DNA from: Candidatus Berkelbacteria bacterium CG10_big_fil_rev_8_21_14_0_10_43_13
Lineage (GTDB): Bacteria; Patescibacteriota; UBA1384; XYA2-FULL-43-10; 1-14-0-10-43-13
Assembly (NCBI GenBank): GCA_002773985.1
Contig: PEZW01000011.1
Location: forward strand, 1 to 32,452
DNA length: 32,452 nt
Direction: 5' to 3'
The notes under the pieces: model-generated
What the model was told of the DNA's origin: nothing
Databases searched by the model: none
Seen by the model: only the letters and a program-made list of their open reading frames with translations
Made by a program: the position numbers and the translations under genes
Part shown: piece after piece, positions 1-32,452 of the stretch
Layout of the letters: every line of letters begins with the position of its first letter
Numbering within the stretch: position 1 is the first letter of the stretch

Positions 1-109
1 CGTGAGAGGCGTTATAATATGACACATAGTCATACACTCGTATTCTCTCTCATGATATTACAATCGTATCAAATAATATTATGTTGTCAATGGACGAATT
101 GAGGTAAAA
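1..109 (+). promoter_or_regulatory. Upstream region of the dikinase gene: -10 box, small operator-like palindrome, RBS
   Basis: A perfect TATAAT lies at 13-18; the matching -35 would be off the window edge. Immediately downstream is a 6-bp inverted repeat, TATGAC at 18-23 and GTCATA at 29-34, centred about where transcription would start, so it could be an operator. TGAGAG (3-8) and CTCTCA (47-52) form a second, wider pair. A Shine-Dalgarno GAGGT sits at 101-105, four bases before the ATG at 110. Promoter use is inferred. Confidence 0.4.
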
Positions 110-1078
110 ATGGAACTAATCAGAAATTTTTCAAAACTTGGAAAAAATGATGCGGGGATTGCCGGAGGCAAGGGGGCGAGTCTGGGTGAGATGACGGCCG
201 CGGGCATTCCGGTACCACCGGGCTTTGTCGTCTTGGCGGAATCTTTCGAGCGGTTTTTGACTGAAAATGGCATCGGGGCTGACATTGACTCGATCCTGTC
301 CAAGGTCAATCATAAGGATACCAATTCGGTTGACGGCGCATCGGCGGAGATACAAAGCATAATATTAAATTCGAAAATGCCGGCTGATATCGAGACGGAA
401 ATTCTGAAGTATTTTGCTGAATTAAACACAGAGTATGTTGCTGTCCGCTCGAGCGCGACGGCGGAAGACGGTAGCAATGATTCGTGGGCGGGCGAGCTGG
501 AGAGCTACTTAAATACGACCGAAGAAAATTTGCTGGAAAATGTCAAAAACTGCTGGGCCTCACTCTTCACCCCGCGAGCAATTTTTTATCGCATCGAAAA
601 AGAGATGCATGCGGAAAAAGTCTCGGTCGCTGTCGTCGTTCAGAAAATGATCGAGTCAGAAGTCTCAGGCATTTGCTTCACCGTCCACCCGGTGACTGAG
701 GATCACAATCAGATGGTTCTGGAAGCCGGCTGGGGGCTGGGAGAGGCGATTGTCGGCGGCCTGATCACACCGGATAATTATGTTGTCGACAAAGCCGGAA
801 TGACGATTACAGACTGTTATATTTCGGAGCAATTGATTAAGATAACAAGAGACAAGAAACAAGATACAAACAAGATACAAAATTCAAATGTCCAAATTCA
901 AGTCGAAGAAAAACTGCGAGAAATTCAGAAACTGAGCGGCGATAAAATCATCGAACTGGCAAAAATCTGCCTGCAGATAGAAAAACACTATGGCTTCCCC
1001 TGCGACATCGAATGGGCGTATGAAAAGGGTAAATTCTACATCGTCCAGAGCAGACCGATAACGACGTTGAGTAAATAA
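110..1078 (+). CDS. PEP/pyruvate-binding ATP-grasp subunit of a split dikinase (PEP synthase/rifampin phosphotransferase type)
   Basis: This is the nucleotide-binding half of a PEP-synthase-like dikinase (PPDK N-terminal domain, 322 aa). Visible family motifs are the glycine-rich GGKGASLGEM near residue 20, RSSATAEDG near 112-120, a GICFTVHPV stretch, and EAGWGLGEAIVGG followed by TPDNYVVDK. The C-terminal CDIEWAYEKG...YIVQSRPITTL is the usual domain end. In the family this domain transfers phosphate from ATP to a swivelling histidine domain, which here is the next gene, two bases downstream. Residues about 243-266 are a lysine, glutamine and asparagine-rich insert made of repeat-like DNA. 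GAGGT precedes the start. Domain identity is firm; the substrate is unknown. Confidence 0.88.
   Translation: MELIRNFSKLGKNDAGIAGGKGASLGEMTAAGIPVPPGFVVLAESFERFLTENGIGADIDSILSKVNHKDTNSVDGASAEIQSIILNSKMPADIETEILKYFAELNTEYVAVRSSATAEDGSNDSWAGELESYLNTTEENLLENVKNCWASLFTPRAIFYRIEKEMHAEKVSVAVVVQKMIESEVSGICFTVHPVTEDHNQMVLEAGWGLGEAIVGGLITPDNYVVDKAGMTITDCYISEQLIKITRDKKQDTNKIQNSNVQIQVEEKLREIQKLSGDKIIELAKICLQIEKHYGFPCDIEWAYEKGKFYIVQSRPITTLSK
841..905 (+). repeat. In-frame low-complexity word repeat inside the dikinase gene
   Basis: The stretch repeats the words ACAAGA, AACAAGATACAAA and CAAATGTCCAAATTC, the same vocabulary as intergenic repeats at 3461-3622 and 16905-17015. It stays in frame and adds about 20 residues between the domain's strand ending near ISEQLIKIT and the helix leading into ELAKICLQIEKHYG. 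The other family members I recall have only a short linker there. Interpreted as an insertion of intergenic-type repeat DNA. Confidence 0.55.
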
Positions 1079-1080
1079 AA

Positions 1081-2571
1081 ATGACCAAAGAAGAAATTGA
1101 ACATTATCTTAAAAATACTGAGCTAGATGTCCAGCGTGCGAACGCATCCTTTTTATTTGTTGAAACAGTCTACAGTTCGTACGTAGAATCTGATGCGGTT
1201 CACGGAATTTTGTTTAGTCCTGTCTTTTGTTACTTCTCAGGAGAGAGAAAGGGAGATTTTTATCAATTCTGTGCGAAAAATATTTTTTCTTCAGTTGCAA
1301 AGAAAATTTACGAAGATTACACAAAGAATCCCGAGAGCCTAGATCAGAAAATTTCTGAACACATTAAAATCGAACAACAGATAGAGAATATTTGGATTGG
1401 TTATCTGTCCAAACGTCAAACCTTAAATCGAGAAAAATTCAGCCAACTATTCGAAGATTTTGTTCGGTTAATGAAGAAATGGTGGAACTATGCGGCAATT
1501 GGCGAAGACAAGGGCTCGATCATCCATGATGTCATCACACCAAAATTTGCCGTTCGACACAGCTTAGATTTTTTCGAAGCAGATCAACTGGTAAATATTT
1601 TATCTCACCCAACTACTCAGACAGTTGTGATCGCTGAGAGAAAACATTTTTTAGAAATTTGTCTCGATATTTATCACGACAAAAAAGTGGATCAAAAACT
1701 GGACTATTATCTCCAAAAGTATTTTTGGATCAAAAGTGATTTTTACCAGGCGAGAGAAATCTCAAGCCAGAGTGTGCGGATCGAAGCAGAGGAAGAAATT
1801 AAAAGTAGAAAAATCACTGAAATTGAGGAGGAATTAAATAATATAGTGAATAATTTTGAACGATTATCTGCACAAAAACAAAATTTGCCAAGTTCTTTTG
1901 TATTGACAGCACAGGATGAGTTGGATCTGAGATTCGCGCAGAAGATTATCGAGTGGATGGATGTCCGCAAGACTGGAATGATGAAAATCTTCTATTTTCT
2001 CTCAAAAATAATTGAAGATTTATCAGTGAGCGTTGGCATCAATTATGATATTTTAGTCTCGTATTCTGCTGATGAGGTAATAAAGTTGCTCAAGACTAAA
2101 GAGAGAATCTCAGACAAGGAGTTGTCAGACAGAACTAGCGGTCTATTTATGGAGTTTGAAAAAAATGAAAACAGAGGGGACTTTTTTGGGCAGGAAGCGT
2201 TGGAGTTATTTCAGACTGCGACGGCATATAAAACATCTGATGAAATTCGCGGACAAGTTGCAAGCAAGGGAAGCGAAAGCAAGGTTACTGGGACGGCGAG
2301 GATTGTAGTAAATCCGTCCAAAGATGAATTCAATTCAGGCGAGGTGTTAGTCACTTCGATGACACGAGTGGAGTTTGTACCGTTGATGCGCCGGGCAAAA
2401 GAGATAATCACAGACGAGGGCGGAATCGCTTCTCATGCGGCGATTATCTCGCGAGAACTTCACAAACCATGTATTATTGGCACCAAGAACGCGACTAAAA
2501 TATTAAAAGATGACGATCTAGTCGAAGTCGATGCAGATACGGGGATTGTCAGAATTATCAGAAAAGCTTGA
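1081..2571 (+). CDS. PEP-utilising (phosphohistidine swivel domain) partner subunit with a long unassigned N-terminal region
   Basis: 496 aa. The last 90 residues are the PEP-utiliser mobile domain: GTARIV, then a GGIASHAAIISREL motif in which H452 is the expected phosphorylated histidine, then CIIGTKNATKIL. The first 400 residues have no recognised fold by eye and include a charged helical stretch around 235-275. The C-terminal TIM-barrel of true PEP synthase and PPDK is absent. With the preceding gene the order is ATP-grasp, central region, histidine domain, totalling 818 residues, which matches rifampin phosphotransferase better than PEP synthase. The pair starts two bases apart and is surely co-transcribed. 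A central domain binding some other acceptor is possible. Confidence 0.8.
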   Translation: MTKEEIEHYLKNTELDVQRANASFLFVETVYSSYVESDAVHGILFSPVFCYFSGERKGDFYQFCAKNIFSSVAKKIYEDYTKNPESLDQKISEHIKIEQQIENIWIGYLSKRQTLNREKFSQLFEDFVRLMKKWWNYAAIGEDKGSIIHDVITPKFAVRHSLDFFEADQLVNILSHPTTQTVVIAERKHFLEICLDIYHDKKVDQKLDYYLQKYFWIKSDFYQAREISSQSVRIEAEEEIKSRKITEIEEELNNIVNNFERLSAQKQNLPSSFVLTAQDELDLRFAQKIIEWMDVRKTGMMKIFYFLSKIIEDLSVSVGINYDILVSYSADEVIKLLKTKERISDKELSDRTSGLFMEFEKNENRGDFFGQEALELFQTATAYKTSDEIRGQVASKGSESKVTGTARIVVNPSKDEFNSGEVLVTSMTRVEFVPLMRRAKEIITDEGGIASHAAIISRELHKPCIIGTKNATKILKDDDLVEVDADTGIVRIIRKA

Positions 2572-2618
2572 CCTATTTAGCGAATTTACAATGCTGAATT
2601 GATTTATAGATTCAAGAC

Positions 2619-2647
2619 TTGTTCGAAAAATTTATTAGTTTTATAAT
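2619..2647 (+). promoter_or_regulatory. Promoter (TTGTTC, 17 bp, TATAAT) for a leaderless small gene
   Basis: TTGTTC at 2619-2624 and a perfect TATAAT at 2642-2647 are separated by 17 bases. The expected transcription start is about 2653-2654, exactly the ATG of the next gene. Confidence 0.6.
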
Positions 2648-2653
2648 CCTCTT

Positions 2654-2830
2654 ATGTATGAAAATGAATTAAAAACTACAATAGACGAGTTAACTGAAAT
2701 TGGAAATAAATGTCGGCGTTTGCGTATTGGATGGATGAAATCAAATCTCTCTGACACGAAGGAGCGACTGTCAAGATTGGAAAAGAAGGTCGCTGTTCTA
2801 GGAAAGAAAGTTGCCAAACTTGGCGCCTGA
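2654..2830 (+). CDS. Small charged coiled-coil-like protein, 58 aa, probably leaderless
   Basis: Translation from 2654 gives a 58-residue, lysine-rich, mostly helical protein that starts MYENELKTTIDELTE and ends VAVLGKKVAKLGA. Leucines and isoleucines recur at heptad-like spacing (RLSRLEKKVAVLGKKVAKL), which suggests a short coiled coil. I do not recognise the family. No Shine-Dalgarno precedes it, but a good promoter places +1 on the ATG. Support is the promoter geometry plus an open frame with amphipathic composition, so the call is moderate. It could be a DNA- or membrane-associated micro-protein, but no function is claimed. Confidence 0.5.
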   Translation: MYENELKTTIDELTEIGNKCRRLRIGWMKSNLSDTKERLSRLEKKVAVLGKKVAKLGA

Positions 2831-2975
2831 TTTTGACTTTTTTTGACTTTTTTGTTAGAGTATTTATGTTCACTAAACATTAAGCCAGCTTGAATAGATT
2901 CTGACCCATAAAATGGGTAACAAATCCGTCAAAGTTGGCGGATATTTTGTTTAGACGGGGTAAATTTTGGGAAGA
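2831..2975 (+). other. Gap upstream of the tRNA cluster: two TTGACT boxes and small hairpins
   Basis: TTGACT occurs at 2833-2838 and again at 2843-2848. The first is 17 bases from TAGAGT (2856-2861), a weak promoter candidate for the tRNAs. Further on are a hairpin of ACCCAT and ATGGGT and an imperfect hairpin whose arms start AACAAA and end TTTTGTT. No open frame of note. Confidence 0.3.
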
Positions 2976-3060
2976 GGGCAGTTAGCTCAGTTGGTACCCC
3001 AGCACCAGAGCAAAGCTCAGTGCGGGGCAGGGAGCATCTCATTTATTTACCCTGTACTTC
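2976..3060 (+). pseudogene. Broken tRNA-Val-like gene interrupted by a hairpin
   Basis: Bases 2976-2996 read as the acceptor strand and D arm of a tRNA, closely matching the intact tRNA-Val starting at 3065. The D loop is then broken by a palindrome at 2997-3029 (CCCC...GCAC...GAGC, loop AAA, GCTC...GTGC...GGGG). The tRNA-like sequence resumes at GAGCATCTCATTTA (3032-3045), then degenerates. There is no T arm or 3' acceptor strand, so this cannot mature into a tRNA. Confidence 0.65.
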
Positions 3061-3064
3061 TGGC

Positions 3065-3140
3065 GGGCGATTAGCTCAATTGGTAGAGCGTCTCGTTTAC
3101 ACCGAGAGGGTTATAGGTTCGAGTCCTATATCGCCCACCA
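3065..3140 (+). tRNA. tRNA-Val (anticodon TAC), CCA encoded
   Basis: Acceptor strands GGGCGAT (3065-3071) and ATCGCCC (3130-3136) pair fully, followed by A and an encoded CCA. The anticodon stem TCTCG/CGAGA encloses loop TTTACAC, giving anticodon TAC, which reads GTA (Val). The T arm contains GGTTCGAGTCC. The D arm is GCTC...GAGC. A perfect 8-bp palindrome starts on the acceptor end. Confidence 0.97.
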
Positions 3141-3174
3141 CGCTAAGCGTGGTGTAAGCGGCGCTGAGCGCCGC
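3136..3174 (+). repeat. Two adjoining GC-rich hairpins on the tRNA-Val 3' end
   Basis: CACCACGC (3136-3143), loop TAA, GCGTGGTG (3147-3154) forms a perfect hairpin that overlaps the tRNA's last acceptor base and CCA. A second, GCGGCGC (3158-3164), loop TGA, GCGCCGC (3168-3174), follows. Neither has a T-tract, so they are more likely palindromic repeats or processing signals than intrinsic terminators. Confidence 0.6.
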
Positions 3175-3191
3175 ACCAACTATTTAGTTAT

Positions 3192-3275
3192 AAAGTTTGT
3201 AAAGTCAGAAAGTTTATAAAGAGCGATCGGAATTAATTTCTTTATAAACTTTAAAAACTTTTTACTTTACAAACT
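3192..3275 (+). repeat. AT-rich imperfect inverted repeat between the two tRNAs
   Basis: The left arm at 3192-3221 and right arm at 3240-3275 share the words AGTTTGTAAAGT and TTTATAAAG in inverted order, with a central spacer near 3222-3239. The same vocabulary recurs at 6085-6172 and 16355-16497. Confidence 0.75.
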
Positions 3276-3280
3276 GTCTT

Positions 3281-3350
3281 GGGCGAATGGCCCGCCTGCA
3301 GAAGCTATCGCTTCAGCGATTGCGGGCAGGTGAAATTGGTATTATTTTAT
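3281..3350 (+). pseudogene. Broken tRNA-Leu 5' fragment interrupted by a hairpin
   Basis: GGGCGAATGG at 3281-3290 matches the start of the intact tRNA-Leu (3351). A palindrome then intervenes (GCCCGC...ATCGCT, loop TC, AGCGAT...GCGGGC, about 3289-3326). The tRNA-like sequence resumes as GTGAAATTGGTAT at about 3330-3342 and ends without an anticodon arm. This repeats the arrangement seen upstream of tRNA-Val. Confidence 0.65.
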
Positions 3351-3437
3351 GGGCGAGTGGTGAAATTAGTATACACGCAAGATTGAGGTTCTTGTGGCCG
3401 CAAGGCTGTGCAGGTGCAATTCCTGTCTCGCCCACCA
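3351..3437 (+). tRNA. tRNA-Leu (anticodon GAG), CCA encoded
   Basis: Acceptor strands GGGCGAG (3351-3357) and CTCGCCC (3427-3433) pair, followed by A and CCA. The anticodon stem CAAGA/TCTTG closes loop TTGAGGT, anticodon GAG. A long variable arm with stem GGCC...GGCT is typical of a class II tRNA. The T arm reads CAGGTGCAATTCCTG, with GTGCAAT in place of the usual TTCGAAT. Confidence 0.93.
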
Positions 3438-3439
3438 AA

Positions 3440-3456
3440 GCCAATCGCAGATTGGC
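3440..3456 (+). repeat. Hairpin following tRNA-Leu
   Basis: GCCAATC (3441-3447 region), loop GCA, GATTGGC is a perfect 7-bp stem just after the CCA. It has no T-tract and could mark the 3' trailer. Confidence 0.45.
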
Positions 3457-3460
3457 AATA

Positions 3461-3622
3461 ACCAAGAATCAAGAAACAAACATCAAAGAACACCAATTAC
3501 CAAGAAACCCCACTTCGCTCTATCGAGCTACGCGGGGCAAGCAATAACCAAAACGATTTTGAACACTTGAAAGTTGGAATATTGAATTTTTTTGTATCTT
3601 GTATCTTGGTGTTTGATTATTG
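3461..3622 (+). repeat. Dispersed intergenic repeat, copy 1, with a central palindrome
   Basis: Outer arms of CAATAACCAAGA / ACAAACATCAAAG vocabulary invert into TTGTATCTTGGTG...TTTGATTATTG. In the middle is the palindrome CCCCACTTCGCTC...GAGCTACGCGGGG, flanked by near-identical 10-bp direct repeats, CAATTACCAA (3494-3503) and CAATAACCAA (3542-3551). A second copy of the whole unit lies at 22660-22828. No gene is visible here. Confidence 0.8.
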
Positions 3623-3636
3623 CGACAAAGGAGCTT

Positions 3637-4065
3637 ATGAATTTAAGTTTTTTACATCAAAGCAGCTATTGGTTGGCAACCAATAGCGATATGAAGGGAA
3701 TTTACTATACTGTCTATCTGGTATTTTTTAGCCTTCTCTTCATCTTCGGTATCGGTATTTTCATGCTGAGTAAGAGTGATTTACGCAAAGTGTGGCTCAG
3801 ATATGCGACGCCGTTTACCCTCTTTGGGATTTTGGGTTGGATTTATTTGTTCGCAACACGTGAGGAGCTTCCGGGACTTTCGACTAGATTGACTTTGCTT
3901 TTGATTATGTCAGTTTTCCTACTCTGGATTTTGTTTCTTCTCGGCTGGTCGGCCAAAAGAGTGCCGAAAATGATCAAAGAGAAAAAAACTGAGGAAAAAT
4001 TTAGTAAATATTTGCCCAAAACCGCGAAATACGAAAATAATACGAAACTACGAAAATTAAGATAA
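3637..4065 (+). CDS. Small integral membrane protein, 142 aa, three predicted helices
   Basis: The ATG at 3637 is chosen because AAAGGAG lies at 3627-3633 directly before it; the frame extends further upstream but only into repeat DNA. Three hydrophobic spans are visible, around residues 21-42, 53-68 and 80-100, with positively charged ends (KSDLRK, SAKRVPKMIKEKK). I do not recognise a family. A perfect 17-base palindrome (ATTGGTTG, G, CAACCAAT, 3668-3684) lies inside the early codons. The last 15 residues are encoded by words such as ACGAAA and TACGAAA, like the intergenic repeat at 19238-19342, so the C-terminus may be repeat-derived. It sits 27 bases before rpsA. Confidence 0.6.
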   Translation: MNLSFLHQSSYWLATNSDMKGIYYTVYLVFFSLLFIFGIGIFMLSKSDLRKVWLRYATPFTLFGILGWIYLFATREELPGLSTRLTLLLIMSVFLLWILFLLGWSAKRVPKMIKEKKTEEKFSKYLPKTAKYENNTKLRKLR

Positions 4066-4092
4066 ATTAATAATTAAGGAAAAACAACCAGA

Positions 4093-5460
4093 ATGACAGA
4101 AGAAACGAAAGTTTTGGAGGAGAAGGAAAAAATAGAAAAGGTTGAAGAGGTTAAGACATCTAAAGTAAAAACCGGTGTTGATACCATGGAGAGTCTGATC
4201 GAAGAAATGGGCGATCGACTTTTGCCATTCGCGGAAGGCGAGATGGTTGAAGCCAAGGTTTTGGCTGTCAGCGGAAATAGGATTTGGGTTGACGTTGCTG
4301 GACAATCACTAGGATTTATTCCAGAAAAAGAAATTACCAGTAAGACCGGCTTGAAGCCGAGTGATGTTGTGATGGCGACTGTTATCTCGATGGAGGACGA
4401 AGAAGGAAATGTTGTCCTGTCGATGAAACGGGCTGATCGTGAAAAATACTGGATTGAGATGGAAAATGGCTTCAAATCTGGTGAACCAATCAAAGTTAAA
4501 ATTTCTGACGCAAACAAGGGTGGCTTGATCTCTGATGTCGGTGGAATTCTCGGCTTCTTGCCAGTTTCACAGTTAGCGCCGGCTCATTATCCGCGCGTTA
4601 CCGGTGGCGACAAGGACGAAATTCTAAACAGATTGCGTCAATATATCGGTGAAGAGTTCAACGTCAAAGTTATCACTTGCGAGAAGGAAACAAACAAAAT
4701 TATTTTTTCTGAAAAAGCGGTCAAAGCGGCTGAGGTCAAACAAAAGATCGATAAATTCAAAGTTAGTGATGTCGTCTCTGGTAAAATTACCGGTATCGTC
4801 GATTTTGGTCTTTTTGTCAGCATCGACCCGGAGATCGAAGCACTGGTTCACATCTCAGAAATATCATGGACACGCGTTTCTGACCTGCACCGCTTATTTA
4901 AAGTTGGTGATGAGGTTAAAACGATGGTAATTTCGGTCGAGGACGGTCGGGTTTCACTTTCACTTAAGCGACTTTTGCCTGATCCGTGGGCCAAAGCGGC
5001 GGCCAAGTACAAGATTGGCGATATTGTCGAGGGTGAAGTTACAAAAATTACAGCTTTTGGTGCTTTTGTCTCACTTGATCCGGAAATTGATGGTCTTGTT
5101 CACATCTCGGAACTATCGAGTGAACGAATTGTCGATCCAAGTCAGATTGTCGAACTGGGCAAAAAATACAAATTCCAGATTATCACAATCGAAACAGACA
5201 ATCACCGTCTCGGTTTGTCGATGAAGATCGGCAAAAAGGCAAAGGACGAGGACAAAGACGTCGAGGAAAAAAAGCCAAAAGCCAAAGCGAAGAAAGAGGA
5301 AAAAGTAGTTGAAGAAGTCACCCCTGAAGTCGTCGAGGTTGAGGAAAAAGCTGAAAAAGCCAAGAAGACCGTAAAAGCAAAGAAAACAGTCAAAAAAGAT
5401 CCTTCGACTTCGCTCAGGGCAAGAAAGACAAAGATAATTGATGAAGTGATAGCGGAATAA
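4093..5460 (+). CDS. rpsA: 30S ribosomal protein S1-like, four S1 (OB-fold) domains
   Basis: 455 aa. After a charged N-terminus, four S1 RNA-binding repeats follow at about residues 43-100, 120-195, 212-282 and 296-367. The last two carry the signature well: ITGIVDFGLFVSI...EALVHISEISW and VTKITAFGAFVSL...DGLVHISELS, each ending in LSLKR or LSMK. The protein recruits mRNA to the 30S subunit. E. coli S1 has six domains, so this is a short form as in many bacteria outside the Proteobacteria. The tail is a lysine, alanine and glutamate-rich stretch. It contains a repeat-encoded DPSTSLRARK insert. AAGGA at 4076-4080 is the only SD-like site; ATG 4186 is an alternative start. Confidence 0.9.
   Translation: MTEETKVLEEKEKIEKVEEVKTSKVKTGVDTMESLIEEMGDRLLPFAEGEMVEAKVLAVSGNRIWVDVAGQSLGFIPEKEITSKTGLKPSDVVMATVISMEDEEGNVVLSMKRADREKYWIEMENGFKSGEPIKVKISDANKGGLISDVGGILGFLPVSQLAPAHYPRVTGGDKDEILNRLRQYIGEEFNVKVITCEKETNKIIFSEKAVKAAEVKQKIDKFKVSDVVSGKITGIVDFGLFVSIDPEIEALVHISEISWTRVSDLHRLFKVGDEVKTMVISVEDGRVSLSLKRLLPDPWAKAAAKYKIGDIVEGEVTKITAFGAFVSLDPEIDGLVHISELSSERIVDPSQIVELGKKYKFQIITIETDNHRLGLSMKIGKKAKDEDKDVEEKKPKAKAKKEEKVVEEVTPEVVEVEEKAEKAKKTVKAKKTVKKDPSTSLRARKTKIIDEVIAE
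5400..5424 (+). repeat. In-frame palindromic repeat in the S1 tail (PSTSLRA)
   Basis: CCTTCGACTTCGCTCAGGGC at 5401-5420 is a half-palindromic element encoding PSTSLRA. It interrupts a run of KAKKTVKK-type codons and is followed by ARKTK. It resembles the left arm of the palindromes at 3509 and 22714. It is in frame and adds about eight residues to a disordered tail. Confidence 0.65.
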
Positions 5461-5475
5461 GAAAAATGTCGAAGA

Positions 5476-5592
5476 CCGAATTTCTAATGCCAAATAAAAT
5501 GTTTAAGTTTAAAATTAAAAAATAAAATTTTGTCCTCAGCGTTCAAGCATTGGGAATTTCATTTGACATTCGGATTTAGAAATTAGGATTTG
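5476..5592 (+). repeat. AT-rich imperfect inverted repeat between rpsA and the MBL-like gene
   Basis: The left arm begins CCGAATTTCTAATGCCAAAT (5476-5495). The right arm, ending near 5592, is its degenerate reverse complement (words CATTTGACATTCGGATTTAG and AAATTAGGATT). Vocabulary is shared with 16905-17015. The gap holds no gene. Confidence 0.65.
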
Positions 5593-5601
5593 AGAGGTAA
5601 T

Positions 5602-6093
5602 ATGAACATTAGGTATTTGGGTGGTGATAAGTTTGAGATCAAGTCCAAGGATTTGACGATAAATTTGTCTGACAAAGTTTCTATCAACGGATTTGTATTT
5701 CCTGGCCCCGGTGAATACGAGAAAGCCGGTGTCATCATGAGCGGCATCGATGATGGCTCCAATACCATCTATACGATGACTGTCGAAGATATGGACATTT
5801 GCTATCTCGGCCATCTAGCTCATGATCTGTCGGAAGACGAAGGAAAGCAAATCGGCAATGTTGATATCCTTTTCTTGCCACTTGGCGATTCCGATACAGT
5901 TCAGGTCAAGGCAGCGACCAAAATTATTTCCAAGATTGATCCAAAGTTGGTGATTCCGATGCTCTATACTGATCTGACTGAGTTCAAGAAGAGCGAAGGC
6001 GTGACAGATGGTGAGACAGACCAGCTCAAGATCCGCAAGACTGATTTGCCAGAGACTGAGAGGGAAATAGTGATACTTAAAGCTAGTTTATAA
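5602..6093 (+). CDS. Degenerate MBL-fold (UlaG-like) protein without the metal-binding histidine motif
   Basis: 163 aa starting at the ATG at 5602, preceded by GAGAGGT. It resembles the short metallo-beta-lactamase-fold proteins common in Patescibacteria: an N-terminal IRYLGGDKFEIKSKD strand pair, FPGPGEYEKAGVIM, a YLGHLAHDLSEDE segment, VDILFLPLGD, and KLVIPMLYTD. The canonical HxHxDH zinc motif, normally between the first strands and the GPGEYE loop, is missing, as if that segment were deleted. The remaining GHLAH could be a ligand remnant. Enzyme activity is doubtful; a structural or binding role is possible. The stop codon lies inside the left arm of the following inverted repeat. Confidence 0.7.
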   Translation: MNIRYLGGDKFEIKSKDLTINLSDKVSINGFVFPGPGEYEKAGVIMSGIDDGSNTIYTMTVEDMDICYLGHLAHDLSEDEGKQIGNVDILFLPLGDSDTVQVKAATKIISKIDPKLVIPMLYTDLTEFKKSEGVTDGETDQLKIRKTDLPETEREIVILKASL

Positions 6094-6172
6094 AGTTTGT
6101 AAAGTAAAAAGTTTGTAAAGAGATTTCTTTATAAACATTATAAATTTTATAAATTCTCAAACTTTCAAACTT
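6085..6172 (+). repeat. AT-rich inverted repeat spanning stop to start between MBL-like and DHH genes
   Basis: The left arm 6085-6120 (AGTTTATAAAGTTTGTAAAG and onward) includes the upstream stop codon. The right arm 6127-6172 (CTTTATAAACATTATAAATT ... CAAACTTTCAAACTT) ends two bases before the DHH start at 6174. No SD is present. Same vocabulary as 3192-3275. Confidence 0.7.
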
Positions 6173-6173
6173 C

Positions 6174-7172
6174 ATGAACTATAACAAATTAAAATCAATT
6201 CTGGAGGAGTGCCAGGAGTTTGTTTTGGTTTGTCATGTCGATCCAGATGGTGATGCGATCGGGTCACTCTCGGCGATGGCTGAGATACTCGAATCTTTAG
6301 GTAAAAAAGTCTATCGTGTTTGCAAAAATACGGTTCCAACAGTTTTTAGTTTTTTGATTGAAACAGATTTGGTTCAAAACGACTGGCCGACTGATTTGCC
6401 AGTCATCGATTCCGAGGTCGCTCAGACTCGAGGAGCTGGCGGATGGGCCATTATCTTGCTCGATAATGGTGATTTTCGTCGGACGGGCTTTCCCGATGAA
6501 ATCACCAAAGCGAGGAACAGTGCTATTCCGATCATCAATATAGATCATCATCCGAAGAACGATCTTTGGCGGATAGCCAAGATTAACTGTGTCGATGACA
6601 CAGCCTCGTCGACTGGGGAAATGCTTTATCGGATTTTTGCTGAGTTCGAGTGGACTATTACCAATTCAATTGCGACGGCTCTTCTAGCGGGAGTTTTTTA
6701 TGATACTGGCAGCTTCCAACACCAAAACACTACGCCAAAGGTTTTGGAAATGACTGGCGATTTGCTGCGTCATGGTGCAAAATTGAAGTTAATTACCCAG
6801 AAGATGGTCAATGATCGCTCCATTTCTCTTTTCAAACTCTGGGGCATCGCTCTGAGTCGCCTGACGGTAAACGACAAGTATAATATTTCTTATTCAATTA
6901 TAACTCGGAATGATTTAATTCAGACTGAAGCCACAGAAGTTGAAATCCTCGGACTGGTGAATTTGCTAAACACAAACGCCGAATCGAGATTGACTTTGTT
7001 GCTTTATGAGTCCGAGAATGGTAAAATCAAGGGCAGTTTACGGACAGAAAATAACGATTTGAACATGTCGAAGTTTGCTGCCAGTTTGAACGGCGGCGGC
7101 CATAAAAAGGCGGCTGGGTTTTCAATCCAGGGTCTTATTAAACATGATGGTAAAAACTGGAAAATAGAATAA
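6174..7172 (+). CDS. DHH/DHHA1 phosphoesterase (NrnA-like oligoribonuclease or pAp phosphatase)
   Basis: 332 aa. The N-terminal DHH domain shows HVDPDGDAIGSL at residues 21-32 (D23, D25 and D27 metal ligands), a later LLDNGDFRR, and the diagnostic IDHHP at 123-127. DTGSFQH near 183 supplies another ligand. The C-terminal DHHA1 domain has SLNGGGHKKAAGF near 303-315, the substrate-binding glycine motif. Family members degrade short RNA oligonucleotides and dephosphorylate pAp, or cleave cyclic dinucleotides; which one cannot be told here. The start ATG abuts an inverted repeat with no Shine-Dalgarno. An insert near residues 77-90 (AQTRGAGGW) is looser than usual. Confidence 0.88.
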   Translation: MNYNKLKSILEECQEFVLVCHVDPDGDAIGSLSAMAEILESLGKKVYRVCKNTVPTVFSFLIETDLVQNDWPTDLPVIDSEVAQTRGAGGWAIILLDNGDFRRTGFPDEITKARNSAIPIINIDHHPKNDLWRIAKINCVDDTASSTGEMLYRIFAEFEWTITNSIATALLAGVFYDTGSFQHQNTTPKVLEMTGDLLRHGAKLKLITQKMVNDRSISLFKLWGIALSRLTVNDKYNISYSIITRNDLIQTEATEVEILGLVNLLNTNAESRLTLLLYESENGKIKGSLRTENNDLNMSKFAASLNGGGHKKAAGFSIQGLIKHDGKNWKIE

Positions 7173-7182
7173 CTTATTTAGG

Positions 7183-7221
7183 TTGTCATTCCTGGCTGTG
7201 GCGTGAGACCAGGAATCTTTA
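7183..7221 (+). repeat. Left hairpin repeat bounding the GIY-YIG gene
   Basis: TGTCATTCCTGG (7184-7195) and CCAGGAATCTTTA (7209-7221) form a hairpin. Its inverted counterpart is at 7511-7539. It ends one base before the start codon at 7223. Confidence 0.85.
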
Positions 7222-7222
7222 A

Positions 7223-7513
7223 ATGAAAAACTATTATGTTTACATTTTGGCAAGTAAGAAAAGCGGAGTACTCTATATTGGAGTGACTGACAACCTCGTT
7301 CGTAGAGTTTATGAGCATAAAAATAATTTAATCAAAGGTTTTACAAGTAAATATTTTGTTCATCATTTAATATATTTTGAAGAGACTTGTGATGTAAATA
7401 GTGCAATCGCGAGAGAGAAACAGATTAAGCGATGGAAACGAGATTGGAAAATAGAATTAATCGAAAAGAACAACCAGGAATGGCAGGATCTATATCCTGA
7501 AATTATAAATTAA
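7223..7513 (+). CDS. GIY-YIG domain nuclease, single-domain (96 aa)
   Basis: A compact GIY-YIG domain of the UvrC/YhbQ type: YYVYIL at residues 4-9, LYIGVTDNLVRRVYEH at 17-32 (the YIG motif and the arginine at the active site), FTSKY, LIYFEE, and AREKQIKRWKRDWKIELI at the end with the glutamate that binds metal. Such proteins are small and often stand alone. Here the gene is tightly enclosed by two hairpin repeats in inverted orientation: the left ends at 7221 and the right begins on the TAA stop. No Shine-Dalgarno is visible. tRNA-Leu follows 34 bases later. The domain call is firm. A role in moving or maintaining the flanking repeats is inference. Confidence 0.9.
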   Translation: MKNYYVYILASKKSGVLYIGVTDNLVRRVYEHKNNLIKGFTSKYFVHHLIYFEETCDVNSAIAREKQIKRWKRDWKIELIEKNNQEWQDLYPEIIN

Positions 7514-7539
7514 GATTCCTGCTTTCGCAGGAATGACAG
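7511..7539 (+). repeat. Right hairpin repeat bounding the GIY-YIG gene
   Basis: TAAGATTCCTG (7511-7521), loop CTTTCG, CAGGAATGACAG (7528-7539). Its reverse complement matches the left repeat outside the hairpin loop. The stop codon is its first three bases. The TCATTCCTG...CAGGAATC motif is a widespread bacterial hairpin repeat. Confidence 0.85.
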
Positions 7540-7547
7540 TGCAGTAC

Positions 7548-7632
7548 GGGCAGGTGGTGGAATGGTATACACGCAGCACTTAAAATGCTGTCCCCTAAAG
7601 GGATGCGGGTTCGAGTCCCGCCCTGCCTACCA
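7548..7632 (+). tRNA. tRNA-Leu (anticodon TAA), CCA encoded
   Basis: Acceptor GGGCAGG (7548-7554) pairs with CCTGCCT (first pair G-U), followed by A and CCA. The anticodon stem CAGCA/TGCTG encloses CTTAAAA, anticodon TAA (Leu, UUA). A long variable arm (CCCC...GGG) and GGTTCGAGTCCCG in the T arm confirm a class II tRNA-Leu. Confidence 0.97.
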
Positions 7633-7636
7633 AACT

Positions 7637-7659
7637 AACGTGAAGGTTCGCGTTTTTTT
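7637..7659 (+). terminator. Intrinsic terminator after tRNA-Leu(TAA)
   Basis: AACGTGAA (7637-7644) and TTCGCGTT (7647-7654) form a stem with one G-U pair, followed directly by a T-run to 7659. Confidence 0.75.
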
Positions 7660-7716
7660 ATTTGTTTTTTTTTGGTACTATGAAAGTAAGTTGAATTTCT
7701 AATCATAGGAGAAATG

Positions 7717-8199
7717 ATGAAAACAAAAAAGAAAGAAATTTGTTGTCCGAAATTTGATCCAAAAACGTATGATGAGAAAGAAGTTGCTTGGGATAATAAG
7801 TTGTTTGTAACAGATGATGTTAGAGCAATTATGCACGTCCCCATAAACATGGGTTCGGTTATAACGCGGGTGTCCAAGAAAATTGATCAGGCTGGAGCAG
7901 CGGCGACCGGCGAAGATTTTTTAATGTTGTCTCTGGAAGAAAGTCCGTGGAAGAGCACTCAGTTTCTAGCTGTGTCCAAGGAGGTTGAGGGCATGAAAAA
8001 TGTGAAACTATCAGGAAAATTTTTAACTAAAGTTTTCGAGGGTGATTACAAGGAAGCCAAAAATTGGTATCGTGAGATGCAAAATTATGTCAAAGGTAAA
8101 GGTAAAGAGGTTAAAAAACTTTATTTCTACTATACGACCTGTCCAAAATGTGCTAAAGTTTATGGTAAGAATTACGTAGTTTTGTTCGCACAGGTTTGA
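7717..8199 (+). CDS. Conserved cytosolic protein with N-terminal CC and C-terminal CxxC motif, function unknown
   Basis: 160 aa from the second of two adjacent ATGs; AGGAG at 7707-7711 gives better spacing to 7717 than to 7714. Recognisable features are EICCPKFDPKTYDEKEV at the start, KLFVTDDVRAIMHVPINMG, and YFYYTTCPKCAKVYGKNYVV at the end. I recall this layout from a small conserved family in Bacteroidetes and others, often loosely labelled hydrolase, but I know no demonstrated activity. The paired cysteines (residues 8-9 and CPKC near the end) suggest a metal site. A TACTAT at 7676-7681 may be the -10. It follows a tRNA terminator, so it is its own unit. Confidence 0.7.
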   Translation: MKTKKKEICCPKFDPKTYDEKEVAWDNKLFVTDDVRAIMHVPINMGSVITRVSKKIDQAGAAATGEDFLMLSLEESPWKSTQFLAVSKEVEGMKNVKLSGKFLTKVFEGDYKEAKNWYREMQNYVKGKGKEVKKLYFYYTTCPKCAKVYGKNYVVLFAQV

Positions 8200-8207
8200 A
8201 ATTTAGT

Positions 8208-8298
8208 TGTCATCCTGAACTTGATTCAGTGTTTGCCCCGTACTTGATACGGGGATCCAGTCAAATTATTTAGATTCCGGATCAAGTCCGGAATGACA
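8208..8298 (+). repeat. Compound REP-like hairpins (GTCATCC... type)
   Basis: Three blocks: TGTCATCCTGAACTTGATTC; CCCCGTACTTGATACGGGGATCC; and GATTCCGGATCAAGTCCGGAATGACA reading outward as the inverse of the first block. The outer GTCAT and ATGAC make the whole unit an inverted repeat. Similar units lie at 12625-12659, 23658-23726 and 27505-27538. Confidence 0.75.
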
Positions 8299-8308
8299 CA
8301 CACAGTAA

Positions 8309-8956
8309 ATGGCAAATAAAAAAAGAAAAAATATTCTAACGGTACTTATTCTTCTACTGACGGTCGCCGGTTCGATCTATTTTTATTTACCAAAAATGTT
8401 GGCTGATGAGGTCTATCCACTTGAATACGCTGACCTGATCAAAGCGAACGCGACAAAGTACAGCGTCGATCCAGCGCTTGTTTGCGGCGTCATCTTTCAA
8501 GAGAGTCGATTTGATCCAAATGCTCGATCTAGCACAGGCGCTAGAGGCTTGATGCAAATGATCACGACGACAGCGCAGACAATGGCAGAGGAAACTGGTT
8601 ATCCATCAAAATTTAATCTTTATGATCCAACAACATCGATTGAATTTGGCACGGCGCATTTACGCGATTTGTTGGTGAGATATGATGGTAATATAGATTA
8701 TGCCCTAGCGGCTTACAATCTTGGTGGAGGTGGAGCAGATGCCTTGCTTCGAAGTCGTGGTAGTCAAGCTGTCAGTTCGCTCCGATACGTCGTCAACGCT
8801 AAGCACTACCAGACCGTCTACGCCACGATGTATGCTACTGAGCTTGGCTTAAATTCCAGTCCGGTCCAACTGACAGAGGGAGACGTACAGACAAAACAGG
8901 CCGAGGTACGAGGGTATTTCTGGGTGCAGTTATTTCAAAATATTTTTCATTTCTGA
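8309..8956 (+). CDS. Membrane-anchored lytic transglycosylase (SLT/GH23)
   Basis: 215 aa with an N-terminal membrane anchor (residues 9-27, ILTVLILLLTVAGSIYFYL) and an SLT domain. The catalytic glutamate is E65 in VIFQESRFDP. Next come GARGLMQM at about 78-85 and ALAAYNLGGG at about 142-151, the three classic GH23 motifs. The enzyme cleaves peptidoglycan glycan strands, forming anhydro-muropeptides, on the outer face of the membrane. It lacks the long superhelical region of Slt70, so it resembles short MltE or EmtA-like forms. No clear SD; the ATG follows a REP-like repeat. Ends with TGA. Confidence 0.9.
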   Translation: MANKKRKNILTVLILLLTVAGSIYFYLPKMLADEVYPLEYADLIKANATKYSVDPALVCGVIFQESRFDPNARSSTGARGLMQMITTTAQTMAEETGYPSKFNLYDPTTSIEFGTAHLRDLLVRYDGNIDYALAAYNLGGGGADALLRSRGSQAVSSLRYVVNAKHYQTVYATMYATELGLNSSPVQLTEGDVQTKQAEVRGYFWVQLFQNIFHF

Positions 8957-8961
8957 GAAAG

Positions 8962-9037
8962 TAACAGAGTGACGGAGAGGCAGAGTGCCGGAGTGTCTTT
9001 CCGCTCAGCCCCTTTGTTTCTCTGCCACTCAGACACT
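8962..9037 (+). repeat. Intergenic inverted repeat of AGAGTGACGGAGAGGCAGAG vocabulary
   Basis: Left words (GTGACGGAGAGGCAGAGTG) are inverted on the right (TTTCTCTGCCACTCAGACAC). The same vocabulary reappears inside secA at 30379-30460. Confidence 0.55.
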
Positions 9038-9042
9038 AAAAA

Positions 9043-10854
9043 ATGACATCAACTGAATTACGTCAAAAATTTTATAGCTTTTTTGAGGGCAGGGGGCACA
9101 AGGTGCTTCCTTCTGCTTCTCTGGTGCCTGACGAGACCGATCCGAGTGTTCTTTTCAACACGGCCGGGATGCAACCACTTGTACCGTATCTAATGGGCAA
9201 AGAACACCCACAAGGGAAACGGCTTGCTAGTGCTCAGAAATGTATTCGGACAGATGATATCGATGAAGTTGGCGACAAGGTTCATCACACTTTTTTTGAG
9301 ATGTTGGGAAATTGGTCACTCGGAGATTATTTCAAGAGTGAGTCGATTGACTGGAGCTGGGAATTTTTGACTCACGAAGAATGGCTTGGATTTGATAAAT
9401 CCAAGCTTGCCGTTTCAGTTTTCGAAGGTGATGATGATGCGCCGTTTGACCAAGAAGCTTATGACAAGTGGCTGAGTCTCGGTATCAATACGATTAAGAT
9501 TGCTAAGTTACCAAAAAAGAATAATTGGTGGGGACCAGCTGGAGCAACCGGTCCGTGTGGACCTGATACAGAGATCTTTTATTGGACCGGAGCTGGCGAG
9601 GTACCGACCAACTTTCAAGAAACTTGTGACTACCCATCTTGGGTCGAGGTATGGAACAATGTTTTCATGCAATACAACAAGACTATCGATGGTAAATTCG
9701 ATCTCCTAGAGCAGAAAAATGTTGATACGGGTATGGGGTTTGAGCGCACACTTGCTGTTATAAACGGACTCGATGACAATTATGAAACAGATCTTTTTAA
9801 GCCGATAATTGAAAAAATTGAAGAAATTTCTGGCAAGAAATACAAAGATAATCAACATGAATTCCGTATTATCTCTGACCATCTCAAGGCCGCAACATTT
9901 GCTATTGGCGACGGCGCAATACCTTCTAACAAAGGGGCGGGCTATATTGTTCGTCGCTTGATACGGCGAGCAATTGTAAAAGCCAAAGAAATTGGGATCG
10001 AGGCTAATTTTACAGATCCAGTAGCTAGAAAAATATTTGAGATCTATAAAGACTCCTATGAGTTTCGTGAGGAAAGCACTCTGTCCGAGCTAGAGAAAGA
10101 AGAGAATAAATTTCGCAAAACTTTGAAAGAGGGTTTGAGATTGCTCGAGCAAAAAACTGCAATCAGCGGACAAGATCTGTTTGATCTCTACCAATCGTAT
10201 GGTTTGCCTGTCGAGATTAGCACAGAAGAAGCCAAGCGATCTGGACGAGAAATCAACAATGAAGCAATGGAGCAATATAGTAATCTACTGAAGAAACATC
10301 AGGATTTGTCGCGGACTGCTTCGGCGGGGATGTTTAAGGGTGGGCTTGTCGAGGCCGGTGAGATGACGACGAGGTACCACACGGCGACGCATTTGCTTCT
10401 GGCGGCTTTGCGCCAGTTGATCAGTCCTGATATTTATCAGAAGGGTTCGAATATTATCGCCGAGAGACTGCGACTTGATTTCAATTACCAAGAAAAACTA
10501 ACTCCAGAGCAGATCAAATCTCTTGAAGATTTGGTCAATGAAAAGATAGCGGAAGATTTACCGGTAACAATGGCAGAAATGAGTGTCAAAGAAGCCAAGG
10601 ATTCCGGAGCGATGGGAATATTTGATTCGAAATATGGCGATAAGGTGAAAGTATATACTATCGGTGGTGGAGCCCATTCGACTCGCTCCGATCGCTCAGG
10701 GTCGGCTTTCAGCCGAGAGATCTGCGGCGGCCCGCACGTCACTCACACCGGCGAACTCGGCCCCAAAGGGGCCCCCTTCGGGGGGCATTTCAAGATTACA
10801 AAAGAGGAAAGCTCCTCAGCCGGGGTGAGAAGAATCAAAGCAGTTTTGGAATAA
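9043..10854 (+). CDS. alaS: Alanyl-tRNA synthetase, short form with catalytic and editing domains
   Basis: 603 aa; charges tRNA-Ala. The N-terminal class II catalytic core shows FYSFFEGRGHKVLPSASLVP, FNTAGMQPLVPYL, CIRTDDIDEVGDKVHHTFFE and GDYFKSESIDWSWEFL. The editing (SAD) domain has HTATHLL and CGGPHVTHTGELG, supplying the zinc-site His and Cys residues. The protein stops after KEESSSAGVRRIKAVLE, so the DHHA1-like C-Ala domain of full-length AlaRS (about 870 aa) is absent. Two repeat-encoded inserts lie at the most conserved part of the editing domain: GGAHSTRSDRSGSA just before SREICGGPH, and PKGAPFGG between GELG and HFKI. Both keep the frame. Activity is expected because the flanking motifs are intact. 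Confidence 0.95.
   Translation: MTSTELRQKFYSFFEGRGHKVLPSASLVPDETDPSVLFNTAGMQPLVPYLMGKEHPQGKRLASAQKCIRTDDIDEVGDKVHHTFFEMLGNWSLGDYFKSESIDWSWEFLTHEEWLGFDKSKLAVSVFEGDDDAPFDQEAYDKWLSLGINTIKIAKLPKKNNWWGPAGATGPCGPDTEIFYWTGAGEVPTNFQETCDYPSWVEVWNNVFMQYNKTIDGKFDLLEQKNVDTGMGFERTLAVINGLDDNYETDLFKPIIEKIEEISGKKYKDNQHEFRIISDHLKAATFAIGDGAIPSNKGAGYIVRRLIRRAIVKAKEIGIEANFTDPVARKIFEIYKDSYEFREESTLSELEKEENKFRKTLKEGLRLLEQKTAISGQDLFDLYQSYGLPVEISTEEAKRSGREINNEAMEQYSNLLKKHQDLSRTASAGMFKGGLVEAGEMTTRYHTATHLLLAALRQLISPDIYQKGSNIIAERLRLDFNYQEKLTPEQIKSLEDLVNEKIAEDLPVTMAEMSVKEAKDSGAMGIFDSKYGDKVKVYTIGGGAHSTRSDRSGSAFSREICGGPHVTHTGELGPKGAPFGGHFKITKEESSSAGVRRIKAVLE
10665..10707 (+). repeat. In-frame palindromic insert 1 in alaS
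   Basis: The stretch contains TTCGACTCGCTCCGATCGCTC and GGGTCGG, related to the S1-tail repeat (CCTTCGACTTCGCTCAGGG). It encodes a Ser/Arg/Gly-rich loop between IGG and FSREICGG of the editing domain, where AlaRS normally has a short link. Confidence 0.6.
10759..10786 (+). repeat. In-frame double palindrome insert 2 in alaS
   Basis: GGCCCC, loop AAA, GGGGCC (10759-10773) is followed by CCCCC, loop TTC, GGGGG. It encodes GPKGAPFGG and separates GELG from HFKI, which are contiguous in AlaRS proteins I know. A near-identical element is at 29343-29368 in secA. Confidence 0.75.
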
Positions 10855-11034
10855 TCGCGAAAATACCTGTCTCGACTTGGTCGAGCCAAGGCGGACGAAC
10901 GGATACAAAAATACGAAACTAGATGTGTCATCGCGAGGTCGCTGTGGCAGTCGCGGCAATCTATCATTTTAATTTTTTAAAAATATTCAATACAGAACTA
11001 AATATTTGGCTGTGCAAAAAACAGCTTTTTTGAC
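10855..11034 (+). repeat. Gene-free gap with two hairpin repeats
   Basis: After alaS the gap holds a palindrome CTCGACTTGGTCGAG (about 10872-10886) with neighbouring CCAAGGCGGACG, then a GTCATCGCGAGG...GCGGCAATCT unit at 10925-10965, a type widespread in CPR and Chloroflexi genomes and also present at 28293-28335. No gene is visible. Confidence 0.55.
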
Positions 11035-11062
11035 TTGACAGAAATTTCTCATTTGATATATT
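11035..11062 (+). promoter_or_regulatory. Strong promoter TTGACA, 16 bp, TATATT for a leaderless small gene
   Basis: A perfect TTGACA at 11035-11040 and TATATT at 11057-11062 are 16 bases apart. +1 is expected near 11069-11070, on the ATG itself. Confidence 0.75.
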
Positions 11063-11069
11063 TCTCCTC

Positions 11070-11288
11070 ATGGATTGCTGGGTGAGAGATCCAGACAAGG
11101 AGGTGATCGTGCAGAGTTTTGAGTTCAGAGTCGACATGTTCGGCACCCTTTATCTCGTCATCACCCACCTGTCGGGTGCCGTGATCAGCCGAGAAGTTCC
11201 GCCTGAATTCCTCCTGTGGCCTGATCAGAGACTGGTAGAGCTAGCGCGGAGGACATTCCGGATGGCGATTCTAGGGACATCAACCTAA
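11070..11288 (+). CDS. Small orphan protein, 72 aa, probably leaderless
   Basis: 72 residues starting MDCWVRDPDKEVIVQSFEF, with a likely beta-rich core (DMFGTLYLVITHLSGAVIS) and an Arg-rich helix near the end (QRLVELARRTFRMAIL). No family recognised. Codons are GC-richer (GTG, CTC, ATC, CTG) than those of flanking housekeeping genes. A consensus promoter places the transcript start on the ATG, and no SD exists. A long GC hairpin and an intrinsic terminator follow, so it is a single-gene transcript. Coding status rests on the promoter-terminator framing and composition. Confidence 0.6.
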   Translation: MDCWVRDPDKEVIVQSFEFRVDMFGTLYLVITHLSGAVISREVPPEFLLWPDQRLVELARRTFRMAILGTST

Positions 11289-11320
11289 CCCTACCTTAAT
11301 CGGTGTGGGCCACCAAACCA

Positions 11321-11364
11321 GGGACGCGCGCAATATCTATTTCCATTAGATCAGCGCGCGTCCC
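11321..11364 (+). ncRNA. Long perfect hairpin with UUUCCAU apical loop (copy 1)
   Basis: Lower stem GGGACGCGCGC (11321-11331) and GCGCGCGTCCC (11354-11364); upper stem ATCTA/TAGAT; loop TTTCCAT at 11340-11346. No T-tract follows, so it is not a plain terminator. The upper stem and loop recur at 11754-11770 with one compensatory base-pair change. It lies in the 3' UTR of the 72-aa gene. Confidence 0.6.
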
Positions 11365-11401
11365 GATGCCAAATTGATATTTATTTTGTTTTCAATATTT
11401 G

Positions 11402-11434
11402 ACCTGAGACGAATAAACGTTATCAGGTTTTTTT
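11402..11434 (+). terminator. Intrinsic terminator of the 72-aa gene
   Basis: ACCTGA (11402-11407) pairs with TCAGGT (11423-11428), with an inner ACG/CGT, followed by a T-run through 11434. Confidence 0.8.
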
Positions 11435-11435
11435 G

Positions 11436-11464
11436 TTGATTTTTGAACACGTTTGATGTATATT
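11436..11464 (+). promoter_or_regulatory. Promoter TTGATT, 17 bp, TATATT for the 74-aa gene
   Basis: TTGATT at 11436-11441, TATATT at 11459-11464; +1 near 11471, giving a 15-base leader with AGAGGAG at 11473-11479. Confidence 0.65.
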
Positions 11465-11485
11465 GTCTAGCAAGAGGAGACGAGG

Positions 11486-11710
11486 GTGGCTTCCATACCT
11501 GTTGACAGCGGACATCATGATCGTTCCGGTCGGTGGCGTGATCCGAAAAACCGCACCGTAAGAGCGGTGGATCCAACAGCGCCATGGGGTAAGCCTGATC
11601 CTGATGACTTGTGTGGGGAGGCATTGTTTGACGAGATGCAGACATTGTTCCCAGAAGGTGATGACTTGACGATAGGACGGCTCGTGGAGCGCGAGCGGCG
11701 CTCTTCCTGA
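11486..11710 (+). CDS. Small orphan acidic protein, 74 aa, GTG start
   Basis: The GTG at 11486 is chosen because AGAGGAG at 11473-11479 sits six bases upstream, one of the best Shine-Dalgarno sites in the window. The product is hydrophilic: an Asp/Arg/His-rich N-terminus (DSGHHDRSGRWRDPKNRTVR), a PTAPWGKPDPDD linker, then an amphipathic helix region (GEALFDEMQTLF...IGRLVERERRSS). No family recognised. It has its own promoter and a strong terminator that contains the conserved UUUCCAU apical hairpin. Base composition is GC-rich relative to the neighbours. Confidence 0.65.
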   Translation: MASIPVDSGHHDRSGRWRDPKNRTVRAVDPTAPWGKPDPDDLCGEALFDEMQTLFPEGDDLTIGRLVERERRSS

Positions 11711-11739
11711 TCCGCGCCAACAAGGCACGGTCTGATCCG

Positions 11740-11788
11740 ACGGGGTACCGGCAATCCATTTCCATTGGATAGCGCCGGTCCCCGTTTT
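11740..11788 (+). terminator. Terminator containing the UUUCCAU apical hairpin (copy 2)
   Basis: Stem ACGGGG/CCCCGT and ACCGGC/GCCGGT, upper stem ATCCA/TGGAT, loop TTTCCAT (11759-11765), then TTTT. Compared with 11321-11364 the upper stem has C-G where copy 1 has T-A, a compensatory change that supports a selected RNA fold. Confidence 0.85.
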
Positions 11789-11819
11789 GCGTTTAAAATG
11801 ATGGTATTATTCGATTTAC

Positions 11820-11898
11820 TATAATATAACAAACTCGGAAAAGGCAAGCCGAAGGGTTTTGCTCTTTTGTACATTCACGAACTGATTCTGTTCGTTGA
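11820..11898 (+). promoter_or_regulatory. Possible promoter and leader hairpin of the 192-aa gene
   Basis: A perfect TATAAT at 11820-11825 has no clear -35 partner. Downstream, TTCACGAAC, loop TGATTCT, GTTCGTTGAA (about 11873-11898) forms a hairpin in the roughly 110-base leader. The promoter call is tentative. Confidence 0.4.
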
Positions 11899-11942
11899 AA
11901 TACGGACCATGTCGTTGAGTCTGCAAAATGGGAGACAGGGAC

Positions 11943-12521
11943 ATGAGCATCATTTCGCGCGGATTGGAGTCTGAGCTAGACGAACAAATCAGGGCAACCC
12001 CAGGGATTGTCTGGCAGACGGTTCGCGAGACGTTTGTCGAGGTACTCGGTGAAGATGGTCTCGACGATTGGCTCGAGTCGAACAAGCTGGGGGAAATGTC
12101 CGGTCACTGGGGCTGGCGGGAGGTCGTCGATTACAAAAGGCAGGTCGACGGTGGTATCGTAGGTGTCAAAAGCCTACGTGCGATTGCAGATTGGACAGGC
12201 CCCCACCCGTACGATCTGGATGAGCCGCTTGAACTACTCGGCAAGGACAAAGAGTTCAGCAGAGCGCTGGGACAGAAGGAACTGGCCCATATCGATGTCG
12301 ACCTGATCCTCCTGGTAGGGACCAGAGTTATGCTGCGAAGTGAAGTCTGGCCGACTATACACCGTAACCTTGATGAGGTCTGCGGTCTTCTCGCGGCCAT
12401 GGTCACACCCCAAGCGGCGAACTGTTGGTTTGTGGAGCAGACGATGAAGTTGCGCGAACAGCTCGGTCTTCCAGTCATAGCTGAAGGACCGGTTGAGGAC
12501 GACGACGGCTTGCTGCCGTGA
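11943..12521 (+). CDS. Orphan cytosolic protein, 192 aa
   Basis: Start 11943 is preferred over the in-frame ATG at 11928, because GGGAG at 11930-11934 then lies eight bases upstream. The protein is acidic, without membrane spans: SELDEQIRATPGIVWQTVRE, a GEDGLDDWLESNKL segment, GHWGWREVVDYKRQ, and DVDLILLVGTRVMLRSEVWP. It ends in an acidic VEDDDGLLP. I do not recognise it. Tryptophan content is high (seven). Codon choice is GC-rich. It is followed by a strong terminator and stands alone, like its two small upstream neighbours; the three genes together form a compositional island between alaS and the FtsA-like gene. Confidence 0.75.
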   Translation: MSIISRGLESELDEQIRATPGIVWQTVRETFVEVLGEDGLDDWLESNKLGEMSGHWGWREVVDYKRQVDGGIVGVKSLRAIADWTGPHPYDLDEPLELLGKDKEFSRALGQKELAHIDVDLILLVGTRVMLRSEVWPTIHRNLDEVCGLLAAMVTPQAANCWFVEQTMKLREQLGLPVIAEGPVEDDDGLLP

Positions 12522-12553
12522 TCGTGTCAACTGGTGCGGTAATCAATCCGATA

Positions 12554-12598
12554 GGGTGTCTGCTAGTCCCACTGGAGGTTGGACGGTGGCACCCTTTT
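12554..12598 (+). terminator. Intrinsic terminator of the 192-aa gene
   Basis: GGGTGTC (12554-12560) pairs with GGCACCC (12588-12594), with inner GTCC/GGAC, followed by TTTT. Confidence 0.85.
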
Positions 12599-12624
12599 CG
12601 CTTTTTATAAACAACCAAACTTTA

Positions 12625-12659
12625 AGATCCCGGCTCTCTAACCCCAGGCCGGGATGACA
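12625..12659 (+). repeat. REP-like hairpin (GATCCCGGC...GCCGGGATGACA)
   Basis: AGATCCCGGC at 12625-12634 pairs with GGCCGGGATGACA at 12647-12659. Same family as 8208-8298. Confidence 0.7.
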
Positions 12660-12685
12660 AATAAAGATGGGTCGATAGGCTGAAT

Positions 12686-12714
12686 TTTATTTCAAAAAAT
12701 TTCTGTGGTATAAT
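12686..12714 (+). promoter_or_regulatory. Extended -10 promoter of the FtsA-like gene
   Basis: TGGTATAAT at 12706-12714 is a TGn-extended perfect -10. The -35 position (12686-12691, TTTATT) is poor, which is usual with an extended -10. Confidence 0.6.
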
Positions 12715-12721
12715 TTTAAGC

Positions 12722-12822
12722 AAGCTGGTAAACTTATAAGCAGTAAGTGTGTAAGCGTGAGTTTCTTTTATTAGCTTATTGCTTATTGCTTACCGCTTAC
12801 CGCTTACCGCTTATTGCTTACT
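12722..12822 (+). repeat. Inverted repeat of GTAAGCGGTAAGC vocabulary in the FtsA-like leader
   Basis: The right half is a near-tandem run of GCTTACC and GCTTATT words (12773-12822). The left half (12722-12761) holds the inverse words GTAAGC, ATAAGC. As RNA it would form a large imperfect hairpin just upstream of the GAGGGG ribosome site. Confidence 0.65.
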
Positions 12823-12837
12823 ATCCGAGGGGCATGA

Positions 12838-14085
12838 ATGGGACTGTTTGGCAAAAACAGGAAGAACTATGCGATTTCACTTGATATTGGCACAGAATTT
12901 GTGAAGGTGCTTGTTTTTCATATTGTCGATGATGTTGCTCATGTCGTCGGTGTTGGTCGGCAAAAACAAGGACTAAGTGATATGCAGGGTGGACGGGTCA
13001 CTGACATCGCCGGGGTGATCAAAAATTGTGAGAAGGCACTTGACCAAGCTTTTGAAGAAGCCAAAGTTGCGCCGCGTCAATGTGTCATCGGTATCGCTGG
13101 CGAACTGGTCAAGGGGACGACGACCGCAGTTCATTATCAGCGCGATGATGCCAAGGAGAAGATTACTGTCAACGAACTCAAAGATATTATCGAGCAGGTC
13201 CAGACCCGTTCGTTTGATCGTGCACGAAGCGAATTGGCTTGGGAAACTGGTCAGGCTGAACTCGATGTCCGCCTAGTCAATTCTTCGATCGTCGATGTTC
13301 ATATTGATGGTTACAAAATTACCAACCCTGTTGGTTTTCAGGGGCGCGACGTCCAGGTCAGTATTTTCAACGCTTTTGCCCCGATCGTTCATCTTGGCGC
13401 GCTTCAGACGATCGCCGAGGATTTGGAGCTAGATTTACTCTCAGTTGCGGCCGAGCCATACGCAGTCGCCAAATGTGTCGGCTCGGAAGACTCATCTGAA
13501 TTTTCGTCAATCTTTGTCGATATTGGCGGTGGCACGACTGACATTGCTGTTGTCCGCGCCGGTGGGCTAGAGGGAACAAAGATGTTCGCCATTGGCGGTC
13601 GGGTCTTTACCAAGTCAATCGCTGATGCGCTTGATAAAACATTTGCCGAAGCAGAAAAACTCAAGCTGGATTATTCCTCTGGCAAGATCAAGGATGATTC
13701 AGAGATTGGCAAGAGTATCAAAAAAGCAATTGCCAACGATTGCGATGTTTGGCTTTCAGGCGTAGAATTAGCCTTGGAAGATTTTACCGAAGTCGAGCTG
13801 ATGCCGTCAAAAATTCTCCTTTGTGGCGGTGGTTCACTTTTGCCAGAGATTGCAGAATATTTGTCGAAGCGAGCGTGGACAAAAAATCTGCCTTTTTCAA
13901 AACAGCCAAAAGTTGATTTCATCAAACCAGCCCAAGTTTCCTCAATTGTCGACGAGACAGGTAAACTTGTTGGTTCGCAGGACATCACACCGATGGCCTT
14001 GGCAAATCTGGCCATTGATTTGGCTGGCGAAGAGAGCGTTGTCGATGGAATTTTGGACAGGATTGTTGAGGGACTGAGAAGATAA
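12838..14085 (+). CDS. ftsA: FtsA-like actin-fold cell-division ATPase
   Basis: 415 aa. Actin-fold phosphate-binding motifs are visible: SLDIGTEFVKVLVF at 14-27 (phosphate 1), FVDIGGGTTDIAVV near 223-236 (phosphate 2), and KILLCGGGSLLPEI near 325 (adenosine motif). The SHS2-type region with GRQKQGLSDMQGGRVTDI favours FtsA over PilM, which would have a pilin operon nearby. FtsA tethers FtsZ to the membrane. The usual C-terminal amphipathic helix may be the final VVDGILDRIVEGLRR. FtsZ is not adjacent. GAGGGG at 12827-12832 supports the start. A GxxExxY cassette follows after two bases. Confidence 0.78.
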   Translation: MGLFGKNRKNYAISLDIGTEFVKVLVFHIVDDVAHVVGVGRQKQGLSDMQGGRVTDIAGVIKNCEKALDQAFEEAKVAPRQCVIGIAGELVKGTTTAVHYQRDDAKEKITVNELKDIIEQVQTRSFDRARSELAWETGQAELDVRLVNSSIVDVHIDGYKITNPVGFQGRDVQVSIFNAFAPIVHLGALQTIAEDLELDLLSVAAEPYAVAKCVGSEDSSEFSSIFVDIGGGTTDIAVVRAGGLEGTKMFAIGGRVFTKSIADALDKTFAEAEKLKLDYSSGKIKDDSEIGKSIKKAIANDCDVWLSGVELALEDFTEVELMPSKILLCGGGSLLPEIAEYLSKRAWTKNLPFSKQPKVDFIKPAQVSSIVDETGKLVGSQDITPMALANLAIDLAGEESVVDGILDRIVEGLRR

Positions 14086-14087
14086 AC

Positions 14088-14128
14088 CACAAATGGATAA
14101 CGAATGGTCTAAATGACCAATCACCAAT
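14088..14128 (+). repeat. Left inverted repeat of GxxExxY cassette 1
   Basis: The 41-base arm matches the reverse complement of 14522-14562 at 33 of 41 positions, counted by eye. It starts two bases after the FtsA-like stop codon. Confidence 0.85.
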
Positions 14129-14140
14129 AAACAAATAAGA

Positions 14141-14518
14141 ATGACTGAGCTTTTGTACAAAGATTTGTCGTATAAGATAACCGGATTAGCTTATAATATT
14201 GATAATACAATTGGATATGGTCAGACTGAACAAACTTACGGAGACGCTCTTGAAGAATTGTTAAAAGAAAACGGCATTAAATATCAGAGAGAAGTATATT
14301 TTCCAATATTGATTGGAGACAAATTAATTAAGAGGGAATATTTCGACTTTTTGATAGACGACAAAATTATTGTCGAATTGAAAATTTCAGACAGAAATTA
14401 CAAAAAAGCTTGTACGCAGATATTTAAATATTTGAAGTCAAGTGGTACAAAACTGGGATTGATTATTCGATTTACAAACGAAGGTGTTAGAATAAAAAGA
14501 ATTCCAAATTATTATTAG
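14141..14518 (+). CDS. GxxExxY protein (PDDEXK_3 nuclease-like), copy 1
   Basis: 125 aa. It begins LLYKDLSYKITGLAYNIDNTIG, then the family-naming GQTEQTY, and REYFDFLIDDKIIVELKIS, in which D, E and K line up as the D-ExK core of the PD-(D/E)XK fold, and QIFKYLKSSGTKLGLIIRF. The family (often called GxxExxY) is abundant and multi-copy in many uncultivated bacteria; its biological role is not established to my knowledge. The gene has no Shine-Dalgarno. It is enclosed by inverted repeats that fill all the space between the FtsA-like stop and the next start. Catalytic residues appear intact, so nuclease activity is plausible. Confidence 0.9.
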   Translation: MTELLYKDLSYKITGLAYNIDNTIGYGQTEQTYGDALEELLKENGIKYQREVYFPILIGDKLIKREYFDFLIDDKIIVELKISDRNYKKACTQIFKYLKSSGTKLGLIIRFTNEGVRIKRIPNYY

Positions 14519-14521
14519 TCA

Positions 14522-14562
14522 ATTAGTCATTGGTTATTTAGAAAATTAGTCATCCGTTTGTG
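14522..14562 (+). repeat. Right inverted repeat of GxxExxY cassette 1
   Basis: Reverse complement of 14088-14128 with eight mismatches. It ends two bases before the next gene's ATG (14565) and begins three bases after the cassette gene's stop. Confidence 0.85.
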
Positions 14563-14564
14563 CA

Positions 14565-16349
14565 ATGAATAAGATATTTTATCTAGAATCAGATGAAGAG
14601 ATTACAAAGGTAATCAATCGAATCCGCCAGAGCGAAGAAGACGGTGCGGTTTTGGTCATACCTCGAAATTCAACTCTGACTCAGAGTGTGATCAATTTGA
14701 AACTGCTGAAGCGGGGTGCCGAAGAGCATAAGAAAATGATCGGACTTGTCACGACTGATCGTGTGACCAAAAACTTAGCTGATCAGCTTGGTGTCAAAGT
14801 TTTTAGTAAGGTCAGCGAAGCAGAAAAGGCGATGCTGATTGTCGAAGCTGTGAAGATCCCAGCCAAGTTGGCTGACGATGCCGATCTTAGGGTCAACACC
14901 TACAAAAAGTATGATCTTTCTGGTCTGAATAAAGACGAGCCACTAACTGAGTCTGACGATGATATTAAGCTATCAAAGAAATCACTCGAAGACGTAGCTG
15001 AGCCGGAAATATCGAGTGTTGAGCACCAAGAGGAAAATATTGACGAGGTCGAGGAACAGGGGCCCGACCAAAAAGAGTCTGACGATAAAGCGGCTGACGA
15101 AAGTAAAAACGAGGATGATGATATGAAATTAAGATCGGAAAAAGGTCGCTTATTCGGCAATAATCATAGTAAACATATCAAAACTGGTGGTAGTCGAAAA
15201 CCATTGGCAATTTTAGCTGCGGTGACTATCATCGTTCTTCTTGTTGTAGTCTGCCTCTTTCTTCCATCTGCAAAAGCGTCACTTGTTTTGAAGACTGCTG
15301 ACCTTGACAAAACAGCATCGATAAATGTCGACAAATCTCAAAAAACATTTGATCTCACTTCTGGCACGATGCCGGGAACAGTAGTCAAGCTGGAAAAGTC
15401 GATCTCGAAGAGTTTTGCCTCGACTGGTCAAAAAGATGCTGGCACGAAGGCAACCGGAACGGTGACGATTTCAAATGGTGTTAGTAGTGGGGCTATCCCA
15501 TTGTCGGCTGGAACGAAGGTTACCAGCGCTGATGGTGCTGTGTTTACTATTGATACGGGTGTGATGATACCAGGGATGACTAATGTCCAAATTTCCGGTG
15601 GCAAAGTGACCAGCTATGACGCTGGAACGGCTGATGTTGCTGTCACAGCTTCAGCAAATGGCGATGGTTATAACTTGCCAATCAACACAAAATTTACAGT
15701 CAGCTCATCGGCTGGTGTCCTGACGGCAGCCAATAAGGCGGCATTTGCTGGTGGTGTAACAAAAAACATTACTTTTGTTAGTCAGGAAGATCTAGACAAT
15801 GTGGGGCAAGCAATCTCTGACCAAGCCTTAGCGGACAACAAGGCTGAGTTACTTGGTAATGCCGAGAAAGCCTCAGTTGTAATTGATGAAAAAAATATTA
15901 CCATAAATGTCATTTCGACCACGACAGACAAAAACGTCAACGATGAGGCTGAAAGCTTCGCAGTAACGGCCGCCATCAAGCTTTCAGCTTTTGGTTTTTC
16001 CGAGAAGGACTTGCGGGCAGCGATGGAAAAAATCGTTGAGAAGGATTTGAAATCTGGTGAAATGCTGGTCAATCCTGAAGGTAGTGATTTGACGTATAAA
16101 ACCACTGCTTACAATTCTGATGCTGGGACGATGAAACTCGATGTTAATTTCAAGGCCAAGACTGGCACAAAAATTTCTGCGGACACTTTGATAAAAGGGA
16201 TGGTGGGAAAGAGTGCGACTTCAGCACAAAATTATCTTGAAAGTCAAAACGGTGTTGCTTCTGTCTCGATCGGATTTATTCCAAAATTTTGGCGGGTAAT
16301 GCCTTTCATGTCGAATCGGATAGATGTCAAGTTTGATTATCAGAAGTAA
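14565..16349 (+). CDS. Large membrane-anchored protein with baseplate-J-like extracytoplasmic region
   Basis: 594 aa. Residues 1-110 form an alpha/beta domain (VLVIPRNSTLTQSVINLKLL...MIGLVTTDRVTKNLADQLGV). An acidic, low-complexity linker follows (about 125-190). One membrane helix lies at about 210-232 (LAILAAVTIIVLLVVVCLFL). The extracytoplasmic part is beta-rich, with KATGTVTISNG...IPLSAGTKVTSADG and ASANGDGYNLPINTKF, reminiscent of the baseplate J/gp47 fold that CPR proteins of this layout are often annotated with. Its place after an FtsA-like gene suggests an envelope or division role. Function is unknown. No SD; the ATG follows an inverted repeat arm. Confidence 0.65.
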   Translation: MNKIFYLESDEEITKVINRIRQSEEDGAVLVIPRNSTLTQSVINLKLLKRGAEEHKKMIGLVTTDRVTKNLADQLGVKVFSKVSEAEKAMLIVEAVKIPAKLADDADLRVNTYKKYDLSGLNKDEPLTESDDDIKLSKKSLEDVAEPEISSVEHQEENIDEVEEQGPDQKESDDKAADESKNEDDDMKLRSEKGRLFGNNHSKHIKTGGSRKPLAILAAVTIIVLLVVVCLFLPSAKASLVLKTADLDKTASINVDKSQKTFDLTSGTMPGTVVKLEKSISKSFASTGQKDAGTKATGTVTISNGVSSGAIPLSAGTKVTSADGAVFTIDTGVMIPGMTNVQISGGKVTSYDAGTADVAVTASANGDGYNLPINTKFTVSSSAGVLTAANKAAFAGGVTKNITFVSQEDLDNVGQAISDQALADNKAELLGNAEKASVVIDEKNITINVISTTTDKNVNDEAESFAVTAAIKLSAFGFSEKDLRAAMEKIVEKDLKSGEMLVNPEGSDLTYKTTAYNSDAGTMKLDVNFKAKTGTKISADTLIKGMVGKSATSAQNYLESQNGVASVSIGFIPKFWRVMPFMSNRIDVKFDYQK

Positions 16350-16354
16350 TTATT

Positions 16355-16497
16355 AGTTCATAAAGTAGAAAGTTCATAAAGTAGGAAAGTTGGAAGGCTT
16401 GTAAAGTAGAAAGTCCACAAAGAATTACATTACAAACTTTTAAAACTTTTAACTTTATAAATTTTATAAACTTTATAAACTTTCCAACTTTATGAAC
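16355..16497 (+). repeat. About 140-bp AT-rich imperfect palindrome
   Basis: The left half (16355-16421) has tandem words TTCATAAAGTAGAAAG; the right half (16434-16497) inverts them (ACAAACTTTTAAAACTTTT ... TTTCCAACTTTATGAAC). The outermost words are AGTTCATAAAGT and ACTTTATGAACTT. The start codon of ruvX (16492) lies inside the right arm. Confidence 0.8.
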
Positions 16498-16902
16498 TTT
16501 CTAGCCATCGATTGGGGTGAAAAAAGAATAGGCTTAGCGGTCGGTGCCATCTTTCCAAAAGGCGCAGGTGTTATTGATGGTGCCAAAGATTCCTCACAGA
16601 TCATCGATGAAATAAAAAGTGTAATTGCTGAAAACGAGGTCGATAAAATAGTTGTCGGTATGCCGATGTTGCCAAGCGGCGACGAGGGAAGATTGGCGCC
16701 GCAGATCAAAAAATTTGCCATCGGCCTCGGCGATGCGACCGGTCTGCCGATTATTTTCGAGCCGGAGGAATTTACCTCGGTTGAAGCAAAAGACCAGTTT
16801 AAAGCTCACGGCAAAATTCCAAATCGAAAGAGTGGAAAAACGGACGAGATGGCAGCGATTATGATTCTCGAGAAGTTTCTCGAGAAAATGACAAAATCCT
16901 AA
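16492..16902 (+). CDS. ruvX: Putative pre-16S rRNA nuclease / Holliday junction resolvase-like (YqgF/RuvX)
   Basis: 136 aa, the normal length. RNase-H-fold motifs: AIDWGEKRIGLAVG at 5-18 (catalytic D7), DKIVVGMPM at about 47-55, FEPEEFTSVEAKDQF, and KSGKTDEMAAIMILEKFL near the C-terminus with the second acidic residue. The family matures the 16S rRNA 5' end in E. coli. The ATG is part of the preceding inverted repeat and no Shine-Dalgarno exists, so initiation must be SD-independent or the start is repeat-supplied. Confidence 0.9.
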   Translation: MNFLAIDWGEKRIGLAVGAIFPKGAGVIDGAKDSSQIIDEIKSVIAENEVDKIVVGMPMLPSGDEGRLAPQIKKFAIGLGDATGLPIIFEPEEFTSVEAKDQFKAHGKIPNRKSGKTDEMAAIMILEKFLEKMTKS

Positions 16903-16904
16903 TT

Positions 16905-17015
16905 TAAAATTCCAAATAAAATGTCCAAATCCAAATACCTAAATCAAATAATCTTTTTGTTTTGTGTCATTTAGATTTTCATTTGACATTAAGAATTCGG
17001 ATTTTGAAATTATGA
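16905..17015 (+). repeat. AT-rich inverted repeat between ruvX and mltG
   Basis: AATTCCAAATAAAATGTCCA on the left is answered by TTTCATTTGACATTAAGAAT and TTCGGATTTTGAAATTATG on the right. Same vocabulary as 5476-5592. No gene. Confidence 0.6.
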
Positions 17016-17027
17016 TTGGAATAAACA

Positions 17028-18005
17028 ATGAAATATAACTGGAAGACTATATTATTGATACTAAGTCTAGCCGTCTTTGTTGGTCTCGGTGTGGCCTATT
17101 TTTCATATTTGCGGACGATCAATGCGCCAAATGAAAGGATAACTGAAAATACTTTGATAAAAATTGAGGCAGACGAAAGCACTTCGAACATTGCTAACGC
17201 GCTCTATGAATTGAACTTAATTCAGAACAAAAAGCTTTTTCTTTTTTATGAACGATCTCGTTTGAGCGCGATCAAGCCGGGCTACTATGAAATTACAGCT
17301 CGGATGTCGTTGGTTGACGTCGCCAATTTAATTAATTCTGGGGAGACGAAGATTGTGAAGGCAAGAATCCCTGAGGGCTATCGGACCGAACAAATCGCTG
17401 CTAAGCTCAGTTCTCTTGGTATCGTTTCGTACACAGATTTTATGACAGCAGCGGCCGGCAAGGAAGGCGCCCTGTTTCCCGACACTTATTTTCTGGATCC
17501 AATAATGACTGGTGAGGCGATTGTCGCCAAGATGGAGGACGATTACAGCACGCGCATCGAGGGGATGACTGTCTCGACCAAAGATTTAACGTTGGCCTCG
17601 ATTGTTGAAAAGGAGGCGGCAGATAGTGATGCTGATCGCGGAATTATCGCTGGTATTTATCAAAATAGAATTGATCTTGGTATGAAGTTGCAGTCTGATC
17701 CGACAGTGTCATACGGCCGCGACAGCAACAATATCGCCTCTATGACTGTTAAGGAAATTCTTGACTACTCCTTCTGGAAAGCAGCCAAGACAGTAGAATT
17801 CACTTCAGTCAAATCAGCTTACAATACTTATCAAAATGCTGGTTTGCCACCTGCACCGATTTGCAATCCCGGTCTTGCCAGTATCAAGGCTACTCTAAAT
17901 CCGACAGCTAGTAACTACTATTATTTTCTCTACGGTAAGGACGGCATTCTCCACGCCGCCAGCACACTAGATGGCCACAAAAATAATGTAGCAAAATATC
18001 TCTAA
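17028..18005 (+). CDS. mltG: Endolytic murein transglycosylase MltG (YceG)
   Basis: 325 aa. An N-terminal membrane helix (about residues 8-28) is followed by a LysM-like region and the YceG catalytic domain. Motifs: IPEGYRTEQIAAKL (114-127), GALFPDTYF (147-155), LASIVEKEAADSD (189-201, with the catalytic glutamate at E194), AGIYQNRI..GMKLQSDPTVSYG, and YNTYQNAGLPPAPICNPG. MltG cuts nascent peptidoglycan strands and helps set glycan length, in keeping with the mreB and PBP2 genes downstream. The final part is slightly shorter than in E. coli (340 aa). Confidence 0.95.
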   Translation: MKYNWKTILLILSLAVFVGLGVAYFSYLRTINAPNERITENTLIKIEADESTSNIANALYELNLIQNKKLFLFYERSRLSAIKPGYYEITARMSLVDVANLINSGETKIVKARIPEGYRTEQIAAKLSSLGIVSYTDFMTAAAGKEGALFPDTYFLDPIMTGEAIVAKMEDDYSTRIEGMTVSTKDLTLASIVEKEAADSDADRGIIAGIYQNRIDLGMKLQSDPTVSYGRDSNNIASMTVKEILDYSFWKAAKTVEFTSVKSAYNTYQNAGLPPAPICNPGLASIKATLNPTASNYYYFLYGKDGILHAASTLDGHKNNVAKYL

Positions 18006-18061
18006 CATTGTCGAAATAGTCTGTCTTGACCGTGAAGTGTTTTTACCATAAACTCAAACTA

Positions 18062-18179
18062 GCTAGTTAGCAGTTAGCTGATTGGCTTGTTAATTTTTGA
18101 ATTTGCTTATATTTTTTTTGCTTTGTGATAATCATCGGTCTGCTATTTACCAAATAGCCAACCTGCTAATCAGCTTGCT
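18062..18179 (+). repeat. Inverted repeat of TTAGCTGATTGGCT vocabulary before mreB
   Basis: Left arm 18062-18087 (GTTAGCAGTTAGCTGATTGG) and right arm 18157-18179 (AGCCAACCTGCTAATCAGCT). The right arm ends four bases before the mreB ATG at 18183; no Shine-Dalgarno is visible. The centre is T-rich. Confidence 0.65.
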
Positions 18180-18182
18180 TGC

Positions 18183-19235
18183 ATGAAGAATCCTTTCTCT
18201 AAAATTTTAGGACGCTTTTCTCAGGACATTGGGATAGATTTGGGTACCGCCAATACCCTGGTCTATGTTCGTGGCAAGGGCGTTGTCATTCGCGAACCGT
18301 CGGTCGTCGCGATCAACAAAAAAACCAAGGAGATTTTGGCGGTTGGCGAAGATGCCAAGAGAATGGTTGGCCGAACTCCATCTCATATTATCGCGATCAG
18401 GCCGCTTGTCGATGGTGTCATTTCAGATTTTGAAGTGACAGAAGCAATGTTGCGCTATTTTTTCGACAAAGTGCACCAAATGCACTTTTCGCTCATCCCA
18501 CGTCCGCGGGTTGTGATCGGTATTCCGCACTCTGTGACGGAGGTAGAGCGACGTGCGGTCGAAGAAGGGGCGATCAATGCCGGAGCGCGCGAAGTTTATC
18601 TGATCGAGGAACCAATCGCCGCGGCGATTGGGGCACGTTTGCCGATCCAGGATGCTTCCGGCAGTATGATCATCGATATTGGTGGTGGCACGAGCGAAGT
18701 CGCTGTTATTTCACTCGGCGGTGTTGTCGCTTCACGGTCTCTGCGGATTGCCGGTGATGAGATGAACGAAGACATCATTCAGTACGCTCGCGACAAATTT
18801 AATCTACTTCTAGGCGAGCGCACAGCTGAGGATATTAAAATAAAAATTGGTTCTGTCATCGGTGGACGTGAAAAAAAGGAAGCAGCAATGCGTGGCCGCG
18901 ACCTTGTCACAGGTTTGCCAAAAGAAATTATTGTCAACGACGAACAGATTCGCGAGGCAATCAAAAAATCTGTCGGATCAATTATCGAGAGCATCAAGGT
19001 GACGATGGAAGAAACGCCGCCAGAGTTGCTGGCCGACATTATGGACAGGGGAATTGTTCTAGCCGGTGGTGGTGCCCTTTTGAGCGGTTTGGATCGTCTG
19101 ATCGCTTCTGAGACACAAACAAAAGTTTTTATCGCTGACGATCCTCTGACGGCGGTTGCTCGTGGTACCGGAATTGTTTTGGAGGATATCGATCTTTTGG
19201 CTGATGTTTTGCTGCCACGAGCTTATAAAAGATAG
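18183..19235 (+). CDS. mreB: Rod-shape determining actin homologue MreB
   Basis: 350 aa, full length. GIDLGTANTLVYVRGKGVV at 17-35, IDIGGGTSEVAVISLGG near 160-176, and IVLAGGGALLSGLDRLI near 286-302 are the three nucleotide-binding motifs of the actin fold. EEPIAAAIGARLPI and GDEMNEDIIQYAR are also typical MreB. The short N-terminus (MKNPFSKILGRFSQD) could act as the membrane-binding amphipathic helix. MreB filaments position the elongation machinery; mreC, mreD-like and PBP2 follow in order, so this is a classical operon. Confidence 0.98.
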   Translation: MKNPFSKILGRFSQDIGIDLGTANTLVYVRGKGVVIREPSVVAINKKTKEILAVGEDAKRMVGRTPSHIIAIRPLVDGVISDFEVTEAMLRYFFDKVHQMHFSLIPRPRVVIGIPHSVTEVERRAVEEGAINAGAREVYLIEEPIAAAIGARLPIQDASGSMIIDIGGGTSEVAVISLGGVVASRSLRIAGDEMNEDIIQYARDKFNLLLGERTAEDIKIKIGSVIGGREKKEAAMRGRDLVTGLPKEIIVNDEQIREAIKKSVGSIIESIKVTMEETPPELLADIMDRGIVLAGGGALLSGLDRLIASETQTKVFIADDPLTAVARGTGIVLEDIDLLADVLLPRAYKR

Positions 19236-19237
19236 CC

Positions 19238-19342
19238 AATCACGAAAATACGAACAATACAAAAATACAAACAGTTTAAGGTAGTCTGGTGGCTGATGAT
19301 ATTTAAAATTTGTATTTTCGTATAATTTGTATTTTCATGATT
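19238..19342 (+). repeat. Gene-free inverted repeat between mreB and mreC
   Basis: Arms 19238-19271 and 19309-19342 are reverse complements at 29 of 34 positions, counted by eye, with a 37-base centre. The left arm starts two bases after the mreB stop; the right arm contains an in-frame ATG (19337) of mreC. Shares TACAAATTATAC with the repeat at 26630-26664. Confidence 0.85.
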
Positions 19343-19354
19343 AATTTGGAAACC

Positions 19355-20140
19355 ATGAATCGGCGTGCAAAAACATTGTTATTTATCATTTTCGGAACGA
19401 TAATTTTGGCGTTGGCAATTTCGCCGAGTTTTCAATCGCGGGCCAAATCTCTTTTCACTCGGACGACAACAGGGATATCGATCCGTCTTGAAAATTTTAG
19501 TCATCGGGTCAGGAGGACTTTTTCGTTTTGGACTAATATTTCAGAGCTTAAAAAACAAAACGAGGAACTAAGCCGAAAGATAATTTCACTACAAGTAGAT
19601 TCGAGTCAGATTGAAGAGCTGAAAAATGAAAATGCTTTGCTCAAGAAGGAGCTTGGTTTTATTGAGCCTAGTGAAATTGGTACACTAGTCCCAGCCAAGA
19701 TCATTGAACGTGATGCGGCAACATTTTCAGATGAAATTACTATTGATAAGGGCGAAAAGGACGGTATCGTAAAAGGTGTGGCCGTCGTTTCAAACAATAT
19801 CCTGATCGGGACGATCAAAAATGTTATGTCGGACACCTCAAAAATATTATTAATAACGAGTAAAGATTCGATTATTCAAGCGATGCTCCAAAACAGCCGA
19901 TCTAAGGGGATTTTGCGCGGTGGCATCTCCGGATTGTATCTTGATGACATTACGACCGATACGACATATAAAATTGGCGAAAATGTCGTTACGAGCGGGT
20001 TGGGGGGTGATATTATGTCGGGGATGCTGATCGGGACAGCTGGTAAATTAGAATCTGCCTCGTCGAGTATTTTCAAAACGATTAGTGTCGAGCCACTTGT
20101 CGACATTTCGAGTTTGGAATTGGTTTTTGTGAAAAAATAG
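19355..20140 (+). CDS. mreC: Rod-shape determining protein MreC
   Basis: 261 aa from 19355; an in-frame ATG at 19337 lies inside a repeat arm and is a less likely start. A single N-terminal membrane helix (LLFIIFGTIILALAI) is followed by a coiled coil (about 65-105: ISELKKQNEELSRKII...IEELKNENALLKKELGF) and the beta-barrel MreC domain with AKIIERDAATFSDEITIDKGEKDGI, VVSNNILIGTIKNV and ILRGGISGLYLDDI. MreC links MreB to PBP2 on the outer side of the membrane. Confidence 0.95.
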   Translation: MNRRAKTLLFIIFGTIILALAISPSFQSRAKSLFTRTTTGISIRLENFSHRVRRTFSFWTNISELKKQNEELSRKIISLQVDSSQIEELKNENALLKKELGFIEPSEIGTLVPAKIIERDAATFSDEITIDKGEKDGIVKGVAVVSNNILIGTIKNVMSDTSKILLITSKDSIIQAMLQNSRSKGILRGGISGLYLDDITTDTTYKIGENVVTSGLGGDIMSGMLIGTAGKLESASSSIFKTISVEPLVDISSLELVFVKK

Positions 20141-20204
20141 TCTTTTCAGGCTGTTGAATGTGATGATTGACCTATAAATTTAAAAATATTATTCGAGAAG
20201 AAAA

Positions 20205-20702
20205 ATGAAACAACTAAAATTTCTTTTTTATTTGCTCCTAGGTTTATTGACGGTTTTACTCGACGTCTCCTTTTTTTCAAGTTTTGAGATATATGGCGCC
20301 AGTATTTTAACATCGTTTATCGCGATGGTTATCTTTGCGATCAGAGACAATGGCGATGATTACGCTTATTTCGGCTTACTTCAAGTGATTTTGTTTGCGG
20401 TTTTTTCGTCGTTGCCTATGGGCGTCATAGCACTTAATTTTTTCTTATTACCGATTGGTTTAAATATAATCGCCAAAAAATATTTTCCTGAACCAAATAA
20501 TTTCACCATTCTTTTTTATCTAGTTGCTGCTACTTTTCTATTCGATTTTATTTTGCTTGTCTGGTCAAGTGAGTGGAATGCATCCAGCTTCCTCGCCGTT
20601 GGCTATTTCACAGCTATCAATAGTATGGTGGGGTGGTTCGTGTATTACGTTATCGATCTTTTGAAGAAAAAGTACACATTTTCCTCAAAGATAAAAATTT
20701 AA
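20205..20702 (+). CDS. mreD: MreD-like membrane protein
   Basis: 165 aa, five or so hydrophobic spans (FLFYLLLGLLTVLLDVSFF, ILTSFIAMVIFAI, LLQVILFAVFSSLPMGVIALNFFLLPI, FTILFYLVAATFLFDFILLVW, INSMVGWFVYYVIDLL). MreD sequences diverge strongly, so the call rests on topology, length and position between mreC and PBP2. The start is preceded by GAGAAG at 20193-20198. It ends eight bases before PBP2. Confidence 0.8.
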   Translation: MKQLKFLFYLLLGLLTVLLDVSFFSSFEIYGASILTSFIAMVIFAIRDNGDDYAYFGLLQVILFAVFSSLPMGVIALNFFLLPIGLNIIAKKYFPEPNNFTILFYLVAATFLFDFILLVWSSEWNASSFLAVGYFTAINSMVGWFVYYVIDLLKKKYTFSSKIKI

Positions 20703-20709
20703 GACTCAA

Positions 20710-22656
20710 ATGGATATTTTTGGTAATTTTTCAAAACTGAAAGATGATAAGGAAAAGCGCAAGGTCAGAGAGTACTCTGATCTTGAATTTAGTTATTCTG
20801 ATCTCTCGTCTGAATCTGTCGACAGAGTTGAGGAAAAGAACAATCCTGGGTTCACCTCTTATCTGAAAGCATTTTCTATTCTTATTTTTACTATTTTGAT
20901 TTTGCGTCTTTTCACTGTTCAAATTGTTTCGGGGAGCTTGAATCAAAAATTGGCTGAAGGCAATCGAATACGTCCTAGAGTTATCGAAGCTGGGAGAGGC
21001 CTGATTTTGGACAAGAATGGCAAGCCACTGGCTCAAAATGAGCCCTCTTTTGCTTTGGCAGTTTACCCTTCTGATCTACCGCATAAGACTACTGATCGAG
21101 AGGCGGTTTATCAAAAAATTTCCGACCTAACGAAGATTCCGCTTGAGACTGTCAAAAAAGAGGCTGAAAAAAACGGTCTGTCATCCCTAGATGAAGTTAC
21201 TATCAAGGAAAATGTTTCGCACGACGATGCTCTTTTACTCGAACAAAAGATTTCTGATCTGCCTGGTGTCTTCGTGGCGACAAAGTCGATCCGTCGATAC
21301 ACGAGCGATTCTGGCCTAGCTCACGTCCTTGGTTATACTGGTTTGGTTTCGGCAAATGATATCATAAATCATCCTGATTATTATCTTTCAGATCGGATCG
21401 GCAAGACTGGTCTCGAGTCTAAATATGAAAGTTATCTCCGTGGTGTTTATGGTGTGGAGCAGATCGAGGTTGATTCTGTGGGTAATATTACCGGTGTCGT
21501 TACAGACAACAATAACACTGAGCCAGTCAACGGAGACAACTTGGTCCTAAACCTTGACTATGGTTTGCAGCAAGCAACAGCCACAGCTCTGGCAAGTGGT
21601 ATGGCAACGGGTACAGAGCAAACCGGTCAGCCAGTGACGAGCGCCACGGCTATGGTTATGGATGTCAATACTGGCGGGATTCTCTCGATGGTTTCTCTGC
21701 CTAGCTACGACGACAATTTGTTTTCGATAAAAATTAGTAATGCTGATTATGCAAAATTAAACGCTGATCCAACTTTGCCGATGTTTAATCGGGGAATTGC
21801 CGGTGTCTATCCGCCAGGCTCGATCGCAAAGATCATAATGGCTTCGGCTGGTTTACAAGAAGGAAACATCACAGCAAAGACCTCGATGGTCACGCCGCCG
21901 GCAATAAAAATTGGTGAATATACTTTCCCTGACTGGAAAGACCATAGTTATGAAAGTACCAACATTCAATCGGCAATTGCCCAGTCGAACGATATTTTTT
22001 TCTATGCGCTTGGCGGAGGTTTCCAAAATATCAAGGGTTTGGGTATTGATAAGATCAAGGAATACTGGCAGCTCTTTGGTCTTGGGGAGAAAACTGGTCT
22101 TGATTTGCCTGGTGAAGCATCTGGGTTGTTGCCTGACAATGAATGGAAGACAAGGATAAAAAAAGAACCATGGTATATCGGTGACACCTACCATGTTTCG
22201 ATCGGTCAGGGCGATATGCTGGTGACTCCTATCCAGATGTTGCGCGCAACGGCGACCATCGCCAATGGCGGAAAATTGCTTCAGCCTCAACTGGTCAGCC
22301 GAATTGTCGATCGTAGCGGTAAGACGGTAAAAACATTTGGCCCTCGAATCGAGAGGCAAGACTTTATAAGTGCTGCAAATATTAAAACTGTTCAGCAAGG
22401 TATGCGTATGACTGTCCAGCCTTCCGGTTCGGCCCATAGTATTTTTTACGATTTTCCGATCCCGATCGCGGCCAAAACAGGCACAGCTCAGTTTATGAAT
22501 AACCAAAAAACACACGCTTGGTTTGAATGTTATGCACCTTATGATAATCCACAAATTGCTATTATTGTTCTGGTCGAAGGTGGTGGTGAGGGTTACGACA
22601 TTGCCGGACCGGTGGCAAAGGATATGATGACATATTATTTCGCAAATAATAAGTAA
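20710..22656 (+). CDS. mrdA: Penicillin-binding protein 2 (peptidoglycan transpeptidase, elongation)
   Basis: 648 aa. A long charged cytoplasmic tail precedes one membrane helix (about 51-72). The dimerisation/pedestal region (EAGRGLILDKNGKPLAQNEP) leads to the transpeptidase domain: S371-x-x-K374 in PPGSIAKI, S426-N-D in AQSNDIFFYALGG, and K589-T-G in AAKTGTAQF. All three penicillin-binding motifs are intact. PBP2 crosslinks the wall during elongation with RodA, which is not in this window. It closes the mltG-mreB-mreC-mreD-PBP2 block. Confidence 0.96.
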   Translation: MDIFGNFSKLKDDKEKRKVREYSDLEFSYSDLSSESVDRVEEKNNPGFTSYLKAFSILIFTILILRLFTVQIVSGSLNQKLAEGNRIRPRVIEAGRGLILDKNGKPLAQNEPSFALAVYPSDLPHKTTDREAVYQKISDLTKIPLETVKKEAEKNGLSSLDEVTIKENVSHDDALLLEQKISDLPGVFVATKSIRRYTSDSGLAHVLGYTGLVSANDIINHPDYYLSDRIGKTGLESKYESYLRGVYGVEQIEVDSVGNITGVVTDNNNTEPVNGDNLVLNLDYGLQQATATALASGMATGTEQTGQPVTSATAMVMDVNTGGILSMVSLPSYDDNLFSIKISNADYAKLNADPTLPMFNRGIAGVYPPGSIAKIIMASAGLQEGNITAKTSMVTPPAIKIGEYTFPDWKDHSYESTNIQSAIAQSNDIFFYALGGGFQNIKGLGIDKIKEYWQLFGLGEKTGLDLPGEASGLLPDNEWKTRIKKEPWYIGDTYHVSIGQGDMLVTPIQMLRATATIANGGKLLQPQLVSRIVDRSGKTVKTFGPRIERQDFISAANIKTVQQGMRMTVQPSGSAHSIFYDFPIPIAAKTGTAQFMNNQKTHAWFECYAPYDNPQIAIIVLVEGGGEGYDIAGPVAKDMMTYYFANNK

Positions 22657-22659
22657 CAA

Positions 22660-22828
22660 TCACAATAACCAAGAACAAAGAAACAAACACCAAAATAACC
22701 AATAACCAAGAAATCCCACTTCGCTCTATCGAGCTACGCGGGGCAAGCAATAACCAAAGTTTGAATACTTGAAAATTGAGAAATTGAATATTTTTGTATC
22801 TCGTATCTTGATGTTTGGTTATTGAGAA
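22660..22828 (+). repeat. Dispersed intergenic repeat, copy 2
   Basis: This closely parallels 3461-3622: AACCAAGAACAAAGAAACAA words, the palindrome TCCCACTTCGCTC...GAGCTACGCGGGG, then inverse words ending in TTGATGTTTGGTTATTG. The palindrome is flanked by exact 10-bp direct repeats CAATAACCAA at 22700-22709 and 22748-22757. Nothing coding is visible between 22657 and 23063. Confidence 0.85.
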
Positions 22829-22912
22829 CTTTTTTCTCAGAAATAATTCAGTATTGTACTTTACAATCAGTTATATCGATTGTGAAACTCGCACGGTCAA
22901 GCCCTAGAAGTC

Positions 22913-22951
22913 TTGACAGTTGGGACCTTTTTTGAGAAAATAAACGTCCCA
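22913..22951 (+). promoter_or_regulatory. greA promoter with a perfect 7-bp inverted repeat across the -10
   Basis: TTGACA at 22913-22918; 17 bases later GAAAAT (22936-22941) is a fair -10. TTGGGAC (22920-22926) and GTCCCAA (22946-22952) are a perfect inverted repeat enclosing the -10, which would fit an operator or an RNA-polymerase-blocking hairpin. Confidence 0.55.
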
Positions 22952-22974
22952 AAAGTAAAAAATAATTATCGAAA

Positions 22975-23013
22975 CGCTGCACGTATTTAAAAAAAACGTG
23001 GGCGATTTTTTTT
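22975..23013 (+). terminator. Terminator-like hairpin in the greA 5' leader (possible attenuator)
   Basis: CGC-TG-CACGT (22975-22984) pairs with ACGTG-G-GCG (22996-23004), followed by A and eight Ts to 23013. It lies about 30-65 bases after the predicted transcription start and 50 bases before the greA ATG. A second hairpin GGCGATC, loop TTCT, GATCGTC (23022-23040) follows. Known parallel: E. coli greA has a leader terminator that yields the GraL RNAs. Confidence 0.65.
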
Positions 23014-23063
23014 CCGAAAAGAGGCGATCTTCTGATCGTCACAAGCGGAGCCGAAAGGACAAA

Positions 23064-23516
23064 ATGAGTAATTACGTCACGGAAGCAGGCCTTGTAAAAC
23101 TAAAAGAACAGCTCAAGGAAATCAAGCTGAAATTGAAAGAAGCCAGTCGTAAGATTAAAGACGCCCGCGAAATGGGTGATCTGTCAGAGAATGCTGAATA
23201 TCATGAGGCGAAGAATGAGCAGTCATATCTGGCTAGCAAGGAAGTTGACATCGAACAAAAGATCAAGAATGCTCAGATAATCTCCAAAGAGTGTAAAACT
23301 GATATTATCAATGTCGGCTGCGCTGTCGAAATTGATGATGACGGCGAAAAAGTGAGCTACCAGATTGTTGGTAGTGACGAGGCTGATCCGATCAATGGAC
23401 GCATCTCTGTCGATTCGCCGATTGGTTCTGCTTTGGTCGGTCACAAGAAGGGTGAGACTGTCGCGGTCAAAACCCCAATTGGTGTCACAAACTGTAAGAT
23501 TCTGAAAATCGGATAG
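23064..23516 (+). CDS. greA: Transcription elongation factor GreA
   Basis: 150 aa from ATG 23064, chosen because AAAGGA at 23054-23059 is well placed; the open frame extends upstream into the leader. The N-terminal coiled coil contains the functional tip ARE-MGDLSENAEYHEAK (acidic residues that enter the RNA polymerase secondary channel) and the C-terminal FKBP-like domain has IVGSDEADPINGRISVDSPIGSALVGHKKGETV. GreA rescues backtracked polymerase by stimulating RNA cleavage. The leader holds a terminator-like hairpin. Confidence 0.97.
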   Translation: MSNYVTEAGLVKLKEQLKEIKLKLKEASRKIKDAREMGDLSENAEYHEAKNEQSYLASKEVDIEQKIKNAQIISKECKTDIINVGCAVEIDDDGEKVSYQIVGSDEADPINGRISVDSPIGSALVGHKKGETVAVKTPIGVTNCKILKIG

Positions 23517-23657
23517 AGCCAGCACAGATCTCTTCCACAGATAGACACAGATAAAATACCGCGCTCGATCAGAGGCGGTGTTTTAGTTTGTGTATCTTTG
23601 TGGTATAAATTAGTTAGAAAGTAGAAGTTTACCGGTTTTGTGCAATTCAATCTCTGG
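23517..23657 (+). terminator. greA terminator inside a CACAGATAGACACAGAT-type inverted repeat
   Basis: ACCGC-G-CTC (23558-23566) and GAG-GCGGT (23572-23579) form the stem, followed by GTTTT. Around it the words CCACAGATAGACACAGAT (about 23534-23551) invert to GTGTATCTTTGTGG downstream. The rest of the gap holds nothing I can assign. Confidence 0.65.
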
Positions 23658-23726
23658 TGTCATCCCGAACTCGTTTCGGGATCCCGTAGCTTATCTCTGA
23701 GATGCTGAAACAAGTTCAGCATGACA
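23658..23726 (+). repeat. Compound REP-like hairpins before lysS
   Basis: TGTCATCCCGAACTCGTTTC-GGGATCCCG is followed by GAGATGCTGAAACAAGTTCA-GCATGACA. The outer TGTCAT and ATGACA are inverse, as in 8208-8298. Confidence 0.75.
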
Positions 23727-23775
23727 ATTACACAACAGTGGTAAGGTTTATAAAGTTTATAAATCCGAGGAAAAT

Positions 23776-25266
23776 ATGGCAGAAAATTTGGGTGCGACTG
23801 AAAAAGAACTAGTCGAAAACAGGCTTGAAAAACTTGAAGCCTTGCGAGCGCAGGGTGTCGATCCGTATCCATCGAAATCCAGCCGGACAAAGATGACGGC
23901 TGATGTTCGAAAAGACAAGGACAAGCTGATTGCCGATAAAGCAAACGTGACGGTCGCCGGCAGGCTGATGGCTAAGCGCGGTCATGGTAAATTGATTTTT
24001 GCTGATATTGAAGATATCACCGGTAAGATTCAAACTGTCTTCAAAATTGATATTTTGGGCGAAAAATTTGATCAAATTTCTTTGTTCGAAGTCGGCGATT
24101 TTATCGAGGTAGTCGGCACAGTCTTTGTGACAGCGGCCGGTGAACTGACAGTTGAGGCTGAAGGAATTAAAATTCTGGCCAAGACGATTCGACCAATTCC
24201 TGAGAAGTGGTATGGTATCAAAGACGAGGAGCTGCGTTTTCGCAAGCGTTATCTCGATTTCATACTCGAGCCGGAAATGCGTGATCTTTTCATCAAAAAA
24301 GCAAAATTTTGGCAATCGATCAGAGAGTTTTTGGTTGCAAAAGGTTTTCTGGAAGTAGAAACTCCGGTGCTGGAATCGACAGCCGGTGGTGCGGACGCAA
24401 ATCCATTTACAACACATCATCATGCCTTTGATATGGATGTTTACCTGCGAATTTCGACAGGCGAGCTTTGGCAGAAGCGATTGATGGTGGCTGGATTTGA
24501 AAAAACCTTCGAAATAGGTCGACAATTTCGAAATGAGGGCATTTCTCGCGAACATCTCCAGGATTATTCTCAAGTTGAATATTACTGGGCTTATGCCGAC
24601 TATGAGGACAATATGAAAATGGTTCAGGAAATGTATTGCCATGTCGCCAAAGAAACATTCAACACGACAAAATTTCAGATCAACGGTTTTGATATCGATT
24701 TGGCTGACGACTGGACTCACTTGGATTATGTTGAGACCGTAAAAGAAAAATTAAGCATCGATGTTCTGGAAGCGTCAGAGGATGAGATAAGAGCAAAACT
24801 AAAAGAATTAAAAATTGAATTTAAACCAAATGAACGTCGTGGTCGCCTGATCGATTCACTCTGGAAACATATTCGCAAAACGATCGCTGGGCCGGCTTTC
24901 CTGATCAATCATCCAGTTGAGGTTTCGCCCCTAGCCAAGCGAAAAGCCGACGATCCACGTCTAGTTGAGAGATTCCAGCCGATTATTGCCGGGTCCGAGA
25001 TCGGAAACGGTTATTCTGAGCTGAACGATCCGGTCGATCAGCGTGCACGGTTCGATGAACAGGCCAAGATGCGGGCGGAGGGTGACAATGAAGCCCAGAT
25101 GTTTGATGAGGAGTTTGTCGAAGCGCTAGAATATGGCATGCCACCGACGACTGGTTTTGGCACATCTGAGCGGATGTTTGCCTTTCTTGCCGGAAAAACA
25201 GTTCGTGAGGCACAGATATTTCCACTGATGAAACCAGACAAGCCAGAGGCTGGCAAAAATTCTTAA
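23776..25266 (+). CDS. lysS: Lysyl-tRNA synthetase, class II
   Basis: 496 aa, usual length. An N-terminal OB-fold binds the anticodon (AGRLMAKRGHGKLIFADIED, about 55-74). The class II core shows RFRKRYLDFI (motif 1 region), FLEVETPVLESTAGGADANPF, FEIGRQFRNEGISREH (motif 2), and GNGYSELNDPVDQRARF with EYGMPPTTGFGTSERMFAFLAG (motif 3). CCGAGG at 23766-23771 is the SD-like site. It charges tRNA-Lys. No repeat insert was seen in this gene. Confidence 0.97.
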   Translation: MAENLGATEKELVENRLEKLEALRAQGVDPYPSKSSRTKMTADVRKDKDKLIADKANVTVAGRLMAKRGHGKLIFADIEDITGKIQTVFKIDILGEKFDQISLFEVGDFIEVVGTVFVTAAGELTVEAEGIKILAKTIRPIPEKWYGIKDEELRFRKRYLDFILEPEMRDLFIKKAKFWQSIREFLVAKGFLEVETPVLESTAGGADANPFTTHHHAFDMDVYLRISTGELWQKRLMVAGFEKTFEIGRQFRNEGISREHLQDYSQVEYYWAYADYEDNMKMVQEMYCHVAKETFNTTKFQINGFDIDLADDWTHLDYVETVKEKLSIDVLEASEDEIRAKLKELKIEFKPNERRGRLIDSLWKHIRKTIAGPAFLINHPVEVSPLAKRKADDPRLVERFQPIIAGSEIGNGYSELNDPVDQRARFDEQAKMRAEGDNEAQMFDEEFVEALEYGMPPTTGFGTSERMFAFLAGKTVREAQIFPLMKPDKPEAGKNS

Positions 25267-25367
25267 TTATTAATTTTTAATTTCTAATCAATTCCTAATT
25301 TCCAATTTTTAAACATTAATAATTAAAAATTGAATAAAAATTAAGAACTAAAAATTAGAAATTGGAG
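25263..25367 (+). repeat. AT-rich inverted repeat between lysS and serS
   Basis: The left arm (25263-25311: TTAATTATTAATTTTTAATT and onward to CCTAATTTCCAATTTTT) includes the lysS stop; the right arm (25318-25367) inverts it, ending AAAAATTAGAAATTGGAG. The terminal GGAG of the right arm may serve as Shine-Dalgarno for serS. Confidence 0.75.
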
Positions 25368-25371
25368 TGAT

Positions 25372-26628
25372 ATGCTCGACATAAAACTGATTCGTGAAAA
25401 ACCAGAGGAAATTAAAAAGGCGATTGCTCGCAAAGGTGCAGAGCCGGCATTGATCGATGAACTGCTTGATTTGGACAAGAGACGTCGCGACCTGATTGCC
25501 AAAATTGAAAGATTTCAGACTGAGGTCAATATTAGATCAAAAGAGATTGTTCAATATCACGGTCAGCAAAAGATTGACGCTATCAATGATGCGAGTGAAT
25601 CTTCTGAGAAGATCAAACAACTCAAGCCCGAGCTAGAAAAAGTCGAAACTGGCTTTCGTGAAATTGCTTTAGAGATTCCAAATCCGCCAAGTCCGGAAGT
25701 GATCGATGGCGAATCTGACAAAGACAACACCGTCAATCGAACTTGGGGAGAGAAACCAAACTTTGATTTCAAGCCGCTTGATAACATCGAGCTGGCCGAA
25801 AAATTAAACCTCTTCAATACAGAACGAGCGACAAAAGTTGCCGGGTCGCGCTTCTATTATCTGACTGGTGACATGGTAATTATCGAGCAATCACTCTTTC
25901 GTTTTGCTCTCGATTTTCTGGTCGCTGAAAAATTTATTCCAGTGATTCCACCCGTGCTTGTAAACCGCAGAATCATGGAAGGCGCTGGCTATATCCCTGG
26001 CGGTGAGGATGAAATCTACAAGACACAGGATGATCTGTATCTGGCTGGAACATCGGAACAACCGCTGGCTGGCTACCACCTGGACGAAATTTTTTCAGAA
26101 AAAGATTTGCCGCTGCGTTATGCTGGGATCTCAACCTGTTTCCGACGTGAAGCTGGTAGTCATGGCAAGGACGTCCGAGGCATCTTGCGTGGTCATCAAT
26201 TCAACAAAATCGAGATGTTTTCTTTCGTCAAACCAGAAGATTCAACCAAAGAACATGATTACATGGTTTCGCTCGAAGAAAAATTAATGCAAAAATTGAA
26301 ATTGCCATATCAGGTTATAAACATCTGTGCTGGTGATCTCGGTGCGCCGGCAGCGAAAAAATTTGATATCGAAGCCTGGTTGCCGAGCGAGGGCAAGTAT
26401 CGTGAGACGCATTCTTGTTCGAATTGTACTGATTTTCAAGCGCGCCGCCTCAACATTCGTTATAAAAATTCTGAAGGAAAAACGGATTTTGTCCACACTC
26501 TAAACGGCACTGCATTTGCCGAGCGACCATTGCTCGCAATCCTTGAAAATTATCAGCAAAAGGACGGCTCAGTCAAGGTGCCGGAAGTGTTGCAAAAGTA
26601 CACTGGGTTCTCTGAGATCAAGCGATAG
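25372..26628 (+). CDS. serS: Seryl-tRNA synthetase
   Basis: 418 aa, full length. The N-terminal long coiled coil (about 28-105, DELLDLDKRRRDLIAKIERF...) binds the tRNA-Ser variable arm. The class II core has GSRFYYLTGDMVIIEQ, VIPPVLVNRRIMEGAGYIPG, LAGTSEQPLAGYH (serine site), CFRREAGSHGKDVRGILRGHQFNKIEMF (motif 2) and NGTAFAERPLLAILENYQQ (motif 3). ATTGGAG just before the ATG acts as the SD. Directly after its stop comes the left arm of a GxxExxY cassette. Confidence 0.97.
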   Translation: MLDIKLIREKPEEIKKAIARKGAEPALIDELLDLDKRRRDLIAKIERFQTEVNIRSKEIVQYHGQQKIDAINDASESSEKIKQLKPELEKVETGFREIALEIPNPPSPEVIDGESDKDNTVNRTWGEKPNFDFKPLDNIELAEKLNLFNTERATKVAGSRFYYLTGDMVIIEQSLFRFALDFLVAEKFIPVIPPVLVNRRIMEGAGYIPGGEDEIYKTQDDLYLAGTSEQPLAGYHLDEIFSEKDLPLRYAGISTCFRREAGSHGKDVRGILRGHQFNKIEMFSFVKPEDSTKEHDYMVSLEEKLMQKLKLPYQVINICAGDLGAPAAKKFDIEAWLPSEGKYRETHSCSNCTDFQARRLNIRYKNSEGKTDFVHTLNGTAFAERPLLAILENYQQKDGSVKVPEVLQKYTGFSEIKR

Positions 26629-26629
26629 T

Positions 26630-26664
26630 ATTACAAAACTACAAATTATACAAATCTTACAAAT
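26630..26664 (+). repeat. Left 35-bp inverted repeat of GxxExxY cassette 2
   Basis: By direct reading this 35-base arm is a perfect reverse complement of 27057-27091. It begins one base after the serS stop and its last two bases are the A and T of the cassette gene's start codon. Confidence 0.95.
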
Positions 26665-27064
26665 GGTGGAGGGAAAAAATAAAGTAATTTATCTGGAGCT
26701 TAGCTATAAGATAGTCGGCTGTCTTTTTAATGTTTTTAATAATATCGGACCGAACCATCGGGAGAGTTATTATCAAAAAACTGTAGCTATCGAACTGAAT
26801 CGTAGTGGTTTGAGTTTTGTCGAGCAATATCCAGTTGATCTCAAATATAGGAGCGAAAAGATAGGGAAAAGTTTCCTTGATTTTAATATAGAAAACAAGG
26901 TAATCTTAGAATTGAAGTCTGGACGTTTTATTCATCGCGGAGATTTTATACAATTACATAATTACCTAAAAACATGTGGGATGGAATTGGGAATCATCGC
27001 TTGTTTCACAGCCAAAGGAGTGGTTTATCATCGAATTCTCAACATCAAGAGGCACGATTTGTAA
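26663..27064 (+). CDS. GxxExxY protein (PDDEXK_3 nuclease-like), copy 2
   Basis: 133 aa from ATG 26663; the frame stays open upstream but only into serS. LELSYKIVGCLFNVFNNIG is the family N-terminal helix. The naming motif is altered (NHRESYY, with N for the first G). SFLDFNIENKVILELKSG supplies the D-ExK core, followed by QLHNYLKTCGMELGIIACFTAKGV. It is only distantly similar to copy 1, so this is not a recent duplication. A GGAGGG right after the start codon is not a usable SD. Both codon ends fall inside a perfect 35-bp inverted repeat. Role unknown; nuclease fold with intact catalytic residues. Confidence 0.88.
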   Translation: MVEGKNKVIYLELSYKIVGCLFNVFNNIGPNHRESYYQKTVAIELNRSGLSFVEQYPVDLKYRSEKIGKSFLDFNIENKVILELKSGRFIHRGDFIQLHNYLKTCGMELGIIACFTAKGVVYHRILNIKRHDL

Positions 27065-27091
27065 GATTTGTATAATTTGTAGTTTTGTAAT
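27057..27091 (+). repeat. Right 35-bp inverted repeat of GxxExxY cassette 2
   Basis: Perfect reverse complement of 26630-26664; includes the TAA stop (27062-27064). It ends eight bases before the hpf Shine-Dalgarno. Confidence 0.95.
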
Positions 27092-27109
27092 CTAAACCAG
27101 GAGGTGTGT

Positions 27110-27478
27110 ATGAAAATCGAATTCCACATTAAAGATGTGGTTATTACGGCGAAACAAAAAGCGCTGTTTGAAAAGAAATTAATGAAGTTGAAAAAATATT
27201 GCAAGGATGAGTCAGTAACCATCGACGTCTATTTGAAGGACGAGAGTAGCGCGGAGAAGGGTGGTGTTGACCAGACCGTTGAGATCTCGACAGTGATAGC
27301 AGGTGAGAAGATTTTCGTGACTGAAATCGATGACCGCTTGCTACGAGCCTTTGCTCGCGCTCAGAAAGCTTTCGATCGGCAAGTAAATAAATTGCACAAA
27401 CAAAGAATTGAAAAAAGCCACAGTGGGTCAGATAGTTATATTTCGAAGGCACTAAAAGCGTTGAGATTGAAAAAATGA
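27110..27478 (+). CDS. hpf: Ribosome hibernation promoting factor, short HPF/RaiA family
   Basis: 122 aa from ATG 27110, preceded by AGGAGG at 27099-27104, the strongest Shine-Dalgarno in the window; a GTG at 27104 overlaps it and is rejected. The beta-alpha-beta-beta-beta-alpha fold is readable: MKIEFHIKDVVITAKQKALFEKKLMKLKKY, SVTIDVYLKDES, QTVEISTVIAGEKIFVTEIDDRLLRAFARAQKAFDRQVNKL. The protein sits in the 30S decoding site during stationary phase. It lacks the C-terminal dimerisation domain of long HPF. Confidence 0.92.
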   Translation: MKIEFHIKDVVITAKQKALFEKKLMKLKKYCKDESVTIDVYLKDESSAEKGGVDQTVEISTVIAGEKIFVTEIDDRLLRAFARAQKAFDRQVNKLHKQRIEKSHSGSDSYISKALKALRLKK

Positions 27479-27504
27479 CAAGCTGATGTTTGGACCGAAT
27501 CGAG

Positions 27505-27538
27505 TTTGTCATCCCCGGCTTGAACGGGGATCCAATCC
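27505..27538 (+). repeat. REP-like hairpin downstream of hpf
   Basis: TTGTCATCCCCG...CGGGGATCC, single unit of the GTCATCC family, stem CCCCG/CGGGG with loop GCTTGAA. Confidence 0.7.
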
Positions 27539-27544
27539 ATATTT

Positions 27545-27578
27545 AAAAAACACCATTGAAATTTCAACGGTGTTTTTT
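27545..27578. terminator. Bidirectional terminator between hpf and the minus-strand membrane gene
   Basis: AAAAAACACC (27545-27554) and GGTGTTTTTT (27569-27578), with inner TTGAA/TTCAA, form a stem with a poly-A/poly-T frame that works on both strands. It separates two convergent genes. Confidence 0.9.
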
Positions 27579-27592
27579 AAAACTATTCGTTT

Positions 27593-28168
27593 CTAGCTGA
27601 GGTTGCTGTGAGTAGAATTTTGTTGAATTTGATTTTTGTGATCTTTTTCAAAGAAGAGGATATCGGCGCAGGTCAGGGCAATAAAGGCAATTAGGCTGGT
27701 AAAGAGCTTGAAATTTTCAGTCATCTGTTTGACCGAGCTACTCAAATCTCCGCTGGTGTAGTTGCCGATCATTCCATATATGGAATATGATAGGGCAAAA
27801 AATAATCCGCCGGCGATAAGAGATGAACTAAAGAAAGGGAATTTTTTAAAGAGAAAAATTGCGATTACAATAAGGATGACCATAACGACGATTGCTCTGA
27901 TCCAAGCGTTCATACTTGCCACCGCTTCGTTGTCAGCGGTTTTTTGGTTTTCGCTTTTATAGCACTTGTCATATCCGGTCTGATCAGATTTGTAATTGGG
28001 ACTGGTGGTTGTATAATGGTCTGGATATTGTTTGTTGCAGGTGTCGTATGAGCTGACATAGTCAGCACTTCTTGCTTTCTGCGGGAAAATCCGCGCCATC
28101 AAGTTGTTCAAAAAGATTACCAAAAACACCATACAAGCGATGCTAACGACGACTTTCAAGAAGGTCAT
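27593..28168 (-). CDS. Membrane protein with four predicted helices and an extracytoplasmic Cys pair, unknown
   Basis: 191 aa on the minus strand. The start at 28168 is supported by GGGAG directly upstream on that strand; a longer frame exists but lacks a ribosome site and runs through repeat DNA. Helix 1 is near residues 4-23 (VVVSIACMVFLVIFLNNLM). A Tyr/Asp/Thr-rich loop with two cysteines (SYDTCNKQYPDHY...DKCYKSEN) follows, then AWIRAIVVMVILIVIAIFLF, SSLIAGGLFFALSYSIYGMIG and LFTSLIAFIALTCADILFF. The loop could carry a disulphide. No family recognised. It is divergent from secA. Confidence 0.75.
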   Translation of the reverse strand: MTFLKVVVSIACMVFLVIFLNNLMARIFPQKARSADYVSSYDTCNKQYPDHYTTTSPNYKSDQTGYDKCYKSENQKTADNEAVASMNAWIRAIVVMVILIVIAIFLFKKFPFFSSSLIAGGLFFALSYSIYGMIGNYTSGDLSSSVKQMTENFKLFTSLIAFIALTCADILFFEKDHKNQIQQNSTHSNLS

Positions 28169-28373
28169 AATTCTCCCAATATTAATAATTGTTATTCTAA
28201 CAATACACCGATTGTCAGGAAAATCAATTTCTACTTTGCTTCGAATTGAATTTAGTCGTGCTTGATGATAAGATTCAAGTGTTTGATTGATGGATTGTCG
28301 CGCCTTGGAGGCACACAATGGCTCGCAATGACAACAAATTTTTAATCTTAACCTTAGACTTTTAACTACTATT
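28169..28373. repeat. Divergent gap before secA with a GATTGTCGCG...GCAATGACAAC repeat
   Basis: The unit at 28293-28335 (GATTGTCGCGCCTTGGAGGC to GCTCGCAATGACAAC) is a member of the family also seen at 10925-10965. The rest is AT-rich without an obvious secA promoter or Shine-Dalgarno. Confidence 0.55.
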
Positions 28374-31187
28374 ATGTCGATATTAAATTTGTTTTACAAT
28401 CCAAGCAAGCGAGTGATCGGAAGCCTTGAAAAAAAGGTTGCTGAGATTAATGCGCTTGAAGACGAGATCAAAAAACTGACCGACGAAGAACTTAAAGCGA
28501 AGACGGGAGAATTTAAACAAAAGTTGCAAGTACCGAGTACCCCACTTCGCTCTTCGAGCTACGAGGGGCAAGCCGAGTACCGAGAGGACAAGGAGAACGA
28601 ACTTCTTGAAGAAATTACCGCGGAGGCATTTGCTGTCCTGCGTGAAGCAATGCGGCGGGTCTGGGGCGAGCGTCATTTTGATGTTCAGCTGATCGGCGGT
28701 CTCGTTCTTCATCAGGGTAAGATCGCTGAGATGAAAACCGGTGAGGGCAAGACAATCGCAGCCGCTCTGGCTTTGTATTTAAACGCTCTGGCCGGCGAAG
28801 GTGTCCACCTGATAACGGTCAACGATTATCTCTCCAAACATCAGGGCGAGGGTATGGGTGAGGTTTACAATTTTCTCGGTCTTTCGACTGGAGTTATTCA
28901 GAGCAATCAGGAGACGTATAAATTTGTCAAAAAAGTTGATTACAAACATTACTCGGATTGCGACGGCTCAAATCTCGAACTTTGCTCACGGCATGATGCT
29001 TACGCCGCCGATATTACCTACGGTACAAACAATGAATTTGGTTTTGATTATCTGCGCGACAACATGGCACCGTCGGTCGAAGCCTGTGCTCAGAGAAAAT
29101 TGAATTTTGCCATTGTCGATGAAGTTGACTCAATCTTGATTGATGAAGCGCGTACCCCACTGATTATCTCGGCGCCGGCGCAAGAATCTGGCAGTATGTA
29201 CGCCCAGTTTGCGACGCTCGTGCCGCGCCTAAAGTCGGAGACTGATTATGTTCTCGACGAGAAGGATAAAGCGGTGACGTTGACTGATCAGGGTATCAAG
29301 GAAATGGAAAAAATGCTCCATGTCGACAATATTTACGAAGTCGGCCCCGAAGGGGCCCCCGTTGGGGGTGGTTTGGCGATGGTTCATCATCTGGAGCAAG
29401 CACTGAAAGCGGAAACGTTATTTAAACGCGATCGCGATTATGTCGTTCGTGACGGCGAAATTATTATCGTCGATGAATTTACTGGTCGCCTGATGGTCGG
29501 TCGACGCTATTCTGAAGGATTGCACCAAGCGATTGAGGCGAAGGAAAATGTCGAAGTCAAGCAGGAATCGCAGACCTTGGCGACTATTTCTTTTCAGAAT
29601 CTTTTTCGTCTTTATGACAAATTGGCTGGTATGACTGGGACGGCGGCGACGGAAGCGGAGGAGTTTTTCAAAATTTACGAACTCGATGTCGTCGAAATTC
29701 CGACCAACAAGCCGATTGTTCGCAAGGATTTGCCTGATCGAATTTACAAGTCAGAGGAAGCCAAATTTGATGCCGTTGTAGAAAGTGTTAAAGAGCTAAA
29801 TGCGTCCGGTCAGCCGGTCTTGATCGGCACTGTTTCAGTGTCAAAAAACGAGATTTTATCAAAAAAGCTGAAGCAAGCAGGTGTCAAACATGAGGTTTTG
29901 AATGCCAAGCAACACGATCGTGAAGCAAAAATTATTATCAAAGCAGGACAAAAGGACGCCGTCACCGTGGCGACAAACATGGCTGGTCGTGGTACCGACA
30001 TCAAGCTAGGAGTTGGCGTCAGGGAGTCAGGTGGCTTGCATGTGCTAGGTACTGAGCGACACGAAGCACGGCGCATCGACAATCAGTTGCGTGGTCGTGC
30101 AGGTCGTCAGGGTGATCCCGGGTCGTCGCAGTTTTTTGTCTCGATGGAAGACGACTTGATGCGGATTTTTGGCGGTGAAAAGCTGAAAAACCTGATGAAT
30201 TCTCTTGGTCTGCCTGATGATATGCCGATAGAAAATAAATTGATCTCGCGCTCGATCGAATCGGCTCAGCGACGTGTCGAAGGCTACAATTTCGATAGTC
30301 GCAAACATTTGGTCGAATACGATGATGTTATGAACAAGCATCGCGAGGTGATTTATCGAAAAAGGAGAACTATCTTGGAGGGACAGAGAGACGGAGAGAC
30401 AGAGGGGCAGAGAGAAAACTTAGATAGCTCCGCTACTTCGCTACTTCGCTACTCTGACTCTTTGAAATCAGAAATTATCGATATCATAAATGAAGAAGTT
30501 ATAAATATTTTTGGCTTATATGTTGGCGATGATGAGAAGATAAAGATGGAGTTGAAAGCGATTCTTGGTGATGTCGATCTATCAGAACTTGATGCTGATA
30601 AAGTCAAGAAATTTGCTCGGGAATTATATGATAGTAGAGAAGCAAAATTGACTGCCTCGGTAATGCGGCAAGTAGAAAAGATGGTCTATCTTCGAACCAT
30701 AGATATGCTCTGGATCGAGCATCTGACGACGATGGATGAGTTGCGCACCGGTATCGGTCTCCAAGGTTACGGTCAGAAGGATCCTTTGGTTGAATACAAG
30801 CAAGCTGCTTTTCGGATGTTTGAGGGACTTTTGAAAACGATTGAATCCAATGTCGCTAGGACAATTTTCAAGGTTGAAGTCGCGGTCAATCAGTCGGCGC
30901 CCCCCGTTACAAATATTAAGCAGGCGGAATATTCGAGCCCTGACGCTGACACGATCGGGGGCTTTGAGGAGAAGTTGAAGGACGAAAAACTAAAGACTAA
31001 AGCCGATAACGATCGTATCGATAGAGTGACGAAGACAATAAATCAGGGCAAGACTGTCTATGATCGGATGCAAGAAACGGCGAAAACCGGTCCGGCATCG
31101 CAGGCCAAAAATGCCAAGAAGGTTGGCCGCAACGATCCCTGCCCGTGCGGCTCAGGAAAAAAATATAAAAAATGCCACGGGAAATAG
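28374..31187 (+). CDS. secA: Preprotein translocase ATPase SecA
   Basis: 937 aa. Walker A MKTGEGKTIAAALALYLNAL near residue 120-135, preprotein-crosslinking and NBD1 ITYGTNNEFGFDYLRDNM, DEAD-like VDEVDSILIDEARTPLIIS near 248-266, NBD2 NMAGRGTDIKLG and RRIDNQLRGRAGRQGDPGSS, and a C-terminal SEC-C zinc motif (C923, C925, C934, H935). SecA drives proteins through SecYEG. Three repeat-encoded inserts are visible at residues about 53-69 (VPSTPLRSSSYEGQ), 323-332 (GPEGAPVGGG) and 669-696 (EGQRDGETEGQRENLDSSAT). Each preserves the frame and lies in a surface loop or linker as judged from family alignments I remember. Confidence 0.98.
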   Translation: MSILNLFYNPSKRVIGSLEKKVAEINALEDEIKKLTDEELKAKTGEFKQKLQVPSTPLRSSSYEGQAEYREDKENELLEEITAEAFAVLREAMRRVWGERHFDVQLIGGLVLHQGKIAEMKTGEGKTIAAALALYLNALAGEGVHLITVNDYLSKHQGEGMGEVYNFLGLSTGVIQSNQETYKFVKKVDYKHYSDCDGSNLELCSRHDAYAADITYGTNNEFGFDYLRDNMAPSVEACAQRKLNFAIVDEVDSILIDEARTPLIISAPAQESGSMYAQFATLVPRLKSETDYVLDEKDKAVTLTDQGIKEMEKMLHVDNIYEVGPEGAPVGGGLAMVHHLEQALKAETLFKRDRDYVVRDGEIIIVDEFTGRLMVGRRYSEGLHQAIEAKENVEVKQESQTLATISFQNLFRLYDKLAGMTGTAATEAEEFFKIYELDVVEIPTNKPIVRKDLPDRIYKSEEAKFDAVVESVKELNASGQPVLIGTVSVSKNEILSKKLKQAGVKHEVLNAKQHDREAKIIIKAGQKDAVTVATNMAGRGTDIKLGVGVRESGGLHVLGTERHEARRIDNQLRGRAGRQGDPGSSQFFVSMEDDLMRIFGGEKLKNLMNSLGLPDDMPIENKLISRSIESAQRRVEGYNFDSRKHLVEYDDVMNKHREVIYRKRRTILEGQRDGETEGQRENLDSSATSLLRYSDSLKSEIIDIINEEVINIFGLYVGDDEKIKMELKAILGDVDLSELDADKVKKFARELYDSREAKLTASVMRQVEKMVYLRTIDMLWIEHLTTMDELRTGIGLQGYGQKDPLVEYKQAAFRMFEGLLKTIESNVARTIFKVEVAVNQSAPPVTNIKQAEYSSPDADTIGGFEEKLKDEKLKTKADNDRIDRVTKTINQGKTVYDRMQETAKTGPASQAKNAKKVGRNDPCPCGSGKKYKKCHGK
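28533..28580 (+). repeat. Palindrome flanked by 8-bp direct repeats, in-frame insert 1 in secA
   Basis: CCCACTTCGCTC, loop TTC, GAGCTACGAGGGG is the same palindrome as at 3509 and 22714. It is bounded by exact CCGAGTAC copies at 28533-28540 and 28573-28580, which looks like a target-site duplication. Confidence 0.8.
29343..29368 (+). repeat. In-frame double palindrome insert 2 in secA
   Basis: GGCCCC, loop GAA, GGGGCC, then CCCCC, loop GTT, GGGGG. The element matches 10759-10786 in alaS closely. It replaces the short loop between NIYEV and LAMVHHLEQALKA. Confidence 0.75.
30379..30460 (+). repeat. In-frame word repeat insert 3 in secA
   Basis: GACAGAGAGACGGAGAGACA-type words followed by GCTACTTCGCTACTTCGCTA direct repeats. 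Vocabulary as in the intergenic repeat 8962-9037. Encodes a polar linker between RRTILEG and LKSEIIDIINEE. Confidence 0.65.
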
Positions 31188-31220
31188 TCTCTTTTTAGTT
31201 TTAAGTTTTTGGAGGAAAAA

Positions 31221-31553
31221 ATGAATGAGTTCCGATCGGAACATAGTGAAGCTGAGAATGAGTTTAATTTTCTATTACTGTTATCATTGTCTGACAGAGT
31301 AGATCTGGCCAAAGAATTGGATGCCAAGCGCCGTCAGCTGATGGGAGATCAAGAGAATGATATTGTATTAGATCCTCAGAATGTTGCAAAAATGGATCAT
31401 GCTCTTCGAGACACTATCAAATGGGCTGAGACTGACGATAAATCATGGCTGATGATGATAAGCCTATATCTCAATCAGATCAAAGTTCTTAGCTCGCAAA
31501 AAGATGTCGAAATTATCTTGAGCCATTTTAGTGTTCACAATATGGATATTTAA
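31221..31553 (+). CDS. Small acidic helical protein, 110 aa, unknown
   Basis: ATG 31221 has GGAGG at 31211-31215 with five-base spacing. The sequence is acidic and helical: SEHSEAENEFNFLLLLSLSDRVDLAKELDAKRRQLM, then NVAKMDHALRDTIKWAETDDKSWLMMISLYLNQIKVL. No membrane helix (the LLLL patch is too short) and no family I recognise. It lies 33 bases after secA in the same direction and could be co-transcribed. Confidence 0.65.
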   Translation: MNEFRSEHSEAENEFNFLLLLSLSDRVDLAKELDAKRRQLMGDQENDIVLDPQNVAKMDHALRDTIKWAETDDKSWLMMISLYLNQIKVLSSQKDVEIILSHFSVHNMDI

Positions 31554-31609
31554 CGGTGTATCCTTCTAGGTCATTATTGGTAAGAAATAATCCGAACTAA
31601 TTTCTTTCT

Positions 31610-31638
31610 CTCCAGCGGCGTCTAGGACGCCGCTGGAG
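31610..31638 (-). terminator. Perfect 13-bp hairpin at the 3' end of the minus-strand operon
   Basis: CTCCAGCGGCGTC (31610-31622), loop TAG, GACGCCGCTGGAG (31626-31638). The stop codon of the 81-aa gene falls at the loop. There is no T-tract on either strand, so termination is plausible but not canonical; it could stabilise the transcript end. Confidence 0.55.
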
Positions 31639-31867
31639 GGGTATGGGTGGACTCAGTGGGTCTGCACTTTCCCAGTAGCATGATTGTCTGGAAGACAAAC
31701 ATGGCAACTACTGCGAAGGTGACCAATACGACGAAGTTGATCACTTCGCTGAGTGAGATCAGTACACGACCGGGGGATGAAGAGAACAGCACCCCCTGCT
31801 TTTTGCTGACGCCTTCTCTTTGCGGCGGTTGAGGGCGACAGGTGGATGCAATCGTTACGTCACCCAT
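31622..31867 (-). CDS. Small single-pass membrane protein, 81 aa (third gene of a minus-strand trio)
   Basis: The start at 31867 overlaps the end of the preceding gene by 13 bases, with GGTGG upstream on the minus strand. A polar N-terminus (MGDVTIASTCRPQPPQREGV) leads to one strong helix near residues 42-66 (VINFVVLVTFAVVAMFVFQTIMLL), then a Pro/Thr-rich tail. No family recognised. A longer frame beginning at 32062 shadows the upstream gene and is rejected. Tight overlap points to translational coupling. Confidence 0.6.
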   Translation of the reverse strand: MGDVTIASTCRPQPPQREGVSKKQGVLFSSSPGRVLISLSEVINFVVLVTFAVVAMFVFQTIMLLGKCRPTESTHTPPAAS

Positions 31868-32067
31868 TGTCGCGCCACCTTGGTTCGCTTTGGCTCGTGT
31901 GGCCAGAAGATGTGAAAGTCCATCACCAACCACCACGTGACGATCGAGGCGAGAACGAGCGGGGGCAGTACCAGCCACAGGTTGTGCGTGACGGTGAAGG
32001 CTTGATGTGCCAGCACACACAGCACAGTTTGCACCGCAGCGGGTACGCCGTAGAACCACCATAACAT
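31855..32067 (-). CDS. Small two-helix membrane protein, 70 aa (second gene of the trio)
   Basis: Starts at 32067 with AGGAG nine bases upstream (32077-32081 on the complementary strand). Two hydrophobic spans: FYGVPAAVQTVLCVLAHQAFTV and LWLVLPPLVLASIVTWWLVMDFHIFW, followed by a basic tail (HEPKRTKVARQWVT), consistent with a cytoplasmic C-terminus. GC-rich codons. No recognised family. Confidence 0.65.
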   Translation of the reverse strand: MLWWFYGVPAAVQTVLCVLAHQAFTVTHNLWLVLPPLVLASIVTWWLVMDFHIFWPHEPKRTKVARQWVT

Positions 32068-32079
32068 CGTCGGTGTCTC

Positions 32080-32289
32080 CTAGTGTTTTTTGGTGGTGCT
32101 AAACGTCAGCATCACACCAGCGGCGAAACCACCGACCGCAGCGCTCAATGTGGTCGACTTTGATATCGACCACACGATCCAGGTCGTGATTACGTCTACC
32201 ACCAGAACGGCGACAAGCCCTTCAGTCGTTCGGGTGAGGAGCTGTCGCCAGTTGATCTGATGACAGTTCCGACAGAGCTGCGCGAGCAT
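32080..32289 (-). CDS. Small membrane protein, 69 aa, with N-terminal CxxCH motif (first gene of the trio)
   Basis: The start at 32289 is fixed by an AGGAG six bases upstream on the minus strand; longer in-frame starts have no ribosome site. The N-terminus MLAQLCRNCHQINWRQLL carries CRNCH. Two hydrophobic stretches follow (LVAVLVVDVITTWIVW and LSAAVGGFAAGVMLTF). The motif could bind zinc or be chance; haem attachment is unlikely without an export signal. No family recognised. It is 12 bases before the next gene. Confidence 0.65.
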   Translation of the reverse strand: MLAQLCRNCHQINWRQLLTRTTEGLVAVLVVDVITTWIVWSISKSTTLSAAVGGFAAGVMLTFSTTKKH

Positions 32290-32324
32290 CTCTTTCTCCT
32301 GCCGACTACACAGCGTCGACGCTG

Positions 32325-32355
32325 ATAGTATGCCATATTTTGTGTTTTTTTGCAA
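32325..32355 (-). promoter_or_regulatory. Possible promoter of the minus-strand trio
   Basis: On the minus strand TTGCAA (32355-32350) and TACTAT (32330-32325) are 19 bases apart, longer than ideal. The expected +1 near 32318 would leave a 29-base leader. Confidence 0.4.
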
Positions 32356-32376
32356 CAAATTTTCCCCAATTGTTAG

Positions 32377-32440
32377 CTCCAAATTAAAAGTGCAGTAGAT
32401 CACGCTCAAAATAGCCCTCTCTCCAAATTAAAAGTGCAGT
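32377..32440. repeat. Exact 20-bp direct repeat at the window edge
   Basis: CTCCAAATTAAAAGTGCAGT occurs at 32377-32396 and again at 32421-32440, with a 24-base spacer. A further GTGCAGTGCAG duplication follows. It may be an IS end with internal repeats, such as those of IS21-like elements, or the start of a longer array beyond the window. Confidence 0.6.
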
Positions 32441-32452
32441 GCAGTTTTTAGC

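Follow-up and report, generated by a model that had tools for sequence, protein, structure and literature searches.

The window analyzed here is a stretch of 32,452 nucleotides (contig PEZW01000011.1) from the 838-kb genome of Candidatus Berkelbacteria bacterium CG10_big_fil_rev_8_21_14_0_10_43_13 (designated G000; G001 is a congener). Between an FtsA-like gene and the next host gene lies a unit of ∼475 bp, in which a gene of the GxxExxY PD-(D/E)XK nuclease family is placed between two inverted arms:

12838–14085, + strand: FtsA-like host gene, upstream
14088–14137, + strand: left arm, an inward array of degenerate units CACAAAT, AACGAAT, TCTAAAT, GACCAAT and CACCAAT (ungapped core 14088–14128)
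14141–14518, + strand: GxxExxY (PDDEXK_3) gene, 125 aa, catalytic set present
14522–14562, − strand: right arm, repeating the left one in inverted orientation (33/41); the gapped alignment extends inward into the stop codon
14565–16349, + strand: host gene 3′ of the insertion

The initial annotation, made from sequence, had described 41-base arms matching at 33 of 41 positions and set two bases away from the FtsA-like stop and the next start, and all of these details were confirmed. The arms 14088–14128 and 14522–14562 pair without gaps, and a 2-base spacer separates each of them from the neighboring gene (FtsA-like stop codon at 14083–14085, next ATG at 14565). Pairing continues inward beyond the 41-nt core, to about 50–54 nt, and the ends of the element read CCACAAATGG. 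The flanks of the element gave a gapped local score of 25–30, compared with a maximum of 15–17 in shuffled sequences and of 18 among 1000 random window pairs. A chance origin of the arms was ruled out by shuffles, mismatched pairs and control genes. The window also contains a small GIY-YIG nuclease gene (7223–7513) among host genes; when checked for paired arms, it had none (score 11, shuffle maximum 14).

The product of gene 14141–14518 matched both TIGR04256 (GxxExxY; E-value 1.3e-25, 90 bits versus a curated cut-off of 35) and PF13366 (PDDEXK_3; E-value 3.9e-24, 85.7 bits versus a curated cut-off of 22). Residues E23, D62, E72xK74 and Q86xxxY90 (aligned-domain numbering) were 95–100% conserved. 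The AlphaFold (AF2) model of the window protein had a pLDDT of 94, and its best structural match was the Cas4-like protein SSO0001 (Z 9.5, rmsd 3.2 over 99 residues), followed by restriction-endonuclease-like folds. Judging from sequence and model, the window protein is a PD-(D/E)XK nuclease; its catalytic set is intact and its predicted fold is Cas4-like. Holliday-junction resolvases (Hjc) were among the structural matches at Z 6–7, too low for assigning function. One orthologous pair showed a dN of 0.17 and a dS of about 2, the latter being close to saturation; these values agree with purifying selection on GxxExxY in that pair. Candidate roles in defence or phage biology were rejected: PADLOC gave weak hits only (none for the window gene), and the weak PHROG hits were all function-unknown. 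Rfam revealed no known RNA family in the window beyond tRNAs.

A second element of this kind, as well as a geneless hairpin, could be identified further downstream:

19238–19342, no strand assigned: geneless hairpin belonging to the same core class (units TACGAAC and TACAAAA), located directly after mreB
26630–26668, + strand: left arm of the second GxxExxY element, built from ACAAAT units
26678–27064, + strand: second GxxExxY gene, its tail overlapping the right arm
27053–27091, − strand: right arm of the second GxxExxY element

The arms of the second element were identical to each other at 38 of 39 positions. As noticed earlier, the layout is the same as at 14088 and the arm sequences differ (best local score 13). 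The two GxxExxY proteins of the window share 32% identity, and the two loci are distant lineages; the earlier view that they are not one fixed element copied twice was right. Additional geneless hairpins or repeat arrays built from other units (AATTTCTAATTT, GTTTATAAAGT) were present at 25258–25356, 16366–16503, 3189–3275 and 6085–6172; unit GTTTATAAAGT is similar to the arms of an S23 gene (L205).

Paired arms proved to be a common property of GxxExxY loci. All seven GxxExxY genes of G000 and G001 (four and three, respectively) had them, and in five genomes of the order they were detected at 17 of 17 scored intact loci, rather than lacking at most loci of the lineage. The initial annotation was also right that the gene is what the different loci have in common. 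The phylum sample consisted of 286 genomes, 45 of which contained the family. The median gapped arm score of a locus against itself was 20.5, versus 10 when left and right arms came from different loci, and for 47 of 87 loci the own right arm was the best among all 87 candidates. A score of at least 18 was reached by 56 of the 83 intact single GxxExxY genes in the phylum, about a third of the intact genes being without recognizable arms. As a control, 24 of 588 genes in G000 had such a score, including 7 that were GxxExxY or S23 genes as identified by coordinate matching; the rest corresponded to 17 of 581 (about 3%). Most of the loci sampled outside the phylum had paired arms as well: for 77 loci, among them representatives of Bacteroidota, Planctomycetota, Cyanobacteria, Chloroflexota and Proteobacteria, the median score was 21 for own pairs and 10.5 for mismatched pairs (example arms, ACCACAGAGGACACAGAGG). 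With regard to the relationship between arm identity and gene intactness proposed in the initial annotation, four of five broken genes have kept their arms, too small a sample to draw a conclusion on arm decay following gene decay.

The arms are arrays of a 7-bp core, YRCNRAN (TACGAAT, TACTAAT, CACAGAT, CACAGAG and others), with successive cores mostly spaced by 8–10 bp, about one helical turn. A total of 325 occurrences of the core were counted in 112 CPR arms, versus 26 when the same arms were read backwards, and the corresponding numbers for arms of other phyla were 223 and 63. The cores point inward, a GxxExxY arm carrying on average 2.9 inward and 0.1 outward cores. The arms of the window element represent a looser version of this core.

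Arm similarity increased with protein identity, from a mean score of 8.5 at <30% identity to 23 at >60%. In a Mantel test restricted to the arm segments, and leaving out pairs with shared (homologous) flanking genes, the correlation was 0.465, a value reached by none of 5000 permutations. Two elements at unrelated loci of genome G154 (L061 and L067), whose proteins are 80% identical, are especially informative: their arms match side for side (left–left 0.93, right–right 0.86), whereas left and right arms within one copy match at only 0.58–0.72, which is the pattern expected from whole-unit copying. Similarly, the window element (L009) and another G154 element (L080) have arms in common at different loci, with 65% protein identity. 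Thus, the initial annotation's idea that the repeats are locus-specific was not supported, arm sequence following the gene lineage at unrelated loci. Orthologous loci can carry differing arms (L006/L007). It was also observed that one conserved gene pair hosts GxxExxY genes in a number of CPR genomes, the arms varying from one to another (L032, L046, L065, L079 and L085), which makes site preference or repeated replacement likely at this pair.

The ftsA site itself was found in different states. At the orthologous position, the flanking genes are 1 nt apart in G134 and 4 nt apart in G289, and other hairpin-like repeats lie between them in G001, G290 and G250. In G154, a solo arm of the window's arm family lies directly after the ftsA stop, so that the search for the same arms without the gene at an orthologous gap, as suggested earlier, did yield a related example. 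Hence, the ftsA site has been empty at times and occupied at others; the element may be ancestral at this site or may have been inserted more than once. No target-site duplication was visible at the compared empty and filled sites, the hosts of which are 76–88% identical; likewise, no clean excision product was found at the compared loci and no insertion polymorphism was seen between near-identical strains. Some loci retain the element for long times, which shows that movement is rare. Arms and gene diverge together as a single unit, which is found at unrelated loci, is present at some orthologous gaps and absent from others, and coexists with geneless hairpins whose arms are of the same kind. 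The ftsA gap of G288 (L108) contains two unrelated small genes flanked by imperfect inverted arms that are built from a different unit.

Many arms occur without a gene. The arm family of the window element was found again at ten sites in G154 and at one additional site in G000, most of these sites being palindromes of 100–160 bp without a gene. This family was absent from the nine other genomes of the order, including G176, a congener of G154 without a GxxExxY hit. A scan of 816 kb of G000 revealed 346 inverted repeats with a score of at least 20, compared with 31 in a block-shuffled control. Four or more inward cores were present in 27 of the 179 short geneless hairpins of this genome, and four or more outward cores in none. 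Six geneless hairpins of G000, with termini such as GGATTATTCNANCACGGATC, have arms that match those of a gene-bearing locus in this genome (L005).

Seven genes for S23/IVP four-helix-bundle proteins were also observed in G000 (L202–L208), most of them between paired iterated-oligomer arms of a different class (for example, TACCGAGGCACGAGTACCGAG), and several of these arm families were found again as geneless hairpins. At six of the seven S23 loci the arms had none or one inward YRCNRAN core, versus 2.9 per GxxExxY arm; therefore, each protein family has its own arm class.

Bacteroides provided a further site found in different states. An arm-bearing gene is located in the gap next to radA in ten Bacteroides species, belonging to three GxxExxY gene clades, and in the others this gap is 3–80 nt long or holds a solo arm. 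At L313 and L314, RadA is 98% identical, whereas the GxxExxY proteins are 58% identical and the arms are different; thus, complete units have been exchanged. Element ends in this genus read TTCACCACAG, and geneless TTCACCACAG...CTGTGGTGAA hairpins of 74–263 bp are common, with up to 175 arm sites in one genome and none for a reversed control pattern. At least nine arm sites were present in 10 of 10 carriers of this gene clade versus 6 of 50 other genomes (Fisher 1e-7), a co-occurrence confounded by host kinship: G317 and G340, which are closely related to carriers, lack the gene but contain 28 and 50 arm sites, respectively. Within Bacteroides, only in G338 did the GG/TT arm subtype correspond to the subtype of the resident gene. 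Two species have orthologous hairpins, L344 and L352, with mutually inverted loops, and both arms of each share the same private variant. Inter-arm recombination would explain why arms are paired within a locus yet diverge between loci. Concerted evolution of the two arms was clear at L344/L352 and partial at L008/L011, but it was not seen at L310/L311 and is not universal. Two Bacteroides loci (L356 and L357) contained nested palindromes, a CGCAGATTAA hairpin within a CACAGAGGAC hairpin. In close species, an insertion point with a stop codon on one side and a T-run on the other is occupied by three unrelated hairpin types (L344, L381 and L387), as if terminator hairpins were a preferred insertion target.

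What has been found appears to be a mobile genetic element of a kind that has attracted little attention. We consider it probable that this palindromic element is mobile and that the nuclease it encodes acts on the element's own arms, the geneless hairpins being non-autonomous derivatives; both movement and cleavage are inferred here. In such a mechanism, the nuclease would recognize the iterated cores of its own lineage and cleave at these cores or close to them, the DNA being either duplex or extruded as a cruciform. Cleavage may then drive copying into intergenic gaps via host break repair, including gaps that already hold a hairpin. The geneless hairpins would be internally deleted copies moved in trans, and recombination between the arms would keep both alike within a locus and invert the loop. 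A wider generalization can be offered tentatively, although we regard it as somewhat doubtful: GxxExxY proteins might be the mobility nucleases of phylum-spanning palindromic elements that spread by arm cleavage (probably of cruciforms) and repair, without a DDE, HUH, serine/tyrosine or reverse-transcriptase enzyme, and S23 four-helix-bundle genes would then represent a second, parallel class with arms of a different kind.

Several other explanations need to be weighed against the nuclease-driven element. The hairpin itself could be the mobile or recurrent entity, moved by host replication/recombination or by another enzyme, with GxxExxY, like S23, as a passenger in the loop. Since unrelated S23 genes lie in similar palindromes, for which matching geneless hairpins exist, the GxxExxY gene may be cargo; the persistence of arm sites in genomes without a GxxExxY gene, and the three different hairpin types in one gap of close Bacteroides species, point in the same direction. 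However, GxxExxY arms contain inward YRCNRAN cores that S23 arms mostly lack, arm sequence tracks the gene lineage and the catalytic residues are conserved; we regard this explanation as rather unlikely. It is quite improbable, in our judgment, that the arms act as RNA. In this case, the transcript would fold into a long stem that is cut by RNase III, like the stem of a 23S rRNA intervening sequence, and the insertion would be tolerated because the stem keeps the ORF apart from host mRNAs. The arms are paired in the predicted fold of the + strand (z −4.7), the gene is on the strand of its neighbors in 92% of CPR cases versus a 75% baseline, and the Coxiella intervening sequence has an ORF, an RNase III-cut stem and tandem heptamers (PMC4990558). 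Nevertheless, good folding is expected of any good inverted repeat, no Rfam family matched, the inward-only cores with 8–10-bp phasing fit protein–DNA binding better and RNA folding does not explain the spread to unrelated loci.

The initial annotation favored nuclease-driven formation or use of local inverted repeats. That the nuclease uses the arms is plausible. De novo formation is unnecessary because the arms travel with the gene and recur without it. Local generation or expansion of repeats around an independently moving gene could account for the strong arm differences between distant loci and for orthologous loci with differing arms (L006/L007). However, the left–right differences preserved in the L061/L067 copies, the matching arms of related genes at unrelated loci and the geneless hairpins with the same termini speak against it; it is already contradicted for recent copies, and overall we give it very little credence.

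If the nuclease-driven element is real, a family found across bacterial phyla, which is known only by a sequence motif and annotated as of unknown function, would acquire a testable function. It would also account for part of the intergenic hairpins of CPR and Bacteroides genomes that lack an explanation, and the few nuclease classes that are known to maintain palindromic repeats would be joined by another one. An explicit, and thus directly testable, DNA substrate is predicted, namely an arm with inward YRCNRAN cores 8–10 bp apart. In the open-access literature, GxxExxY was encountered as a passing mention, and we found no publication linking the family to palindromic arms; neither the arm sequences nor the family accessions were found in any relevant paper.

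By analogy with known systems, the element would work most like a REPtron, with an unrelated nuclease. REPtrons (TnpA-REP or RAYT, with REP/BIME; PMC8266576, PMC3116915) likewise comprise one coding gene bordered by inverted palindromes and many geneless intergenic palindromes. However, the REPtron nuclease is an HUH enzyme (Y1 transposase), whereas PDDEXK_3 (PD-(D/E)XK) was the sole domain found here, and the GTAG or CGTC tag at the foot of a short-stem REP palindrome is absent, the ends being CCACAAATGG in the window and TTCACCACAG in Bacteroides. In addition, the arms here are arrays of 8–10-bp units and the gene itself reaches up to nine copies per genome (G154). Terminal inverted repeats common to copies are shared with classical insertion sequences (compare L061/L067 and the G154 arm family), but these have a DDE or other known transposase, none of which was found in the GxxExxY element. 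The 23S rRNA intervening sequence with its S23p ORF, which is regarded as a selfish element, also places a short ORF between arms that are complementary and contain iterated heptamers (PMC4990558); in contrast, the elements described here are intergenic with protein-coding neighbors (no rRNA is present in the window), encode an unrelated fold and have many geneless copies.

For a Thiomargarita MITE, it has been suggested from a single genome that a PD-(D/E)XK nuclease is the partner of non-autonomous elements with inverted repeats; the MITE in hupL has a 10-bp direct repeat and a 19-bp inverted repeat, and the nuclease is PDDEXK_2 (YhgA/Rpn, a putative transposase) rather than PDDEXK_3 (PMC4853749). 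The intergenic TAACTGA repeats, located beside start codons in Beggiatoaceae, Cyanobacteria and Bacteroidetes, are also iterated heptamers, but almost all are direct and without a linked gene, whereas GxxExxY arms are inverted (PMC4679880). Finally, the same-site exchange observed in Bacteroides is compatible with cleavage of the empty allele of the element's own insertion site, as by a homing endonuclease.

Follow-up and report, generated by a model that had tools for sequence, protein, structure and literature searches.

A GxxExxY nuclease gene enclosed by rows of short words that its product probably reads: a candidate palindromic selfish element in Candidatus Berkelbacteria

In the window (the whole stretch of 32,452 nucleotides that was analysed), the gap between serS, which ends at 26628, and hpf, whose ATG lies at 27110, is occupied entirely by one nuclease gene and its two flanking arms. 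The left arm (26630–26664, forward strand) and the right arm (27057–27091, reverse strand) are exact reverse complements at 35/35 positions, and the match stretches to 39 nt at 97% identity (26630–26668 and 27053–27091). No second inverted pair was found within 26300–27500. The left arm contains four inward-pointing words, TACAAAA (26632–26638) followed by three copies of TACAAAT (26640–26646, 26649–26655 and 26658–26664), and words are spaced 8–9 bp within each arm. The gene (26663–27064, forward strand) encodes a protein of 133 aa, P0001; its ATG (26663–26665) spans the inner boundary of the left arm, and its stop codon (27062–27064) lies inside the right arm. These coordinates confirm the layout given in the preliminary description, in which a perfect 35-bp inverted repeat wraps the gene from start codon to stop codon and the unit fills the space between serS and hpf. 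The source genome (0.84 Mb in 28 contigs) has four GxxExxY copies, two of them in the window. The second element (14088–14562, forward strand) has its gene at 14141–14518 and its arms, with words mostly of the form ACNAAT, at 14088–14142 and 14508–14562.

P0001 matched both TIGR04256 (GxxExxY; E 5e-25, 88.1 bits against a cut-off of 35) and PF13366 (PDDEXK_3; E 1.9e-25, 89.9 bits against a cut-off of 22) above the curated cut-offs, which upheld the family assignment first made from the sequence. Residues E34, D73, E83, K85, Q97, Y101 and R124 are conserved in P0001, and the PD-(D/E)XK catalytic residues D73, E83 and K85 are all conserved in its alignment. An AlphaFold2 model (mean pLDDT 93), made from an alignment without plasmid-derived sequences, resembles Cas4 (SSO0001) and lambda exonuclease (4ic1, E 1.8e-4; 6m9k, E 5.3e-4). 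P0001 is predicted to be a PD-(D/E)XK nuclease of Cas4/RecB-like fold with a D-ExK-QxxxY motif. Profile searches of P0001 returned PDDEXK_3/GxxExxY only, with no match to HUH (Y1) or DDE transposases or to serine or tyrosine recombinases, that is, to any known transposase class, and PADLOC matched the protein to no anti-phage defence model. Among 380 sampled genomes of the same phylum, 58 have GxxExxY genes, with up to 12 matches each. At the sensitivity of a single-protein search, plasmids almost entirely lack the family (matches in 8 of 72,556 records), and it was found in none of 50,697 phages; a single-protein query likewise yielded no GxxExxY relatives in viral contigs. A Sphingomonas plasmid (L168) carries a GxxExxY element with CGCGAAG words between fabD and fabG, the gene ending 2 bp upstream of the fabG start.

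Matching arms proved to be the general architecture of GxxExxY genes. Of 141 genes, 119 reached an arm score of at least 14, as did none of the 61 control flank pairs taken at these loci. The mean score of the flank pairs at the 141 genes was 19.7, while neighbouring flank pairs averaged 8.0 and shuffled flanks 8.2, indicating that arm pairing is not due to chance. For 116 copies, each left flank was aligned with the reverse-complemented right flanks of all copies, its own included. Own pairs scored 19.6 on average and swapped pairs 8.9 (99th percentile of swapped pairs, 17.0); the own pairing was the best of its row in 66 copies, and the best of both row and column in 58. Thus, the expectation that the arms of one copy match each other better than the arms of other copies was borne out, and the cassette of one nuclease gene with its own terminal repeats, originally proposed for a single locus, holds for a class of elements with a median length of 476 bp.

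Arms consist of rows of words of the form NRCNRAN, usually 2–5 per arm and mostly 7–11 bp apart. The words are aligned in both arms, with 324 pointing inward, towards the gene, and 8 outward. Between the arms of one element, mismatch is 5–11% at word positions −2, −1, +2 and +4, 40% at the central N and 26–48% in the spacers; the 0% at C (0) and A (+3) arises because both bases were required when words were called. Transversions account for 97 of the 131 mismatches at the N position, and 14 of the 131 are wobble-compatible versus 20 reverse transitions. This predominance of transversions and absence of wobble bias indicate that the words, and not base pairing, are conserved. Word type and spacing vary between elements (TACAAAT at serS–hpf; TACGAAA, CACTGAT, CGCGGAT and CATAGAT in others; CACAGAG in elements from Bacteroides and Bernardetia). 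The grammar itself is common across the phylum, and elements with unrelated flanks have it too. Conservation applies to the short word with its spacing rather than to the palindrome itself. In the related elements L122 and L130 the arms appear, as judged by eye, to diverge independently, and concerted evolution of the arms is not universal.

Four protein columns covary with word bases across 89 elements: residue 14 with position +2, residue 26 with +4, residue 87 with −2, and residue 128, near the C-terminus, with −1 (numbering of P0001). Thr14 occurs with G, and Ser14 or Cys14 with A, at +2; Asn26 occurs with T, and Lys26 or Arg26 mostly with A, at +4. In 29 elements fetched later, Thr14 predicted G in 11/11, Ser/Cys14 predicted A in 14/16 and Asn26 predicted T in 17/17. 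Over the resolved cases from all elements, Thr14 was paired with G in 28/28 and Asn26 with T in 63/63. Lys26 was looser, in the later set as well as over all elements (19 A, 7 T, 2 G and 1 C at +4 among resolved cases), and the nine exceptions combining Ser14 with G have Arg or Asn four positions on, or Gly or Ala at the next position. For phylogenetic correction, Pagel tests were run on a tree from which the tested columns had been left out; of the 118 elements used, 89 had also served in the scan that selected these columns. The pairings of residue 14 with +2 (p = 6e-14, 18–19 independent changes) and of residue 26 with +4 (p = 8e-10, 14–17 independent changes) were retained, and the crossed-pair controls gave p values of 0.86 and 0.41. 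The p values for residues 87 and 128 (1.4e-4 and 1.7e-4) are exploratory because residue groupings were chosen after viewing the data, while those for residues 14 and 26 are backed by the hold-out set. The rules at +2 and +4 hold for all four copies in the source genome: Thr14/Asn26 goes with CACGGAT, Ser14/Lys26 with TACGAAA, and Ser14/Asn26 with ACNAAT in one copy and TACAAAT in another. In the serS–hpf gene, Ser14 and Asn26 are encoded at 26702–26704 and 26738–26740 on the forward strand. Since single residues predict single bases of the repeat, it is very probable that the protein reads the ends of its own element; recognition of its own terminal words by the GxxExxY protein is well supported by these sequence comparisons.

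Sites with and without elements were compared among related genomes. The second element of the window is absent from G002, where the flanking genes abut at an exact empty site, and its site in the congener G001 holds a gene-less palindrome. Upstream of a tpiA-like gene, G318 has an element of ~0.48 kb, G249 has a bare junction that is an exact empty site, and G403 has another GxxExxY element, whose words differ. The comparison of G249 with G318 allows a duplication of at most 2 bp (AA), which is ambiguous, and no target-site duplication beyond ~2 bp was seen. An element with perfect 27-bp arms in G006 is absent from its congener G008. Most copies are intergenic; one is fused behind RuvC, and those with long ORFs represent in-frame insertions, into LepA (G121, G173, G203 and G025) and into RecG (G318, G249 and G377). 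The arm words are translated in these inserts (for example, KTQTNADKTQTDADG), and the G025 element retains both arms. In several genomes of the same family LepA is uninterrupted, with the junction between VRMEW and GYILN. Empty sites in relatives, anticipated in the preliminary description, therefore exist for the element class (the LepA junctions, G249 and G002). No recognition words were seen in the empty sites read; the words sit inside the element. Copies within one genome are diverged, and no recent burst was seen.

Inserts of other kinds were also observed at these loci. The LepA loop of G001, G008 and G022 has short in-frame inserts of ~18–30 residues, and that of G001 (L203) is a CAGTAC-type inverted repeat. 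A second recG of G318 has an in-frame 138-bp insert (L237:1373–1510) unrelated to GxxExxY words. In genus g189, nearly every congener has its own small insert at the site upstream of the tpiA-like gene (L260–L266; L238:1652–2135). Two dissimilar GxxExxY elements occur there, as do a 23S_rRNA_IVP gene, a Bro-N gene, a DUF559 gene flanked by CTTCTCCTTNNAAGGAGAAG palindromes and a GIY-YIG-like ORF (just under the Pfam cut-off) flanked by inverted GTCATCCTGAG repeats; elsewhere in the genus the site has a gene-less palindrome or is empty.

The element is also present between serS and hpf in the congener G001 (JAUSKR010000020.1), at the corresponding position. P0001 and its G001 counterpart are 69% identical, with a dN/dS of 0.15, and hpf is 79% identical. 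At this gap, the more distant relative G010 has a plain junction and G009 a gene-less CRCNGAT palindrome, so that the gap is free of the gene in these two and occupied in the congener. This distribution indicates that the element is old at the serS–hpf site and has been maintained. The perfect arms had been taken to suggest either recent activity or homogenisation. The shared site in G001 and the dN/dS of 0.15 mean that perfect arms do not imply recent insertion. Homogenisation is favoured, since the spacing differs by 2 bp between the source species and G001 in both arms alike, indicating that the arms were kept alike after insertion.

Four gene-less inverted repeats fill intergenic gaps in the window, and none was found in 12 shuffles. 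One (19238–19342), between mreB-like and mreC-like genes, is a palindrome of TACNAAA/C words, the class predicted for the Ser14/Lys26 copy on contig 11 of the source genome (a single case). Another (25258–25363) has TTCTAAT-like words and fills the lysS–serS gap. The remaining two (3194–3275, with words of an AAAGT class, and 16366–16503) share a second word alphabet, ATAAAGT/GGAAAGT. The mreB–mreC gap of G001 (L271) has an ATAAAGT/GGAAAGT repeat where the window has the TACNAAA palindrome. A repeat in G006 (L239:9569–9675, GTCATTGCGAGG..GCAATGAC) was considered as a gene-less copy and rejected, as it has no word grammar; this dispersed GTCATTGCGAGG..GCAATGAC repeat, with a grammar unrelated to that of the words, has many copies in G006 and G009.

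We consider it probable that the serS–hpf unit is an autonomous, REPtron-like palindromic selfish element of ~0.46 kb, whose sole enzyme is a Cas4/RecB-like nuclease that reads its own words. At the level of sequence comparison, the arm pairing, word grammar, element-specific words, covariation, gain and loss, and in-frame insertion into LepA and RecG were established, and we infer that the nuclease itself moves the cassette. In such a mechanism, the nuclease would bind rows of the asymmetric 7-bp word NRCNRAN (TACNAAT here), inward in both arms, and several monomers would coat each arm. The two arms would be brought together, or would fold into a hairpin in single-stranded form, with the nuclease cutting at the element ends. 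The excised or copied palindrome would enter new, mostly intergenic sites, aided by host repair or replication, and gene-less palindromes would be mobilised in trans. Words that lie inside the element, with none in the empty sites read, favour a role like that of a transposase or a REPtron over homing. Scarcity on plasmids and absence from phages, at single-protein sensitivity, suggest slow chromosomal spread as in REPtrons; the same near-absence, unlike the distribution of active insertion sequences, counts against mobility. The occupation of the same sites by different palindromes leaves room for movement by other machinery, and we know of no mechanism for mobilisation by this nuclease class alone.

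The arms might instead be operators, serving autoregulation or allowing a defence or addiction nuclease to spare its own locus, with the gene a passenger and the palindromes spread by other machinery. Such a role fits the overlap of the arms with the start and stop codons, the purifying selection on the protein at a conserved site (dN/dS 0.15), and the gene-less palindromes of other word classes at the same sites. We regard it as unlikely, however, because autoregulation leaves unexplained the second arm behind the stop codon, with its equal word number and spacing, the joint gain and loss of the gene and both arms, and the insertion inside the LepA and RecG frames; the defence variant has against it that the window protein is without a PADLOC match. 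A homing endonuclease, cutting empty alleles at the site so that repair copies the element in, would account for a single small gene of PD-(D/E)XK fold in housekeeping loci, sometimes in frame. This is quite improbable, given that the covarying sequence is repeated in both arms within the element, that the empty sites read showed no rows of words, and that the grammar is common to elements with unrelated flanks.

The clustering of between-arm mismatches at the word N (40%), mostly as transversions, counts against an RNA-level element like the 23S rRNA intervening sequences, in which the arms would pair in the transcript and the insert would be removed or silenced there. Inverted arms do surround one ORF inside transcribed units, and a gene of the 23S_rRNA_IVP family lies at one of the same sites; but strict word orientation and residue–base covariation point to protein–DNA recognition, Rfam matches in the window are tRNAs only, and we judge this explanation very improbable. 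That the unit is an ordinary gene with a chance or recently duplicated flanking repeat is hardly credible: its position is conserved in the congener G001, but the score distribution (119/141 versus 0/61 controls) and the phylum-wide word grammar contradict this explanation.

With the protein understood as a reader of its own ends, a widespread nuclease family of "unknown function" gains a concrete role, the reading of short words in the repeats that flank its genes, and its base-choosing amino acids can be named. It may also explain where the CACAGAGG/TACGAAT-type repeats beside GxxExxY genes come from. The family would provide a compact (~120 aa) sequence-reading nuclease whose specificity evolves via single substitutions, and in-frame insertion into LepA and RecG a route for elements into housekeeping proteins. 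A similar arrangement, with a single gene enclosed by palindromes of its own, may exist in other nuclease families. We give about even chances to the wider proposal that GxxExxY elements form a previously undescribed superfamily of self-mobilising elements, with a Cas4/RecB-type nuclease as sole enzyme and a residue-to-base code for the terminal words, which spread gene-bearing and gene-less palindromes, even in frame into housekeeping proteins.

The literature searched held no functional description of GxxExxY, with GxxExxY and PF13366 appearing in passing mentions only, and nothing relevant on related palindromic elements in Parcubacteria or on the repeat letters. Like the REPtron (RAYT/TnpA-REP; PMC8266576, PMC3116915), the GxxExxY element combines a single gene with its own palindromic repeats, has gene-less repeats dispersed in the genome, and has an enzyme that co-evolves with the repeat. 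RAYT is an HUH enzyme that acts on single-stranded REP hairpins with a conserved motif, whereas GxxExxY is a predicted Cas4/RecB-like PD-(D/E)XK nuclease and its arms are rows of usually 2–5 direct 7-bp words. Rickettsia palindromic elements, as reviewed in PMC10969869 (citing Ogata 2000/2002), similarly lie in frame in housekeeping genes and keep the reading frame open; they are ~150 bp long and, according to the review, encode a conserved peptide, whereas GxxExxY elements have a median of 476 bp and a nuclease gene inside. The 23S rRNA intervening sequence (PMC4990558) is likewise a selfish insert of ~0.4 kb with one small ORF, but it resides in rRNA helices and encodes S23p rather than a nuclease, whereas GxxExxY elements are mostly intergenic or in protein genes. 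Terminal inverted repeats, autonomous and gene-less forms, and insertion polymorphism with empty sites are shared with insertion sequences and MITEs; unlike insertion sequences, the GxxExxY element has no transposase match, no clear target-site duplication, and an arm sequence unique to each element. Cas4, lambda exonuclease and RecB share the predicted fold and the D-ExK-QxxxY motif, and the GxxExxY protein differs from them in its probable sequence-specific word recognition, of which the literature searched held no description for this small family. REPtrons, Rickettsia palindromic elements and rRNA intervening sequences are the nearest in behaviour, and each differs from the GxxExxY elements in at least one defining feature.
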